Made by a program: the position numbers and the translations under genes
In this document: positions 1 to 64,000 of the stretch, in pieces
Layout of the letters: each line of letters opens with the position of its first letter
Numbering within the stretch: the stretch's first letter is position 1
Assembly: GCA_013822265.1 (NCBI GenBank)
Contig: PNKD01000008.1
Coordinates: 1 to 64,000 of the forward strand
DNA length: 64,000 bases
Source of the DNA: Leptothrix sp. (in: b-proteobacteria)
GTDB taxonomy: Bacteria; Pseudomonadota; Gammaproteobacteria; Burkholderiales; Burkholderiaceae_C
Direction: 5' to 3'
Notes under the pieces: generated by a model
What the model saw: only the letters and a program-made list of their open reading frames with translations
Databases searched by the model: none
Told to the model about the DNA's origin: nothing

Positions 1-187
1 AGTCACGGGGCGCTCAACCGCGTGCTGACCCTTGCATACTTCGACCGGTTGGGATTAACCCGGCTGTCATGACCTCAACCTCTCGAACCGCCCGGTGCGG
101 ACCCGCATGCCGGGTGGTGTGGCAGGGGCGCCTCCGATAATGGGGGCCCCCTATGCCGATTGGTGCTTCAGCATGAGGCTTCCACGC

Positions 188-1018
188 ATGCACTGGCAGA
201 CCGCCCGCTTCCGCATCGACCTTGGCCGCCCACGGGTGATGGGCATCGTCAATGTCACGCCCGACTCGTTTTCCGACGGCGGCCGCCACGCGACGGCCGA
301 CAGCGCACTGGCGCACTGCCGTCGCCTGGTGGACGAAGGCGCCGACCTGCTGGACATCGGTGGCGAGTCGACGCGGCCCGGCGCTGCGGCGCCCAGCGCC
401 ACCGAAGAGATGGCGCGCGTGCTGCCGGTCGTCGAAGGGGCGCTGGGCCTGGGCGTGCCGATCTCCGTCGACACCAGCGAACCCGCCGTGATGCGTGCCG
501 CGCTGGCGCTCGGTGCCGACATCGTCAACGACGTGCGCGCGCTGCGGCGCGCCGGCGCGTTGGAGGCCGTGGCCGCGCATCCTGCTGCCGGCGTGTGCCT
601 GATGCACATGCGCGGCGAGCCCGCCACGATGCAGGGTGAAGCCGAATACGCCGACGTCGTGGCCGAGGTGGCGACGTTCCTGGCGCAGCGCGCCGAGCAG
701 GTCATGGCAGCCGGCGTGGCGGCCGAACGCATCATGCTCGACCCCGGCATCGGCTTCGCGAAGCGGCCCGAGCACAACCTGGCGCTGCTGCGCCGGCAGC
801 GCGAGCTGGTGGGGCGGCTCAGCCGGCCGCTGCTGGTGGGCTGGTCGCGCAAGGGCACGTTGGGCGTGCTGACCGGGCGCGCGATTGCCGACCGCCAGGC
901 CGCCAGCGTGGCCGCCGCGCTGGCCGCCGTTCACCACGGCGCGGCGGTCGTGCGTGTTCATGATGTTGCGGCCACCGTCGACGCGCTGAAGGTCTGGCTC
1001 GCGGCCGGCGGCGACTGA
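188..1018 (+). CDS. folP: dihydropteroate synthase
   Basis: MGIVNVTPDSFSDGG and DIGGESTRPGA motifs; start likely at 188 or 173. Confidence 0.95.
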   Translation: MHWQTARFRIDLGRPRVMGIVNVTPDSFSDGGRHATADSALAHCRRLVDEGADLLDIGGESTRPGAAAPSATEEMARVLPVVEGALGLGVPISVDTSEPAVMRAALALGADIVNDVRALRRAGALEAVAAHPAAGVCLMHMRGEPATMQGEAEYADVVAEVATFLAQRAEQVMAAGVAAERIMLDPGIGFAKRPEHNLALLRRQRELVGRLSRPLLVGWSRKGTLGVLTGRAIADRQAASVAAALAAVHHGAAVVRVHDVAATVDALKVWLAAGGD

Positions 1019-1105
1019 GTCACGACTTCTTTCGACTGGCTGGGCCGCGGGGGCGCTGCCAAGCGGCGCGCTGGGCCGAAAATGACGGCCAAGGAGCGAA
1101 CAAAA

Positions 1106-2440
1106 GTGAGCAGAACGTTTTTCGGCACCGACGGCATCCGTGGCACGGTCGGCACGCCACCCATCACCCCCGACTTCATGCTGCGGCTGGGCCATGCGGT
1201 CGGCCAGGTGCTGCGCCGTGACGGCGAGCGCCCGACCGTGCTGATCGGCAAGGACACGCGCATCTCGGGCTACATGCTCGAGTCATCGCTCGAGGCCGGC
1301 TTTGCGTCGGCCGGCGTCGATGTGCTGCTCAGCGGCCCGCTGCCCACGCCCGGCGTGGCCTACCTGACGCGCGCGCTGCGGCTGGACCTGGGTGTCGTCA
1401 TCAGCGCCTCGCACAATGCCTTTGCCGACAACGGCGTCAAGTTCTTCTCCGCGCGCGGCGAGAAGCTGCCCGATGAGTGGGAGACGGATGTCGAGAGCGA
1501 ACTCGGGCGAGCGCCGCGCTGGGTCGACTCGGCACGCCTGGGCAAGGCCCGCCGCCTCGAGGACGCGCGCGGCCGCTACATCGAGTTCTGCAAGAGCACG
1601 GTGCCGCACAGCCTGTCGCTGCGCGGCATGAAGATCGTCGTCGACGCCGCCCACGGCGCGGCCTATCACGTCGCCCCCGATGTCTTTCACGAGCTCGGCG
1701 CGGCGGTAGAGACCATAGGCTGTGCGCCCGATGGCATCAACATCAACGACGGCGTCGGCGCCACCTCGCCGCAGGCACTGGTCAGGGCCGTGGCCGAGCA
1801 TCGCGCCGACTACGGCATCGCGCTCGACGGCGATGCCGACCGCCTGCAGCTCGTCGACGCGCAGGGCCGCCTCTACAACGGTGACGAACTGCTCTACGTG
1901 CTGGCCATGGACCGCAGTGCGCAGAAGCGGCCGGTGCAGGGCGTGGTGGGCACGCTGATGACCAACATCGCCATCGAGCAGGCGCTGGCGCAGCGCGGCG
2001 TGCGCATGGTGCGCGCCAAGGTCGGCGACCGCTACGTGCTGGAAGAGCTCACCGCAAGGGGCTGGCAGCTGGGCGGCGAGAGCTCGGGCCACCTGCTGGC
2101 GCTGGACCGCCACACCACCGGCGACGGCATCGTCAGCGCGCTGCAGGTGCTGCATGCCGTGCGCAGCGCCGGCACGACCTTGGCGGCCCTGCTCGACGGC
2201 GTCAGCCTGTACCCGCAGACCATGATCAACGTGCGCCTGCGCGTGGGCAGCGACTGGCAGCAGAACACGGCGCTCAGCCAGGCGCGCCATAACGCCGAGA
2301 AGGAACTGGGGGACGGCGGCCGTGTGCTGATTCGTGCCTCGGGTACCGAGCCCGTGCTGCGCGTGATGGTGGAAGCACGTGACGCCGCAGTGGGCCGCCG
2401 CTGTGCCGAGAGCATGGCCGCTGCGGCTGCAGCCGGCTGA
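1106..2440 (+). CDS. glmM: phosphoglucosamine mutase
   Basis: FFGTDGIRG start, active-site [25 protein letters not shown] start at 1106 preferred. Confidence 0.96.
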
Positions 2441-2456
2441 GCAGGCAGGGCGGGAT

Positions 2457-4115
2457 TCAGGGCACGCTGCGCCTGAAGACCTGCGTCACCTCGTCACGGT
2501 CGGTCGGCCGCCTGGCTTCGCCGACGAGTTGCCAACCCGGCGGTGCCGCCGGCAGTGGGCGCGTCTTGCTGACCCGCAGCTGCCAGCCGCAGGCGCCGTC
2601 GGCGGCCGTCGCGCGGGCGTCCACGCGCCAGCGGCCGAAGTATTCCAGCGCCGCCACCGCAGGCGGCGCGAGCGTGGCCCCAGCGATGCAGGCATCGGCA
2701 GGCACCATGGTCGCTACCCGTTGGACCCAGGGCCGCGGGCTGCGCGCGTAGTCCAACAGCGGCAGCCACAGCGTCATCAACAACAACCAGCACAGCGCCA
2801 CGCCGCTGGCCGGCAGCACCAGGCTCTTCCACAGCGCCTCGCGATGGCGACCGGTGCGCCAGCGAACCAGCCACACCCAGGCCAGGGTGCCGGCCAGTGC
2901 CAGCATCAGTTCGAGCGCCGAGAATCCGGTGACGAAGCCAGGCGCCAGCTTGGTCACGTTGGCAGCCGGCTTGGCCGGCACGCCCGTCTGCAACGATGTG
3001 TAGACGACCCAGATGGTGATGGCACAGGCCGTGAAGAAGCACATCGAGAACCAGTCGATGGCGGCAGCGGCGCTGCGCTTGAGCGTCGGCAGCGCAAACG
3101 CCGCCAGCACGGCCATGCCGGGCAAGCCCAGCATGAGGGCGCGATCAGAGCCCCCCATCGTGATGTTGGATGACAGTGCCACCGTCGCGGCGACCAGGGG
3201 CACCGACAGGTGCCGGTGCGAAAGCTGCTGGCGCCAGCGCCACAGGGTCCACAGCGCCAGCGGCCATACGGGCCACAGGAACCACAGCCACTGGCGGGCG
3301 ATGGGTGCGAGATCGTCGCCCGCCAGGCCCGTGGCGCGCCAACGCCACGCGCCCAACGCCATCGCCAGCACGGCCGCTGCCGACATCGCCAGCGCCACCC
3401 ACAGCGTGAACGCGCGCACCTGGGCGTAGCGCGAGAACGCACAGACGATCAACCCGCCCAGGCCGGCGGCCAGGGCCATGCTGGGCGCACCGCTGCCGGC
3501 CAGCAGGGGCAGGGCGGCCAGCACGGCCGCGCGCGACAACGCCACCCGGTAAGGTGCCGCCGCCAACGCGTAGGTGTAAAGGGCCATCGCGCACAGCTGG
3601 CCGAGCTCGGGTGTCGTCTCGTGGCCGAGCTGCAGCAAGCCCAGCGTGGCCATCAGTGCCAGCACGGCGCCGTCGGCTACGGCTCGCGCATAGTCGATCG
3701 GGCCGGCCTCGCCGCCGAACGCAAACGGCACGGGCTGTGCCGCGTCGGTGCGCGCCAGGTGGAAGGTCGTGTACCAGGTCAGCGCCAGCGTCAGGCCCAG
3801 CAACAGGGCAAAAGGCAGGCGCGCCGCCAGCGCGGGGTCGAGCCCGCCTTGGCCCATGGCGATGAAAGCCGCGCCCAGCCAGTGGGGCAGCAGGGCGGTG
3901 TCGGCCGTGATGCCGCCCAGCACCGGCGCCCACCAAGGGGTGCGGCCTTCGGCGATGGCCACCATCTTCCCGAAGGCCGTGACGTCGGCGTTGCGCCAGG
4001 GGTCACGGCCGACCAGCCCGGGCAGCACGTAGGTCGCACACAGCAGCAGCAGCGCCACGCGTGGCAGGCGGCGGGCGCCACGCACGGTGACGAGGGCGGG
4101 TTTGGGGCGGTTCAT
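2457..4115 (-). CDS. ArnT/PMT-like membrane glycosyltransferase (putative)
   Basis: 552-aa multi-TM protein with N-terminal GRDPWRNADV...TPWWAPVLGG, reminiscent of PMT-family glycosyltransferases. Confidence 0.6.
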   Translation of the reverse strand: MNRPKPALVTVRGARRLPRVALLLLCATYVLPGLVGRDPWRNADVTAFGKMVAIAEGRTPWWAPVLGGITADTALLPHWLGAAFIAMGQGGLDPALAARLPFALLLGLTLALTWYTTFHLARTDAAQPVPFAFGGEAGPIDYARAVADGAVLALMATLGLLQLGHETTPELGQLCAMALYTYALAAAPYRVALSRAAVLAALPLLAGSGAPSMALAAGLGGLIVCAFSRYAQVRAFTLWVALAMSAAAVLAMALGAWRWRATGLAGDDLAPIARQWLWFLWPVWPLALWTLWRWRQQLSHRHLSVPLVAATVALSSNITMGGSDRALMLGLPGMAVLAAFALPTLKRSAAAAIDWFSMCFFTACAITIWVVYTSLQTGVPAKPAANVTKLAPGFVTGFSALELMLALAGTLAWVWLVRWRTGRHREALWKSLVLPASGVALCWLLLMTLWLPLLDYARSPRPWVQRVATMVPADACIAGATLAPPAVAALEYFGRWRVDARATAADGACGWQLRVSKTRPLPAAPPGWQLVGEARRPTDRDEVTQVFRRSVP

Positions 4116-4216
4116 GGCGGCGCGGTGATGCTATCGAATGCCGGCACACCTGCAGCGTCGTTGCGTGCAACACGATGGCAGACGAGGCCGCGGGCCGCAG
4201 GCCGCCCACAGGCCAA

Positions 4217-4243
4217 ATGAAAAGAGGCAGCCCAAGCTGCCTC
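4217..4243 (-). terminator. intrinsic terminator downstream of rpmE2
   Basis: Perfect 8-bp stem GAGGCAGC-CCAA-GCTGCCTC (4224-4243); on the minus strand it is followed by TTTTCAT. Confidence 0.8.
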
Positions 4244-4272
4244 CTCGTCACCCGCCGGGGTGGATCAGACGA

Positions 4273-4569
4273 TCAGTCTGCGGCGCCGTCGGCGGCGGCG
4301 GGCGCCGACGACTTCTTCAGGCCGACGCGCGCAAACTTGTTGCGGAACTTCTCGACGCGGCCGCCGAGGTTGTCGATGCTCTTCTGCGTGCCGGTATAGA
4401 AGGGGTGCGTCTCGCTGGTGGTTTCCAGCTTGATCAGCGGCAGTTCACGGCCGTCTTCCAACTTGATCATTTCCTTGGTCGGCGCGCACGAACGCGTGAC
4501 GAACTTGAAGCCGTTGGACAGGTCCTGGAAGCAGACCTCGCGGTAGTTGGGGTGAATGCCGTCTTTCAT
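4273..4569 (-). CDS. rpmE2: 50S ribosomal protein L31 type B
   Basis: MKDGIHPNYREVCFQD...THPFYTGTQKS...GRVEKFRNKF. Confidence 0.93.
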   Translation of the reverse strand: MKDGIHPNYREVCFQDLSNGFKFVTRSCAPTKEMIKLEDGRELPLIKLETTSETHPFYTGTQKSIDNLGGRVEKFRNKFARVGLKKSSAPAAADGAAD

Positions 4570-4660
4570 GGGGAGCCTCTGTGTGTTCTGGCAGCCGCGC
4601 TGCTGTGGCCGGGATGGCCACGGGCGGCAACGTACTTTCCGTGGGGGCGAAAAACCAAAG

Positions 4661-4666
4661 ATTATA
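4661..4666 (-). promoter_or_regulatory. putative -10 element (TATAAT) for rpmE2
   Basis: attata on + strand = TATAAT on -, immediately after the rho stop codon and ~95 nt upstream of rpmE2. Confidence 0.5.
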
Positions 4667-4668
4667 GG

Positions 4669-5940
4669 TCAGCCGCCGCGGCGCATCATGTCGAAGAAGT
4701 CGAGGTTGTTCTTGCTCGCCTTCATCTTTTCGAGGATGAACTCCATCGCCTCGATCTCGTCCATCGGGTAGAGCAGTTTGCGCAGGATCCAGCTCTTTTG
4801 CAGGATTTCTGGCTTGAGCAGCAGTTCCTCGCGCCGCGTGCCGCTCTTGTTGATGAGGATGGACGGGTAGACGCGCTTTTCGGCCATGCGCCGGTCGAGG
4901 TGGATCTCGCAGTTGCCGGTGCCCTTGAATTCCTCGTAGATGACCTCGTCCATCTTCGAGCCGGTGTCGACCAGCGCGGTGCCGATGATGGTCAGCGTGC
5001 CGCCTTCCTCGGTGTTGCGCGCGGCGCCGAAGAAACGCTTGGGGCGCTGCAGCGCGTTGGCGTCGACGCCGCCCGACAGCACCTTGCCGCTGGACGGCAG
5101 CACGTTGTTGTAGGCACGCGCCAGGCGGGTGATGCTGTCGAGCAGGATGACCACGTCCTTCTTCAGCTCGACCAGGCGCTTGGCGCGTTCGATCACCATC
5201 TCGGCCACCTGGACGTGGCGCGCCGCGGGTTCGTCGAAGGTGCTGCTGATGACCTCGCCGCGCACGGTGCGCAGCATTTCGGTCACTTCCTCGGGCCGCT
5301 CGTCGACGAGCAGCACGATGAGGTGGATCTCGGGGTGGTTGGCCACCAGTGCATGCGCGATGTGCTGCATCATGACCGTCTTGCCGGTCTTGGGCTGCGC
5401 CACCAGCAGCGCGCGCTGGCCTTTGCCGATGGGCGCGATGAGGTCGATGATGCGGCTGGTGATGTTCTCTTCGGCCTTGACGTCGCGTTCGAGCTTGAAC
5501 TGCTCCTTCGGGAACAGCGCCGTCAGGTTCTCGAACATGATCTTGTGCTTGCTCTCCTCGGGCGTGAGGCCGTTCACGCGGTCGACCTTGACCAGCGCGA
5601 AGTAGCGTTCACCGTCCTTGGGCACGCGCACCTCGCCCTCGACCATGTCGCCGGTGTGCAGGTTGAAGCGGCGGATCTGGCTCGGCGACAGGTAGATGTC
5701 GTCGGTGCTGGCCATGTAGCTGGCCTCGATGCTGCGCAGGAAGCCGAAGCCGTCGGGCAGCACTTCCAGCACGCCGTCGCCGAAGACCTGCTCGCCACCT
5801 TTGGCGCGCTTCTTCATGATGGCGAACATCAGCTCCTGCTTTCGCAGGCGGGCGACGTTCTCGATCTCCAGCGCTTCACCCATGGTGATGAGCGCTGAGA
5901 CGTGCATGGCTTTCAGTTCGGACAAGTGCATGGAGAGCAC
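4669..5940 (-). CDS. rho: transcription termination factor Rho
   Basis: Walker [42 protein letters not shown]. Confidence 0.97.
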
Positions 5941-6085
5941 CCTCGCAGGGCAGGTGCGCTGCGGCTCGCGTGCCTTGAAGTCGGCACGGGCGGCATGACG
6001 CGGGTGATGGTCGCCGGAGCCACGCGGGGGGCCTGAGTCGCGCCGGCATAGGGCCGGCGGGGCGTGCGTGGTGGCGCGTCAGCCT

Positions 6086-6106
6086 GCCGGCACATACGGT
6101 GCCGGC
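6086..6106. other. stem-loop in the trxA-rho intergenic region / rho leader
   Basis: Perfect inverted repeat GCCGGCAC-ATACG-GTGCCGGC, no T-tract. Confidence 0.6.
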
Positions 6107-6117
6107 TGGTCGATCGA

Positions 6118-6123
6118 ATTATA
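6118..6123 (-). promoter_or_regulatory. putative -10 element (TATAAT) of rho overlapping the trxA stop codon
   Basis: ATTATA on + = TATAAT on -; CTGACA lies 19 nt upstream (TGACAG 18 nt). Confidence 0.5.
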
Positions 6124-6448
6124 GATGACCGTCGAGGAAGGCTGTCAGCTGGGCCTTGGACAGCGCGCCGACCTTGGTGGCGGCGAGCTCGCCGCCCTTG
6201 AACAGCATCAGCGTCGGGATGCCGCGGATGCCGTACTTCTGCGGCACCTCGCGGTTCTCGTCGACGTTCATCTTGGCGATCTGCAGGCGGCCGTCGTAGT
6301 CCTTGGAGACATCGTCGAGGATGGGCGCGATCATCTTGCAGGGTCCGCACCATTCGGCCCAGTAGTCGACGAGCACGGGCTTGTCGGACTGCAGGACGTC
6401 GGCGCCAAAAGAGTCGTCGGTGATGTGTTTGATCAGTTCGCTGCTCAT
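6119..6448 (-). CDS. trxA: thioredoxin
   Basis: WAEWCGPCK active site; start [14 protein letters not shown] at 6448. Confidence 0.96.
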
Positions 6449-6727
6449 GGAAGGGTCTCCGGAGCCCTGGTTCATGGCGACGCCACGCACGCATCAGGCC
6501 GGCGGAATTTTGACATATCGGCCCGCGTGCTTCGTGCGGGCCGGTCGCGGCATCGCTGCGGTGGCGACGGGGCAGGCCGGCGGCGTCGCCCCCTACCCGG
6601 GCGCCGGGCGGCAGGGCAAACGCGTCCGCTCACCCGCAGGCCGTGCACGTCGGCCCCAAACTGGGGCCCGAAGTCGGCTCTGTTCAAGTCATTGCGCAGG
6701 GCCAGAGGGCGGTGCAATCAGGGTGCT

Positions 6728-8515
6728 ATGTCCAGCCCCCCTCACGACCCCACTGCAGCGGCGCGCGCGCCGGCGGTGCGCTGGTTCGGCCGCATGCAAC
6801 TGCTGCGCCTGCTCGGCAAGAGCGAACGCACCATGGCCTGGCGCGTGGCCGACCCCCGGGTCGGGCAGGAACTGGTGCTCGTGCTGCCGCGCGTGCAACC
6901 GGCCGACGCGGCCGCCATGGAGCGCTGGCAGCAGTCGGTGCGACAGGCGTCGAGACTCGACCACCCCTTGCTCGCCGCTGTCGTCGAGACCGGCGTGCAG
7001 GACGGCTGGCCGTTCGTGGCCTACGACCCTCGGGAAGCCGCGACCCTGGCCGAACGCCTGCCCGCGCGCGGCGTGCCCGCGCTCGAGGCCGTGGAGTGGA
7101 CGACCCAGTTGCTGCAGGCCCTGGCCTATGCGCACGAAGCGGGCCTGGCCCACCACGACCTGCAGCCCTACATGCTGCTGCTGAGCGACGGCGGGCAGCT
7201 GCGCCTGGCCGGCCTGTCGGTCGCCATCGAGATGGCCCACGTTGCCGGCGACCCGCCGAGCAGCCTGCGAACCCAGCGTGCGGCCGCCGAACGCGACGTG
7301 CTGGCCTGCGGCGCGCTGCTTCACCTGCTGCTCACCGGCCAGCCTGCGCTCGAAGAGCCCGACATCGGCCGCGTCATCGTGCGCCTGCCCCCGGTCGGCC
7401 GCGAGATCGTGCGCCTGCCCTGGAGCACCGCGCAGCCGGTGCCCGAGCCGCTGCGCGCCATCGCCAACCGCGCCACCGATCGCCAGGAGCGCCAGCGTTA
7501 CCGCGGCGCACGCACGCTGCTGCGTGCGCTCGAAGGCTGGCAGCAAAGCGAGAGCAGCGCCGGCGGCGGTCCGCTGACCTTGCTGGCCGACCGGCTGCGC
7601 AATGCGGGCGTCCTGCCAGCCTCTCCCGGCGGCGCCGATCGCGCCGCGCGACTGGCGATGATGGAACGCGGTCGCACCGCTGACCTCGCCGAAGTGGTTC
7701 TCGACGACCTCGCGCTGTCCTTCGAGCTGCTGCGTCTGGTCAACTCCGCGCAGGTGCGAGGTGCCCAGATATCGGGCAGCGGCCCGGTGCTCACGGTACG
7801 GCGGGCCATCGCGATGATGGGCCTGGACGGCGTGCGTCGGGCCGCACTGTCACTGCGTCCGTGGCCAGGGCCGCTCAACGAGACCGGCGCGACCGACCTC
7901 GAACGTCTCTTCGATCGCTGCAAGCGGGCCGGTCGCGTGGCCGTGGCGCTGCGCCCGGCGGGTTACGACCCCGAGGTGATCTACCTGATCACGCTGATGC
8001 AGAACCTCGGCCGGCTGGTCGTGCACTACCACTTCCCCGACGAGGCGTCACAGATCCGCCGCCTGATGCAGCCAGCCCCGGCGGCGAAGCCCGAAGAGCC
8101 CGAGGAACCCGGCATGACCGAGGAGGGTGCGTCGTTCGCCGTGCTCGGCGTCGACATCGAGGTGCTGGGTGCGGCGGTGGCCCACTACTGGGGGCTGGAC
8201 GACAACGTGCTGGTCATGGTCCGGCGCCAGCCGCTGGCCACCAACCCGCGCAGCGCCGACGGCGACGACGACCTGCTGCGTGCCGCAGCCAGCTGCGCCA
8301 ACGAGGCCGTCGACGCGCTGTCGCAGCCTGCGCCGCGGGTCGCGGCGGCTTTGACACGCGTCGTCACGCGCTACGGCCGACTGCTCGACTTCGGCTTGCG
8401 TGAACTGCAGGAAGCGCTGCAGTCCAAGACCACGTCGCCCTTGGCGATGACGTCGACCGGGATGATGCCGCTGGAGACCGAGCCGGCGCAGCCAGTCTCC
8501 CGGCTGCGGTCATGA
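6728..8515 (+). CDS. protein kinase-like (probable pseudokinase) + HDOD domain protein
   Basis: Kinase-fold N-terminus with HHDLQPYMLL in place of HRDLKPxNIL and no DFG, followed by HDOD-like region (VLDDLALSFELLRLVNSA...AIAMMGLDGVRRAALS). Confidence 0.75.
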   Translation: MSSPPHDPTAAARAPAVRWFGRMQLLRLLGKSERTMAWRVADPRVGQELVLVLPRVQPADAAAMERWQQSVRQASRLDHPLLAAVVETGVQDGWPFVAYDPREAATLAERLPARGVPALEAVEWTTQLLQALAYAHEAGLAHHDLQPYMLLLSDGGQLRLAGLSVAIEMAHVAGDPPSSLRTQRAAAERDVLACGALLHLLLTGQPALEEPDIGRVIVRLPPVGREIVRLPWSTAQPVPEPLRAIANRATDRQERQRYRGARTLLRALEGWQQSESSAGGGPLTLLADRLRNAGVLPASPGGADRAARLAMMERGRTADLAEVVLDDLALSFELLRLVNSAQVRGAQISGSGPVLTVRRAIAMMGLDGVRRAALSLRPWPGPLNETGATDLERLFDRCKRAGRVAVALRPAGYDPEVIYLITLMQNLGRLVVHYHFPDEASQIRRLMQPAPAAKPEEPEEPGMTEEGASFAVLGVDIEVLGAAVAHYWGLDDNVLVMVRRQPLATNPRSADGDDDLLRAAASCANEAVDALSQPAPRVAAALTRVVTRYGRLLDFGLRELQEALQSKTTSPLAMTSTGMMPLETEPAQPVSRLRS

Positions 8516-8564
8516 GAGTGCATGACTTCGCTCTCGGGTCGTGCGGCCCGACGGATGACAGCGC

Positions 8565-11003
8565 ATGGATCATGGCCCGACCGACGGACAGCTGGGCAGT
8601 CCGTCCATGGTGACGGCCAACGGGCAGCTGGCCCGTTTCGAACTGCAGCGCGAACTGGGGCGCGGTGCCCAGGCGCGTGTCTGGCTGGCCCACGACCCGC
8701 GCCTGGAGCGCGAGGTGGCGCTCAAGCTGCTGGACCCCGATGCCGGCGCCGACGCCGTCAGCGTCTGGCTGCACGAGGCCCGTGCCGTCAGCCGGCTCGG
8801 CCACCCCAACATCGTGCCGGTGTTCGAGGCCGACGAGCACGAAGGCCAGCCCTACCTCGTCTTCGAGTACGTCGAGGGGCCGACGCTGGCGCAGGCGCGC
8901 CGCGGCAAGCCCCCGATGCCGGCCCGCGAGGCCGTGGCGCTGATGGTCGACGTGCTCGACGCATTGGCCGCCGCGCACGAGATGGGCATCGTGCATCGCG
9001 ACCTCAAGCCGTCGAACATCCTTCTCGGCCGCGACGGCCGGGCCCGCGTGATGGACTTCGGCATTGCCGCGCGCGTGGCGGTGCCCGAGCCTCTTCGTCG
9101 CGGCGCCCCCGCCGAGGCCGGCGACGGCCGCATCATGGGCACGCCGGGCTACATCTCGCCCGAGGCCGCCCGAGGCGAGGCGCCGGTGCCCGCGATGGAC
9201 GTCTTCGCTGCCGGCGCACTGCTGGGCGAACTGCTGGCCGGCGCGCCGCTGCTGCGCGAGACCGACCCCTGCCGAGCCGTCGAGCGTGTGAAGCGCGAGG
9301 ATCTGCGCCTGCCCGCCACGGCCAAGGTGGACGACACGCTGCGCGGCATCGTGCAGCGCGCCCTGACGCGCGACATTGCCTCGCGCTACGACAGCGCGCG
9401 CGCCATGCAGACGGCCCTGCGCGCCTGGCTGAACCCCGACGATGCCGCCGACCCCGACGCCGGCAGCAGCCACGCCACGCTCGAGTTCCTGTTGCGGCGC
9501 ATGCGCCACAAGACCGATTTCCCGGCACTGTCGTCCAGCGTCGTGCGCATTCAGCGGGTGGCAGCGTCGGAGACCGACAGCCTGCGCAAGCTGTCCGACG
9601 AGATCCTCAAGGACGTCTCGCTCACCAACAAGCTGCTGCGCATGGTCAACACGGCGCACTTCACGTCGGTGGCCGGAGAAGGCATAGGCACCGTCTCGCG
9701 CGCCGTGGCGCTGGTGGGCTTTGCGGGCATACGCAACATGGCCTTGTCGGTGGTGCTGCTGGAGCACATGACCGACAAGGCCCACGCCGGCGTGCTGAAG
9801 GAGGAGTTTCTGCGTGCCCTGATGGCCGGCGCCCTGGCCGAAGAGCTCACTAGCACGGCCCGCAAAGGCGAAGAGGCCTTTCTCGGGGCCATGTTCCAGA
9901 ACCTGGGCCGGCTGCTCACCGAGTGCTACCTGCCGGACGAAGCGGTGCAGATCAGGCAGGCGCTGGGCGCCGACCTCACTTCGCCCGCCTCGGCGGTGCG
10001 CCGTGAGGCGGTCGCCAGACGGGTGCTCGGGCTCAGCCTGGACGACCTGGGCGCCGGCGTGGCCGAGGCCTGGGGCCTGCCCGCCAGCCTGCGTAACGTG
10101 CTGCGCCTGCCCAGAGGCGACGCGCCGTCGCGGCCCGCCGAGCGCGGCATCGAGCGCCAGCGCTGGCTGGCACGCAGTGCCAACGCCATTGCCGACGCCA
10201 TGCTCGGCAGCGACGGCGACGCACAGGTCGCAGCGCTGCACCTCACGGCCGAGACCTACGCGCCTGCCCTCGGGCTGCAGGCACGCGACCTGGTTTCGGC
10301 CAGCTATGCCACACGGAACCACTTGAAGAGTCTGGCGCAAGCCCTGGGGGTGCATGTGGCTGCCGGGGCGCCGGCCCGGCGCCTGCTGGAAGCCACCCAC
10401 CTGCCGGGGCCCAGCCTGACCGGCGACGGCAGCGTGGTCGGCCCGGTCGACATCGCGACCATGCCGATGCCGCTGGAGCCCAGCGCTGCCCATGCCGCGA
10501 TGACGAAGGCACTGGACGAGGTGCGCATGGCCGTCGCCAGCCCGTCGATGCGGCTCGGCGACGTGCTGCCCAAGGTGCTGAACACGATGTACAGCGCGCT
10601 GGACTTCCGCCGGGTCGTGTTGTGCCTGCGCGAGGCCGGACACAAGCGGCTCAGCGGCCGCATCGGCCTCGGCCAGGGCGGCGCCGAAATCAGCGCGGCC
10701 TTCCGCATCCAACCCGACCTGAACGCCGTCGGCGACCTGTTCGCCTGGCTCACCGCCAAGGGGGCCGACCTGATGGTTCGTGACGCCGCTACCGTGGCGG
10801 CCCGCTTGCCGGCCTGGTACCGCCAACGCGTCAACGCACCCACTTTCCTGCTCCTGCCGCTGATGCTGAAGGGCCAGCCTATCGGCCTGATCTACGGTGA
10901 CAAGTCGGCTGCCGGCGCCATCGTGCTGGACGAGGACGAACTGGCGCTGCTGCGCGCCCTGCGCGACCAGGCGGCGCTGGCTTTCGCCAAGGGCCAAGCC
11001 TGA
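8565..11003 (+). CDS. serine/threonine protein kinase + HDOD + C-terminal GAF-like domain
   Basis: ELGRGAQARVWLA, VALKLL, HRDLKPSNILL, MDFGIA; HDOD (LSDEILKDVSLTNKLLRMVNTAHF); C-terminal GAF-like region. Confidence 0.85.
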   Translation: MDHGPTDGQLGSPSMVTANGQLARFELQRELGRGAQARVWLAHDPRLEREVALKLLDPDAGADAVSVWLHEARAVSRLGHPNIVPVFEADEHEGQPYLVFEYVEGPTLAQARRGKPPMPAREAVALMVDVLDALAAAHEMGIVHRDLKPSNILLGRDGRARVMDFGIAARVAVPEPLRRGAPAEAGDGRIMGTPGYISPEAARGEAPVPAMDVFAAGALLGELLAGAPLLRETDPCRAVERVKREDLRLPATAKVDDTLRGIVQRALTRDIASRYDSARAMQTALRAWLNPDDAADPDAGSSHATLEFLLRRMRHKTDFPALSSSVVRIQRVAASETDSLRKLSDEILKDVSLTNKLLRMVNTAHFTSVAGEGIGTVSRAVALVGFAGIRNMALSVVLLEHMTDKAHAGVLKEEFLRALMAGALAEELTSTARKGEEAFLGAMFQNLGRLLTECYLPDEAVQIRQALGADLTSPASAVRREAVARRVLGLSLDDLGAGVAEAWGLPASLRNVLRLPRGDAPSRPAERGIERQRWLARSANAIADAMLGSDGDAQVAALHLTAETYAPALGLQARDLVSASYATRNHLKSLAQALGVHVAAGAPARRLLEATHLPGPSLTGDGSVVGPVDIATMPMPLEPSAAHAAMTKALDEVRMAVASPSMRLGDVLPKVLNTMYSALDFRRVVLCLREAGHKRLSGRIGLGQGGAEISAAFRIQPDLNAVGDLFAWLTAKGADLMVRDAATVAARLPAWYRQRVNAPTFLLLPLMLKGQPIGLIYGDKSAAGAIVLDEDELALLRALRDQAALAFAKGQA

Positions 11004-11024
11004 GCACAGAAAGGCCGCGAGGGG

Positions 11025-11120
11025 TGCCGAGCCTGACCCCGGCACTGGTTGCAACGCTAAGGGCTGCTTGGTTCCCCACCTGACCCGGTTGGGCGCGCTT
11101 CCATGCGGGGAGGCCCGGCA
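11025..11120 (-). ncRNA. ffs: signal recognition particle RNA (4.5S, small type)
   Basis: Minus strand contains GGGTCAGGTGGGGAACCAAGCAGCCC (SRP RNA apical core); 5' TGCCGGGCCTCCCCG pairs with 3' CGGGGTCAGGCTCGGCA; TAGAAT -10 six nt upstream. Confidence 0.88.
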
Positions 11121-11126
11121 GGGTGG

Positions 11127-11132
11127 ATTCTA
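11127..11132 (-). promoter_or_regulatory. -10 element of ffs (TAGAAT)
   Basis: ATTCTA on + strand, 6 nt upstream of the inferred ffs 5' end. Confidence 0.55.
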
Positions 11133-11159
11133 AGCGAGCGCCGGCGCCCGCCGCGGGCC

Positions 11160-12275
11160 TCAGCGCAGCTGCAGCGAGTCGCCGCTGAACTGCACGCCCA
11201 GCGGCTCGATGTGCAGCGCCTTGGGCCCGGCTTCGACACGGCCGGCGTGCCACGCGGCGATGCCGCACGTGCGCGCCACGTCCACCGTGCGCGCGGCGTT
11301 CTCGGCGGCGACGAAGAGTGCGAAACCGGCACCCATGTTCAGCGTGCCGTAGGCCTCGGCGGCGTCGTGGCCGGCCTGTTGCTGGATGAAGCGCAGCACC
11401 GGCGGCACGGGCGGCACGGTGTGCACGCGGTAGGTCAACGCCTTGGGATGGCGCAGCAGCTTGCGCCAGCCGTGGCCGGTGATGTTGGCGGCGTAATGCA
11501 CCGGGATGCCGGCGGCCCACAGTGCCTCGGTCACCGGCGAGTACAGCGTGGTCGGCGCCAGCAGGGCCTGGCCATAACCCAGGCCGGGCTCGATCTCGGT
11601 CAGGTAGCCCTGCGGCAGCCGTTCTGCCAGCTTGCGCGCCAGGCTCAGGCCGTTGGCGTGGATGCCGCTGCTGGCCAGCAGCACGATGGCGTCTCCAGGC
11701 GCCAGCGCGTCGCCCAGGCTCAGCCGTGGCTTGGGGTTGACCAGGCCGGTGCAGGACGCGGCCAGGTCGATGCGCCCGTTCTCGACGATGCCGGCCAGTG
11801 CCGGCGTCTCGCCGCCGCCCCAGGCCACCTTGCAGGTGTCGCAGGCGGCCTTCCAGCCCTCGACCAGGGCGTGCGCGCGCTGCGCGTCGGTGAACCACTC
11901 GCTGCCACCGGCAGCCCAGTAGGCCTGCACCACCAACGGCGTGGCGCCGACGGTGATCAGGTCGTTGACGGCCATCGCTATGGTGTCCTGCGCAATGCCG
12001 GCAAACCAGCTCTTGCCGGTCAGGCGCTGCATGTCGTCGGCGACCAGGGTCTTGGTGCCCAGGCACTCGACGATGCTGGCGACGTAGAAGGGCCCGACAT
12101 CGACGACGTAGGCCGACTCGCCGCGCGACGCGGCCACTTCGCTGAAACCGTGGCCCGCCAGATGCGGCGCGGTGGCCGCGGCGGCGTGCTGCGCGGCCAC
12201 CTTCAGGGGGTCGATGAGGTCGTACTGGACGCCCGCCTGCTCGTAGCTCAGCGGGGTGGGGGCGGATGGGGTCAT
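11160..12275 (-). CDS. AIR synthase (PurM)-related protein
   Basis: SYEQAGVQYDLIDPLK...DMQRLTGKSWFAGIAQDTIAMAVNDLITVGATPL; PurM/SelD-superfamily fold signature, divergent from canonical PurM. Confidence 0.75.
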   Translation of the reverse strand: MTPSAPTPLSYEQAGVQYDLIDPLKVAAQHAAAATAPHLAGHGFSEVAASRGESAYVVDVGPFYVASIVECLGTKTLVADDMQRLTGKSWFAGIAQDTIAMAVNDLITVGATPLVVQAYWAAGGSEWFTDAQRAHALVEGWKAACDTCKVAWGGGETPALAGIVENGRIDLAASCTGLVNPKPRLSLGDALAPGDAIVLLASSGIHANGLSLARKLAERLPQGYLTEIEPGLGYGQALLAPTTLYSPVTEALWAAGIPVHYAANITGHGWRKLLRHPKALTYRVHTVPPVPPVLRFIQQQAGHDAAEAYGTLNMGAGFALFVAAENAARTVDVARTCGIAAWHAGRVEAGPKALHIEPLGVQFSGDSLQLR

Positions 12276-12318
12276 GGGCGGATTATCCCCGGGGGCCCGC
12301 CGCCTAGAATCCGCGTCC

Positions 12319-14130
12319 ATGTCCTACGTCGTTCTCGCACGCAAGTACCGCCCCCGCAGCTTCGCGCAGATGGTGGGGCAGGGGCACGTCGTGCAGGCCC
12401 TGAGCAACGCGCTGACGCAGGGCCGGCTGCACCACGCCTATCTCTTCACCGGCACGCGCGGCATCGGCAAGACGACGGTCAGCCGCATCCTGGCCAAGAG
12501 CCTGAACTGCACCGGCCCCGACGGCAGCGGCGGCATCACCGCCGAGCCCTGCGGCGTGTGCCAGGCCTGCACCGAGATCGACGCCGACCGCTACCTCGAC
12601 TACATCGAAATGGACGCCGCCAGCAACGGCGGCAAGGACGAGATCAAGGACCTCATCGAGCGCGCCGCCTACAAGCCCGGCATGGGCCGCTTCAAGGTCT
12701 TCATGATCGACGAGGCCCACCAGCTCAGCAAGGACGCCTTCAACGCGCTGTTGAAGACGCTGGAAGAACCCCCCGACTACCTGAAGTTCGTGCTGGCCAC
12801 CACCGACCCCGAGAAGGTGCTGCCCACGGTGCTGAGCCGCTGCCTGCAGTTCAACCTGCGCCCGATGGCGCCGCAGACGGTGCGCGAGCACCTGCAGCGC
12901 GTGCTCGAGGCCGAAGGCGTGCCCGCCGACGCCGGTGCGCTGCGCCTGTTGGGCCGTGCGGCACGCGGCAGCATGCGCGACGGCCTGTCGCTCACCGACC
13001 AGGCCATCGCCTATGGCGGCGGGCGCCTGCAGGAAGACGTGGTGCGCACCATGCTCGGCAGTGTCGATCGCGGCCATGCGCGCAGGCTGGTGCAGGCCCT
13101 GGCCGCGCAGGACGGTGCTGCCGTGCTGGCCGCCGTCGACGCGCTGCGCGGCCTCGGCCTCAGCGCCGCCGGCACGCTGGAGGAGATGTCCACGCTGCTG
13201 CAGCAGATGGCAGTGCAGCAGGCCGTGCCCGGCGCGCTGGACGCGCAGGACCCCGACACCGAAGACGCCCGCGCGCTGGCCGACGTGATGGCCGCCGACG
13301 AGACGCAACTGCTCTACAGCATGGTGCTGCACGGCCGCGAAGAGCTCGGTCTGATGAGCGACGAGTACGGCGCACTGACCATGGTGCTGCTGCGCTTCCT
13401 GGCCTTTCCGGCGCAGGGCGGCGAAGGCCGGCCGCGTGCGGCGGCGCCGCGCGAGCCGGCCCGCGCGGCGCCGTTGCGCGCACCGCCGCCGCCGGCCATG
13501 ACACTGCCCGTGGTGCCGCTGCCGGTGACGCGTGCCGCGCCGGCACGCGCTGCTCCAGCCTCGGCTGCGGCGCCGTTCGTGGCGGCCCCGCCCGCCCCGC
13601 CCTGGGCGCTCGAGACGGCCGCACCCGCACCCGCACCCGCACCCGCACCCGCACCGGAACCGGAACCGGAACCCGCTCGGCCAGCCGAAGCCGCCGTGTC
13701 CGTGCCGGCGCCGTCTGCGCCCGCCGATGCAGCGCTGGGCGACCGCTGGTACGCGCTGGTCAAGCCCCTGTGCGAGGACGGTACGCTCGGTGCGTTGACC
13801 CGCGAGCTGGCCCTGCAAGGCGGCCTCGTGGGCATCGACGGCACGGCCGTGCCGCCCGTCTGGAGGCTGCGCGTCGAGCGCGACACCCTGCGCACGCCTG
13901 CGCTGCGCGACAAGCTCGCCGTCGTGCTGGCCGATGCCCTGGGCCATGCCGTGCAGCTGGAACTTGAGCCCGGGGTGCCCGAGGACACCCCCGCCCGTCG
14001 CGACGCCGCCGAGCGCCAGCGCCGCCAGGCGGCCGCCGAGGCCGCCATCCAGTCCGACCCGCTGGTGCGCGAGATGCTGGCGCAGTTCAAGACTGCCCGC
14101 ATCGTGCCCGGCTCGATCAAACCGCTCTAG
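12319..14130 (+). CDS. dnaX: DNA polymerase III subunit gamma/tau
   Basis: [30 protein letters not shown], zinc-binding cysteines, Ala/Pro-rich linker. Confidence 0.96.
13621..13674 (+). repeat. in-frame hexanucleotide repeats in the dnaX linker (GCACCC)n then (GGAACC)n
   Basis: gcacccgcacccgcacccgcacccgcacccgcaccggaaccggaaccggaaccc encodes (AP)n(EP)n. Confidence 0.85.
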
Positions 14131-14147
14131 CAACTGAGGAACAGACC

Positions 14148-14474
14148 ATGATGAAGGGCCAACTCGCCGGCTTGATGAAGCAGGCCCAGGCGATGCAGGA
14201 CAACATGAAGAAGGCGCAGGACGAACTGGCGCTGATCGAGGTCGAGGGCCAGTCGGGCGCCGGCCTCGTGAAGGTCGTGATGACCTGCAAGCACGACGTC
14301 AAGCGCGTCACCATCGACCCCAGCCTGCTCGCCGAAGACAAGGACATGCTGGAAGACCTGGTGGCCGCCGCCTTCAACGCCGCCGTGCGCCGCGCCGAAG
14401 AGGTGAGCAGCGAGAAGATGGGCAAGCTGACGGCCGGCATGCCATTGCCTCCCGGGATGAAGTTCCCCTTCTGA
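14148..14474 (+). CDS. YbaB/EbfC family nucleoid-associated protein
   Basis: [17 protein letters not shown]...[17 protein letters not shown]; dnaX-ybaB-recR synteny. Confidence 0.94.
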
Positions 14475-14487
14475 GGCTGTCACGGCA

Positions 14488-15075
14488 TTGGCTGAACCCG
14501 CCCTCGACGGCCTGGTCGATGCGCTGCGCCGCCTGCCCGGCGTGGGCGTGAAGTCGGCGCAGCGCATGGCCTTCCACCTGCTGCAGCACGACCGCGACGG
14601 TGCGCGCCGGCTGGCCACGGCGCTGGCCGATGCCGTGAAGCGCATGCGCCACTGCCAGCGCTGCCACACCTTTACCGAAGCCGAGGTCTGCAGCACCTGC
14701 AGGGACTCGCGGCGTGACGCGCGCCTGCTGTGCGTGGTGGAGACCCCGGCCGACCAGGCGGCGCTGGAGCGCAGCGGCAGCTACAAGGGCCTGTACTTCG
14801 TGCTCATGGGCCGCATCAGCCCGCTCGACGGCGTCGGCGCCGGCGACATCGGCGCCGAGCGGCTGCTCGAACGCGCCGCCGAGGCCGGCGTCGAAGAGGT
14901 CATCCTGGCCACCGGCTTCACCGCCGAGGGCGAGGTCACGGCGCATGCGCTGGCCGCGGCGTTGAAGGCGCGCGGGCTCAAGGTCACGCGGCTGGCGCGC
15001 GGCGTGCCGGCGGGCAGCGAGCTCGAGTACGTCGACCTCGGCACCATCGCCCACGCCATGGGCGACCGGCGCTGA
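14488..15075 (+). CDS. recR: recombination mediator RecR
   Basis: [21 protein letters not shown]4 zinc motif, Toprim; TTG start. Confidence 0.95.
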
Positions 15076-15080
15076 GCACC

Positions 15081-16655
15081 TTGGCCGCGTGGCGCGCGCT
15101 GGCCCTGCTGGGGGCCTTGCTCGCCGCACCGTGGCTGGCCCATGCACAAGGCGCCTGGTTCGACGGCCCCCGTCCGGCCCCTGTGGCGCTGGAGGCCGTG
15201 GCCCTGCTGGCCGACGCCGCCAGCCACGGCCTGGACCCGGCCGACTACGGCGCCGGCCCCCTGCAGCGTGCCGTGCAAGCCGCCCGCCAGGGCCCGCCGC
15301 CCACGCCGGTACAGGTCGAACGCCTTGGCCTTGCGCTGGACGCGGCCGTGCAACGCTACCTGCAGCACCTGCACGGCGGGCGCGTCGACCCGCGCCAGGT
15401 GCACCAGCGTTTCAAACCCCCCGGGCGCAGCGCCTTCGATGCCGCCGGCGCGCTGCGTGCGGCGCTGGCCGCCGGCCGGCTGGCCGGCGCGGTGGCCAGC
15501 GCGGTGCCGCAGTTGCCGATCTACGACGCGCTGCGGCAGGCACTGGCGCGCTACCAGGAACTGTCGGACCACCCGGCCTGGCGGCAGGGCCTGCCGCCGC
15601 TGCCGCCGCCAGCTCGGCGTGGCGCCATGGCCGCGCTCGACCCCGGGCAGGCCTGGCCGGGACTGGCAGCTCTGGCGGCGCGACTGCACCTGCTGGGCGA
15701 CCTGCCACCTGCGGCCGTGGCGCCGTCATCCGCGTCCGTGCTCTACGACGGCGCGCTCGTCGAAGCCGTCAAGGCCTTCCAGCGCCGTCACGGCCTGGCC
15801 GTTGACGGCGTCATCGGCCGGGCCACCTGGGCCGCGCTGCAGGTCGGCCCGGCAAAGCGGGCGCGCCAGATCGAGCTGACACTGGAGCGCCTGCGCTGGA
15901 CGCCGCTGCTGCAGGGGCCGCGCATGGTGGTCATCAACGTGCCCGAGTTCGTGCTGCGCGCCTACGAGGTGCACGACGGGCAGGTGAGGGTGCGGCAGAC
16001 GATGAAGGTCATCGTCGGCCGCGCCTACCGCCATCGCACGCCGCTGTTCATCGAGCCGCTGCGGCGCATCGAATTCAGGCCCTTCTGGAACGTGCCGGCC
16101 GCCATCGCCCGCCAGGAACTCGTGCCGCAGCTGCGCCGCAGCCCGGGCCACTTCGAGGCCGCCGGCTACGAGGTCGTCGGCCCCGGCGGCACGGTGAGCA
16201 GCGCGCTGCGCCCCGGCTTGCTGGACGAGGTGCTGGCCGGCACGGCGCGCATCCGCCAGCGGCCGGGGCCGCACAACGCGCTGGGCGACGTCAAGTTCGT
16301 GTTTCCCAACGACGACGCGATCTACCTGCACCACACACCCGCCGTGGGCCTGTTCCAGCGCGACCGGCGCGACTTCAGCCACGGCTGCATCCGCGTCGAG
16401 CAGCCGGTGGCGCTGGCCGCGTTCGTGCTGGCGCGGCAGCCGGGCTGGGACGAAGCGCGCATCCGCGCCGCGATGGCGGCCGAGAATCCGTCGACGGTGA
16501 CCCTGGACGAACCCGTGCCGGTATTGATCGCCTATGGCACGGCGCTGGTCGCGCAGGGGCAGGAGCGCTTCTTCGACGATGTCTATGGCTATGATGATGT
16601 GCTCGACCGCGCCTTGCGCGCCAGACGCCTGCCGCCCCTGCCGGCCCCCTTCTGA
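15081..16655 (+). CDS. L,D-transpeptidase (YcbB/LdtD-like) with peptidoglycan-binding domain
   Basis: Signal-like N-terminus from TTG 15081; peptidoglycan-binding FQRRHGLAVDGVIGRATW; YkuD HSxGCIR-like motif FSHGCIRVEQP. Confidence 0.9.
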   Translation: MAAWRALALLGALLAAPWLAHAQGAWFDGPRPAPVALEAVALLADAASHGLDPADYGAGPLQRAVQAARQGPPPTPVQVERLGLALDAAVQRYLQHLHGGRVDPRQVHQRFKPPGRSAFDAAGALRAALAAGRLAGAVASAVPQLPIYDALRQALARYQELSDHPAWRQGLPPLPPPARRGAMAALDPGQAWPGLAALAARLHLLGDLPPAAVAPSSASVLYDGALVEAVKAFQRRHGLAVDGVIGRATWAALQVGPAKRARQIELTLERLRWTPLLQGPRMVVINVPEFVLRAYEVHDGQVRVRQTMKVIVGRAYRHRTPLFIEPLRRIEFRPFWNVPAAIARQELVPQLRRSPGHFEAAGYEVVGPGGTVSSALRPGLLDEVLAGTARIRQRPGPHNALGDVKFVFPNDDAIYLHHTPAVGLFQRDRRDFSHGCIRVEQPVALAAFVLARQPGWDEARIRAAMAAENPSTVTLDEPVPVLIAYGTALVAQGQERFFDDVYGYDDVLDRALRARRLPPLPAPF

Positions 16656-16657
16656 GC

Positions 16658-17245
16658 ATGAAGCCCCACACCGTCCACCGCCGCCACCTGCTGCGCAGCT
16701 GCGCCCGCGCGGCCGCACTGGCGCTGCCCGGCTGGCCCGCCGCGGGCTGGGCCGCTAACCCGGTGCCCCCCGTGGCTGCCCAGGCCGCCGAGCGCTCGCT
16801 GACGTTCAAGCACCTGCATACCCGCGAGCGCCTGACCCTGGTCTACGCCGAGGCCGACGCCTATCGCACGCCGGCGCTGCAGGCGCTGAACCACCTGCTG
16901 CGCGACCACTACACGGGCGATGCCGGCACCATGGACCCGGCGCTCTTCGACCTGCTGCACCGCGTACAGGCCAGCCTGGGCGGGCGGACGGCGGGGCAGG
17001 CCTGCTACGAGGTGATCTCGGGCTACCGCTGCCCGGCCACCAACCAGCACCTGCGGCAGGCCCGCGGTGGCGGCGTGGCCAGCCGCAGCCTGCACATGGA
17101 CGGCCGCGCCATCGACGTGCGGCTGGCCGGTGTGCCGCTGGCCGAACTGCGCGACGCCGCGCTGGCGCAGAAGTCCGGCGGCGTGGGCTACTACCCGCGC
17201 GACGGTTTCGTGCACCTGGACACCGGCCGCACGCGCCACTGGTAA
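16658..17245 (+). CDS. DUF882 / YcbK-like M15-family protein
   Basis: Tat-like N-terminus (HRRHLLRS), SGYRCPATNQHLR, SRSLHMDGRAIDVR. Confidence 0.88.
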   Translation: MKPHTVHRRHLLRSCARAAALALPGWPAAGWAANPVPPVAAQAAERSLTFKHLHTRERLTLVYAEADAYRTPALQALNHLLRDHYTGDAGTMDPALFDLLHRVQASLGGRTAGQACYEVISGYRCPATNQHLRQARGGGVASRSLHMDGRAIDVRLAGVPLAELRDAALAQKSGGVGYYPRDGFVHLDTGRTRHW

Positions 17246-17274
17246 GGCGCCTCTGACCAGACCCTTGCGCAGAT

Positions 17275-17343
17275 CCGGCTCTGCCGGGCTGCAGCAAGAG
17301 CCCCCTCGGGGGGTGGCGAGCGAAGTGAGCCTGGGGGCGCCAC
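17275..17343 (-). repeat. dispersed stop-codon-adjacent GC-rich repeat, copy 1
   Basis: ccggctctgccggg...gccccctcggggggtggcgagcgaagtgagcctgggggcgcca, abutting the TGA of the 17344 gene. Confidence 0.75.
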
Positions 17344-18144
17344 TCAGTCGGCTACCGCGGCGCGGTACGCGTGCCAGGACGCGTGCCCCAGCACCGGCCC
17401 CACCACCAGCAGCCCGGCAAAACCCGGCAGCATGGCCAGGAACACCAGCACCGCGATGCACACGCCCCAGAGCAGCATCACCGGCGTCTGTGTCAGCACC
17501 AGGCGCATGCTGGTCAGCCCGGCGCTGATGGCATCGGTGCGGCGGTGCAGGATCATCGGCATCGAGACCACGCTGACGGCGTAGATCAGCGTCGCGAAGA
17601 CGGCGCCCAGCGCCATCCAGACCACCAGGAACACGAGGTTCTCGCCCGACAGCAGCGCCGCAAGCGAGCCCTGGAAGTCGGGCATGCCGTCGAAGCTGAC
17701 GGCGAACACCACCAGCGTGGCACGCGCCCACACCATCTCCAGCACCAGCAGCACGACGCCGAAGATCGCCAGCTGACCGGTGCGCGCCTGCCAGGCGAGC
17801 ACCGAGTCGGCGAAATCGGGCTGCTCGCCGAGTTCGAGCCGCTGGCTGACACGGTACATGCCCAGGCACATGAAGGGGCCGACGAGCAGGAAGCCGCCCG
17901 ACAGCGCCAGCACGTAGGCCGGCGAGCTGCGGAAGACGAGCAGCAGCGCCCATCCCATCAGCGTGAAGCCGGCGCCGTAGAAGAGGCCGATGGCCGGCGC
18001 GCGCCAGAGGTCGCGCCAGCCCGCCTGCAGCCAGCGCAGCGGGTCGGACCAGCGCACGGTGTTGAGGACGACAGGCGGCGCGGTGGCCTTGTCGGTTTGC
18101 AGGTCGGGCGCGGTCGCCGGGGCGTCGTTCTCGGTCGGGCTCAT
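17344..18144 (-). CDS. BPSS1780/DUF2189-like membrane protein
   Basis: Multi-TM protein with GPFMCLGMYRVSQRLELGEQPDF...MPMILHRRTDAISA; start MSPTEN at 18144. Confidence 0.75.
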   Translation of the reverse strand: MSPTENDAPATAPDLQTDKATAPPVVLNTVRWSDPLRWLQAGWRDLWRAPAIGLFYGAGFTLMGWALLLVFRSSPAYVLALSGGFLLVGPFMCLGMYRVSQRLELGEQPDFADSVLAWQARTGQLAIFGVVLLVLEMVWARATLVVFAVSFDGMPDFQGSLAALLSGENLVFLVVWMALGAVFATLIYAVSVVSMPMILHRRTDAISAGLTSMRLVLTQTPVMLLWGVCIAVLVFLAMLPGFAGLLVVGPVLGHASWHAYRAAVAD

Positions 18145-18277
18145 GCGCGGTGGGCTATGGGGTACGGGGTATGGAAAAGGGCCCCGCGAGGTTAGGGGCC
18201 GACGTGCCCGAAGTCCACCCGGGCTGGCCCTGAAAGGCGGCTGGCGGGCAGTCCCTTCCAGGCGCGGGCCTGGGCGA

Positions 18278-20014
18278 TCAGTCGTCTTGCGGGTCGTCGC
18301 GGTGCTGGGCGCTGCGGCGGATCGCGCGCAGCAGCCAGATGCCGCCCACCACAGCGCCCAGATAGCCCAGCAGGCCGAAGGCCGGCAGCCCCAGCAGTTG
18401 CGGGCCGCCACCCACCGTCATGACGATGGACGAGCCGATGATCAGCGCCGCGATGACCAGGGCGATGGACACCCGGCTGGCGGCGCGGTCGATCTGGTCG
18501 CCGGTGCGCTTGAGGTGCGCGATGTCTATGCCCACCTGCACCCGCCCCTGGCGCGCGCGGCGCATCAGCTGTGCCAGGTCGGCCGGCAGCTGGCCCAGCG
18601 TGCCCACCGTGTTGGTCAGGGCCTGCCAGCCGCGCAGGCCCATTGCCTTGGGCGTGTAGCGCGCGCGCAGCACCTGGCGCAGCAGCGGCAGCGCCTCGGC
18701 GGCCATGTGAAAACTGGGGTCGAGGCCGCGGCCCATGCCGTCGAGCGAGATGAAGGCCTTGATCAGCAGCGCCAGGTCGGCCGGCAGCGCCAGCTTGTGT
18801 TCACGCAACACGTTGGTCACCTCGACCAGCATCTGCGCCAGGTTGAGCTGCGCCAGCGGCGTGCCGTGGTGCTGGTCGACGAAAGCCTCGATCTCGTCTT
18901 CCAGGGTCGACACCTGCACGCCATGGCCATCGGCCTGCCCGGTCCACTCGATCAGCACGTCGGCGACCTCGGCCGGCCGCTTCTCGACCAGCCCCAGCAG
19001 CAGCCGCAGCAGTTCGTCGCGCCGCCGCGGCGAGAGCCGGCCGACCATGCCGAAGTCGATGAAGGCCAGCCGGTTGCCGGGCAGGTAGAAGACGTTGCCG
19101 GGGTGCGGGTCGGCGTGGAAGAAGCCGTCCTGCACGATCATCTTCATCACCGCGCGGCCGCCGCGATGCGCCAGCAGCTGGAGGTCCAGGCCCTCGCGCC
19201 GCGCGCGGTCGAGGTCTTCGCCGGGCACGCCCTCGATGCGGTCCTGCACGTTCACGCGCGGGCCGGTGTAGACCCAGTGCACGCGCGGGATCACCACCTC
19301 GGGCAGCGCCTTCATGTTGGCGGCGATGCGCTCGGCGTTGCGGCACTCGTGCGCCAGGTCCATCTCGAGCTTGAGGCTGCGGCCGAACTCGCGCACCAGC
19401 TGGCGCGGCCGGTAGGGGCGCAGCGCCGGCCAGTCGGTCTCGGCAATGGCGGCCAGGCGCTCGAGCAGGCGCAGGTCGGCCTCGACGGTCTCGCCTATGC
19501 CGGGGCGGCGAATCTTCACCACCACCTCGGTGCCGTCGGCGAGCGCGGCGGTGTGCACCTGGGCGATGGACGCGGCGGCCAGCGGCTCGGGGTCGAAACG
19601 CGCGAACACGGTCTCGGGCTCGGCGCCGAGGTCGATGCACAACTGGGCGCGCAGGGCCTCGAGCGGCACGCCCGGCACGCGGCTGTGCAGGCGGCCGAAC
19701 TCGGCGATCCAGTCGGGGCCGAAGAGGTCGGCACGGCCGGCCAGGATCTGCCCGAGCTTGACGAACGTGGGGCCCAGTTCCTCCAGCGCACGGCGCACCT
19801 GCACCGGCGGCGGCAGCCGGGCCAGATCGGCGGCGTGCTCGCGGTGCAGGGCGTGGCCGGCCTTGGCCAGGGCGTCGGCCAAGCCCAGGCGGCGCACCGC
19901 GTCGCCCATGCCGTGACGCATCAGCACGCTGGCGATTTCTTGCAGGCGCCCGATGTCGCGCGCCGCGCTCAGGGTTTCGAGCAGCATGAGGTGCACAGTA
20001 TGGCCGCACCGCAC
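18278..20014 (-). CDS. AarF/ABC1/UbiB family kinase-like protein
   Basis: ELGPTFVKLGQILA, PLAAASIAQVH, DGFFHADPHPGN, FIDFGM. Confidence 0.92.
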   Translation of the reverse strand: MRCGHTVHLMLLETLSAARDIGRLQEIASVLMRHGMGDAVRRLGLADALAKAGHALHREHAADLARLPPPVQVRRALEELGPTFVKLGQILAGRADLFGPDWIAEFGRLHSRVPGVPLEALRAQLCIDLGAEPETVFARFDPEPLAAASIAQVHTAALADGTEVVVKIRRPGIGETVEADLRLLERLAAIAETDWPALRPYRPRQLVREFGRSLKLEMDLAHECRNAERIAANMKALPEVVIPRVHWVYTGPRVNVQDRIEGVPGEDLDRARREGLDLQLLAHRGGRAVMKMIVQDGFFHADPHPGNVFYLPGNRLAFIDFGMVGRLSPRRRDELLRLLLGLVEKRPAEVADVLIEWTGQADGHGVQVSTLEDEIEAFVDQHHGTPLAQLNLAQMLVEVTNVLREHKLALPADLALLIKAFISLDGMGRGLDPSFHMAAEALPLLRQVLRARYTPKAMGLRGWQALTNTVGTLGQLPADLAQLMRRARQGRVQVGIDIAHLKRTGDQIDRAASRVSIALVIAALIIGSSIVMTVGGGPQLLGLPAFGLLGYLGAVVGGIWLLRAIRRSAQHRDDPQDD

Positions 20015-20049
20015 GCTGCCCTCGACGCTTCGCGCAATGCGGCGCGATC

Positions 20050-20165
20050 AAGCTTCCCGCCACGGAACCGGCTCTGCCGGGCCGTAGGCGGACGGCCCCA
20101 TGGCCACGAAGAGGCCCTTGACAGGGCCCTGGGGGTAGCGAGCGCCAGCGAGCTTGGGGGCTCGT
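20050..20165 (-). repeat. dispersed stop-codon-adjacent GC-rich repeat, copy 2
   Basis: cttcccgccacggaaccggctctgccgggcc...gtagcgagcgccagcgagcttgggggct, abutting the TAG of lspA. Confidence 0.75.
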
Positions 20166-20687
20166 CTACCTGCCGCGGCGCACGCGCAGCATCTCGTCGA
20201 GCACGAGGCAGATCGCTCCCAGCGTGATGGCGCTGTCGGCGAGGTTGAAGGCCGGGAAGTAGCCGCCGCTGAACACCGGCGACAGGATCGCGAAGCGGAA
20301 CTGCAGGAAGTCGACGACGTAGCCGTGCAACAGGCGGTCGATGACGTTGCCCAGTGCGCCGCCCATGATCATCGTCACCGCAAAGCAGAACAGCTTCTGC
20401 GTCGGGTGGCTGCGGATCATCCAGACGATGAAGCCCGACACCACCAGCCCCAGGCCGGTGAAGAACCAGCGCTGCCAGCCCGCCGCGTCGGCCAGGAAGG
20501 AAAAGGCCGCGCCCTTGTTGTGGGCGCGCACGAGGTTGAACCACTCGGTGACGGGGCGGGCGTCGCCGAGCTGGAAGCTGCCGATGATCAGCGTCTTGGT
20601 CACCTGGTCGGCCAGGATGACGATGGCCGCCAGCCCCAGCCACAGCCAGAGCCCGCCGCCTTCCGAAGCGCCCGAACGCGAGGCCAT
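20166..20687 (-). CDS. lspA: lipoprotein signal peptidase
   Basis: [35 protein letters not shown]. Confidence 0.95.
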
Positions 20688-20692
20688 GGCGC

Positions 20693-23563
20693 TCAGGCCA
20701 CGGTGCGGGCTTCGCCCGCGCCGAACAGGTTGCTGGTGCAGCGGCCGCACAGCGTGGGGTGGTCGGCATCGTGTCCGACGTCGGCGCGCCAGTGCCAGCA
20801 GCGTTCGCACTTCCGGTGCGCGCTGGCCGCCACCTGCACCGCCAGCGGCGCGCCGTCGGGCGCGCCCGCCAGCGTCACCGCCGAGGTGATGAAGACGAAC
20901 TTCAGGTCGTCGCCCAGTGTCGTCAGCAGCGCGTGATCTTCGGCGGTGACGGTGAGCGCCACCTCGGCCTGCAGCGACGAACCCAGCCCGCCGGCGGCGC
21001 GCAGGGTCTCGATCTGCTTGTTCACCGCGTCGCGCAGTTCGCGCAGCCGCGCCCAGCGGGCCAGCAGCGCGGCGTCGGGCGTGGCCAGCGGCCAGTAGGT
21101 CTGGGTGAAGATCGAGTCGCCGCCACGACCTTCCGCGCTGAACACCTTCCATGCCTCTTCGGCCGTGAAGCTGAGGAAAGGCGCCATCCAGCGCAGCATG
21201 GCGTTCGTGACGTGCCACAGCGCCGTCTGCGCGCTGCGCCGCGCCAGGCTGCCGGGCGCCGTCGTGTAGAGGCGGTCCTTCAGCACGTCGAGGTAGAAGG
21301 CGCCGAGGTCTTCGCTGCAGAAGACCTGCAGCTTGCCCACCACGGGATGGAACTCGTTGACCTCGAAGTGCGCCAGGATCTCGGCCTGCAGCTGCGCCGT
21401 GCGCGCCAGCGCCCAGCGGTCGATCTCGAGCAGTTGGTCCAGCGGCACGACATCGACCCTGGCGTCGAAGTCCGAGGTGTTGGCGAGCAGGAAGCGCAGC
21501 GTATTGCGGATGCGGCGGTAGCTGTCCACCACACGCGCCAGGATGGTGTCGTCGATCGACAGGTCTGCCGAGTAGTCGGTGGCCGCAGCCCAGAGGCGGA
21601 TGATCTCGGCCCCCAGGGTGCCCGTGATCTTGCGCATCTCGATGAAGTTGCCCAGGCTCTTGCTCATCTTGCGGCCCTGGCCGTCGACTGTGAAGCCGTG
21701 GGTGAGCAGGCCGCGGTAGGGCGCGCGGCCCTCCAGCGCGCAGCTGATCAGCAGCGAGCTGTGGAACCAGCCGCGGTGCTGATCGTGGCCCTCGAGGTAG
21801 AGGTCGGCCTCGGGGCCGCTGGTGTGGTGGCCGGGGTTTTCGGCGGTGCCGCGGTGGCTGCCGCGCAGCACGTGGTTGAAGGTGCTGCCGCTGTCGAACC
21901 AGACGTCGAGGATGTCGTGGCTCTTGGCGTAGGTCTCCGCATCGGCGCCCAGCCACTCGGCCGGGTCGAGCTGGCTCCAGGCCTCGATGCCGCCGGCTTC
22001 CACCAGCGCCGCGGCGCGGTCCATCAGCGCCAGCGTGTCGGGGTGCAGTTCACCCGTCACCTTGTGCAGGAAGAAGGGCAGCGGCACGCCCCAGCTGCGT
22101 TGGCGGCTGATGCACCAGTCGGGCCGGCTGGCGATCATGTCGCGCAGCCGGGCGCGGCCGTTCTCCGGGTAGAAGTGCGTGGCCGCGATGGCACGCAGCG
22201 CGGTTTCGCGCAGGGTTCCCGGCGCCTTGTCGACGGTGCAGACACCTGCTCCCTCGTCCATGCGCACGAACCACTGCGCCGCGGCGCGGTAGACCACCGG
22301 CGTCTTGTGGCGCCAGCAGTGCGGGTAGCTGTGTTGCATCTCGCTGGTGGCAAGCAGCCGGCCAGCGTCTTGCAACGCCTGCACGATCATCGGGTTGGCC
22401 TTCCAGATGTGCTGGCCGCCGAAGAGCGGCAGCACGGCCTCGTAGGTGCCCGAGCCCATCACCGGGTTCAGGATGTCGTCGGCCTTCATGCCGTGGGCCA
22501 GGCAGCTGTTGAAGTCTTCGACGCCGTAGGCCGGCGAGCTGTGCACGAGGCCGGTGCCGTCGTCGGCGGTGGCGTAGTCGGCCAGGTACACCGGCGACAG
22601 ACGGTCGTAGCCCGCGTCGACATGGGCCAGCGGGTGGCGGAAGTTCAGCCCGGCCAGCTTTTCGCCCACCGTGGTGGCGAGCACGGTGCCCGTCAGGCCG
22701 TAACGCACCAGGCAGTTCTCGACCAGTGCCTGCGCCAGCAGCAGCAGGCCGCGCTCGGTGTCGACCAGCGCATAGACCAGCGCCGGGTTGAGGTTGAGCG
22801 CCTGGTTGGCCGGCAGTGTCCAGGGGGTCGTCGTCCAGATGACGGCGAAAGCGTCCTTGGCCAGTGCGCTCAATCCGAAGGCCGCGGCCAGCTTGTCGGG
22901 TTCGGCAGCCAGGAAGGCGACGTCCACCGTCGGGCTCTTCTTGTCGGCGTACTCGATCTCGAATTCGGCGAGCGACGAGCCGCAGTCGAAACACCAGTAC
23001 ACCGGCTTGCTGCCGCGGTAGACGTAGCCTCGCTCCATCAAGCGTTTGAGCACACGGACTTCGCCGGCCTCATTGGCCGGGTCCATGGTGCGGTAGGGCC
23101 GGGCCCACTCGCCCAGCACGCCCAGGCGCTGGAAGTCGGCGCGCTGCTGCTCGATCTGCTCGCTGGCGTAGGCGCGGCTCAGCGCCTGCACCTTGTCGCG
23201 CGGCAGGCCGCGGCCGTGGGTCTTCTCGATCTGGTTCTCGATCGGCAGGCCGTGGCAATCCCAGCCCGGCACGTAATGCGCGTCGAAGCCGGCAAGCTGG
23301 CGACTCTTGACCACCATGTCCTTGAGGATCTTGCCGAAGCCGTGGCCGATGTGCAGGGTGCCGTTGGCATAGGGCGGGCCGTCGTGCAGCACGAACAGCG
23401 GCGCACCGCGGCGGGCCAGGCGCAGGCGCTGGTACAGGCCGCCATCCTTGCCGGTGTCGTTCCACTCCTTGACCCAGGCCGGTTCGCGCTTGGGCAGGTC
23501 GCCGCGCATCGGGAAGGGTGTGTCGGGCAGGTTCAGCGTCTTGCGGTAGTCGGGGGCGTTCAT
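20693..23563 (-). CDS. ileS: isoleucyl-tRNA synthetase
   Basis: [20 protein letters not shown] ([10 protein letters not shown]), C-terminal Cys zinc site. Confidence 0.97.
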
Positions 23564-23769
23564 GGCAGGTCCTGGGGGCCGCGCGGGGCGGCTGGCAGTG
23601 CAGGCTGGAAGCCGCCGGGCGGCAGCCGGAGTGGCGCGGCCGGCTGGGCGCCCGCAGCGTCAGCGCAGGGGCCGGGCAATTCGGTCGCGCGTGCCCTGCC
23701 GGTGCGTAGGGGCGCGCCAGCGATGGTGCAGGGCGGAAGGCGTCGACATGCGGTGGATTCTAAGCGGCG

Positions 23770-24771
23770 CTAAGCCGTGGTCCGCGCCGCCGCGCCGCCG
23801 GCGGCCACGTGCCAGGCCGCAGCGTCGGCGGCATCGCGGGCGATGCCTTCGCGCAGCATGTCCAGCGACGGGTACTTCACCTCGTCGTGCAGCTTGTGCA
23901 GCAGTTCCACGCGCAGCAGGCGGCCGTAGCCGCCGTCGGCGCCCAGCGCAGCCGGCCACTCGAGGCAGTGCACCTCGAGCAGCACGCGGCCGGCGTCTTC
24001 GACCGTCGGGCGCACGCCCAGGCTGGCCACGGCGGCCAGCGTGGCCAGGCCCAGGCCGTGCACGCGCACCGCGAAGATGCCGCGCGCGGCCGGGTGGGGG
24101 TGACCAAAGCGCAGGTTCAACGTGCGAAAACCCAGGTCGCGGCCCAGCTTGCGGCCGTGCTGCACGTGGCCGCTGATGCTGTAGGGCCGGCCCAGCAGCG
24201 CCTCGGCGGCGGCCATGTCGCCTCGTGCCAGCGCGTCGCGCACGGCCGAGCTGGACACGCGCAGCCCGTGCACTTCGTAGCTGAGCATGCGGGCCACGTC
24301 GAAGCCGGCACTGGCGCCCGCGGCGTCGAGCATGTCGTAGTTGCCGGCGCGCCGGGCGCCGAAGCGGAAGTCGTCGCCGACGAGTACGTACTTCGCGCGC
24401 AGGCCGTCGCGCAGGACGTCGTCGATGAAGGCCTGCGGTTGCATGGCAGCGAAGCGGTCGTTGAAGGGCAGCACCACCACCTCGTCGATGCCGCAGCGCT
24501 GCAGCTCGCAGAGCTTGTCGCGCAGCGTGCCGATGCGCGCCGGCGCCAGCTCGGGCTTGCCGGCGCGGCGTGCGAAGTGGTCGCGCGGGTGCGGCTCGAA
24601 GGTCATCACGCAGCTCGGCACGCCGCGGTGGCGGGCCTCGTTGATCAGCAGCGCCAGCATGGCCTGGTGGCCACGGTGCACGCCGTCGAAGTTGCCTATC
24701 GTCACCGCGCAGCCGCGGGCGCTGTCCGTGGCGACAGAGGGATGGCGGTGGAAGCCGCGTTGGATGCGCAT
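23770..24771 (-). CDS. ribF: bifunctional riboflavin kinase/FAD synthetase
   Basis: TIGNFDGVHRGHQAML, FRFGARRAGNYDML, GHVQHGRKLGRDLGFRTLNL. Confidence 0.95.
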   Translation of the reverse strand: MRIQRGFHRHPSVATDSARGCAVTIGNFDGVHRGHQAMLALLINEARHRGVPSCVMTFEPHPRDHFARRAGKPELAPARIGTLRDKLCELQRCGIDEVVVLPFNDRFAAMQPQAFIDDVLRDGLRAKYVLVGDDFRFGARRAGNYDMLDAAGASAGFDVARMLSYEVHGLRVSSSAVRDALARGDMAAAEALLGRPYSISGHVQHGRKLGRDLGFRTLNLRFGHPHPAARGIFAVRVHGLGLATLAAVASLGVRPTVEDAGRVLLEVHCLEWPAALGADGGYGRLLRVELLHKLHDEVKYPSLDMLREGIARDAADAAAWHVAAGGAAARTTA

Positions 24772-24780
24772 GGGCGCGGA

Positions 24781-25872
24781 TTATCCCGGCGGCAGACCCA
24801 GCAGGCGGCGGTAGAGGGCGAGGTACTCGTCGGCCTTGCACTCCCAGTCGTAGAGGGCGGCGTGAGCGCGTATGGCGTCGTGGCGGCCGGGCTCGCGCGC
24901 ACGCGCCAGGCCGCTTTCGACCACCGTCTTCATTGCCGCAGGCGTGAAGTCGTCGAAGTACTCGGCCACGTTTCCCCCGATCTCGGGCAGGCTGGTCAGC
25001 CGCGACAGGAAGACCGGCGTGCCGAACTGCATGGCCTCCACCGGCGGCAGCCCGAAGCCCTCGGTGAACGATGGGAAGAGGAAACCCGCGCAGTGCGCGT
25101 AGGCCCAGGCCTTCTGCGCATCGCTGATGCCGAGGTGGAACTCCACGTTCGGCAAGTGCGTGGCTGCACGCAGCGCCTGCGCATCGTCGCTGGGCGGACC
25201 GCTGAAGACGAAGCGCATCTCGGGCCAGGCTTGCGCCAGGCCGACGATGGCCTGCGGGTTCTTGCTCGGTGACATACGGCTGAGGTGAAAGAGGAAGGGC
25301 CGGCGGTCGTCGGCGGCCCACCCAGGCAGGGGTTCCTGCGGGCCGGCCGAGAGCGGACGCGCACCGCGCAGGATGACCTCCATCGGCCCCGTCCAGCCGA
25401 GGTGGCGGGAGACGTCGGCGGCGCTGTACCGGCTGATGGCCACCACCAGGTCCGTGCGGCGCATCAGCGCGAGCGTGCGGCGGTGGTGGCGCCACTTCGA
25501 GAAGGCGTTGCGGCCGTAGAGGTAGTTCAGGTCGTGCACGGTCACGATGCGCGTGCCGGTATCGCTGGGCGGCAGGTTCTTGTTCAACTGGTGCAGCGAG
25601 TGCCAGATGTCGTAGTGCACCGGCCGCACGTGGCGCAGGCGCTGCCAGCGGGTCACCGTGAGGTAGCCCACCTCGGGTCCGAACAGGCCCACGTGCTGCT
25701 CGCGCAGGTGGAAGTCGAAGTGCACGCCCAGCGCGCGCCAGGCTGCGGCGTGACGCGCCACGTGCTGGCCGGTCTGCAGCGCAAATTCGCCCAGCCCGTC
25801 CTGCAGCGAACCGATGTTGCCCAGGCTGATGCCGATGCGGTGGCGGATGGGCACGGAAGTGTCGGGATTCAT
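24781..25872 (-). CDS. group 1 glycosyltransferase
   Basis: GT4-like FPSFTEGFGLPPVEAMQFGTPV. Confidence 0.88.
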   Translation of the reverse strand: MNPDTSVPIRHRIGISLGNIGSLQDGLGEFALQTGQHVARHAAAWRALGVHFDFHLREQHVGLFGPEVGYLTVTRWQRLRHVRPVHYDIWHSLHQLNKNLPPSDTGTRIVTVHDLNYLYGRNAFSKWRHHRRTLALMRRTDLVVAISRYSAADVSRHLGWTGPMEVILRGARPLSAGPQEPLPGWAADDRRPFLFHLSRMSPSKNPQAIVGLAQAWPEMRFVFSGPPSDDAQALRAATHLPNVEFHLGISDAQKAWAYAHCAGFLFPSFTEGFGLPPVEAMQFGTPVFLSRLTSLPEIGGNVAEYFDDFTPAAMKTVVESGLARAREPGRHDAIRAHAALYDWECKADEYLALYRRLLGLPPG

Positions 25873-25888
25873 GGGGCGCGCAGTGTAG

Positions 25889-26443
25889 TCAGAGGCGTTC
25901 GATGTGCGCCCGGGCGTCGTCGAGGCTGGCCACGACGACGGTGCCCGCCGGCGGTGCTGCAGGATCCTCGGGGTCGGCCGCGGCGCGCAACAACAGGTTC
26001 AGGCCGACACCGGCGGCGCGGCCGGCCAGGATGTCGCTCGTCTTGTCGCCCAGCAGCACGGAGCCCGGCAGGTCCAGGCCGAGTTCGTCGCGCGCCCGCA
26101 GCAGCATGCCGGGCGCGGGCTTGCGGTCGGCGGACTCGGCGTGGTAGCGGCCGATGCCGGCCGTCGGGTGGTAGGGGCAGAAATAGACACGCTCGAGCGG
26201 CGCGCCCTCCTCGGCAAAGCGCTGCCGCATCCAGTCCGTCAGGGTGTGGAAGGTGGCCTCGTCGTAGTAGCCGCGGGCGATGCCGGCCTGGTTGGTGACG
26301 ACCACCGGCAACAGGCCGCGCTGGCGCGCGCTGCGCACGAGGTCGAAGATGCCGGGCAGGAATTCGAAGTCCTCGCGGCGGTGCACGTAGCCGTGGTTGA
26401 CGTTGATGACACCGTCGCGGTCGAGGAAGAGCGCGCGCTTCAC
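25889..26443 (-). CDS. gmhB: D-glycero-D-manno-heptose 1,7-bisphosphate phosphatase (HAD)
   Basis: RALFLDRDGVINVNHGYVHRREDF, VVTNQAGIARGYY, CPYHP; GTG start overlapping hddC stop by 4 nt. Confidence 0.9.
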   Translation of the reverse strand: MKRALFLDRDGVINVNHGYVHRREDFEFLPGIFDLVRSARQRGLLPVVVTNQAGIARGYYDEATFHTLTDWMRQRFAEEGAPLERVYFCPYHPTAGIGRYHAESADRKPAPGMLLRARDELGLDLPGSVLLGDKTSDILAGRAAGVGLNLLLRAAADPEDPAAPPAGTVVVASLDDARAHIERL

Positions 26444-27177
26444 GCGGTGCCGGCTCCGTCCACCGTGGCCGCGAGATCGGCCAGGTAGGTCTGCGCCAGC
26501 GCGTAGTCCTCGGGCACGCCGATATCGATGAAACGACCGGTCACCTCCAGTACCTCGATCGGGCGCCGCTGCAGCTGCGGCAGCAGGAAGTCGGTCTCGA
26601 AGGAAAAGGCGGTGGGCAGCGGGCTGCCTGCAAAGAGGTCGCGCGGCAGCAGGTAATGGCCGCTGTTGATCAGACCGGGGCCGCTGCAGCCCTTCTCCTC
26701 GAAGCCGGCCAGGCGGCCGCCTTCCACGCGCAGCCGACCGTAGCGTGCAGTGTCGTCGACGCGGCAGCCCAGCAGCAACGGGTGCCCGCTGTCGCGCCAG
26801 CGCTTCACCGCCGGTGCCAGCGTGAAGTCGAGGAAGGTGTCGCCGTTGAGCACCAGGGCGGCGTCGCCCTCGCAGCGTGCCAGTGCGGCGCGTATCGCGC
26901 CACCGGTGCCCAGGGGTTGCGCCTCGACCTCGTGCACGATCTCCATGCCGGCGTGGCGCAGGCCGAGGGTCTGCATGAAGGCCTCGGCGCGGTAGCCCAG
27001 CGACAGCACGACGCGCTGCACGCCCTGTCGTGCCAGCGCGGCCAGCACCAGCGTCAGGAAGGGCCGCCCGGCCACCGGCGCCAGCGGCTTGGGCCACTCG
27101 GGCACCACGGCGCGCAGCCGCGTGCCGAAGCCGCCGGCCAGGATCACGGCCTCATGGACGGCCTGCACGGGCTGCAC
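26440..27177 (-). CDS. hddC: nucleotidyltransferase, probable D-glycero-D-manno-heptose-1-phosphate guanylyltransferase
   Basis: ILAGGFGTRLRAVVPEWPKPLAPVAGRPFL; located within heptose cluster. Confidence 0.8.
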   Translation of the reverse strand: MQPVQAVHEAVILAGGFGTRLRAVVPEWPKPLAPVAGRPFLTLVLAALARQGVQRVVLSLGYRAEAFMQTLGLRHAGMEIVHEVEAQPLGTGGAIRAALARCEGDAALVLNGDTFLDFTLAPAVKRWRDSGHPLLLGCRVDDTARYGRLRVEGGRLAGFEEKGCSGPGLINSGHYLLPRDLFAGSPLPTAFSFETDFLLPQLQRRPIEVLEVTGRFIDIGVPEDYALAQTYLADLAATVDGAGTA

Positions 27178-27183
27178 CCCGGC

Positions 27184-27777
27184 TCAGCCCGGCTGCGGGA
27201 ACATCGCCCGCTCGACCAAGCCGCACAGCACGTGGCCGAGTACGAGGTGGCCCTCCTGGATGCGCGGCGTCTCGGCCGAGGGCACGGCCAGCAGGATGTC
27301 GCAGAGCGCACCCATCGGGCCGCCGCGGTTGCCCGTGAAGCCCACCGTCACCACGCCCGCGCCGCGCGCCGCTTCCAGCGCGCGCAGGATGTTCGGGCTG
27401 CTGCCCGAGGTCGAATAGGCCACCAGCACGTCGCCGCGCCTTCCCAGCGCCTGCACCTGGCGTTCGAACAGCTTGTCGTAGCCGTAATCGTTGCCGATGG
27501 CGGTGAGGATCGAGGTGTCGGTGGTTAGCGCCACGGCGGCCAGACCAGGCCGGTCGTACATGAAGCGGCTGACGAATTCGCCGGCCATGTGCTGGGCGTC
27601 GGCGGCGCTGCCGCCGTTGCCGGCGAACAGCACCTTGCCGCCGGCGCGCAGGCTGGCCACGCAGGCCTGTGCGGCGCGCAGCGCGGCGGCGCGCAGCGCG
27701 GCGTCGTCGTGCACGGCGGCGATCACACGCCGGCTCTCGGCCAGCATGGTGGCCACGTAGTCGTTGTCTTGCTGCAT
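27184..27777 (-). CDS. gmhA: SIS-domain sedoheptulose-7-phosphate isomerase
   Basis: [31 protein letters not shown]. Confidence 0.9.
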
Positions 27778-27820
27778 GGTGGGATCCGGTTCGGCGCGCT
27801 TGGGGTTCGCCGGCGCCGCC

Positions 27821-28864
27821 TCAGGGCCGCCAGGCCTGGGCGCCGTGTTTGGTGAAGTGACAGTGGCTGGCCTGGCCGTCGAAGGCCGCGAGGGCGCGCA
27901 GCACGTCCATGCGCTGCTCGGGGCGCACGAAGAACATCATGAAGCCGCCGCCGCCGGCGCCCGAGACCTTGCCGGCGCGCGCGCCGGCGGCCATCGCCGC
28001 GTCGTAGACGGCATCGACCTGCGGTGTCGAGACGGTGCGCGCGGTGCGCTTCTTGTTCATCCAGCCCTGCTGCATCGACGCCACGATGCCGTCGAGGTCG
28101 CCGCGCAGCAGGCACTCCTTCATCGTCAGCGCCTCGTGCTTGAGGCCGTGCATGGCCGCCACGGCCTGTTCGTTGCGCGCGGCGATGCCGCTGCTCTGGT
28201 CGGCGATGATGCGCGCCGACTCGCGCGACACGCCGGTGTAGAAGAGCACCAGCGAGGCCTCCAGCTCGCTGAGGATCCACGACTTGATGCGCAGCGGGTT
28301 GATGACGGCGCGCTCGTTGGCGTAGAACTCCATGAAGTTGAAGCCGCCGAAGGTGGCCGAGTACTGGTCCTGCCGGCCTCCGGCCAGCGCGCAGTCCACG
28401 CGCTCGATTTGGAAGGCCAGGTGGGCGATGGCGTAGTCGTCCAGCGGCAGGTTCAGCAGCTCGGCGAAGGCGCGCACCATGGCCACCACCAGCGTCGACG
28501 ACGAGCCCAGGCCCGAGCCGGACGGCGCATCGCAGAAAGTGACGATCTCCAGCGGCAGGCGCCTGCCGAGCGCGGGCTCCACCAGCCGGCGGTAGACCGC
28601 CAGGTGCAGGCCGACGTCGGCAGGGCCGTCCAGCGGCGCGTCCAGCGGCAGTTCCAGCGTGCACTGGCGGTCGGCGGCGACGAAGCGCAGCACGGGTTCG
28701 TCCAGCAGGCGCAGCGTGGCGTAGGCGTAGCGGTCGATGGTGGCGTTGAGCACGTGGCCGCCGTACTCGTCGCAATAGGGCGAGACATCGGTGCCGCCGC
28801 CGGCCAGGCCGAGCCGCAGTGGCGCACGCGCGCGGACGAGCCGGGGTAGGGTGGGGGTCTGCAT
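27821..28864 (-). CDS. hddA: GHMP kinase, probable D-glycero-D-manno-heptose-7-phosphate kinase
   Basis: [43 protein letters not shown]. Confidence 0.85.
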
Positions 28865-28917
28865 CGGAGGGGGGCGTTCGGCGGCTGCAGGGCCGCCGGC
28901 TGGCAGAATCGTCCGGA

Positions 28918-29745
28918 ATGGGTACAGAGCGCTTGGCCGAAGTCACATTATGTGCCGCGGATGCACGCACGCCGGGCTTGGCCTGGGCCTCGCTGCAGCG
29001 ATCGATGGCGGCGCTGCCCTTTGGCCGCGCCGTGCTCTTCACGCACGCGTGGCAGCCCGAGACGGCCGTCGCCGGCCTGGAGGTCGTGGATGTCGGCCCC
29101 ATCGATTCGGCCGCGGCCTACTCGCAGTTCGTGATGCGCGGGCTGCAGGCGCACATCGCCACGCCCTTCGTGCTGGTCACGCAATGGGACGGCTTCGTCA
29201 TCGACGCCGGGGCCTGGCGCGACGAGTTCCTGCAGTACGACTACATCGGCGCGCCCTGGGCCGACCAGCCCGCGGCGCTGAGCGTGGGCAACGGCGGCTT
29301 CTCCCTGCGCTCGCAGCGCTTCCTGCGCGCCGGCCAGGACCGTCGCATCGTCGACGTGCACCCCGAGGACGAGGTGCTCTGCCGCACCTGGCGCACGCTG
29401 CTGACGGGTGAATACGGGCTGCGCTTTGCCCCCCCCGCGGTGGCGGCGCGCTTCGCCTTCGAGAACACCCGGCCCTCTGGGCCCACGCTGGGCTTCCACG
29501 GGCCCTACCACCTGCCGCGCTTCCTGGACGCGCCGACCCTGGGTGCCTGGCTCGCGGCCCTACCCGATGGTTTCTTCCGCAGCCGCGACGCCCGCCGCCT
29601 GGCGCGCGCACTGTTGCGCGCCCGGATGCCCGGCGTGGCGCAGCAACTCATCCAGCGCCGCCTGGCCGCCGGCCGGCGCGACCCCAAGACCCGGGTGCTG
29701 GGCTGGCTGGCCGGCGGCATGGCGCGTTTCGGCGCGCGGCGTTGA
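28918..29745 (+). CDS. DUF5672-like protein (putative glycan-modifying)
   Basis: VLVTQWDGFVIDAGAWRDEFLQYDYIGAPW, GNGGFSLRS. Confidence 0.75.
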   Translation: MGTERLAEVTLCAADARTPGLAWASLQRSMAALPFGRAVLFTHAWQPETAVAGLEVVDVGPIDSAAAYSQFVMRGLQAHIATPFVLVTQWDGFVIDAGAWRDEFLQYDYIGAPWADQPAALSVGNGGFSLRSQRFLRAGQDRRIVDVHPEDEVLCRTWRTLLTGEYGLRFAPPAVAARFAFENTRPSGPTLGFHGPYHLPRFLDAPTLGAWLAALPDGFFRSRDARRLARALLRARMPGVAQQLIQRRLAAGRRDPKTRVLGWLAGGMARFGARR

Positions 29746-29782
29746 CGCAATCTGCCAGACCCTCTATCCGCCGGCACGACCC

Positions 29783-30769
29783 ATGACCCGCTTCCGCATC
29801 CTCTGCCCGCGCAAGACCTTGACAGGGGGGCCCGAGGCTCTGCACCAGTTGGGCGCCGCGCTGCGGGCAGCCGGCCTGGACGTGGCCATGGTCTACATCC
29901 CGCAGCGGCGCGACAACGACACGCCAGACAAGTTCCGCCACTACGGCGTGCCTGTGGAGATGAAACTGTCCGACGCCGAAGACGTGGTGGTGATCGTCGG
30001 CGAGACCGCCACCGACTGGGTCTGGCGCGTCAATCGCGCGCAGGTGCTGATCTGGTGGCTGAGCGTCGACTTCCACTTCAAGCGCCCCGAGAAGTGGACC
30101 AAGCGAGCCAAGCTCTGGCTGCGCGAGCGCCTGCCGCGCAACCGGCCCTACGCCTTCCAGCCGCATCCGCGAGTGCGCCACGCCTGGCAGAGCGAGTACG
30201 CGCGCCAGTTCCTGCTTCGCCAGGGCGTGACCGATCCCTTGCCGCTGACCGACTACATCGCGCCCGCGCTCACCGTGCCCGAAAACGAACTGCCCGCAGT
30301 GCCGCGGCGCAACGTCTGCCTGTACAACCCGCGCAAGGGCTGGGCCTTCACGCAGCAACTCATTGCGGCCTGCGAGGGCAGCGGCATCGAGTTCGTGCCG
30401 CTGCAGGGCTACAGCGAGGCGCAGCTGCGCGAGCTGTTCGGCAGCAGCAAGCTCTACATCGACTTCGGCGAACACCCCGGGCGTGACCGCATCCCGCGCG
30501 AGGCTGCGGCCAGCGGCTGCATCGTGATCACCGGGCGCCGCGGCAGCGCGGCCAATGCCGTGGACGTGCCCTTGCCCGAGGCCTGCAAGGTCGACGAGAC
30601 CGCGCCAGGCGTGCTGGGCCTGCTTCGCGAGCGTCTGACGGCGATCTGCGCCGACGACGCGGCGCACCGCGCGGCGCAGGCGGACTATCGGGCCTGGATA
30701 CGGCCACAGCGCGAGACCTTCTTCGCCGAGGCCGCGGCGCTCGGGTCGGCCCTCAGCCGATCTCGCTGA
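29783..30769 (+). CDS. glycosyltransferase-like protein
   Basis: GT-B-like MTRFRILCPRKTLTGGPEALHQLGAAL...YIDFGEHPGRDRIPREAAASGCIVI. Confidence 0.7.
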   Translation: MTRFRILCPRKTLTGGPEALHQLGAALRAAGLDVAMVYIPQRRDNDTPDKFRHYGVPVEMKLSDAEDVVVIVGETATDWVWRVNRAQVLIWWLSVDFHFKRPEKWTKRAKLWLRERLPRNRPYAFQPHPRVRHAWQSEYARQFLLRQGVTDPLPLTDYIAPALTVPENELPAVPRRNVCLYNPRKGWAFTQQLIAACEGSGIEFVPLQGYSEAQLRELFGSSKLYIDFGEHPGRDRIPREAAASGCIVITGRRGSAANAVDVPLPEACKVDETAPGVLGLLRERLTAICADDAAHRAAQADYRAWIRPQRETFFAEAAALGSALSRSR

Positions 30770-30784
30770 CTTTCCATCATAGGG

Positions 30785-31040
30785 TTCAAGCCACCGGCTT
30801 CCAGCCGGTCAGCTTTAGCTCCAACATGTGCCGCAGGAGGTGCGACACATGGACTACAGGTACGGCAGTCACACGGTGTTCCAGGAAGAGATGATCAAGA
30901 AGTACCTGGAGCACCACTTCGAGCCGGGGACGAACGACGAGTTCAAGATGGAGGCGCCATGACGCGTCGTTCAGGCGACGCGTATCCGGACTTTCAGTCC
31001 GTATCACACCAACCCACCGGCTTCAGCCGGTGGTCGTTGA
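30785..31040 (+). mobile_element. miniature IS200/IS605-type element (non-autonomous)
   Basis: Left-end hairpin ACCGGCT-TCC-AGCCGGT (30793-30809), right-end hairpin CCACCGGC-TTCA-GCCGGTGG (31014-31033), RBS-occluding hairpin, and a fused TnpA remnant ORF; exact ends not determined. Confidence 0.82.
30849..30962 (+). pseudogene. 37-aa internally deleted TnpA (IS200-type Y1 transposase) remnant
   Basis: MDYRYGSHTVF (TnpA N-terminus) fused in frame to QEEMIKKYLEHHFEPGTNDEFKMEAP (TnpA C-terminus); AGGAGG SD at 30835-30840. Confidence 0.85.
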
Positions 31041-31710
31041 GTTCGACCCAGCGCCACCGGCCCGGCGCCAGATCGCCCAGGCTCAGCCCGCCGAAGCGGC
31101 TGCGGTGCAGCGTCTCCACCCGGTTGCCCACCGCCGCCAGCATGCGCTTGACCTGGTGGTACTTGCCTTCGGTGAGCGTCAGCGCCAGCGAGTTCTCGCC
31201 GGTGCGTTCCGCCGCGGCGGCGCGAACCGGTGCAGGGTCATCGTCGAGCACCACACCGGCAAGCAGGCGCGCCAGCTGGGCGTCGTCGACGGGGTGCTTG
31301 CAGCCCACCTCGTAGACCTTGGGCACGTGGTGTTTCGGCGAGGTCAGCCGGTGGATGAGCGCACCGTCGTCGGTCAGCAGCAGCAGCCCGGTGGTGTCTT
31401 CGTCGAGCCGGCCCACGGGCTGTACGCCGCGCGTGCGCAGGGGCGGCGGCAGCAGGCTCAGCACGCTGGGATGGTGGCGTGGCTTCTGGCTGCATTCACA
31501 GCCCGCGGGCTTGTGCAGCATCAGCAGCGCACGGGCCTGGTAGAGCCAGGGCTGGCCGTCGACCTCGAAGGCCAGGCCCTCGGGCTCGAAGTCTTCATGC
31601 GGGTCGCCGACCACACGGCCGCCCACGCGCACCAGGCCGAGCTGCAAGAGGCCGACGCAGACGCGGCGGTTGCCGAAGCCCTGGCTGAAGAGGATCTGGG
31701 CGATGCGCAT
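30994..31710 (-). CDS. RsuA-type 16S rRNA pseudouridine synthase
   Basis: MLHKPAGCECSQKPRHHPSV, PVGRLDEDTTGLLLLTDDG, EGKYHQVKRML; C-terminus runs into mobile-element right end. Confidence 0.9.
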   Translation of the reverse strand: MRIAQILFSQGFGNRRVCVGLLQLGLVRVGGRVVGDPHEDFEPEGLAFEVDGQPWLYQARALLMLHKPAGCECSQKPRHHPSVLSLLPPPLRTRGVQPVGRLDEDTTGLLLLTDDGALIHRLTSPKHHVPKVYEVGCKHPVDDAQLARLLAGVVLDDDPAPVRAAAAERTGENSLALTLTEGKYHQVKRMLAAVGNRVETLHRSRFGGLSLGDLAPGRWRWVELNDHRLKPVGWCDTD

Positions 31711-31721
31711 TCGAGGGGCTT

Positions 31722-32756
31722 TCAGCCGGCGGCATGCAGGTCGCCGGCGGCCGGCAGATGCGGCACGCCGTCGCCGGCCGGTACGGCCCGAGCCGCCAGC
31801 ACGGCGTTGCGAATGGCGCGCGCCACCACCTCGGCGGCCAGCACGCCCAGCGCGTTGAGGTCGCCCGGCGCGCCCGCCGTGCCGGTGGCCAGCGCAAAGA
31901 GGGTGTCGCCATCGTGCGGGGTCACCGGGCTGACGGCGCGTGACAGGCCGTGGTGGGCCAGCCCGGCGAGTTGCGTCGCCTGGGACTTGGTGAGTACGGC
32001 ATCGGTGGCCACCACGCCTATCGTGGTGGCCGTGCCCGCCATCATCGCGGCCGGGCCGGCGCCGGCCAGCACGGCGGTGGTGCTGCCGAGCAACGCACGG
32101 CCGTCCTCGCTGCGTGCACCGGCGAGCACGCGGCCGTGCGCGTCGACGACGTCGCCCAGCGCGTTGACGGCGACCAGCGCACCTACGGTGCAGCGGCCCA
32201 GCCGCAGCGAGGCCGTGCCGACGCCGCCCTTCATGGCGCGCTCGATGCCGAAGAGCTTGCCCACCGTGGCGCCCAGGCCGGCGCCGACGCTGCCCTGAGG
32301 CGGCGGCGATGCCGAGGCGGCAACGCAGGCCGCGTAACCGGTGTCCGCGCCGGGGCGGATGCGGGCGTCGCCCAGCCAGAGGTCGAAGAGCACCGCCGCC
32401 GGCACGATGGGCACGCGCACGACGCGGCCAGCGGCTGCGGAGCCCACCACGTAGCCGTGGCCGTTTTGATCCAGCCAGCGCATCACGCCGCCGGCGGCGT
32501 CGAGGCCGAAGGCGCTGCCGCCGGTCAGCAGCACGGCATGCACGTGCTGCACGCTGTTCTCGGGACGCAGCAGGTCGGTCTCGCGTGTGCCCGGCGCGCC
32601 GCCGCGCTGCGCCACGCCGGCCACCGCGCCTTGCGGGCACAGCACGACGCTGCAGCCGGTGGGCCGGCCCGTCACCGCGGCATGGCCGACAGTGATGCCT
32701 GCGACGTCGGCAATGGACCCGGGTGCTGGCGCCATGTCCTCAGCCGAGCTGGCCAC
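31722..32756 (-). CDS. P1 (DmpA/S58) family peptidase
   Basis: ITVGHAAVTGRPTGCSVVLC, LTGGSAFGLDAAGGVMRWL. Confidence 0.9.
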   Translation of the reverse strand: MASSAEDMAPAPGSIADVAGITVGHAAVTGRPTGCSVVLCPQGAVAGVAQRGGAPGTRETDLLRPENSVQHVHAVLLTGGSAFGLDAAGGVMRWLDQNGHGYVVGSAAAGRVVRVPIVPAAVLFDLWLGDARIRPGADTGYAACVAASASPPPQGSVGAGLGATVGKLFGIERAMKGGVGTASLRLGRCTVGALVAVNALGDVVDAHGRVLAGARSEDGRALLGSTTAVLAGAGPAAMMAGTATTIGVVATDAVLTKSQATQLAGLAHHGLSRAVSPVTPHDGDTLFALATGTAGAPGDLNALGVLAAEVVARAIRNAVLAARAVPAGDGVPHLPAAGDLHAAG

Positions 32757-32764
32757 CAGGACTC

Positions 32765-32855
32765 AGCTTCCCGACGCGGAGCCGGCTTTGCCGGGCCGCT
32801 GGCGGACGGCCCCCTCGGGGGGCAGCGAGCGTCAGCGCGCTTGGGGGCGCCATTT
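32765..32855 (-). repeat. dispersed stop-codon-adjacent GC-rich repeat, copy 3
   Basis: cttcccgacgcggagccggctttgccgggcc...ggccccctcggggggcagcgagcgtcagcgcgcttgggggcgcca, abutting the TAG at 32856. Confidence 0.75.
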
Positions 32856-33983
32856 CTAGGCGAACACGCCCGCGGTGTCCTGCATGCGCGCCGAGACCTC
32901 GCCCAGGTGGTGCAGCGTGTCGCCCAGGCTCATCTCGAGCATGGTCAGGCGCTTGAAGTAGTGGCTGGCGGCCACCTCGTCGGTGCAGCCTATGCCGCCG
33001 TGCAGCTGTATGCACTGCTGGCCGACGTAACGCATGCTGTGGCCCAGCTGCACGCGCGCCTGGGCGATGGCGCGGCGGCGCTGTGCGGCCGGCTCGCCGA
33101 GCTTGAGGCTGGCGTAGTAGCTCATCGAGCGGCCCAGCTCCAGCTGCATCTTGACGTCGGCCATGCGGTGGCGCAGCGCCTGGAAGCTGGCCAGCGTGGC
33201 GCCGAACTGCTTGCGTGTGTTCATGTACTCGACGGTCAGGGCCACCAGCCTGTCCATCAGGCCCACGGCCTCGGCGCATTGCGCGGCGAGCCCGGCGTCC
33301 AGCGCCTGCTCCAGCAGCGGCAGGCCGTCGGCGGTGACGAGCAGCGCGGCGGCGTTGTCCAGCAGCAGGTCGCCGGCGCGTGCGCCGTCCTGCGTGGGGT
33401 AGGGCAGCACCTTCGCCGCGGCGGTTTCGACGAGGAAGAGGCCGATGCCGTTGGCATCGCCTTCGGCCCCCGCGGTGCGCGCCGGCACGATGAAGGCGTC
33501 GGCCTCGTCGGCGGCGGGCACCACGAGCTTCTGGCCAGTGAGGCGCCAGCCGTCACCGTCCGCCGTCGCCCGCGTGGTGACATGGTTCAGCCGGTAGCGC
33601 GCGCCGCGCTCCTGCAGCGCCGGCACCACCAGGGCTTCGCCGGCGGCGATGCGCGGCAGCCAGCCGGCCTGCAAGGCCGCGGGCGCGGCCGAGAGCAGCG
33701 TCGGGCTCATCAGCGCCGCCTCGGTGTAGGGTGCGTTGACGAGGCCGCGGCCGAGTTCCTCGCACACCACCATCGCGTCCACCGGCCCCTGGCCCAGGCC
33801 GCCGTGGGCCTCGGGCACCACCAGGCCGGCCAGGCCGAGTTCGGCGAGTTCGCCATAGACGGCGCGCGTGGCGCCGCCGGCCTTGGCCAGTGCGTGGCGG
33901 CGCTCGAACGAGAAGCCCTTGTCGACCCAGCGCCGCACGGCGTCGCGCAGGGCGTCCTGGTCGTCTGTGAAGTCGAAGTCCAT
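32856..33983 (-). CDS. acyl-CoA dehydrogenase
   Basis: MDFDFTDDQDALRDAVRRWVDK, QLHGGIGCTDE. Confidence 0.92.
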   Translation of the reverse strand: MDFDFTDDQDALRDAVRRWVDKGFSFERRHALAKAGGATRAVYGELAELGLAGLVVPEAHGGLGQGPVDAMVVCEELGRGLVNAPYTEAALMSPTLLSAAPAALQAGWLPRIAAGEALVVPALQERGARYRLNHVTTRATADGDGWRLTGQKLVVPAADEADAFIVPARTAGAEGDANGIGLFLVETAAAKVLPYPTQDGARAGDLLLDNAAALLVTADGLPLLEQALDAGLAAQCAEAVGLMDRLVALTVEYMNTRKQFGATLASFQALRHRMADVKMQLELGRSMSYYASLKLGEPAAQRRRAIAQARVQLGHSMRYVGQQCIQLHGGIGCTDEVAASHYFKRLTMLEMSLGDTLHHLGEVSARMQDTAGVFA

Positions 33984-33985
33984 GT

Positions 33986-35179
33986 TCAGCTCCCCAGCAC
34001 GGTCTGCGCGACGATGTTTCTCTGCACCTCGTTGCTGCCGCCGTAGATCGTCGTCTTGCGGTAGTTGAAGTAGGTGCCGGCCAGCGGCAGGATCTCCGCC
34101 GGCACGACCAGGTCGCCCTGCCAGCCGGCATCCATGGCCTCGAAGACATGGGCGCGGCTCAGCGGGCCGGCGGCCAGCATCATCAGCTCGGTGTAGCGCT
34201 GCTGGATCTCGCTGCCGCGGATCTTCAGCAGGCCGGCGATGTCCAGGCTCTGCTTGCCGCTCTTCTCGGCACTCAGCACGCGCAGCACCAGCATCTCCAG
34301 CGCCACCACGTCCACTTCCAGCAGCGCGATCTGGTCGCGCAAGCGTGCGTCGTCCCACACGCCCTCGGCCTTGGCCACGCGCTTGAGGCGTTCGAGCTCG
34401 CGCTTGGCGCGGTTGACGTCGGCGATGTTGGTGCGTTCGTGCGCCAGCAGGTGCTTGGCGTAGGTCCAGCCCTTGTTCTCTTCGCCGATCAGGTTCTCGG
34501 CCGGCACCACCACGTCGTCGAACCAGACCTCGTTGACCTCGGGCTCGCCGTCCATCAGCACGATGGGCCGCACGGTGATGCCGGGGCTCTTCATGTCGAT
34601 GAGCAGGAAGCTGATGCCGCTCTGCGGCTTGCCTTCGCTGCTGGTGCGCACGAGGCAGAAGATCCACTCGCCGTACTGGCCTAGCGTGGTCCAGGTCTTC
34701 TGGCCGTTGACGACGTAGTGGTCACCGCGGCCGTCCTTCACCCGTTCGGCCTTGCACTTCAGCGAAGCCAGGTCGGAGCCGGAGCCGGGCTCGCTGTAGC
34801 CCTGGCTCCACCAGACCTCTCCGCTGGCGATGCCGGGCAGGAAACGCCGCTGCTGCTCGGCATTGCCGAAGGCCATGATCACCGGGGCCACCATCACCGG
34901 GCCGAAGGGGATGACGCGCGGCGCGCAGGCCAGCGCCAGCTCTTCCTCGAACAGGTGCTTCTGGATCGCGTTCCAGCCCGGGCCGCCGAACTGCGCCGGC
35001 CAGCCCCAGCCCAGCCAGCCCTGCTTGCCCAGGATCTTGGCCCAGCGCTGGTGGTCGTCGCGCGTCAGGCGCAGCGCGTGGCCTACCTTGTGGGCGATGT
35101 CGGCCGGCAGGTTCTCGGCCACCCAGGCGCGGATCTGCTGCCTGAAGGCGAGTTCCTCGGGGGTGAAGTTCAGGTCCAT
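33986..35179 (-). CDS. acyl-CoA dehydrogenase
   Basis: MDLNFTPEELAFRQQIRAW, YSEPGSGSDLAS, NGQKTWTT. Confidence 0.93.
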   Translation of the reverse strand: MDLNFTPEELAFRQQIRAWVAENLPADIAHKVGHALRLTRDDHQRWAKILGKQGWLGWGWPAQFGGPGWNAIQKHLFEEELALACAPRVIPFGPVMVAPVIMAFGNAEQQRRFLPGIASGEVWWSQGYSEPGSGSDLASLKCKAERVKDGRGDHYVVNGQKTWTTLGQYGEWIFCLVRTSSEGKPQSGISFLLIDMKSPGITVRPIVLMDGEPEVNEVWFDDVVVPAENLIGEENKGWTYAKHLLAHERTNIADVNRAKRELERLKRVAKAEGVWDDARLRDQIALLEVDVVALEMLVLRVLSAEKSGKQSLDIAGLLKIRGSEIQQRYTELMMLAAGPLSRAHVFEAMDAGWQGDLVVPAEILPLAGTYFNYRKTTIYGGSNEVQRNIVAQTVLGS

Positions 35180-35289
35180 GGCGGGGCGGTCCTCGGTGCG
35201 GCGATGCGCCCGGGCGGGCGTGCGCGTGCCGGTTTTAGCACGACCGTTCGATCAAGCCCTGTCTCGGCAGAGACGGGCGCTGCCGTCCA

Positions 35290-35934
35290 TCAGCGCAGTT
35301 CGAGCCGCATCACGTCGTTGTCACGCTTCATCTGCAGGCGTGACAGGAAGCTGTTGCCCAGAAGCACCATGGGCATGGGCTGCGGCACGACCGCGGCGCC
35401 AACGTTGGCCAGTTCGACCTCGCCCACGCGCACCGTGGTCAGCGTGACCAGCCACACCGGCACCGGGCCGTTGGCCGTCTGCGTGGTGCCGCGTCGGGCG
35501 TCGGTGAGGTCTATGCCCAGGCGGTCGGCGTCGTCCTTGCCCAGGCTGACCAGCGTGGCACCGGTGTCGACCATGAAACGCACCTGCTTGCCGTTGATGG
35601 TGCCGCCAGCCGTGAAGTGGCCGCCCGAGCCCGCGGTGAGCACGATCTCGCGCCCGGCCGTGCGCGGCGGCGCCACCCCCAGTTGCACCGGGGTCTCTCC
35701 CACGCGCATCGGGTACACGCGCCCGCTGCGCTCGACCTCGGCGGTGTCGCCGTTCCAGCGCAGCAGCTTCACGCCGCCCACGGTCTGGCCGACGCTCATC
35801 GTGTACGGCTGGCCGTCGACCACCAGCAGCGCGCGCTCGCCCATGCGGCCCGACAGCACCACCACCTGGGTCTGGGCCGCGCCGGCGGCCAGCGCCATCA
35901 GCAGCCCGACCAACATCACATGACGGGGTTTCAC
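35290..35934 (-). CDS. retropepsin-like clan AA aspartic protease
   Basis: FMVDTGATLVSLGKDDADRLGI; GTG start at 35934 avoids overlap with yajQ. Confidence 0.82.
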   Translation of the reverse strand: MKPRHVMLVGLLMALAAGAAQTQVVVLSGRMGERALLVVDGQPYTMSVGQTVGGVKLLRWNGDTAEVERSGRVYPMRVGETPVQLGVAPPRTAGREIVLTAGSGGHFTAGGTINGKQVRFMVDTGATLVSLGKDDADRLGIDLTDARRGTTQTANGPVPVWLVTLTTVRVGEVELANVGAAVVPQPMPMVLLGNSFLSRLQMKRDNDVMRLELR

Positions 35935-35945
35935 GGGCAGGGTGC

Positions 35946-36449
35946 TCAATCGCGAAAATTGTTGAAGCTCAATGGCCATTCGGTGAGTTCCTTGCGCAGC
36001 AGCGCGATGGCCTCCTGCAGCACGTCGCGCTTGGCGCCGGTGACGCGCAGTGCGTCGCCCTGAAAGGCGCCTTGCACCTTCAGCTTGCTGGCCTTGAGCG
36101 CGGCCTGCATCTTCTTGGCCGTCTCGGCGTCGACCCCGCTCTTGACGGGCACGGCGAGCCTGAGCTTGTCGTGGCTCATCTTCTGCGGCGTGGCCGAGAA
36201 ATCGAGCAGCCGCACGTCGACACCGCGCTTGCTCAGGCGGCCTACGAGCACGTCCTTGACCTGCTCGAGCTGGAAGTCGCTGTCGGCCCACAGCGTGAGT
36301 TCCCGCGTCTTCGGCGTGGGCGAGGCCAGGTCGATCTGGGCGCTGGAGCCCTTGAAGTCGAAGCGCGTGCCGATCTCCTTGGTGGCCTGATCGACGGCGT
36401 TTCGCAACTCCACGAGGTCGGGCTCGATGACGACGTCGAAACTGGGCAT
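35946..36449 (-). CDS. YajQ family nucleotide-binding protein
   Basis: [26 protein letters not shown]...[10 protein letters not shown]-terminus [14 protein letters not shown]. Confidence 0.94.
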
Positions 36450-36504
36450 GGTCGTGGGGCGTGCAAGCGGAGAGGACGCAGGGAATATGCACCAAAATTG
36501 CGGC

Positions 36505-37554
36505 ATGACGAACCCTGCCGCGACACTGGATGTGACGAGCCGTGCCAGCCTGCGCGAACACAACACGTTTGGCCTGCCGGCCGTGGCGCGCACGCTCGTG
36601 CGGCTGAAGAACGAGGCCGATGTACGGCGCGTCGTCGACCACCCCGAGTACGGCGTGGCGCCCAAGTTCGTGCTCGGTGGCGGCAGCAACGTGGTGCTGA
36701 CGCGTGACGTCGACTGTGTGGTGCTCAAGGTCGAGATCGGCGGTCGTCGCCTGGTCAGTGATGATGCAGATGCCTGGGTCGTCGAGGCCGGGGCGGGTGA
36801 GAACTGGCACGACTTCGTGGCCTGGACGCTGGCCAACGGCTGGCCGGGCCTCGAAAACCTGGCGCTGATCCCGGGCTCGGTGGGGGCAGCGCCCGTCCAG
36901 AACATCGGCGCGTATGGCGTCGAACTGAAGGACCGTTTCGATTCGCTCGACGCCGTCGACCTCGTCACCGGGCGCCGTGTCACCTTGGAGGCCGCGGCCT
37001 GCCGCTTCGGCTACCGCGACAGCGTCTTCAAGCACACGGGATTCGGCGGCCTGGCGGGCAAGAGCGTCATCACGCAGGTGCGCTTTCGCCTGCCCAAGCC
37101 GTGGCAGCCGGTGCTGGGCTACCTCGACCTCGAGCGCCGCATGGCCGAGACCGGCAACAGCCACCCCGACGCGCAGACGGTCTTCGACTGGATCTGCGCC
37201 ATCCGCCGCGCCAAGCTGCCCGACCCGGCCGTCGTCGGCAACGCCGGCAGCTTCTTCAAGAACCCGGTGGTCACCGAAGAGCAGTGCCGCGACATCATCG
37301 GCCGCGACCCCGAGATCGTGCACTACCCGTTGCCCGACGGCAGCGTGAAGCTGGCCGCCGGCTGGCTGATAGACGCCTGCGGCTGGAAAGGCAAGACCGT
37401 CGGCCGCGCCGGCGTCTACGACAAGCAGGCGCTGGTGCTGGTGAACCGCGGCGGCGCCAGCGGCGCCGAGGTGGTGACGCTGGCGCGGGCGATCCAGGAG
37501 AGCGTCTACGGGCGCTTCGGCATCCGGCTGGAGCCCGAGCCCATCATCGTCTGA
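36505..37554 (+). CDS. murB: UDP-N-acetylenolpyruvoylglucosamine reductase
   Basis: [36 protein letters not shown]. Confidence 0.95.
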
Positions 37555-37593
37555 GGCCGGCCCGGCGCACTGCACGGGCACGGTCCCTCGCCC

Positions 37594-38283
37594 TCAACCC
37601 GCCTGCAGCATGTCGCCGAGGTCCAGCCCGGTCAGCGTCTTGGCGCCGCGGGCCAGCCAGAACATCAGCGCCATCATCATCAGCATGCTCGGCACGGCGA
37701 TGACGGGGTAGCTCAGCAGCGTCAGCTCGCCCAGTTGCTCGTTGAAGGCCTCGGTGCCGGCCGGGGCGTCGACGATGATGCGCGCCAGCACGTAGTTGGC
37801 CACCGCCGAGAAGAAGAACGTGCCGGCGAGCAGGACGGTGCCGGTGCGCAGCCGCAGCTCGAAGGGCACGGTGTTGCGCCGCGCCTCCAGTGCCCGGTGC
37901 ACCTTGTCGACGTCGAAGAGCTGGGCGTTGAAGACGAGCACGCGGATCAGCGGCGAGCGGGTCCAGGTCGATGCCAGCACGGCGATGCCGATCAGCCCCG
38001 GTACGGCGGCTTCCTTGACTGCCAGCCATTGCGCGTCCAGCGCCAGCAGGCCGATGCCGCCGGTGAGCAGCGTGCTCACCACGCCCAGCACGCTGAGCCA
38101 GTTGAGCCTGCGGCGCCGGATGCCGTCCCACACGCCCCAGGCCAGGGGAAAGGACAGCGCCAGCATCAGCGCACCCAGGGTGCCCAGGCGCTCGGGGCTG
38201 CTGAGCTTCATCAGGATGAAGGCCGGCAGCAGCACGGTGATGCCGATCTCGAGCAGCGGGTTGGGTTTGCCTTCTTTCTTCAT
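37594..38283 (-). CDS. VC0807-like membrane protein
   Basis: Multi-TM; PAFILMKLSSPERLG, RVLVFNAQLFDVDKV. Confidence 0.65.
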   Translation of the reverse strand: MKKEGKPNPLLEIGITVLLPAFILMKLSSPERLGTLGALMLALSFPLAWGVWDGIRRRRLNWLSVLGVVSTLLTGGIGLLALDAQWLAVKEAAVPGLIGIAVLASTWTRSPLIRVLVFNAQLFDVDKVHRALEARRNTVPFELRLRTGTVLLAGTFFFSAVANYVLARIIVDAPAGTEAFNEQLGELTLLSYPVIAVPSMLMMMALMFWLARGAKTLTGLDLGDMLQAG

Positions 38284-38472
38284 CGGGTCTGCGGGACGGG
38301 ACAGGTACAGGAGCAAAGCATGGCGTGGCGTGGCGTGACGGTGCCTGGGGCCGTGGCCGCACGGCATGCCGAGCCCCGCATTGTGCCGGGGGTGCGGGCG
38401 CGCCGCTCAGGCGGGCCCGCCCTGCGGGCCAGGTGTCACGCGCCCAGCGACCGCCAGGTGCGGCGGCGTCGC

Positions 38473-39693
38473 TCAGTTCGCGCCGATACCGCGCAGGGCC
38501 GCGAGCTTGGCGCTGTAGCGCGACTGCAGCTGCGGGTTGCCGCTGTGCTCCATGGCCCGGCGCAGGTGCTGTTCGGCTCGGGGCACGTCGCCCGTCGCGG
38601 CGTCGACCACCGCGGCCCAGAAATGCGCCTCGTGCTGGTAGGGCTGGCGCCGCAGTTCGCGAGCGATCAGCGTGCGCGCCTCGTCGACCCGGCCTTCGCT
38701 CAGGGCCTGGCGGCCGAGGTCGAGGAAGTGGAACGGCGGATAAGGTTGCACCCGGGCGAGTTCGCCCGCCACGCGTTCGGCCTCGGCGTAGCGGCCGCTC
38801 TTGTGCAGCGTCGCCACCAGGTTGGTGAGCGCGGCCTCGTCTTCAGGTGCCTGGGCGAGCACGTGGCGCAAGGTCTTCTCTGCCGCGGCCAGGTGGCCGG
38901 CGCGAAGGTAGACCACGGCCAGCGTGTTGATGCCCGGCAGGTAGTCCGGATCCTGGCGCAGCGCCTCGCGTGCAAACGCGTAGGCGTTGTGATGCTCCCC
39001 GGCGGTCAGCGTCTCGGCCGCGCGGTTGTTCATGTACATCGCCAATACCGTGCGTTCGGGCAGGGTACGCACGCTGACGCCGCGCAGGTCGGTGGGCGGC
39101 ACGAAGTCGACCGTCATCTCGTCGTCGATGCCCTGATCCCTGAACGACGCACGATAGCGCGGCGACAACACCACGTTGACGTGGCCGCTGACCATCGTCA
39201 GGTCGTTGCCGCGGCTGTACAGGGGCCGCACGAGCACGCTCTGGAAGCGCACCGGCAGCTCGAGATGCTTGGCGAACGCCGCCGTCATCAGCACCAAAGA
39301 CAGGCAGTTGCCGGCACGCTTGTCGAAGGCCTCGGACGCATTGCGCGTGCGGCCGTCGTCGTAGTCCAGCCGCAGCTGACCGCGCACGGTCAGCGCGTCC
39401 AGCAATGCACGCCGCTGGTCGAACTGGCCGCGATGGCTGGTGCGCGTGGCCTCGGCAAAGCGCTGCATCGGCTCGCTGAGCGCAAACACGGCCTGCGCAT
39501 CGATCACTTCGGCGGGCGGCCGGAACAGACCGTCGTCGAGCAGGCTGGCGGCCGGCGCCAACGTGCTGGGTGCGGTGGCGCAGCCGGCCAGCGCCAGGCC
39601 GGCCGCCGCCACCATCAGCAGGCGCGACACGGTGCGCGGGCACGCTCGCCGGACGGCAACGCCGCTGCGACGGACGAGGTTGGACTCGAGCAT
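38473..39693 (-). CDS. lipoprotein with transglutaminase-like and TPR regions
   Basis: Lipobox LALAGC; RAGNCLSLVLMTAAFAKHLELPVRFQSV; TPR-like C-terminus. Confidence 0.7.
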   Translation of the reverse strand: MLESNLVRRSGVAVRRACPRTVSRLLMVAAAGLALAGCATAPSTLAPAASLLDDGLFRPPAEVIDAQAVFALSEPMQRFAEATRTSHRGQFDQRRALLDALTVRGQLRLDYDDGRTRNASEAFDKRAGNCLSLVLMTAAFAKHLELPVRFQSVLVRPLYSRGNDLTMVSGHVNVVLSPRYRASFRDQGIDDEMTVDFVPPTDLRGVSVRTLPERTVLAMYMNNRAAETLTAGEHHNAYAFAREALRQDPDYLPGINTLAVVYLRAGHLAAAEKTLRHVLAQAPEDEAALTNLVATLHKSGRYAEAERVAGELARVQPYPPFHFLDLGRQALSEGRVDEARTLIARELRRQPYQHEAHFWAAVVDAATGDVPRAEQHLRRAMEHSGNPQLQSRYSAKLAALRGIGAN

Positions 39694-39794
39694 GGCGGAC
39701 CTCCGGGAAACGCCAGTACGCACTGCATCCTACGTCGCGCCGGCCGCGCGTACCAGCGATGCGACGAACGAGCCTTTCCGGGCGACGCCCGGCA

Positions 39795-40019
39795 CTAGAG
39801 ATGCAGGCAGCGCTGCAGGCGCGTCGCGGCCGCGCGCGGCGACGCGCTGGGCAATGCCGCGGCGCGCGCCAGCATGCGCCGGGCATACTCCGGGTCGGTC
39901 TGCAGGCGCTCGACGTGAAGGTCGATGCCGTGACCACGCAACAGCCACTTCAGCTCGATGATTTCGACGAGGCAGCCCGAAGCGAGGTCGCGCGTGGTGT
40001 TGAGTTGGGTCGCTTGCAT
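39795..40019 (-). CDS. small hypothetical protein (74 aa)
   Basis: Compact non-shadow ORF MQATQLNTTRDLASGCLVEIIELKWLLRGHGIDLHVERLQTDPEYARRML in an otherwise unassigned gap. Confidence 0.6.
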   Translation of the reverse strand: MQATQLNTTRDLASGCLVEIIELKWLLRGHGIDLHVERLQTDPEYARRMLARAAALPSASPRAAATRLQRCLHL

Positions 40020-40123
40020 GGGCTGTGCTCACCTTAACGTCAACGACCTGCCGTTGGCTGACGCCGGATTGGAGTGCCTTCTCCAATTCGCGATGCCGCC
40101 CGGCAAGACGCAAGAACCCGAAC

Positions 40124-40876
40124 ATGTCTCCTCCTCCCCCGTTGACGGCGCTGCCCGACCTGCCGGCCCAACTGGCCGGTGCCGGCTGGGCCGTGGTCGA
40201 CGCCCCCAGCCTGTGCACGCTGTGCCAGGTCGACGCCCAGGCGTTGCACGCCTGGCGGCCGCTCTGGCACGACTTGCCCGCCGACCCCCACCTGCGCGAC
40301 GGCGGCCGTTACCGCCGCCGGCGCCATGGCTGCTTTCGGATCGCCGGCGAAAGTGTCGTCGCGGTGCCGCACCGCGCCCACTGGCAGCCGGTGGAGTACA
40401 ACGCCCTGCACGGTGGCCTGCAGCGCTGGTTCGCGCCGCTGCCCGCGGCGCTGCCGGCCGACCCGGCCTGGGCTGGGATGCTTCGCGGCCTGGCTGGCGC
40501 GGCCGAGATGCTGCACGGGCCGGCCCAGTGGTTCGTCGAGGCCCACCTCTTCCGCATCGACACCACCGACGGCATCGGCCGCCCGACGCCCGAGGGGGCG
40601 CACCGCGACGGTGTCGACCTGGTGGCCGTGCTGCTGATAGGGCGCGAGAACGTCAAGGGCGGCGAGACGCGTGTCTTCGATGCGCGCGGCCCGCAGGGCA
40701 TGCGTTTCACGCTGCTCGAACCCTTCGGCGCGCTGCTGCTCGACGACGCGCGCGTGGTCCACGAATCCACGCCCATCCAACCCGTAGACGCCGAGCGGCC
40801 GGCCTGGCGCGACACGCTGGTGCTGACCTACCGCCGCGGCGGCTTCCAGGGCCCCGAAGAGGGCAGGCCGGCATGA
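40124..40876 (+). CDS. 2OG-Fe dioxygenase family protein (putative amino-acid hydroxylase)
   Basis: PEGAHRDGVDLVAVLLIGRENVKGGETRVFD (HxD), ARVVHESTPI (distal His), RDTLVLTYR. Confidence 0.8.
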   Translation: MSPPPPLTALPDLPAQLAGAGWAVVDAPSLCTLCQVDAQALHAWRPLWHDLPADPHLRDGGRYRRRRHGCFRIAGESVVAVPHRAHWQPVEYNALHGGLQRWFAPLPAALPADPAWAGMLRGLAGAAEMLHGPAQWFVEAHLFRIDTTDGIGRPTPEGAHRDGVDLVAVLLIGRENVKGGETRVFDARGPQGMRFTLLEPFGALLLDDARVVHESTPIQPVDAERPAWRDTLVLTYRRGGFQGPEEGRPA

Positions 40877-40934
40877 CGGCACCGGCCGGCCTCCAAACGC
40901 TTGCGCTGGTGCGCACGACGATGAAAGCAGCCCC

Positions 40935-41927
40935 ATGAACCGCCTCGCCATCCAGGCCGATGACATCACGGCCGCTGCCGCACGGCTGGCCGGCGTCGCC
41001 CACCGCACGCCGGTGATGACCTCGCGCACCGCCGACGCGACCACCGGCGCGCAGCTCTTCTTCAAATGCGAGAACTTCCAGCGCATGGGCGCGTTCAAGT
41101 TCCGCGGCGCCTACAACGCGCTGGCGCAGTTCACGCCGGCGCAGCGCCAGGCCGGCGTCATCGCCTTCAGCTCGGGCAACCATGCCCAGGCGACGGCGTT
41201 GTCGGCGCGCCTGCTGGGCATGCCGTCGGTGATCGTGATGCCCCTGGACTCGCCGGCGGCCAAGCTGGCGGCCACACGTGAATACCAGGCTGGCCAGCCG
41301 GGCAGCGAGGTCGTGCTCTACGACCGCTACACCGAGGACCGCGAGGCCCTGGGCGCGCGCCTGGCGGCCGAGCGCGGCATGACGTTGATCCCGCCCTACG
41401 ACCACCCGCATGTGATGGCCGGGCAGGGCACGGCAGCGGCCGAGCTGTTGCAGGAAACCGGCGCGCTCGACCTGCTGCTGGTGTGCGTGGGCGGCGGTGG
41501 CCTGATCAGCGGCTGCGCCGTCGCGGCGCACCACCTCAGCCCGGGCATCGAGGTCATCGGCGTCGAACCCGAGGCCGGCAACGACACGCAGCAAAGCCTG
41601 GCGGCGGGGCACATCGTGCACATCGCGACGCCCAAGACCATCGCCGACGGCGCGCAGACGCAGCACAGCGGGCAGCTCACCTTCCCGGTGATCCAGCAAC
41701 TGGTCTCGCGCATCGTCACCGTCGACGACACGCAACTCGTGCAGGCCATGCGCTTCTTCGCCGAGCGCATGAAGATCGTCGTCGAGCCCACAGGCTGCCT
41801 GGGCGCGGCGGCGGCGCTGCAGGGCGTGGTGCCGGTGCGCGGGCGGCGCGTGGGCGTGATCGTCAGCGGCGGCAACGTCGACCTGGCGCGCTACGCCGCG
41901 CTGCTGGCCGGCAACCTGACCGACTGA
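40935..41927 (+). CDS. PLP-dependent threonine/hydroxyamino-acid dehydratase
   Basis: FFKCENFQRMGAFKFRGAYNAL (PLP Lys), SSGNHAQA, CVGGGGLISG. Confidence 0.9.
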   Translation: MNRLAIQADDITAAAARLAGVAHRTPVMTSRTADATTGAQLFFKCENFQRMGAFKFRGAYNALAQFTPAQRQAGVIAFSSGNHAQATALSARLLGMPSVIVMPLDSPAAKLAATREYQAGQPGSEVVLYDRYTEDREALGARLAAERGMTLIPPYDHPHVMAGQGTAAAELLQETGALDLLLVCVGGGGLISGCAVAAHHLSPGIEVIGVEPEAGNDTQQSLAAGHIVHIATPKTIADGAQTQHSGQLTFPVIQQLVSRIVTVDDTQLVQAMRFFAERMKIVVEPTGCLGAAAALQGVVPVRGRRVGVIVSGGNVDLARYAALLAGNLTD

Positions 41928-41978
41928 GCTCAGCCAGCTGCGCTAACGTTGCACCTCACCACAACGGACCTTCACCCC

Positions 41979-43472
41979 ATGGCCGACACCGCCCCCAGCA
42001 AACCCGCCCCCGACGCCGACGCCGCCAAGCGCCTCAAGGAGCAGGTCGACAGGCTCATCGCCCGCCCCGCTGCCGAGAGCACGGCTTCGGTGGTGCTGGG
42101 CGGGCGCGCACTCGACTACCGCGTGCACTGCGCCTTCATGCCGGTGATGCCCGCCGGCCTGGCCGGCGGCGCGGCCGAGCCCGATGCCGCGGTGATGACC
42201 ACCGCCTACCTGCTGCAGGGCGCCGATGCCGCCAGCCGGCCGGTGTGCTTCGCCTTCAACGGCGGGCCGGGTTCGGCATCGATCTGGCTGCAGTTCGGCG
42301 CGCTGGGCCCCAAACGCGTGGTCGTCGGCGACGACGGCCGCATGCCGGTGCCGCCCTATGCCGTCGAGGACAACCCGCACAGCTGGTTCGAGCACTTCGA
42401 CCTCGTGTTCATCGACCCGCCGCACACCGGCTGGTCGGTCTCGGCCAGTGAAGACGCGCGCAAGAAGCTGCTCTCGGTGGACGGCGACATCGACGCGCTG
42501 GTCGAGGTCATGCGCGCCTGGCTGACGCGCCACCAGCGCTGGGGCTCGCCGCTGTACATCGCCGGCGAGAGCTACGGCACGACACGCGCCGCCGGCATGG
42601 CCGACAAGATGCAGAGCCTGGGTGCGGTGCTCAGCGGCGTCATCCTGGTGTCGTGCGCGATGGACCTGCAGAGCCTGGTCTTCGCGCCCGCCAACGACCT
42701 GCCGTACGGCCTGTTCCTGCCGGCCTTCGCCAACGTCTCGCAGTACCACGGCCTGCTGGCCGGTGCGCCCGGCGCGTCGCCCGAGGCGGCGCGCGCCGCC
42801 GCCGAGGCCTTCGTGCACGACGACTACGTCGCGGCGCTGCAGGCCGGCGCCCGCCTGGGCGACAAGCGCCGCAGCGCCATCGCGCGGCGCATCGCCGAGC
42901 TCACCGGCCTGCCGCGCACGCTGGTCGAAGAGCAGAACCTGCGCATCAGCGACCACACCTACTTCACCGAGGCGCTGCGCGCGCGCGGCCAGGTGGTGGG
43001 CCGGCTCGACGCGCGCTCGCGCGGCCCGGCGGCGGCCGCCCGCGCCACGCAGATGGAGTTCGACCCCGGCATCGAGGCCATCGCCGGCCCCTACACCATG
43101 GCGGCGCTGGCCTTCTACCGCAGCACGCTGGGCATGGACATCGAGCACCGCTACGAGGTGCTCAACCGCGACGCGCACAAGGCCTGGAAATGGCAACGCG
43201 GCACCGACAACGAGATGGGCTTCTGCAGTACCAGCCCCGACCTGGCGCTGGCGCTGCGCCGCAACCCGCATCTCGAGGTGCTGGCCGCCAGCGGCCGCTA
43301 CGACCTGGGCACGCCCTACAGTGCCAGCGACTGGTCGCTGGCCCAGCTCAACGCGCCGGCCGACGTGCTGGCCCGCGTCACGCACCGCTACTACGACGCC
43401 GGCCACATGATGTACACGCGGCAGGCCGACCTGCAGCAGCTCAAGGCCGACGTCGCAGGGTGGCTGTCATGA
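41979..43472 (+). CDS. S10 family serine carboxypeptidase-like protein
   Basis: FNGGPGSASIW, AGESYGTTRA, ASGRYDLGTP, DAGHMMY. Confidence 0.9.
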   Translation: MADTAPSKPAPDADAAKRLKEQVDRLIARPAAESTASVVLGGRALDYRVHCAFMPVMPAGLAGGAAEPDAAVMTTAYLLQGADAASRPVCFAFNGGPGSASIWLQFGALGPKRVVVGDDGRMPVPPYAVEDNPHSWFEHFDLVFIDPPHTGWSVSASEDARKKLLSVDGDIDALVEVMRAWLTRHQRWGSPLYIAGESYGTTRAAGMADKMQSLGAVLSGVILVSCAMDLQSLVFAPANDLPYGLFLPAFANVSQYHGLLAGAPGASPEAARAAAEAFVHDDYVAALQAGARLGDKRRSAIARRIAELTGLPRTLVEEQNLRISDHTYFTEALRARGQVVGRLDARSRGPAAAARATQMEFDPGIEAIAGPYTMAALAFYRSTLGMDIEHRYEVLNRDAHKAWKWQRGTDNEMGFCSTSPDLALALRRNPHLEVLAASGRYDLGTPYSASDWSLAQLNAPADVLARVTHRYYDAGHMMYTRQADLQQLKADVAGWLS

Positions 43473-43473
43473 C

Positions 43474-43623
43474 GACCCCAAGCTCACTTCGTTCGCTGCC
43501 CCCTGGGGGCGCGTCAGTCCCTTCGGGCGGCCGGGCGGTACTGACATCGACCCCAAGCTCACTTCATTCGCTGCCCCCTGGGGGCGCGTCAGTCCCTTCG
43601 GGCGGCCGGGCGGTACTGACATG
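43474..43623 (+). repeat. two 75-bp tandem direct repeats of the dispersed GC-rich repeat
   Basis: 43474-43548 and 43549-43623 identical except G/A at 43491/43566 and C/G at the last base. Confidence 0.95.
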
Positions 43624-44691
43624 AGTGCCCCCAAGCATGTCGGCATCCTCACTGGCGGCGGCGACTGTCCGGGCCTGAACGCCGTCATCCGCGCCGTCAC
43701 GCTGGCGCTGCACAACGAGTGCGGCGCGCGCGTCACCGGCATCGAGCGCGGCTTCTTCGGCCTCGTCGAGCGCAAGGCGCGGGCCTTGAGCACGCTGGAC
43801 GTCGCGGGCATCCTGGCCGAGGGCGGCACCATCCTGGGCACGCACAACAGCTGCAACCCGTTCAAGTACCCCGACGGCTCGGACCGCTCGGCCGAGGCCA
43901 TCGCCTTCGCGCGCGCGCTCGGGCTGGACGCACTGGTGGCCATAGGCGGCGACGGCACCATGACCATCGCCCACCGCTTCGAGAAGCTGGGCCTGCCCGT
44001 GGTGGGCGTGCCCAAGACCATCGACAACGACCTCGCGCTGACCGACCGCACCTTCGGCTTCGACAGCGCGGTGGCGGTGGTGGCCGAGGCGCTGGACCGG
44101 CTGGCCACCACCGCGCGCAGCCACGGCCGCGTGATGATCGCCGAGACCATGGGCCGCTATGCCGGCTGGATCGCACTGGAAGGCGGCATGGCCGGCGGCG
44201 CCAACGTCATCCTCATCCCCGAGGTGCCGTTCAGCGTCGAGGCCGTGGCGCGCCTGTGCCAGGACCGCGAGGCCCGCGGGCAGGCCACACTGATCTGCAT
44301 CGCCGAGGGCGCGCATGCCGCGGGCCAGGACATGACGGTGCGCGAGACACTGGCCTACAGCCCCGACCCGCTGCGCCTGGGCGGCGTGGGCCACTGGCTG
44401 CAGCAGGAGCTGCAGCCGCGCCTGCAGGCCGAGGTGCGCACCACGCTGCTGGGCCATACCCAGCGCGGCGGCCACCCGACGGCCTTCGACCGCGTGCTGG
44501 CAACGCGCTTCGGCTACCACGCCGCGCAGTTGATCAAGGGCGGCCAGTACGGCCGCATGGTGGCGCTGCAGGGCGACAGCTGCGGCAGTGCGTCGCTGGA
44601 CGACGTGGCCGGGCGCACGCGCAACGTGCCGCTCGACCACCCCTTGCTGTGCGCGGTGCGCGGTATCGGGGTGTCGCTGGGAGATGCCTGA
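43621..44691 (+). CDS. 6-phosphofructokinase (PFK-A family)
   Basis: ILTGGGDCPGLNAVIR, GGDGTM, VPKTIDNDL. Confidence 0.92.
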   Translation: MSAPKHVGILTGGGDCPGLNAVIRAVTLALHNECGARVTGIERGFFGLVERKARALSTLDVAGILAEGGTILGTHNSCNPFKYPDGSDRSAEAIAFARALGLDALVAIGGDGTMTIAHRFEKLGLPVVGVPKTIDNDLALTDRTFGFDSAVAVVAEALDRLATTARSHGRVMIAETMGRYAGWIALEGGMAGGANVILIPEVPFSVEAVARLCQDREARGQATLICIAEGAHAAGQDMTVRETLAYSPDPLRLGGVGHWLQQELQPRLQAEVRTTLLGHTQRGGHPTAFDRVLATRFGYHAAQLIKGGQYGRMVALQGDSCGSASLDDVAGRTRNVPLDHPLLCAVRGIGVSLGDA

Positions 44692-44709
44692 GCCCCGGCG
44701 CGGCGCCGT

Positions 44710-45219
44710 CTAGAGCAGGCGCTGCAGGGCCGCACCGCGGGCCTGCAGGGCACAGCGCAGCGGCTCGTCGTCGCGGCCGAAGCTGAAGTCGGCGAAGTCG
44801 AAGCCCGGGCCGACGGTGGCGCCGACGTAGGCGAAGTCGCCCAGCGGCTCGGCAGCCTGCCACCAGCCGGCCGGCACGACATGACGCGGCCGGCGCCCCG
44901 CGCCCACCGGGCCCAGGTCGACCTGGGCGAAGCCCGACAGGTCGGGCGGCGCCAGCCACAGGCGCAGGCTCTCGCCTTCCAGCAGGTGCCAGACCTCGTC
45001 CGCAGCGACGCGGTGCCAGGCCGAGAACTCGCCGGCAGCGAGCAGGAAGTCGATGGTCGTCAGCGCCACGCGGCCGGCACGGCCATCGCCGGTCTGCACC
45101 GGCTGCACCGAGCGAAAGACCTCGCCGTAGTGGCCACCCTCGGGGTGCGGCCGCAGGCCGAGCTCGTGGATCAGCGCCGCAGCACGGCCGGTGCCCGCAC
45201 GAGGGATCGCACCGCTCAT
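44710..45219 (-). CDS. DUF985 / cupin family protein
   Basis: LRPHPEGGHYGEVFRS, FLLAAGEFSAWHRVAADEVWH. Confidence 0.88.
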   Translation of the reverse strand: MSGAIPRAGTGRAAALIHELGLRPHPEGGHYGEVFRSVQPVQTGDGRAGRVALTTIDFLLAAGEFSAWHRVAADEVWHLLEGESLRLWLAPPDLSGFAQVDLGPVGAGRRPRHVVPAGWWQAAEPLGDFAYVGATVGPGFDFADFSFGRDDEPLRCALQARGAALQRLL

Positions 45220-45965
45220 GCCATCTCGCGCACGTCGGTCACCGGCACGGTGCCGAAATCGTCGCGTGCCAGCACCTTCAGCACCTTGGCGGCGGCCTGT
45301 GCCGGGCTGTCGAGCGCGCCGCTGACCTTCAGGCCCTGGAAACGCTCGCGCTCCGGGAAGAGCGAGGCATCCGCACCGCGCAGCAGCACCTGCATGTCGG
45401 TGTCGATGACGCCCGGCGCCAGCGAAACCACGCGCGCGCCGTGCGGCTTGGCGGCCTCCTCCAGCGCCAGCGCGCGCGCCATGTGGTCCATGCCGGCCTT
45501 GGCGGCGCAGTAGCTCACGCTGCCGGCCATCGCGCGGCGGCCCAGTCCCGACGAGATCAGCAGCAGCTTGCGCGGCACGGCCCAGGTCTGCGTGCGGCGC
45601 AGGAAGGCCGCGCTCAGCAGCAGTGGCGCCTCGAGGCCGACACGCAGCGCGTTCGACAGTTCGCCGAGGTCGCCTGCCGACAGCGGCGCCGGCGTCGACA
45701 CCACGCCGGCGTTGTGGATGAGATCGGCCGAGGCCAGCGTGGCGGGGTCGAGCGCGGCCAGCCAGTGCGACAGCCGCTCGGCGACGGGCGCCGGGTCGGC
45801 GAGATCGACGCACCAGGACTCGAGCCGGGCGCCCGCCGGCACCGGCAGTTCGGTCGGCCGCCGTGCCAGGGCCAGCACGTGATGGCCGCGTGCCAGCAGT
45901 TGTTCGACGAGGGCGCGGCCCAGGCCGCGCGAGCTGCCGGTGACGATGCTCAGGGGAGTGTTCAT
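45216..45965 (-). CDS. short-chain dehydrogenase/reductase
   Basis: TGSSRGLGRALVEQLLARG, YCAAKAG. Confidence 0.9.
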   Translation of the reverse strand: MNTPLSIVTGSSRGLGRALVEQLLARGHHVLALARRPTELPVPAGARLESWCVDLADPAPVAERLSHWLAALDPATLASADLIHNAGVVSTPAPLSAGDLGELSNALRVGLEAPLLLSAAFLRRTQTWAVPRKLLLISSGLGRRAMAGSVSYCAAKAGMDHMARALALEEAAKPHGARVVSLAPGVIDTDMQVLLRGADASLFPERERFQGLKVSGALDSPAQAAAKVLKVLARDDFGTVPVTDVREMA

Positions 45966-46056
45966 GGTGGGGTGACGTTGAAGGTGACGGGCGTTCGCAG
46001 ACGGCTGCGCCGGGCTGGATGGACTCTAGCCGCCGTCGTGCGCAGGGCGGCAACGA

Positions 46057-46677
46057 TCAGAACGGCGGTTCGCTGCGAAGGTGCATCGCGCGGCCGTCCA
46101 GCGGGTGCGCGAAGCCGATCTCGGCGGCATGCAGCATCAGCCGCGCGGCGCGCAGCGGGTGTGGCGCGTAGAGCTCGTCGCCACGGATCGGGTGGCCCAG
46201 GTGCTGCAGGTGCACGCGAAGCTGGTGCGAGCGGCCCGTCACCGGCGACAGCGCCACGCGCGTGCAGCCGTCGCCGCGCGCCAGCACGCGCCAGTGCGTG
46301 AGCGAGGGGCGGCCGTTGACCACGTCGACGACCTGCCGCGGCCGGTTGGGCCAGTCGGCGGCCAGCGGGGCGTGGATCTGCCCGGCCTCGGCCGCCATGC
46401 AGCCCTCGGCCAGTGCGACATAGAGCTTGCTGACGGCGCGCTGCTCGAAGGCCGCGTTCAGGCGCCGCTGCATCTCGATGCCGCGCGCGAAGATCAGCAG
46501 CCCCGAGGTCGACATGTCGAGCCGGTGCACCACCAGGGCGTCGGCAAACATCGCCTGCACGCGCGAGGTGAGGTTGTCGCGCCCGGCCTCGCCTCGGCCG
46601 GGCACCGACAGCAGGCCCTCGGGCTTGTCGGCGACGACCAGGCTCTCGTCGGCATGGACCACGTTCACGGCGTGCAT
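46057..46677 (-). CDS. RluA-family pseudouridine synthase
   Basis: VVHRLDMSTSGLLIFARG, KLYVALAEG, GRSHQLRVHL. Confidence 0.92.
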   Translation of the reverse strand: MHAVNVVHADESLVVADKPEGLLSVPGRGEAGRDNLTSRVQAMFADALVVHRLDMSTSGLLIFARGIEMQRRLNAAFEQRAVSKLYVALAEGCMAAEAGQIHAPLAADWPNRPRQVVDVVNGRPSLTHWRVLARGDGCTRVALSPVTGRSHQLRVHLQHLGHPIRGDELYAPHPLRAARLMLHAAEIGFAHPLDGRAMHLRSEPPF

Positions 46678-46775
46678 GGCCGTCAGGATATCGGGGCGCT
46701 GTCGCCCCACGACCACACCCCCACATCGACGCTCGAGAGAGCCGGCACGTGCATCCCTGATAAGCTCGATCAACC

Positions 46776-48659
46776 ATGTCCGACCACCACACCCGACTGC
46801 AAAGCGACCACCCCAGCGCCTTGCCCCCGAGCACGCGGCTGGGTGAATTCGAGGTGCTGGGCCTGCTGGGCGTCGGCGGTTTCGGAATTGTGTACCTGGC
46901 CTTCGACCACGCGCTCGAGCGCGAGGTGGCGGTGAAGGAATACATGCCCGCCTCGCTGGCCGGGCGCACCGAGACGCTGCATGTCTCGGTGCGATCGCAG
47001 TCCGACGCCGACACCTTTGCGCTGGGGCTGCGCTCCTTCGTCAACGAGGCGCGGCTGCTGGCGCGCTTCGACCACCCGTCGCTGCTCAAGGTGCACCGCT
47101 TCTGGGAAGCCAACGGCACCGCCTACATGGCGATGCCCGTGTTGCGTGGCCGCACCGTCAAGGAGGTGCGCGCAGAGATGCCGCAGCCGCCCGACGAGGC
47201 CTGGCTGCGTGCCTTGCTGGGGCCGCTGCTGGGGGCCATCGAGCGGCTGCACGCCGAGGGCGTCTACCACCGCGACATCGCACCCGACAACATCCAGATC
47301 GAGCCCGATGGCCACCCCGTGCTGCTCGACTTCGGCGCCGCGCGCCACGTCATCAGCGGCAAGACGCAGACGCTGACCGCCATCCTCAAGCCGGCCTACG
47401 CGCCCATCGAGCAGTACGCCGAGGTCGGCGCGGTCAAGCAGGGCCCCTGGACCGACCTTTATGCGCTGGGCGCGACGCTGCACTACCTGCTGCTGAACCG
47501 CCCGCCGCCGCCGGCCACGGCCCGCGCGGTGCACGACGACGCTTCGGCGCTGGTGCCCGGGGCCTGCCCCGGCAACAGCGAGAACTTTCTGCGCACCATC
47601 GACTGGATGCTGGCGCCGCGCCCCGCCGACCGACCGCAGAGCGTGGCGGCGCTGCGCGAGGTGCTGGACGGCACCCGGCAAGCGCCGCGGCGGCGCATCG
47701 AAACGGAGCCGGCGCCTTCGCAGTGGGATCGCACGGTGGTGCTGGACGCCGCGCCTCGCGTCACGACGACGCCACCGCCTGCCGCGCCGGCGTCGTCGAT
47801 GGTCGACCTCGACTTCGACGAGGACCGCACCCGGGTGCTGCCGCCGGCAGCATCGGTAGCACCGACAGCACCGACAGCGCCGGCTGCGGCGCCCGAACGC
47901 GCCGACACGGCGCCCTTGCCGGCGCCAACGGCTGTACGCCAGCCCGCGCCGCCCCCCAAGCCCGCCGCCAGCGCGGCGCCGGAGTACAGGGACTTTGCCG
48001 CGCCGCCGGTGTCGGCCATGCTGCCGCCGCCCTCGCCGGTGGGTACACGAGGGCGGTGGTGGCCGATGGCGGCCGTTGCAGCCGTGCTCGCGCTGGCCGC
48101 CGGCGCCGTGGCGATGTGGCCGCGCGCGCCGGCCACGGGTGACGCACCACCGCTGGCGGCCTCGGCCGCGGCCGAGAGTCTGGCGGCGCAGGCCTCGGCA
48201 CCCGAATCCCTGCCGTTGCCGGGGGCGGGCGCGGGAGCAGCCAGCGCGGCCCCCGAGTCCAGGATCGCCACCGTCGTCGTGCCCACCCTGCCGGCACCGC
48301 GGCCTCCCAAGGAGGCCACGCCGCCACCGCAGGCGCAGCCCGTGGCCCGGCCCGTTGTCGAACGGGTGCCGGCACGCACAGCGGTGGCGCCGCCCTCGGT
48401 GACCGCTGCGCCCCAGGCGGCAGCGACGCCTGCGGCCGAGACAGGCCGGGCCACGGCCCTGACTGCGCCGCCGATGGCCAGTGCCCCTGCCGAGCTGCCC
48501 AAGCCGGCCGTCGTCGCGGGCCCTGAGGCCAAGTGCGGCGAGCGCAACCCCGTGCGCTACTTCTTCTGCATGGAGCGCGAATGCCTGCGCTCCGAACTCG
48601 CCAGCCACCCCGACTGCCGCAAGTGGCGGGCCGAAGCGCGCCGCGAACAGACCAACTAG
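46776..48659 (+). CDS. serine/threonine protein kinase with Pro/Ala-rich linker and TM segment
   Basis: LGVGGFGIVYLA, VAVKEYMP, HRDIAPDNI, DFGAAR; TM MAAVAAVLALAAGAVAMW; Cys-containing C-terminus. Confidence 0.9.
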   Translation: MSDHHTRLQSDHPSALPPSTRLGEFEVLGLLGVGGFGIVYLAFDHALEREVAVKEYMPASLAGRTETLHVSVRSQSDADTFALGLRSFVNEARLLARFDHPSLLKVHRFWEANGTAYMAMPVLRGRTVKEVRAEMPQPPDEAWLRALLGPLLGAIERLHAEGVYHRDIAPDNIQIEPDGHPVLLDFGAARHVISGKTQTLTAILKPAYAPIEQYAEVGAVKQGPWTDLYALGATLHYLLLNRPPPPATARAVHDDASALVPGACPGNSENFLRTIDWMLAPRPADRPQSVAALREVLDGTRQAPRRRIETEPAPSQWDRTVVLDAAPRVTTTPPPAAPASSMVDLDFDEDRTRVLPPAASVAPTAPTAPAAAPERADTAPLPAPTAVRQPAPPPKPAASAAPEYRDFAAPPVSAMLPPPSPVGTRGRWWPMAAVAAVLALAAGAVAMWPRAPATGDAPPLAASAAAESLAAQASAPESLPLPGAGAGAASAAPESRIATVVVPTLPAPRPPKEATPPPQAQPVARPVVERVPARTAVAPPSVTAAPQAAATPAAETGRATALTAPPMASAPAELPKPAVVAGPEAKCGERNPVRYFFCMERECLRSELASHPDCRKWRAEARREQTN

Positions 48660-48754
48660 GAGCGTGGCCCCGAGGCCGCCGTGGGCCGTGACGCGGCGGG
48701 ATTGCGGGTAAAGCGCGATGCCGGCCGGGGGCCGCAGGCGCTACACCGTGGGCT

Positions 48755-50473
48755 GTGACTCAACGGAGTGCCGCCTTGTCGTCTGTCGATCCGCGCCCCC
48801 ATGCTGCCGCCTGGCCGCGGCGCCTACCCACCAGCGTCGTGCTGCCCGAGACCACGCTGTGGTTCAACCTCGAGGTCAGCGCGCGGCGCTACCCCGACAA
48901 GCGGGTCTGCCTGTTCTTCGGCGCGGCGCTGACCTACCGCGAGCTTCACCGCCAGGCCGAGGCCCTGGCCGGCTGGCTGCAGGCGCAAGGCGTGCAGCGT
49001 GGCGACCGCGTGCTCGTCTACCTGCAGAACTGCCCGCAGTACCTGGTGGCCTTCTACGCCGTGCTGCGCGCCGACGCGGTGGTGGTGCCGGTGAACCCGA
49101 TGAACCGGGCCGACGAGTTCAGCCACTACATCGCCGACGCGGGCGCCTGCGTGGCCATCACCAGTGCCGACCTGGCGCCCACGGTGACGGCCGCCGATGC
49201 CAGCCTGCCGTCGGACAGGCGGCTGCGGCAGATGCTGGTGACGCAGCTGGCCGAGGCACTGCCCACCACGCTGGACCCCGAAGAGGCGCCGCCGCCGGCG
49301 ACGCTGGCGTGGTTGCGCACACGACACCCGCTGCCGCCCGGCGCCACGGCCTGGGCCGACGCGCTGGCGGCCGGCCACGCGCCCGGCCCGATGCGGTCGG
49401 GCCCCGACGACCTGGCGCTGCTGCCCTACACCTCGGGCACCACCGGCCTGCCCAAGGGCTGCATGCACAGCCACCGCACGCTGATGGCCAACGTCGTCGG
49501 CGGCGGCCTCTGGAGTCAGGCCAGCGCCGACACCGTCAGCCTGGCCGTGGTGCCGATGTTCCACATCACCGGCCTGATGTACGGCGTGCTGGCCAGCGTC
49601 TACCTGGGCAGCACGGTGGTGGTGATGCCGCGCTGGGACCGTGAACTCGCCGGACGCCTGATCTCGCGCCACCGCGTCACGCACTGGACCTGCATCCCGA
49701 CGATGATCATCGACCTCTTCGGCAGCCCGAGCTGCAAGCAGTTCGACCTCTCCAGCCTGCGCTACCTGTCGGGCGGGGGCGCGGCGATGCCGCAGGCCGT
49801 GGCCGAGCGGCTGCAACGCGAGTTCGGCATCACCTTCGCCGAGGGCTACGGCCTGACCGAAACCGCCGCGCCCAGCCACGGCAACCCGCCCGAGCGGGCC
49901 AAGCTGCAATGCCTGGGCATCCCGATCTTCGGTGTCGACAGCCGCGTCATCGACCTCGACACGCTGCGCGAGGTTGCCGACGGCGCGGTCGGCGAGATCG
50001 TCACCCACGGCCCCATGGTCTTCAAGGGTTATTGGGGCCAGCCGGCCGCGACGGAGGCGGCGTTCATGGTGATCGACGGCAAGCGCTTCTTGCGCACCGG
50101 CGACCTGGGCCGGCGCGACAGCGAGGGCTACTTCTTCATCACCGACCGCCTCAAGCGCATGATCAACGCCAGCGGCTACAAGGTCTGGCCCAGCGAGGTC
50201 GAGTTGCTGCTCTACAAGTGCCCCTGGGTGCAGGAGGCCTGCGTCATCGCCACCCACGATGCCTACCGCGGCGAGAGCGTCAAGGCCGTGGTCGTGCTGC
50301 GCGACGACGCACGCGGCCAGGTCACCGAGCAGCAGGTGGTCGACTGGGCACGCGCCCACATGGCCGTCTACAAGGCGCCGCGCGTGGTGGCCTTCGCCGA
50401 CCGGTTGCCGCGCAGCGGCGCGGGCAAGGTGATGTGGCGGCAGTTGCAGGAGCAGGAAGGGGCCGGCGGCTGA
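48755..50473 (+). CDS. AMP-dependent acyl-CoA ligase
   Basis: YTSGTTGLPKGCMHSH, GYGLTETAAPSH, RTGDLGRRDSEGYFFITDRLKRMINASGYKVWP. Confidence 0.93.
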   Translation: MTQRSAALSSVDPRPHAAAWPRRLPTSVVLPETTLWFNLEVSARRYPDKRVCLFFGAALTYRELHRQAEALAGWLQAQGVQRGDRVLVYLQNCPQYLVAFYAVLRADAVVVPVNPMNRADEFSHYIADAGACVAITSADLAPTVTAADASLPSDRRLRQMLVTQLAEALPTTLDPEEAPPPATLAWLRTRHPLPPGATAWADALAAGHAPGPMRSGPDDLALLPYTSGTTGLPKGCMHSHRTLMANVVGGGLWSQASADTVSLAVVPMFHITGLMYGVLASVYLGSTVVVMPRWDRELAGRLISRHRVTHWTCIPTMIIDLFGSPSCKQFDLSSLRYLSGGGAAMPQAVAERLQREFGITFAEGYGLTETAAPSHGNPPERAKLQCLGIPIFGVDSRVIDLDTLREVADGAVGEIVTHGPMVFKGYWGQPAATEAAFMVIDGKRFLRTGDLGRRDSEGYFFITDRLKRMINASGYKVWPSEVELLLYKCPWVQEACVIATHDAYRGESVKAVVVLRDDARGQVTEQQVVDWARAHMAVYKAPRVVAFADRLPRSGAGKVMWRQLQEQEGAGG

Positions 50474-50504
50474 CGCGCCGGCGCCGGGCCGTGGTGGTTC
50501 GGCG

Positions 50505-51002
50505 TCAGTGCGCGGCCACCAGTGCCAGTGCGCGCTGCAGTGCGCGCGCGTCGTTGCTGGCGCGGTGGCGCTTCAAGGCGAGCTCGCTCAGGGCCGTGCG
50601 CCGCGCGTCGTCGAGCCGCGCCAAGTGGCTCTCGTCGAACAGCGCCGCCACCGACTCCAGCTTGAAGGCCGGGCTCAGGCCGGCCTCCTCGAACAGCGCC
50701 GCCAGCCAGGTGTAGTCGTGGGCCCAGCCGTCGCAGTAGACGGTGAGACCCGCCAGGTCGCGGTTCAGCGCCAGCGCCACCTCGCGCGCATCGCGGCCGT
50801 GCGCGGCCAGCACGCTGCGCGTGATGCCATGCACACGCTCGGCCTCGGCATCCCAGTGTGTCCATTGCGTCGCCGGCCGCACCAGCATGCACGCGGCGCG
50901 GCCGTCGGGCAGCACGTAGCCGACCTCGATGGGATAGCTGGCACGGCCAAAGCCCGAAGCCTCGATGTCGAGAACGCAGGGCAGGGATGTTGGGGCAGAC
51001 AT
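50505..51002 (-). CDS. DEDDh-type 3'-5' exonuclease-like protein
   Basis: VLDIEASG, CDGWAHDYTWL, HRASNDARAL. Confidence 0.75.
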   Translation of the reverse strand: MSAPTSLPCVLDIEASGFGRASYPIEVGYVLPDGRAACMLVRPATQWTHWDAEAERVHGITRSVLAAHGRDAREVALALNRDLAGLTVYCDGWAHDYTWLAALFEEAGLSPAFKLESVAALFDESHLARLDDARRTALSELALKRHRASNDARALQRALALVAAH

Positions 51003-51120
51003 GGGCTTACATCGGCTGACGTTCGATTGTCAGGGGGTCGGCGCAGGCGCGCCGTGCGGCCGGCGCGACTTCTTGCCGGCAGGGCAAGAGCGCCGCGGTG
51101 GGCACGGCCACAATGCCTCG

Positions 51121-51456
51121 ATGTCCGAAGACAGCCAGATCGTCGTGCCGCCCTCGTTCGTGGCCCTGTTCGTGCCGCCGGGGCGCCTCAGGCCCACCGC
51201 GGGCCGCGACCGGATCACCGCGCGCTACGAGCTGTGCGAAGACCTGGCCCAGCTGCTCACCGAGCAGGCGACGACGAAGAAGTGGGAGCTGGGCGTCACC
51301 GAAGCCGACGTGCTGCAGCGCATCCAGCGTGGCCTGCTCGCCGATGCCGGCGTGGTGAGTGCGCCCGAGGCGCGCTGGGTCGTGCGGCGGTTGGCCGAAT
51401 TGCTGGGTTGGCCCGATCCCGGCCCGCATGCCGACGAGGGCGCCACGCCCGATTGA
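51121..51456 (+). CDS. conserved hypothetical protein
   Basis: MSEDSQIVVPPSFVALFVPPGRLRPTAGRDRITARYELCEDLAQLL; only plausible frame in this gap. Confidence 0.65.
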   Translation: MSEDSQIVVPPSFVALFVPPGRLRPTAGRDRITARYELCEDLAQLLTEQATTKKWELGVTEADVLQRIQRGLLADAGVVSAPEARWVVRRLAELLGWPDPGPHADEGATPD

Positions 51457-51480
51457 GAGCCCGCGCGCACCGGCGTCGTG

Positions 51481-53142
51481 CTACAGGTGCAGCGGCCCGG
51501 CGCGGAAGATGCGTGCGTCCATGAGCCGCAGGTCGTCGGCCACCACCACCGGCGCGCCGCAGGCGGCCAGCACGTCGCGCTGCAGGTCCAGCCCGGGCGC
51601 GATCTCGATCAGCGTCAGCCGCGCCACGCCCGCGGCGTCGTTTCGCAGCTCGAACACCGCGCGCTCGGTGATGTAGCGCACGACCTGGCCGCGCCGCGCC
51701 ATGTAGGCCGCGTTGTAGCTGAGGTGCGACACCGCCGGCACCAGCTTCCTCACGCGCCCTTCCTGCACGATGCGCAGCCGGCCGTCGCCGGCCTGCACCT
51801 GCAGGCCGGCGGCCGTCAGCGTGCCCACGAACACCAGCGCCCGCGCACCCTGGGTGATGTTGATGAAGCCGCCGACGCCCGCGATGGACGCCGCCTCGCC
51901 GCTGCCGAAGCGGCTGACGTTGACGTTGCCTGCGACGTCGAGCTCGGCCATGCCCAGCACCGCCAGGTCGATGCCGCCGCCGTCGTAGAAGTCGAACTGC
52001 GCCGGCTGGTCGACCACCGCCTCGGGCTAGGCCGAGGCGCCGAAGCTCAGTGCGTCGGCCGGCGTGCCGCCCGTCGGCCCGGCTTCGACGGTGAGCGTGA
52101 AGCCGCCCACGCCCGCGGTGCGCGCCATCGCGCCGATGGCCGCCGGCATGCCCACGCCCAGGTTGACGACGCGGTGCCGGCGCGCCGCCAGCTCGAGCAC
52201 GGCACGCCGCTGCACCAGCGTGCGCGCGTCGAGCGTGGTCGCGCCGGCAGCCGCCGCCCCGGCGCGCTCGGCGGCCAGCGCCGCGGCGTCGGCGGCTTCG
52301 CCGCGCCAGGGCTGCAGGTAGCTGGGGTTGTCCTGCTCGCCGAAGGTGATGCGGTGCAGCTCGGGGTCGTGATTGACCACCACCACGTCGACCAGGACGC
52401 CCGGCACGCGTATCGGCGCCAGTGCCTCGTGGTGGTCGACGAGTTGCTGCACCTGCGCGATGACCAGGCCGCCGCTGTTGCGCGCCGCCTGGGCCACGGC
52501 CAGCAGCTCGTGATGAAAGGCCTCGCCGTGCGTGCTGAGGTTGCCGCGGCGGTCGGCGGTGGTGGCGCGCAGCAGCGCGCAGTGCACCGGGAAGGCCGGG
52601 TAGAAGAGCATCTCCTGGCCGCGGAAGTCCAGCGCCTCGACCCAGGGCCGCCCGCCGGCGCCGCGCGCCTGCAGCGCGCGCTGGTTGACGGCGCCGCCCT
52701 GGTAGCGGGCGTCGAGCGTGGTGCGCGGGTCGACGAAGGTGTGCAGGCCCACGCGCGAGAGCAGCCCCGGCTGGCCCGCGGCGATGGCGCGGTAGAGGTG
52801 GGTGATGACGCCCTGCGGCAGGTTCCAGCCCTCGCATTCTTCGGCCAGCGCCAGCGCCGACAGCCGTGTCGCCGAGCGCCAGTGGCCGCCGCAGACCACG
52901 CGTGTCATGCCGGGGTGGCCGAAGTGGTTCACGCCGCGCCGGCCGCGGTCGCCCTGGCCGGCCGAGTACACCAGCGTCAGGTCGCGCGGCGCGCCGGTTT
53001 CGAGGAAGCGCCGTTCCAGCGCCGCCGTCACGGCCTCGGCGTGGCCGGCACCGACGAAGCCGGCGCTGGCCACCGTCCAGCCGCTGCGCACCATCGCGGC
53101 GGCTTCGTCGGCGGTCTTCAGCTGCATGCGCGTGTCACCCAA
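51481..53142 (-). pseudogene. acetate/3-ketoacid CoA-transferase-like gene interrupted by an in-frame amber codon
   Basis: 53142-52030 ...[18 protein letters not shown] at 52029-52027, then [25 protein letters not shown] in the same frame to 51481. Confidence 0.88.
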
Positions 53143-53190
53143 GCGCGAAGTCGCGCCGACGGGGCGCAGGCAGGCCGCTGCGCCGGCATC

Positions 53191-54021
53191 TCACCGCGTC
53201 ATCCACCGTCGCGCACCGCAGCTCAGTGCATCCACCGCCGCCACCAGCAGCAGCATGGCGCCCAGCACCGTGGCCGTCTTGCCCATGTGGAACAGCCCCA
53301 TGTGGAAGTACAGCAGCTGCCCCAGCCCGCCGGCGCCCACGACGCCCAGCACGGCAGCGGCGCGGATGTTGTTCTCCCAGCGGTAGAGGGTGTAGCTGAG
53401 CAGTTGCGGCAGCACCTGCGGCAACGTGGCGTAGCAGAACACCGGCAGCGTGCCCACGCCCTGCGCGCGCAGCGCCGCCCCGGGGCCGGGCGGGGCATTC
53501 TCCAGCGCCTCGGCGAAGAGCCGGCCAAGCACGCCGGTGGTGTGCACGGCCAGCGCCAGCGTGCCGGCAAAGGGCCCCAGGCCGGCGGCGATCAGCAGCA
53601 GCCCGGCCCACACCAGCTCGGGCACGGCGCGCAGCGCGTTGAGCAGCAGCCGCGTCGGCGTGCGCCCGCGCGCGGCGTCGCCCGCGTGCAGCCGGCTGGC
53701 CGGCAGCGCCAGCGCCAGCCCGGCCGCGGCGGCCAGCAGGGTGCCCAGCGCCGACATCGCCAGCGTCTCCCAGGTGGCCAGTGCCACCTTGCGCAGGAAC
53801 TCGGCTGAGGTGTCGGGCGGCACGAACTCGCCGATGAAACGCGCCATGCTGTTCAATGCCGAGAGCGAGAGGAACTGCCCCCACTGCAGGTCCAGTGACC
53901 AGAAACTCGCGACCACCAGCAACACCAGCCCGGCGACGTACCAGCAGGCACGGCAGCGCGCGTCGAACAGCCGCGGCGGCAGCCGGTAGGGCGGGTTGGC
54001 GGCGGGCTGAGGGCGCTGCAT
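53191..54021 (-). CDS. PhnE-like ABC transporter permease (putative selenium oxyanion importer)
   Basis: ALRAVPELVWAGLL, WENNIRAAAVLGVVGAGGLGQLL. Confidence 0.88.
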   Translation of the reverse strand: MQRPQPAANPPYRLPPRLFDARCRACWYVAGLVLLVVASFWSLDLQWGQFLSLSALNSMARFIGEFVPPDTSAEFLRKVALATWETLAMSALGTLLAAAAGLALALPASRLHAGDAARGRTPTRLLLNALRAVPELVWAGLLLIAAGLGPFAGTLALAVHTTGVLGRLFAEALENAPPGPGAALRAQGVGTLPVFCYATLPQVLPQLLSYTLYRWENNIRAAAVLGVVGAGGLGQLLYFHMGLFHMGKTATVLGAMLLLVAAVDALSCGARRWMTR

Positions 54022-54027
54022 CGAGGA

Positions 54028-54876
54028 TCATCCCAGGGCGCGGCGCAGGCCGGCACTGACCCGGTCGGCCAATGCCACCAGCGCCATGAACACCAGCAGC
54101 ATGGTCAGCACCTCGCCGCCGTTGAACATCTTCATCGAGCCGTCCAGCTCCTGCCCCAGGCCACCGGCGCCGATGAAGCCGAGCACGACGCTGCTGCGGA
54201 TGGCGCATTCCCAGCGATACACGGTGTAGCTCGTCAGCTCGGCCGCGTTCTGCGGCAGCAGGCCGTAGCAGAAGGCCTGCAGGCGCGAGCTGCCGTTGCG
54301 CAGCAGTGTCTGCGCGGCGTGGGTCTCGCCGCTTTCGAGAATTTCGCCGTAGACCTTGCCCAGCATGCCGCCGTAGGTCAGTGCGATGGCCAGCACGCCG
54401 GCCGTCGGGCCCAGGCCGACGACACGCACGAAGACCAGCGCCCACACCAGCTCGGGCACGCTGCGCAGCATGATGAGCGCCCAGCGCACGCCCTGGCGCA
54501 GCACGAAGGGGCCGCGCGCCATCGGCCCGGCCAGCGCCGAGATCGAGAGCACGCGCGTCGACAGCAGGCTCATGGGCACGGCCAGCAGCAGCGCCAGCGT
54601 GAGCCCGGCGGTGGCCATGGCCACGGTGCGCCACGATTCGCGCGCCACCATGGCCAGGAACTCGGCGCCATGGGCCGGCGGCAGGAAGCCGGCCAGGAAG
54701 CGGCCCGTGACCTCCAGGCTGCGCGGCTCGAAGATCAGCCAGGGCCTGAACTCGGTGGCCACCAGCAGCGGCCACAGCAGCACGGCCGCCGCGCCCGCCC
54801 AGAACAAGCGGCCCAGCCAGGCCGGGTCGCGTGTGGGCGCGGCGGCCTGGGGCCGGTTTGCAGCGGCAGCCGTCAT
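54028..54876 (-). CDS. PhnE-like ABC transporter permease (second)
   Basis: LRSVPELVWALVFV, WECAIRSSVVLGFIGAGGLGQEL. Confidence 0.88.
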   Translation of the reverse strand: MTAAAANRPQAAAPTRDPAWLGRLFWAGAAAVLLWPLLVATEFRPWLIFEPRSLEVTGRFLAGFLPPAHGAEFLAMVARESWRTVAMATAGLTLALLLAVPMSLLSTRVLSISALAGPMARGPFVLRQGVRWALIMLRSVPELVWALVFVRVVGLGPTAGVLAIALTYGGMLGKVYGEILESGETHAAQTLLRNGSSRLQAFCYGLLPQNAAELTSYTVYRWECAIRSSVVLGFIGAGGLGQELDGSMKMFNGGEVLTMLLVFMALVALADRVSAGLRRALG

Positions 54877-54889
54877 GGCCGGTGGCGCC

Positions 54890-55720
54890 TCAGCGGCAAT
54901 GCATCACCACCGGTGCGGGCGCGGCAGGCGGTGCGGCCGCATCGGGTGCGGGGCCGTCGAGCTCGTCCTCGTGCTGCGCATACAGGCGCTCGAGCAGCGC
55001 ACGGTCGACACGCGCCGCCGGCAGGTCGAACATCAGCCGGCCCTCGCGCAGGCCGACGACACGCGGAAAGTGCGCCAGCGCCATGTCCACCTGGTGCAGC
55101 GTGGCCACCAGCGTGACGCCGAGCTCACGCGCCGCATCGACCAGCGTGTGCATGGCCTGCCGCGATCGGGTCGGGTCCAGTGCCGAGAGCGGTTCGTCGA
55201 CCAGCCACAGCGAGGCCGGCGCCAGCAGCGCGCGCGCCAGCCCGACACGCTGGCGTTCGCCGCCGGAGAGGCGGTCGACCCGCTCGAAGAGCTTGTCGGC
55301 GAGGTCGAAGCGGTCGAGCGCGGCGTGCGCGGCCGCAATGTCGTCGGGGTGGAACAGCGAACGCAGGCTGGCCCACAGCCCCATCGCGGGCAGCCGGCCG
55401 GCCAGCACCGAGGTCACGACACGCTGGCGCGGCGGCAGCGGCGGCACCTGCGGCGCCAGGAAGAGGCGGCCGCGCTGGCGCTGCAGCGCGCGCCGCGGCA
55501 GGGCCCAGGGGTCCAGCCCGTCCATGCGCAGACTGCCGGCGTGTGGCGGCAGGGCCAGCGCCAGCGCCTGCAGCAGCGTCGTCTTGCCCGCGCCCGAGGC
55601 GCCGATGACGGCCACCTGCTCGCCGTGCGCGATGCGCAGCTCCAGTGCCATCAGGGCCGCCGGCGCACCGGGCCGCGCCGCCGGGTGGCGGGCGACGAGG
55701 CCGCGCAGTTCGAGCTCCAC
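54890..55720 (-). CDS. PhnC-like ABC transporter ATP-binding protein
   Basis: Walker A GASGAGKTTLL, LSGGERQRVGLARAL, LVDEPLSALD. Confidence 0.92.
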   Translation of the reverse strand: MELELRGLVARHPAARPGAPAALMALELRIAHGEQVAVIGASGAGKTTLLQALALALPPHAGSLRMDGLDPWALPRRALQRQRGRLFLAPQVPPLPPRQRVVTSVLAGRLPAMGLWASLRSLFHPDDIAAAHAALDRFDLADKLFERVDRLSGGERQRVGLARALLAPASLWLVDEPLSALDPTRSRQAMHTLVDAARELGVTLVATLHQVDMALAHFPRVVGLREGRLMFDLPAARVDRALLERLYAQHEDELDGPAPDAAAPPAAPAPVVMHCR

Positions 55721-55732
55721 GCCGCCTCGGGC

Positions 55733-56611
55733 CTACAGCAGGCCGGCGCTGCGCGCGGCGGCCTCTATGCCCTTGTAGTTGTCGGCCTGGGTCGGCACGA
55801 AACGCGTGGCGCGCTGCAGCTCGAGGATCTGCCTGCCTTCGGCGCTGTCCTTGCTCAACGCCAGCAGCGCCTGCTTGAGCTTTTCGCGCAGCGCGGCGGG
55901 CATGTCGGCGTGCACCGTCCAGTTGTAGTCGTAGTAGGGCGGCGTGGTGTAGAAGGCGCGCACCTTTGCCGTGTCGACCTTCTTGTCGGCGATGAACTTG
56001 TCCCACACCGAGATGTTCAGCGCGCCGGCCTGCACCTTGCCCGAGGCCACGGCGGCGATGGTCGCGTCGTGCGCGCCGCTGAAGGCGACACGGCGCAAGT
56101 CCTTGTCGGGGTTGAGCCCGGCCTGCATCAGGAAGCTGCGCGGCATCAGGTGGCCCGAGGTGCTGCTCTGCGAGCCGAAGCTCAGGTCCTTGCCCTTCAG
56201 GTCGGCCAGCGTCTTGATGGCGGCGTCGCCCGTGATGAACACCGAGCGGAACTGCTCGTCCTCGAGCCGCTGCACCAGCGGGATGACCTTGCCGCCCGAT
56301 CGCACGTTCGCCTGCACGAAGGTGAAGCCACCGAACCACGCGAGGTCGGTCTTCCTGTTCACCAGCGTCTCGACGGCCGCGGCGTAGTCGGTGACGGGCG
56401 TGAACTCGACCTTCATCGAGAGCTTGGCCTCGAGGTACTTCACCAGCGGCGCGGCCTTGCGTGCCAGTTCGGTGGGCGACTCGTCGGGGATGGCGGTGAC
56501 GCGCAGCACCTGCTGCGCCTGCGCCTGCGTGCCCAGCGTGCCCAGCGCAAGCAGGGCGGCGCCCAGCCCGGTGCGAAGTGCACGCGAGAGATCGAGTTTC
56601 ATTCGGTACAT
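55733..56611 (-). CDS. PhnD-family substrate-binding protein, putative selenate/selenite-binding branch
   Basis: Signal peptide then VLRVTAIPDESPTELARKAAPLVKYLEAKL...KTDLAWFGGFTFVQA; next to selenium metabolism genes. Confidence 0.82.
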   Translation of the reverse strand: MYRMKLDLSRALRTGLGAALLALGTLGTQAQAQQVLRVTAIPDESPTELARKAAPLVKYLEAKLSMKVEFTPVTDYAAAVETLVNRKTDLAWFGGFTFVQANVRSGGKVIPLVQRLEDEQFRSVFITGDAAIKTLADLKGKDLSFGSQSSTSGHLMPRSFLMQAGLNPDKDLRRVAFSGAHDATIAAVASGKVQAGALNISVWDKFIADKKVDTAKVRAFYTTPPYYDYNWTVHADMPAALREKLKQALLALSKDSAEGRQILELQRATRFVPTQADNYKGIEAAARSAGLL

Positions 56612-56663
56612 CCTGAGTGAAATCGGGGGTCGATCGGAGCGCGGCAGCGGCACGCGGGCCCCG

Positions 56664-56690
56664 ACTCTAGCCGCGCCGCGCTGCTAGAGT
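56664..56690. promoter_or_regulatory. inverted repeat in divergent binding-protein/egtD promoter region
   Basis: ACTCTAGC-N11-GCTAGAGT; each arm contains a -10-like TAGAGT pointing outward. Confidence 0.6.
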
Positions 56691-56737
56691 GCGCCGCGAG
56701 GACATCCCGGCAGCGCGCGCTGCCGCAGCGACCACCG

Positions 56738-57700
56738 ATGAAGACACCCGAGTTCCTGCAGTTGCACCAGATCGACGATGCCCTGCTGGCCCGCGAGGCC
56801 GCCCAGGGCCTGAAGGCCGCCCGGGCGCGTGTCGCGCCCAAGTTCTTCTACGACGCGCTGGGCTCGCGCCTGTTCGACGCCATCACCGAGCTGCCCGAGT
56901 ACTACCCGACACGCACCGAGGCCGCCATCTTCACGGCCCACGGCGCGGCCATCGCCGACGCGGCGCTCGCCGCCACCGGCCCCGCGCCGACGCTGGTGGA
57001 CCTGGGCGCGGGCAACTGCGCCAAGGCCGCGCGCCTGTTTCCGCTGCTGGCGCCGCGGCGCTACGTGGCGGTCGACATCTCGATCGACTACCTGCGCCAG
57101 GCGCTGGCCGCGCTGCAGCGCGAGCATCCGGCCACCAGCCTGGTCGGCGTCGGGCTGGACTTCTCTTCGCGTCTCGAGTTGCCGGCCGCGTTGGCCGACG
57201 GCCCCGCGCTGCTGTTCTATCCCGGCTCGTCGATAGGCAACTTCGCGCCCGACGAGGCGCTGCGCCTGCTGCGGCAAGCGCGTGCCGCGGCGGCCGGCGG
57301 GGCGCTGCTGATTGGCGTCGACCTCGTCAAACCGGCCAGCGTGCTGGAGCCGGCCTACGACGACGCGCTCGGCGTCACCGCGGCCTTCAACCTCAACCTG
57401 CTGCGCCACCTGAACCGCCTGCTGCAGGCCGATTTCGTGCTGCGCGACTGGCGCCACGTGGCCTTCTTCGACGCGGCCGAGTCGCGCATCGAGATGCACC
57501 TGGAGGCGCGCCGCACGCTCACCGTCACTTGGCCCGACAGCGAGCGTGTGTTCGCCGCCGGCGAGCGCATCCACACCGAGAACTCGGCCAAGTGGCGGCC
57601 CGAGGCCTTCGACGCGCTGCTGCGCACCGCCGGCTTCACCAGCGTGCGCCGCTGGACCGACGCGCAGGGCTGGTTCGCGGTCTGCCTGGCGGCCGGCTGA
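56738..57700 (+). CDS. egtD: L-histidine N-alpha-methyltransferase
   Basis: PKFFYDALGSRLFDAITELPEYYPTRTEAAIF, LVDLGAGNCAKA, FYPGSSIGNF. Confidence 0.93.
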   Translation: MKTPEFLQLHQIDDALLAREAAQGLKAARARVAPKFFYDALGSRLFDAITELPEYYPTRTEAAIFTAHGAAIADAALAATGPAPTLVDLGAGNCAKAARLFPLLAPRRYVAVDISIDYLRQALAALQREHPATSLVGVGLDFSSRLELPAALADGPALLFYPGSSIGNFAPDEALRLLRQARAAAAGGALLIGVDLVKPASVLEPAYDDALGVTAAFNLNLLRHLNRLLQADFVLRDWRHVAFFDAAESRIEMHLEARRTLTVTWPDSERVFAAGERIHTENSAKWRPEAFDALLRTAGFTSVRRWTDAQGWFAVCLAAG

Positions 57701-57721
57701 CGATCTGCAAGCGAGCGCGAT

Positions 57722-59038
57722 CTACAAGGCGCAGCTGCGAAAGCCTGCCGGCACGTCGTTGCGCCCGGGCAGGAAGTAGTTGCGGTAGCGTGGGTGGCAC
57801 AGGCGCGGCTGCGTCATGAACGACGCGCCGCGCAGCACCGGCCGGCCATCGAACCACGGCGCCGAGTAGTCGCGGTAGGGATGGGCGCTGAAGCCGGGGT
57901 AGGGCGCGAAGGCGCTGGCCGTCCACTCCCACACGTCGCCCCAGCGGAACGCCGCGCCGACGCTCATCGCCGCACGCTCCCACTCGGCTTCGGCGGGCAG
58001 GCGGCGGCCGGCCCAGCGGCACCAGGCCAGCGCTTCGTGCTGCGTCAGGTGGCAGGCAGCGTGACCCTTGTGCAAGGGCTGCCAGCGGCCGTGGCGCCAT
58101 TGCTGCCAATGGCCGCGCCCTCCACTCTGGCGCCGCAGATAGCGTGGCGCGCGCGCGCCGGCGGCGGCCAGCCACCGCTGCCCGGCCGGCGTCCAGAAGC
58201 GGCTGTCGGCGTAGCCGCCGGCATCGACGAAGGGCAAGAACTCGGCCCAGCGCACGACTTGCGCGTCGATGGTCGCGGCCGGTACCTGCACGACGCAGGC
58301 ACCCAGCTGGTTGTCGAAGGCGAACCCCTCGCCGGCCGTGCTGCCCAGCCGCCACGGGCCGGCCTGCAGCGGCAGCGGCGCCGGCGGGTCGGGCAGCGCC
58401 CGCGGCTGCCAGCGGGTGTCGGCAATGGCCACGCCCAGGGCCTGCGCCATGTAGAGCGCGGCTTCGTGGTGCATGTCCTCGTGCAGCAGGGCCAGGCGGA
58501 AGAAGTAGAGCGCGTCGTCGCTGGCGCCTGCACCTTGGGCGTCGTTCAGGTCGCGCAGTTCGTGCAGGGTGCGGTCGAACTGCGCCTGCAGGTCGCCGCG
58601 CGTGGCGGCTGCGTCGGGCAGCGGCAGCGCCCAGCGCGTGTGATGCGGCACGCGGCTGGAGTTGTAGAGCGTGTCGGCGCCGTCCCTTGCGGGGGCGCGG
58701 CGCGGCGCGTCGGGGTCAGCGGCAGCGCCTGCGGCACGCGCGGTGTTGCGGCCTATCCACCAGTCCTGGAACCAGCCCACATGGCCCAGTTCCCAAAGCG
58801 GCGGGTTGAGCTCGTCGCGCTGCGGCACCTGCAGCCCGGGCAGCGCGAGCTCATAGGCCTCGAAGGTGGCCAGCGTGTCGCGGCGGCTGTCCAGCAGGGC
58901 GCGCGCCAGGGCCGCGGCATCACCCTGGCGTGCGATGCGGGCGGCCTCGCCGGTCGCCTGTGTTTCATCGGCTGCGCCGGGGCCATCGCGCGCAGCGCGG
59001 CGGCCGGGCGCGGCAGGCGCTAGGCTTGCGTCATGCAT
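57722..59038 (-). CDS. senA: EgtB-family nonheme iron enzyme, probable selenoneine synthase
   Basis: NPPLWELGHVGWFQDWWIGRN, LLHEDMHHEAALYM, FGE-sulfatase-type C-terminus (WGDVWEWTASAF...RGASF); neighbours are SenB- and SelD-like. Confidence 0.82.
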   Translation of the reverse strand: MHDASLAPAAPGRRAARDGPGAADETQATGEAARIARQGDAAALARALLDSRRDTLATFEAYELALPGLQVPQRDELNPPLWELGHVGWFQDWWIGRNTARAAGAAADPDAPRRAPARDGADTLYNSSRVPHHTRWALPLPDAAATRGDLQAQFDRTLHELRDLNDAQGAGASDDALYFFRLALLHEDMHHEAALYMAQALGVAIADTRWQPRALPDPPAPLPLQAGPWRLGSTAGEGFAFDNQLGACVVQVPAATIDAQVVRWAEFLPFVDAGGYADSRFWTPAGQRWLAAAGARAPRYLRRQSGGRGHWQQWRHGRWQPLHKGHAACHLTQHEALAWCRWAGRRLPAEAEWERAAMSVGAAFRWGDVWEWTASAFAPYPGFSAHPYRDYSAPWFDGRPVLRGASFMTQPRLCHPRYRNYFLPGRNDVPAGFRSCAL

Positions 59039-60016
59039 CGTGAGTCCATCGTCATCGTCACCCCCGCGTTCGCGGACGCGAACAACGGCAACTGGCAGAC
59101 GGCGCGCCGCTGGGCACGCCTGCTGGGCTCAGCTTACCGTGTCCGCCTCGCGGGCGGCTGGCCGCCGGCCGATGGCGGCGGCGACGAGGGCTTGATGATC
59201 GCGCTGCACGCCCGCCGCTCGGCCGCCGCGGCGGCCGCGTGGCGGGCGGCCTGCCCGCAGCGCCCGCTGCTGCTGGCGCTGACCGGCACCGACCTCTACC
59301 GCGACATCCACGATGACGCCGGCGCGCAGCGCTCGCTCGCGCTGGCCGACCGGCTGGTGGTGCTCAACGAACTCGGCGCCCGGCAATTGCCGCCCGCCTT
59401 GCGCGACAAGTGCGACGTCGTGCTGCAGTCGTGCAGCGCCCGCCGCACGCTGCCGCGAACCAAGCGCCACCTGCGCGCGCTGATGGTGGGCCACCTGCGC
59501 GACGAGAAGGACCCGCAGACCTACTTCGCCGCCGCGCGGCTGCTGGCCGGGCGCCGCGACATCCTGCTCGACCATGTCGGCAGCGCCCTCGACCCCGCGC
59601 TGGGTGCGCAGGCCCAGGCGCTGGCCGCGGAACTGCCCACCTACCGCTGGCTCGGCGGCCTGCCGCATGCCGCGGCGCGCGCGCGCATCCAGCGCGCCCA
59701 TGTGCTGGTGCACCCCAGCCGCATGGAGGGCGGCGCGCACGTCGTCACCGAGTCCATGCGCAGCGGCACGCCGGTGCTGGCGTCACGCATCGACGGCAAC
59801 CTCGGCCTGCTGGGCGCCGACTACCCGGGGCTGTTCGAGCCCGGCGATGCGGCCGGGCTGGCAGCCCTGCTGGAGCGCGCCCGCGACGATGCCGCTATGC
59901 TGCCAGCCCTGCAGGCGAGGCTGGCCTTGCGCGCGCCGCTGGCGTCGCCGCAGGCCGAGGCCGCGAAGCTGCAGGGCATCGTCGCTCGCCTGCTCGGTGG
60001 TGGCCGCGGCACCTGA
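59033..60016 (+). CDS. senB: glycosyltransferase, probable selenosugar synthase
   Basis: VIVTPAFADANNGNWQTARRWARLL, ALTGTDLYRDI, VHPSRMEGGAHVVTESMRSGTPVLAS; between senA and selD. Confidence 0.82.
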   Translation: MHRESIVIVTPAFADANNGNWQTARRWARLLGSAYRVRLAGGWPPADGGGDEGLMIALHARRSAAAAAAWRAACPQRPLLLALTGTDLYRDIHDDAGAQRSLALADRLVVLNELGARQLPPALRDKCDVVLQSCSARRTLPRTKRHLRALMVGHLRDEKDPQTYFAAARLLAGRRDILLDHVGSALDPALGAQAQALAAELPTYRWLGGLPHAAARARIQRAHVLVHPSRMEGGAHVVTESMRSGTPVLASRIDGNLGLLGADYPGLFEPGDAAGLAALLERARDDAAMLPALQARLALRAPLASPQAEAAKLQGIVARLLGGGRGT

Positions 60017-60080
60017 GCCGCGCGGCCAACCCGGCCGCTGCGATGCGTTCCCACCGATCCCGTCATCCAGGAGCCCACCG

Positions 60081-61145
60081 ATGAACGCCCCCGAAAGACC
60101 TGCCGAACCTCGGCTGACGTCGCTGTCGCACGGCGGCGGCTGCGGCTGCAAGATTGCTCCCGGTGTGTTGAGCGAAATCTTGAAGGGCACCGCCGCGATG
60201 CCCATCCCCAAGGAACTGCTGGTCGGCATCGAGACGGCCGACGACGCCGCCGTCTACCGGCTCAACGACGAGCAGGCGCTGATCGCCACCACCGACTTCT
60301 TCATGCCCATCGTCGACGACCCGCTCGACTTCGGGCGCATCGCCGCCACCAATGCCATCAGCGACGTCTACGCGATGGGCGGGCGGCCGATCATGGCGCT
60401 GGCGCTGGTGGGCATGCCGATCAACGTGCTGTCGACGCAGACCATAGGCCGCATCCTGGAAGGCGGCGCCTCGGTCTGCCGCACGGCCGGCATCCCCATC
60501 GCCGGCGGCCACACCATCGACAGCGTCGAGGCCATCTATGGCCTGGTGGCGCTCGGCCTGGTGCACCCCAAACACGTCAAGCGCAACGCCGACGCGCGCG
60601 CCGGCGACGTGCTGGTGCTGGGCAAGCCGCTGGGCGTGGGCGTGATGAGCGCGGCGCTGAAGAAGGGCGAACTGGGCGACGCCGGCTACGCGCAGATGAT
60701 CGCCAGCACGACCCAGCTCAACACCCCCGGCCCCGACCTGGCCGCGCTGCCGGGCGTGCACGCGCTGACCGACGTCACCGGTTTCGGCCTCGCCGGCCAT
60801 GCGCTGGAGATGGCGCGCGGCGCGCGTTGCGAATTGCACCTCGATTGGCAGGCCGTGCCGCTGCTGCCCGGCGTGCATGCGCTGGCGAGCCGGGGGTTCA
60901 TCACCGGCGCGTCCGGCCGCAACTGGGCCGGTTATGGCGCGGGCGTGGTCGTGCCGGGCAACTTCGCCGAGGTCGAGCAGGCACTGCTGACCGACCCGCA
61001 GACCAGCGGCGGCCTGCTCGTGGCCTGCGCGCCGGGCAGCGTCGACGAGGTGATGGCGGTGTTCCGCCGCCATGGCTTCGAGGGCGCGGCCGTCGTCGGG
61101 CAGGTGAGGGCGGCGTCGGGCTCGCCGCGGGTCGTCGTCGCCTGA
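60081..61145 (+). CDS. selD: selenide, water dikinase (SelD/SenC type)
   Basis: LSHGGGCGCKIAPGVL, DDAAVYRLNDEQALIATTDFFMPIVDDP, GGHTID. Confidence 0.93.
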   Translation: MNAPERPAEPRLTSLSHGGGCGCKIAPGVLSEILKGTAAMPIPKELLVGIETADDAAVYRLNDEQALIATTDFFMPIVDDPLDFGRIAATNAISDVYAMGGRPIMALALVGMPINVLSTQTIGRILEGGASVCRTAGIPIAGGHTIDSVEAIYGLVALGLVHPKHVKRNADARAGDVLVLGKPLGVGVMSAALKKGELGDAGYAQMIASTTQLNTPGPDLAALPGVHALTDVTGFGLAGHALEMARGARCELHLDWQAVPLLPGVHALASRGFITGASGRNWAGYGAGVVVPGNFAEVEQALLTDPQTSGGLLVACAPGSVDEVMAVFRRHGFEGAAVVGQVRAASGSPRVVVA

Positions 61146-61209
61146 TCCGGGCGCTCGATACGGCGCCGGCGGCTGTGGATGGCCGCGGCGATGCGGCTTG
61201 CCGTGGGTC

Positions 61210-62163
61210 TCAGCCGGGTTCGGGCTCCGGGGCAGCCGTGGCGCCGCGCGTGCCGCGCCGGGCCTTCCTGGCCTGGCGCAGGGCCTCCTGCACTTGGCTC
61301 TCGGCCACCCAGGCCATGTGCTCGGACGGTGTCTCCAGCGTGATGCGCCCCAGCGCACCCGAGCGGAAGTCGTTGAGCACCGCCTCGGCGGCCTTCTGCA
61401 GGTTGAGGCCGCCGCCGGCCTGCACCAGGCCGCGCCGGCGTGCGATCAGCGCCAGCAGCTCATCGGCGTGCACTGCGGCCAGGGCAGCGGCGTCGGGCAG
61501 CTTGTAGCGGCCGGCGAGCGCCTCGGCGTAGGCGCCCTGCAGCCGCTCGAGCAGCGCCAGCGCCACTTCGTGCTCGTCGTAGGCATTGCGGCCGACGGCA
61601 CCGCTGGCGGCCAGGTGCAGGCCGCTTTGCGGCACCGTGATGCGCGGCCACAGCATGCCCGGCGTGTCGTACAGCGTCACGTCGCTGGCCAGCACGATGA
61701 CCTGCTCGGCCTTGGTGATGCCGGCCTCGTCGCCGGTCTTGGCGGCCTTGCGCCGCACCAGCGTGTTGATGAGCGTGCTCTTGCCGACGTTGGGGATGCC
61801 GCAGATCAGCACGCGCAGCGGCTTGACCATGCCGCCGCGCAGCGGCGCCAGCGCACGGCAGGCCTGGATCAGCCGCGCGGCGGGCGCCGTCTCGCTGGCG
61901 TCGAGGCCGATGGCGCGTGTCTCGGGCAGCGCGTTGTAGTGGGCCAGCCACAGCGCCGTGCGCTCGGAGTCGGCCAGGTCCTGCTTGTTCAGCAGCTTGA
62001 GCGCCGGCTTGCCCTCGGTCAGGCTGGCCAGCAGCGGGTTGGCGCTGGCGCCGGGCAGGCGGGCGTCGAGCAGTTCGATGACGACGTCGATGCCGGCCTT
62101 CAGCCGCTTGACCAGCGCCAGCCGCGTGCTGTGCATGTGGCCGGGAAACCATTGGATCGCCAT
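61210..62163 (-). CDS. ylqF: YlqF/RbgA-type ribosome biogenesis GTPase
   Basis: MAIQWFPGHMHSTR, LLNKQDLAD, GIPNVGKSTLIN (circularly permuted GTPase). Confidence 0.93.
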   Translation of the reverse strand: MAIQWFPGHMHSTRLALVKRLKAGIDVVIELLDARLPGASANPLLASLTEGKPALKLLNKQDLADSERTALWLAHYNALPETRAIGLDASETAPAARLIQACRALAPLRGGMVKPLRVLICGIPNVGKSTLINTLVRRKAAKTGDEAGITKAEQVIVLASDVTLYDTPGMLWPRITVPQSGLHLAASGAVGRNAYDEHEVALALLERLQGAYAEALAGRYKLPDAAALAAVHADELLALIARRRGLVQAGGGLNLQKAAEAVLNDFRSGALGRITLETPSEHMAWVAESQVQEALRQARKARRGTRGATAAPEPEPG

Positions 62164-62168
62164 CGTGT

Positions 62169-63314
62169 TCAGTGGGCTCGGCGCGCCGAAGCGCCAGCGA
62201 TGGCCGCGGCGACGGCGTCCCAGGTGGCCTCGAAGGCCGGCGGCGCGTAGCCGGCGCCCGAGGGCAGCCAGTCGGCGGTGTGGCCGCCGGCCAGCGTGTA
62301 GTGGCCGACGATGTCGAGGTGGTCGGCGCAGGCCACGTGCAGCACGCGCCCGTGCAGCTGGCTCAGCGTGGGCACGATGCCGTCGCTGGTGGCCGGCGTG
62401 GCCTCGAAGCCCAGGCCGCGGCTCAGCAGTCGCTGCGTGGCCGCGCCGGGTGCCGGATAGGGGTAGTGCGGATGCGGCCGTGCAGCCAGGGCGTGCAGCA
62501 GGCGGAACAGCGCGCGCAGCGCGACGTACTCGGGGTCGAGCAGTTCGCTGAACTCGAGCTCTTCGCGCGGCGGCGGCACGCCGGCGACCACGCAGCCGTA
62601 GGCGATGCCCGGGTGGTTGCTGACCGCGGTGTCGAACAGGTCGATGCCCTCGGGCGTGAGCTGCAGCACCGCGCCCTGGTCGTTCTCGATCTCGTCGAGG
62701 TAGCGCCAAACGGGGTCGTTGCGGTCGAAGCGCAGGCGCTCGAGCACGGCCTCGGCGATGCGGTCCAGCGGCCCCTGCGCGCGGCCCAGCCAGTCGTCCA
62801 GCCGCGCGGCCAGCGCGATGGCCTTGGCCGCCGCGACGATGACGCCGCGCCCCTGGCCCGAGGTGGCCAGTGCACTCAGCACCATCAGCAAGGTCTGGCC
62901 GTGCAGGCTGATGAAGTGGTTGGCCAGCGGCGTGCCGTGGTGCGGCGTGGCCACCGAGATCGCCGTGCGCGTGCGTGCGGCGACCTGCCGCGCCGCTTCG
63001 TCGTCGCTGGCCCGGCCGCTGCGACGCCCGGGCGTGAGCAGCAGCCGCATGTCCAGGCCACCGGTGGAGTGGCCGACGAAGTGCAGCGCCGGCGCGTTCA
63101 GCGCACCGCGGCGGCGCACTTCCCCCAACAGGGCGGCGGCGCGGCGCGGGATCGACGCCGTCGGCCGCGTGCGGCAACGCACGACGCGCGCCTTGACGCC
63201 GTGGCGGCGCAGTGCGCGGGCCAGCGTGTGCTCGACATCGGCAAAGTAGCTCACCGAGCCCACCGAGGTGAAGCCGAAGAAGCCGGGGACGAGAAAGACG
63301 ATGGGATCGGACAC
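62169..63314 (-). CDS. alpha/beta-hydrolase / lipase-like protein
   Basis: [40 protein letters not shown] start. Confidence 0.78.
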
Positions 63315-63475
63315 CCTGTGATTGTGCGTGCGCGGCGGCGCGGTCCGCGGCGCTGCGCGGTGCGCAGCGCGCGTGGGCCTGCGCTGGCGCAATCCATGCC
63401 AGCATGTGGCGAAGCCGGCGCTGCCGGAGGCGGCAGGCCCCCCAACGCAGCCCGCCAACGATCCCGGAGAACCCC

Positions 63476-64000
<525 letters not shown>

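Follow-up and report, generated by a model that had tools for sequence, protein, structure and literature searches.

A candidate selenium importer linked to selenoneine biosynthesis genes in Leptothrix sp.

Eight contiguous genes of Leptothrix sp. quite probably constitute a module that leads from the acquisition of selenium to selenoneine, with an importer and a SelD protein that would also serve the synthesis of selenocysteine and 2-selenouridine. The genes occupy positions 53191 to 61145 of the window, the 64,000-nt stretch of DNA analysed here, where all eight open reading frames described in the initial annotation were confirmed as one contiguous set. This is a real, well-formed selenoneine locus, and its pathway is already known; the enzymes are of the described kind, and the interest lies in the importer, which is nominated by several lines of context.

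The transporter genes lie on the minus strand and encode two PhnE-type permeases (53191..54021, 256 bits with TIGR01097, above the cut-off; 54028..54876, 190 bits with the same model, below its cut-off of 216.7), a PhnC-like ATPase (54890..55720, 190 bits with TIGR02315, below the cut-off of 266), and a binding protein, or SBP (55733..56653), that scores 398 bits against a cut-off of 250 with TIGR04553, "putative selenate ABC transporter." We assign the permeases and the ATPase to a putative selenium importer, their linkage to the sen genes being conserved in relatives. There follow EgtD, the histidine N-alpha-trimethyltransferase expected to supply hercynine (56738..57700, plus strand; TIGR03438, 362 bits, cut-off 290.9); SenA, a nonhaem iron selenoneine synthase (57722..59038, minus strand; NF041186, 491 bits, cut-off 420); SenB, a selenosugar synthase (59033..60016, plus strand; TIGR04348, 421 bits, cut-off 300); and SelD (SenC), a selenide water dikinase (60075..61145, plus strand; 536 bits, cut-off 299). 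All four enzymes exceed their cut-offs, and Pfam domain calls are consistent with the NCBIfam assignments. The initial annotation expected a generic annotation to miss the selenium logic; in fact, NCBIfam models unaided name five of the eight genes, each above its curated cut-off, SenA, SenB, and the putative selenate SBP among them, together with EgtD and SelD. The most likely start of SelD is 60075. As annotated, senA and senB stand head to head and their starts share 6 bp; since the SenA model match begins only at residue 38, the SenA start may be further in. The flanking genes, a CoA-transferase and a YlqF GTPase, are unrelated to the locus, and no regulatory RNA matched Rfam at the gathering thresholds.

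The layout had been described as unusual. It is not: among 80 related SenA loci taken from named genomes, 17 have the identical eight-gene order, and no other arrangement is as frequent in close relatives. In 15 further loci the importer is present and EgtD absent, in eight the ABC genes are kept and both the SBP and EgtD are missing, and in one (L033) the SBP alone is missing; complete importer ABC genes occur in 43 of the 80. One genome (G216, locus L137) has the eight genes rearranged, with seven sharing one direction. The sen/importer module is thus conserved and modular. At five loci (L008, L021, L058, L072, L082) SenA stands alone, with SenB more than 10 kb away, elsewhere in the genome; for L079, which comes from a MAG, no SenB over the cut-off was found.

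The case for the importer comes from its company. TIGR04553 was surveyed across 299 evenly sampled Pseudomonadota genomes, the window's own included, and 24 carry a protein above the cut-off, with a sharp gap in scores (326 versus 217 bits). SelD is encoded by 22 of these 24 genomes and by 62 of the 275 others (Fisher p=1.4e-11, phylogeny ignored); the two TIGR04553 genomes without SelD are G157 and G277, the latter 78% complete. G157 also lacks SelA and SelU. In 9 of 22 genomes no more than 10 kb separates the TIGR04553 SBP from SelD; among the 63 other PhnD-family matches listed for SelD genomes, counted by hand, none is so close (p=1.2e-6). A SenA-model match over the cut-off is found in only five of the 24 genomes, and in the tree three of these sequences fall with OvsA; the transporter is therefore a general associate of selenium rather than a selenoneine specialist. 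Neither is it obligatory, since several SenA-positive genomes are without TIGR04553. In one genome (G285, L116:9018-11348) a tandem pair of TIGR04553 SBP genes with differing pockets stands beside SelD.

The distribution of the transporter's parts points the same way. Eight genomes have sen loci with PhnC and two PhnE genes and no SBP; in all eight, a TIGR04553 SBP is encoded elsewhere, and in five of them (L157-L161; Roseateles-type) it adjoins selB, selA, and formate dehydrogenase genes. At L157, for example, its neighbours are SelB (416 bits), SelA (566), FDH-beta (449), and FDH-alpha (1216). Because the parts of one transporter are split across two different selenium loci, a cargo other than selenium is hard to square with the arrangement. 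In three more genomes the SBP adjoins SenB and an oxidoreductase-SelD fusion, and their SenA-like protein groups with OvsA, the ovoselenol enzyme; in the genomes of these close relatives of OvsA, then, SenB, the SelD fusion, and the TIGR04553 importer occur together. We reject chance adjacency, because relatives conserve the linkage and the SBP has relocated to selAB-fdh. Judged from this comparative genomic context, the PhnD/C/E/E transporter is likely to be a selenium importer, as the initial annotation had proposed; co-occurrence with SelD, adjacency to it, and SBP relocation all favour the proposal.

The binding pocket is less decisive. In the window's SBP it is formed by D57, Y90, T111, S163-S166, H195, N213, D242, and Y243, and all eleven residues are identical in the nearest solved SBP, Synechococcus PhnD1 (7S6G); the picocyanobacterial PhnD1 structures (7S6G, 5LQ5) share the first-shell pocket, and 7S6G itself scores 337 bits on TIGR04553, above the cut-off. 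PhnD1 has measured ligands, namely phosphite, phosphate, and methylphosphonate, and the text of the paper that reports them makes no mention of selenium (PMC10284923). The PhnD1 residues that bind phosphate are D11, Y44, T65, S123-S126, H156, N174, D203, and Y204, and the failure of PhnD1 to bind hypophosphite implies that a ligand must offer three oxygens arranged trigonally (PMC10284923). Prochlorococcus and Synechococcus also carry a SelD-like fusion (PMC1273633). An attempt to call the ligand from the pocket residues failed, the pocket being equal to that of a phosphite/phosphate protein. Given that PhnD1 is over the cut-off, with the same pocket and with phosphite and phosphate as ligands, either TIGR04553 is a mixed family or PhnD1 accepts selenium as well.

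If selenium is the cargo, its form may be narrowed. The window's SBP is a clear member of TIGR04553, which NCBIfam lists as a hypothetical equivalog and for whose accession a literature search found no paper; the family name, itself a hypothesis, speaks for selenate, a reading we consider somewhat unlikely. At neutral pH, selenate has lost all its protons and hydrogen selenite has not; selenite, moreover, is pyramidal, as is phosphite. Because an aspartate hydrogen-bond acceptor in the pocket (D242) favours protonated oxyanions, hydrogen selenite would fit better than selenate. In 18 sen loci (L005, L009, and L140 among them) the SBP shows a correlated set of differences from the window's SBP, D57E/N213D/D242N, in which N213 and D242 are swapped to D and N and an acceptor is therefore retained; the set may mark a ligand or affinity subtype. 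Hydrogen selenite is thus the likelier cargo of the importer, as far as pocket residues can indicate.

A more conventional explanation holds that the importer is an ordinary phosphite, phosphate, or phosphonate transporter that happens to stand beside selenoneine genes. The permeases and the ATPase do belong to the PhnE and PhnC families, and every first-shell phosphate residue of PhnD1, itself over the TIGR04553 cut-off, is conserved; against this stand the strong co-occurrence and adjacency with SelD, the linkage to sen genes in varied orders, and the relocation of the SBP to selB-selA-fdh. SelD adjacency is zero among the other PhnD-family proteins listed, and the window's own genome encodes three other PhnD-like SBPs; the window's SBP scores 153 bits with the PhnD model TIGR03431, below the cut-off of 261. 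We therefore regard a phosphorus transporter as unlikely.

The enzyme assignments of the initial annotation (EgtD, SenA, SenB, and SelD) are borne out by model scores, by structural matches, and by phylogeny. The metal-ligand motifs of SenA, GHVGW and HEDMHHE, are intact, including the HEDMHH noted at the outset, and its best PDB matches are the selenoneine synthases 8ryz/8k5i (E about 1e-122), compared with 2e-43 for the OvsA structure and 1e-31 for the EgtB structure. In a maximum likelihood tree of 50 proteins, the 57722-59038 protein clusters with the characterised SenA of PDB 8RYZ (support 98/92), apart from OvsA and the EgtB-type rows; it does not fall in an EgtB clade, the placement that the initial annotation had named as one that would refute its reading. 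Twelve EgtB-type rows from other Pseudomonadota, typed as such solely by scoring below the SenA cut-off, form a separate long-branch group, and the sole PDB EgtB row is long-branched and placed loosely. The best PDB matches of SenB are the SenB structures 8jjq/8fbx (E about 1e-105), and an alignment places K159 at the position of the catalytic lysine K158, which with the EGGAHV motif, also present, is named among the key residues of SenB (PMC10891094). One EgtD was found in the genome, that of the sen locus, and no EgtB over the cut-off, so hercynine would go to SenA only. That the enzymes make ergothioneine or another thio-histidine instead, as the homology of SenA to EgtB and the standing of EgtD as the ergothioneine methyltransferase might suggest, is very improbable, and we reject it on the model scores (491 bits with the SenA model versus 209 with the EgtB model TIGR03440, cut-off 360), the tree, the absence of EgtB over the cut-off, and the position of SenB head to head with senA and of SelD adjacent. 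We infer from these sequence comparisons that Leptothrix sp. produces selenoneine.

Several relatives of SenA depart from this pattern. The SenA of the locus is the single intact one of the window's own genome, where a second SenA-like protein, on contig C12 (L003:6239-7441; 252 bits), has HEDRLGE instead of the HxxxH metal motif. The tree joins this second protein (100/99) to L168 from genome G260, which has HEDMRCE and yet scores 478 bits, above the SenA cut-off. Together they seem to be a SenA-derived paralogue clade that has lost its iron ligands. Three further proteins (L169-L171, from genomes G188, G084, and G152) exceed the NF041186 cut-off, yet group with OvsA in the tree (100/100); the SenA model thus appears to over-call ovoselenol enzymes.

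The initial reading of a set dedicated to selenoneine does not hold. In the window's genome (97% complete, 251 contigs) one SelD was found, inside the sen locus, and one SelA and one SelU/MnmH, both outside it. We reject a dedicated SenC paralogue, only one SelD having been found in the genome. With no second SelD found and with SelA and SelU present, the SelD and importer of the locus probably also feed selenocysteine and 2-selenouridine. From gene content, the protein is probably the cell's selenium hub and not a dedicated SenC, and SelD would be common to selenocysteine, selenouridine, and selenoneine.

We suggest the following route. The PhnD-like SBP, the PhnC-like ATPase, and the two PhnE-like permeases would bring selenium into the cell as an oxyanion, hydrogen selenite most probably, from which cellular thiols and reductases encoded outside the locus would generate selenide. 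SelD would make selenophosphate, an assignment certain at the level of the family; SenB would form a selenosugar from selenophosphate and a UDP-sugar, as shown for its orthologues; EgtD would convert histidine to hercynine, as shown for its family; and SenA would couple the selenosugar and hercynine to give selenoneine, again as shown for orthologues. The locus had been called complete, a description that does not extend to the second of these steps, as the eight genes include no selenite-to-selenide reductase. At other loci (L028, L030, L034, L016, L019, L020, L050) an FAD-containing oxidoreductase of the PRK06370 type, kin to MerA and glutathione reductase, lies near sen genes. This protein is a candidate for the missing reduction of selenite or selenodiglutathione.

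The senABC genes of Variovorax paradoxus are the described selenoneine biosynthesis cluster (Kayrouz 2022; described in PMC9814287, PMC10891094). The window's locus resembles it in bringing together orthologues of SenA, SenB, and SelD/SenC, with the key SenB residues and SenA motifs kept; it differs in adding EgtD and a four-gene importer, and in its SelD, the only one in a genome where SelA and SelU are encoded as well. The ovoselenol pathway likewise uses a selenium-specific EgtB-like enzyme, OvsA (8UX5), although the window's protein groups with SenA.

According to a 2026 review, a specific, high-affinity transport system for selenium has yet to be identified in prokaryotes (PMC13188914), and in an archaeon five candidate transporters failed deletion tests (PMC11097638). 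We put forward, tentatively and as a possibility we rather doubt, that the TIGR04553 PhnD/C/E/E transporter is the missing dedicated prokaryotic selenite importer for any SelD output, picocyanobacterial PhnD1 included. If true, the outputs served would be selenocysteine, selenouridine, selenoneine, and ovoselenol, and the PhnD1 "phosphite" transporter, whose role has been called paradoxical, would be part of the same selenium system. For Leptothrix sp., the presence of one SelD suggests that selenoneine competes with selenoproteins and tRNA selenation for that single enzyme. With this importer, the uptake of trace selenium by bacteria becomes directly testable, and some genomes have the SBP and permease in two different selenium loci.
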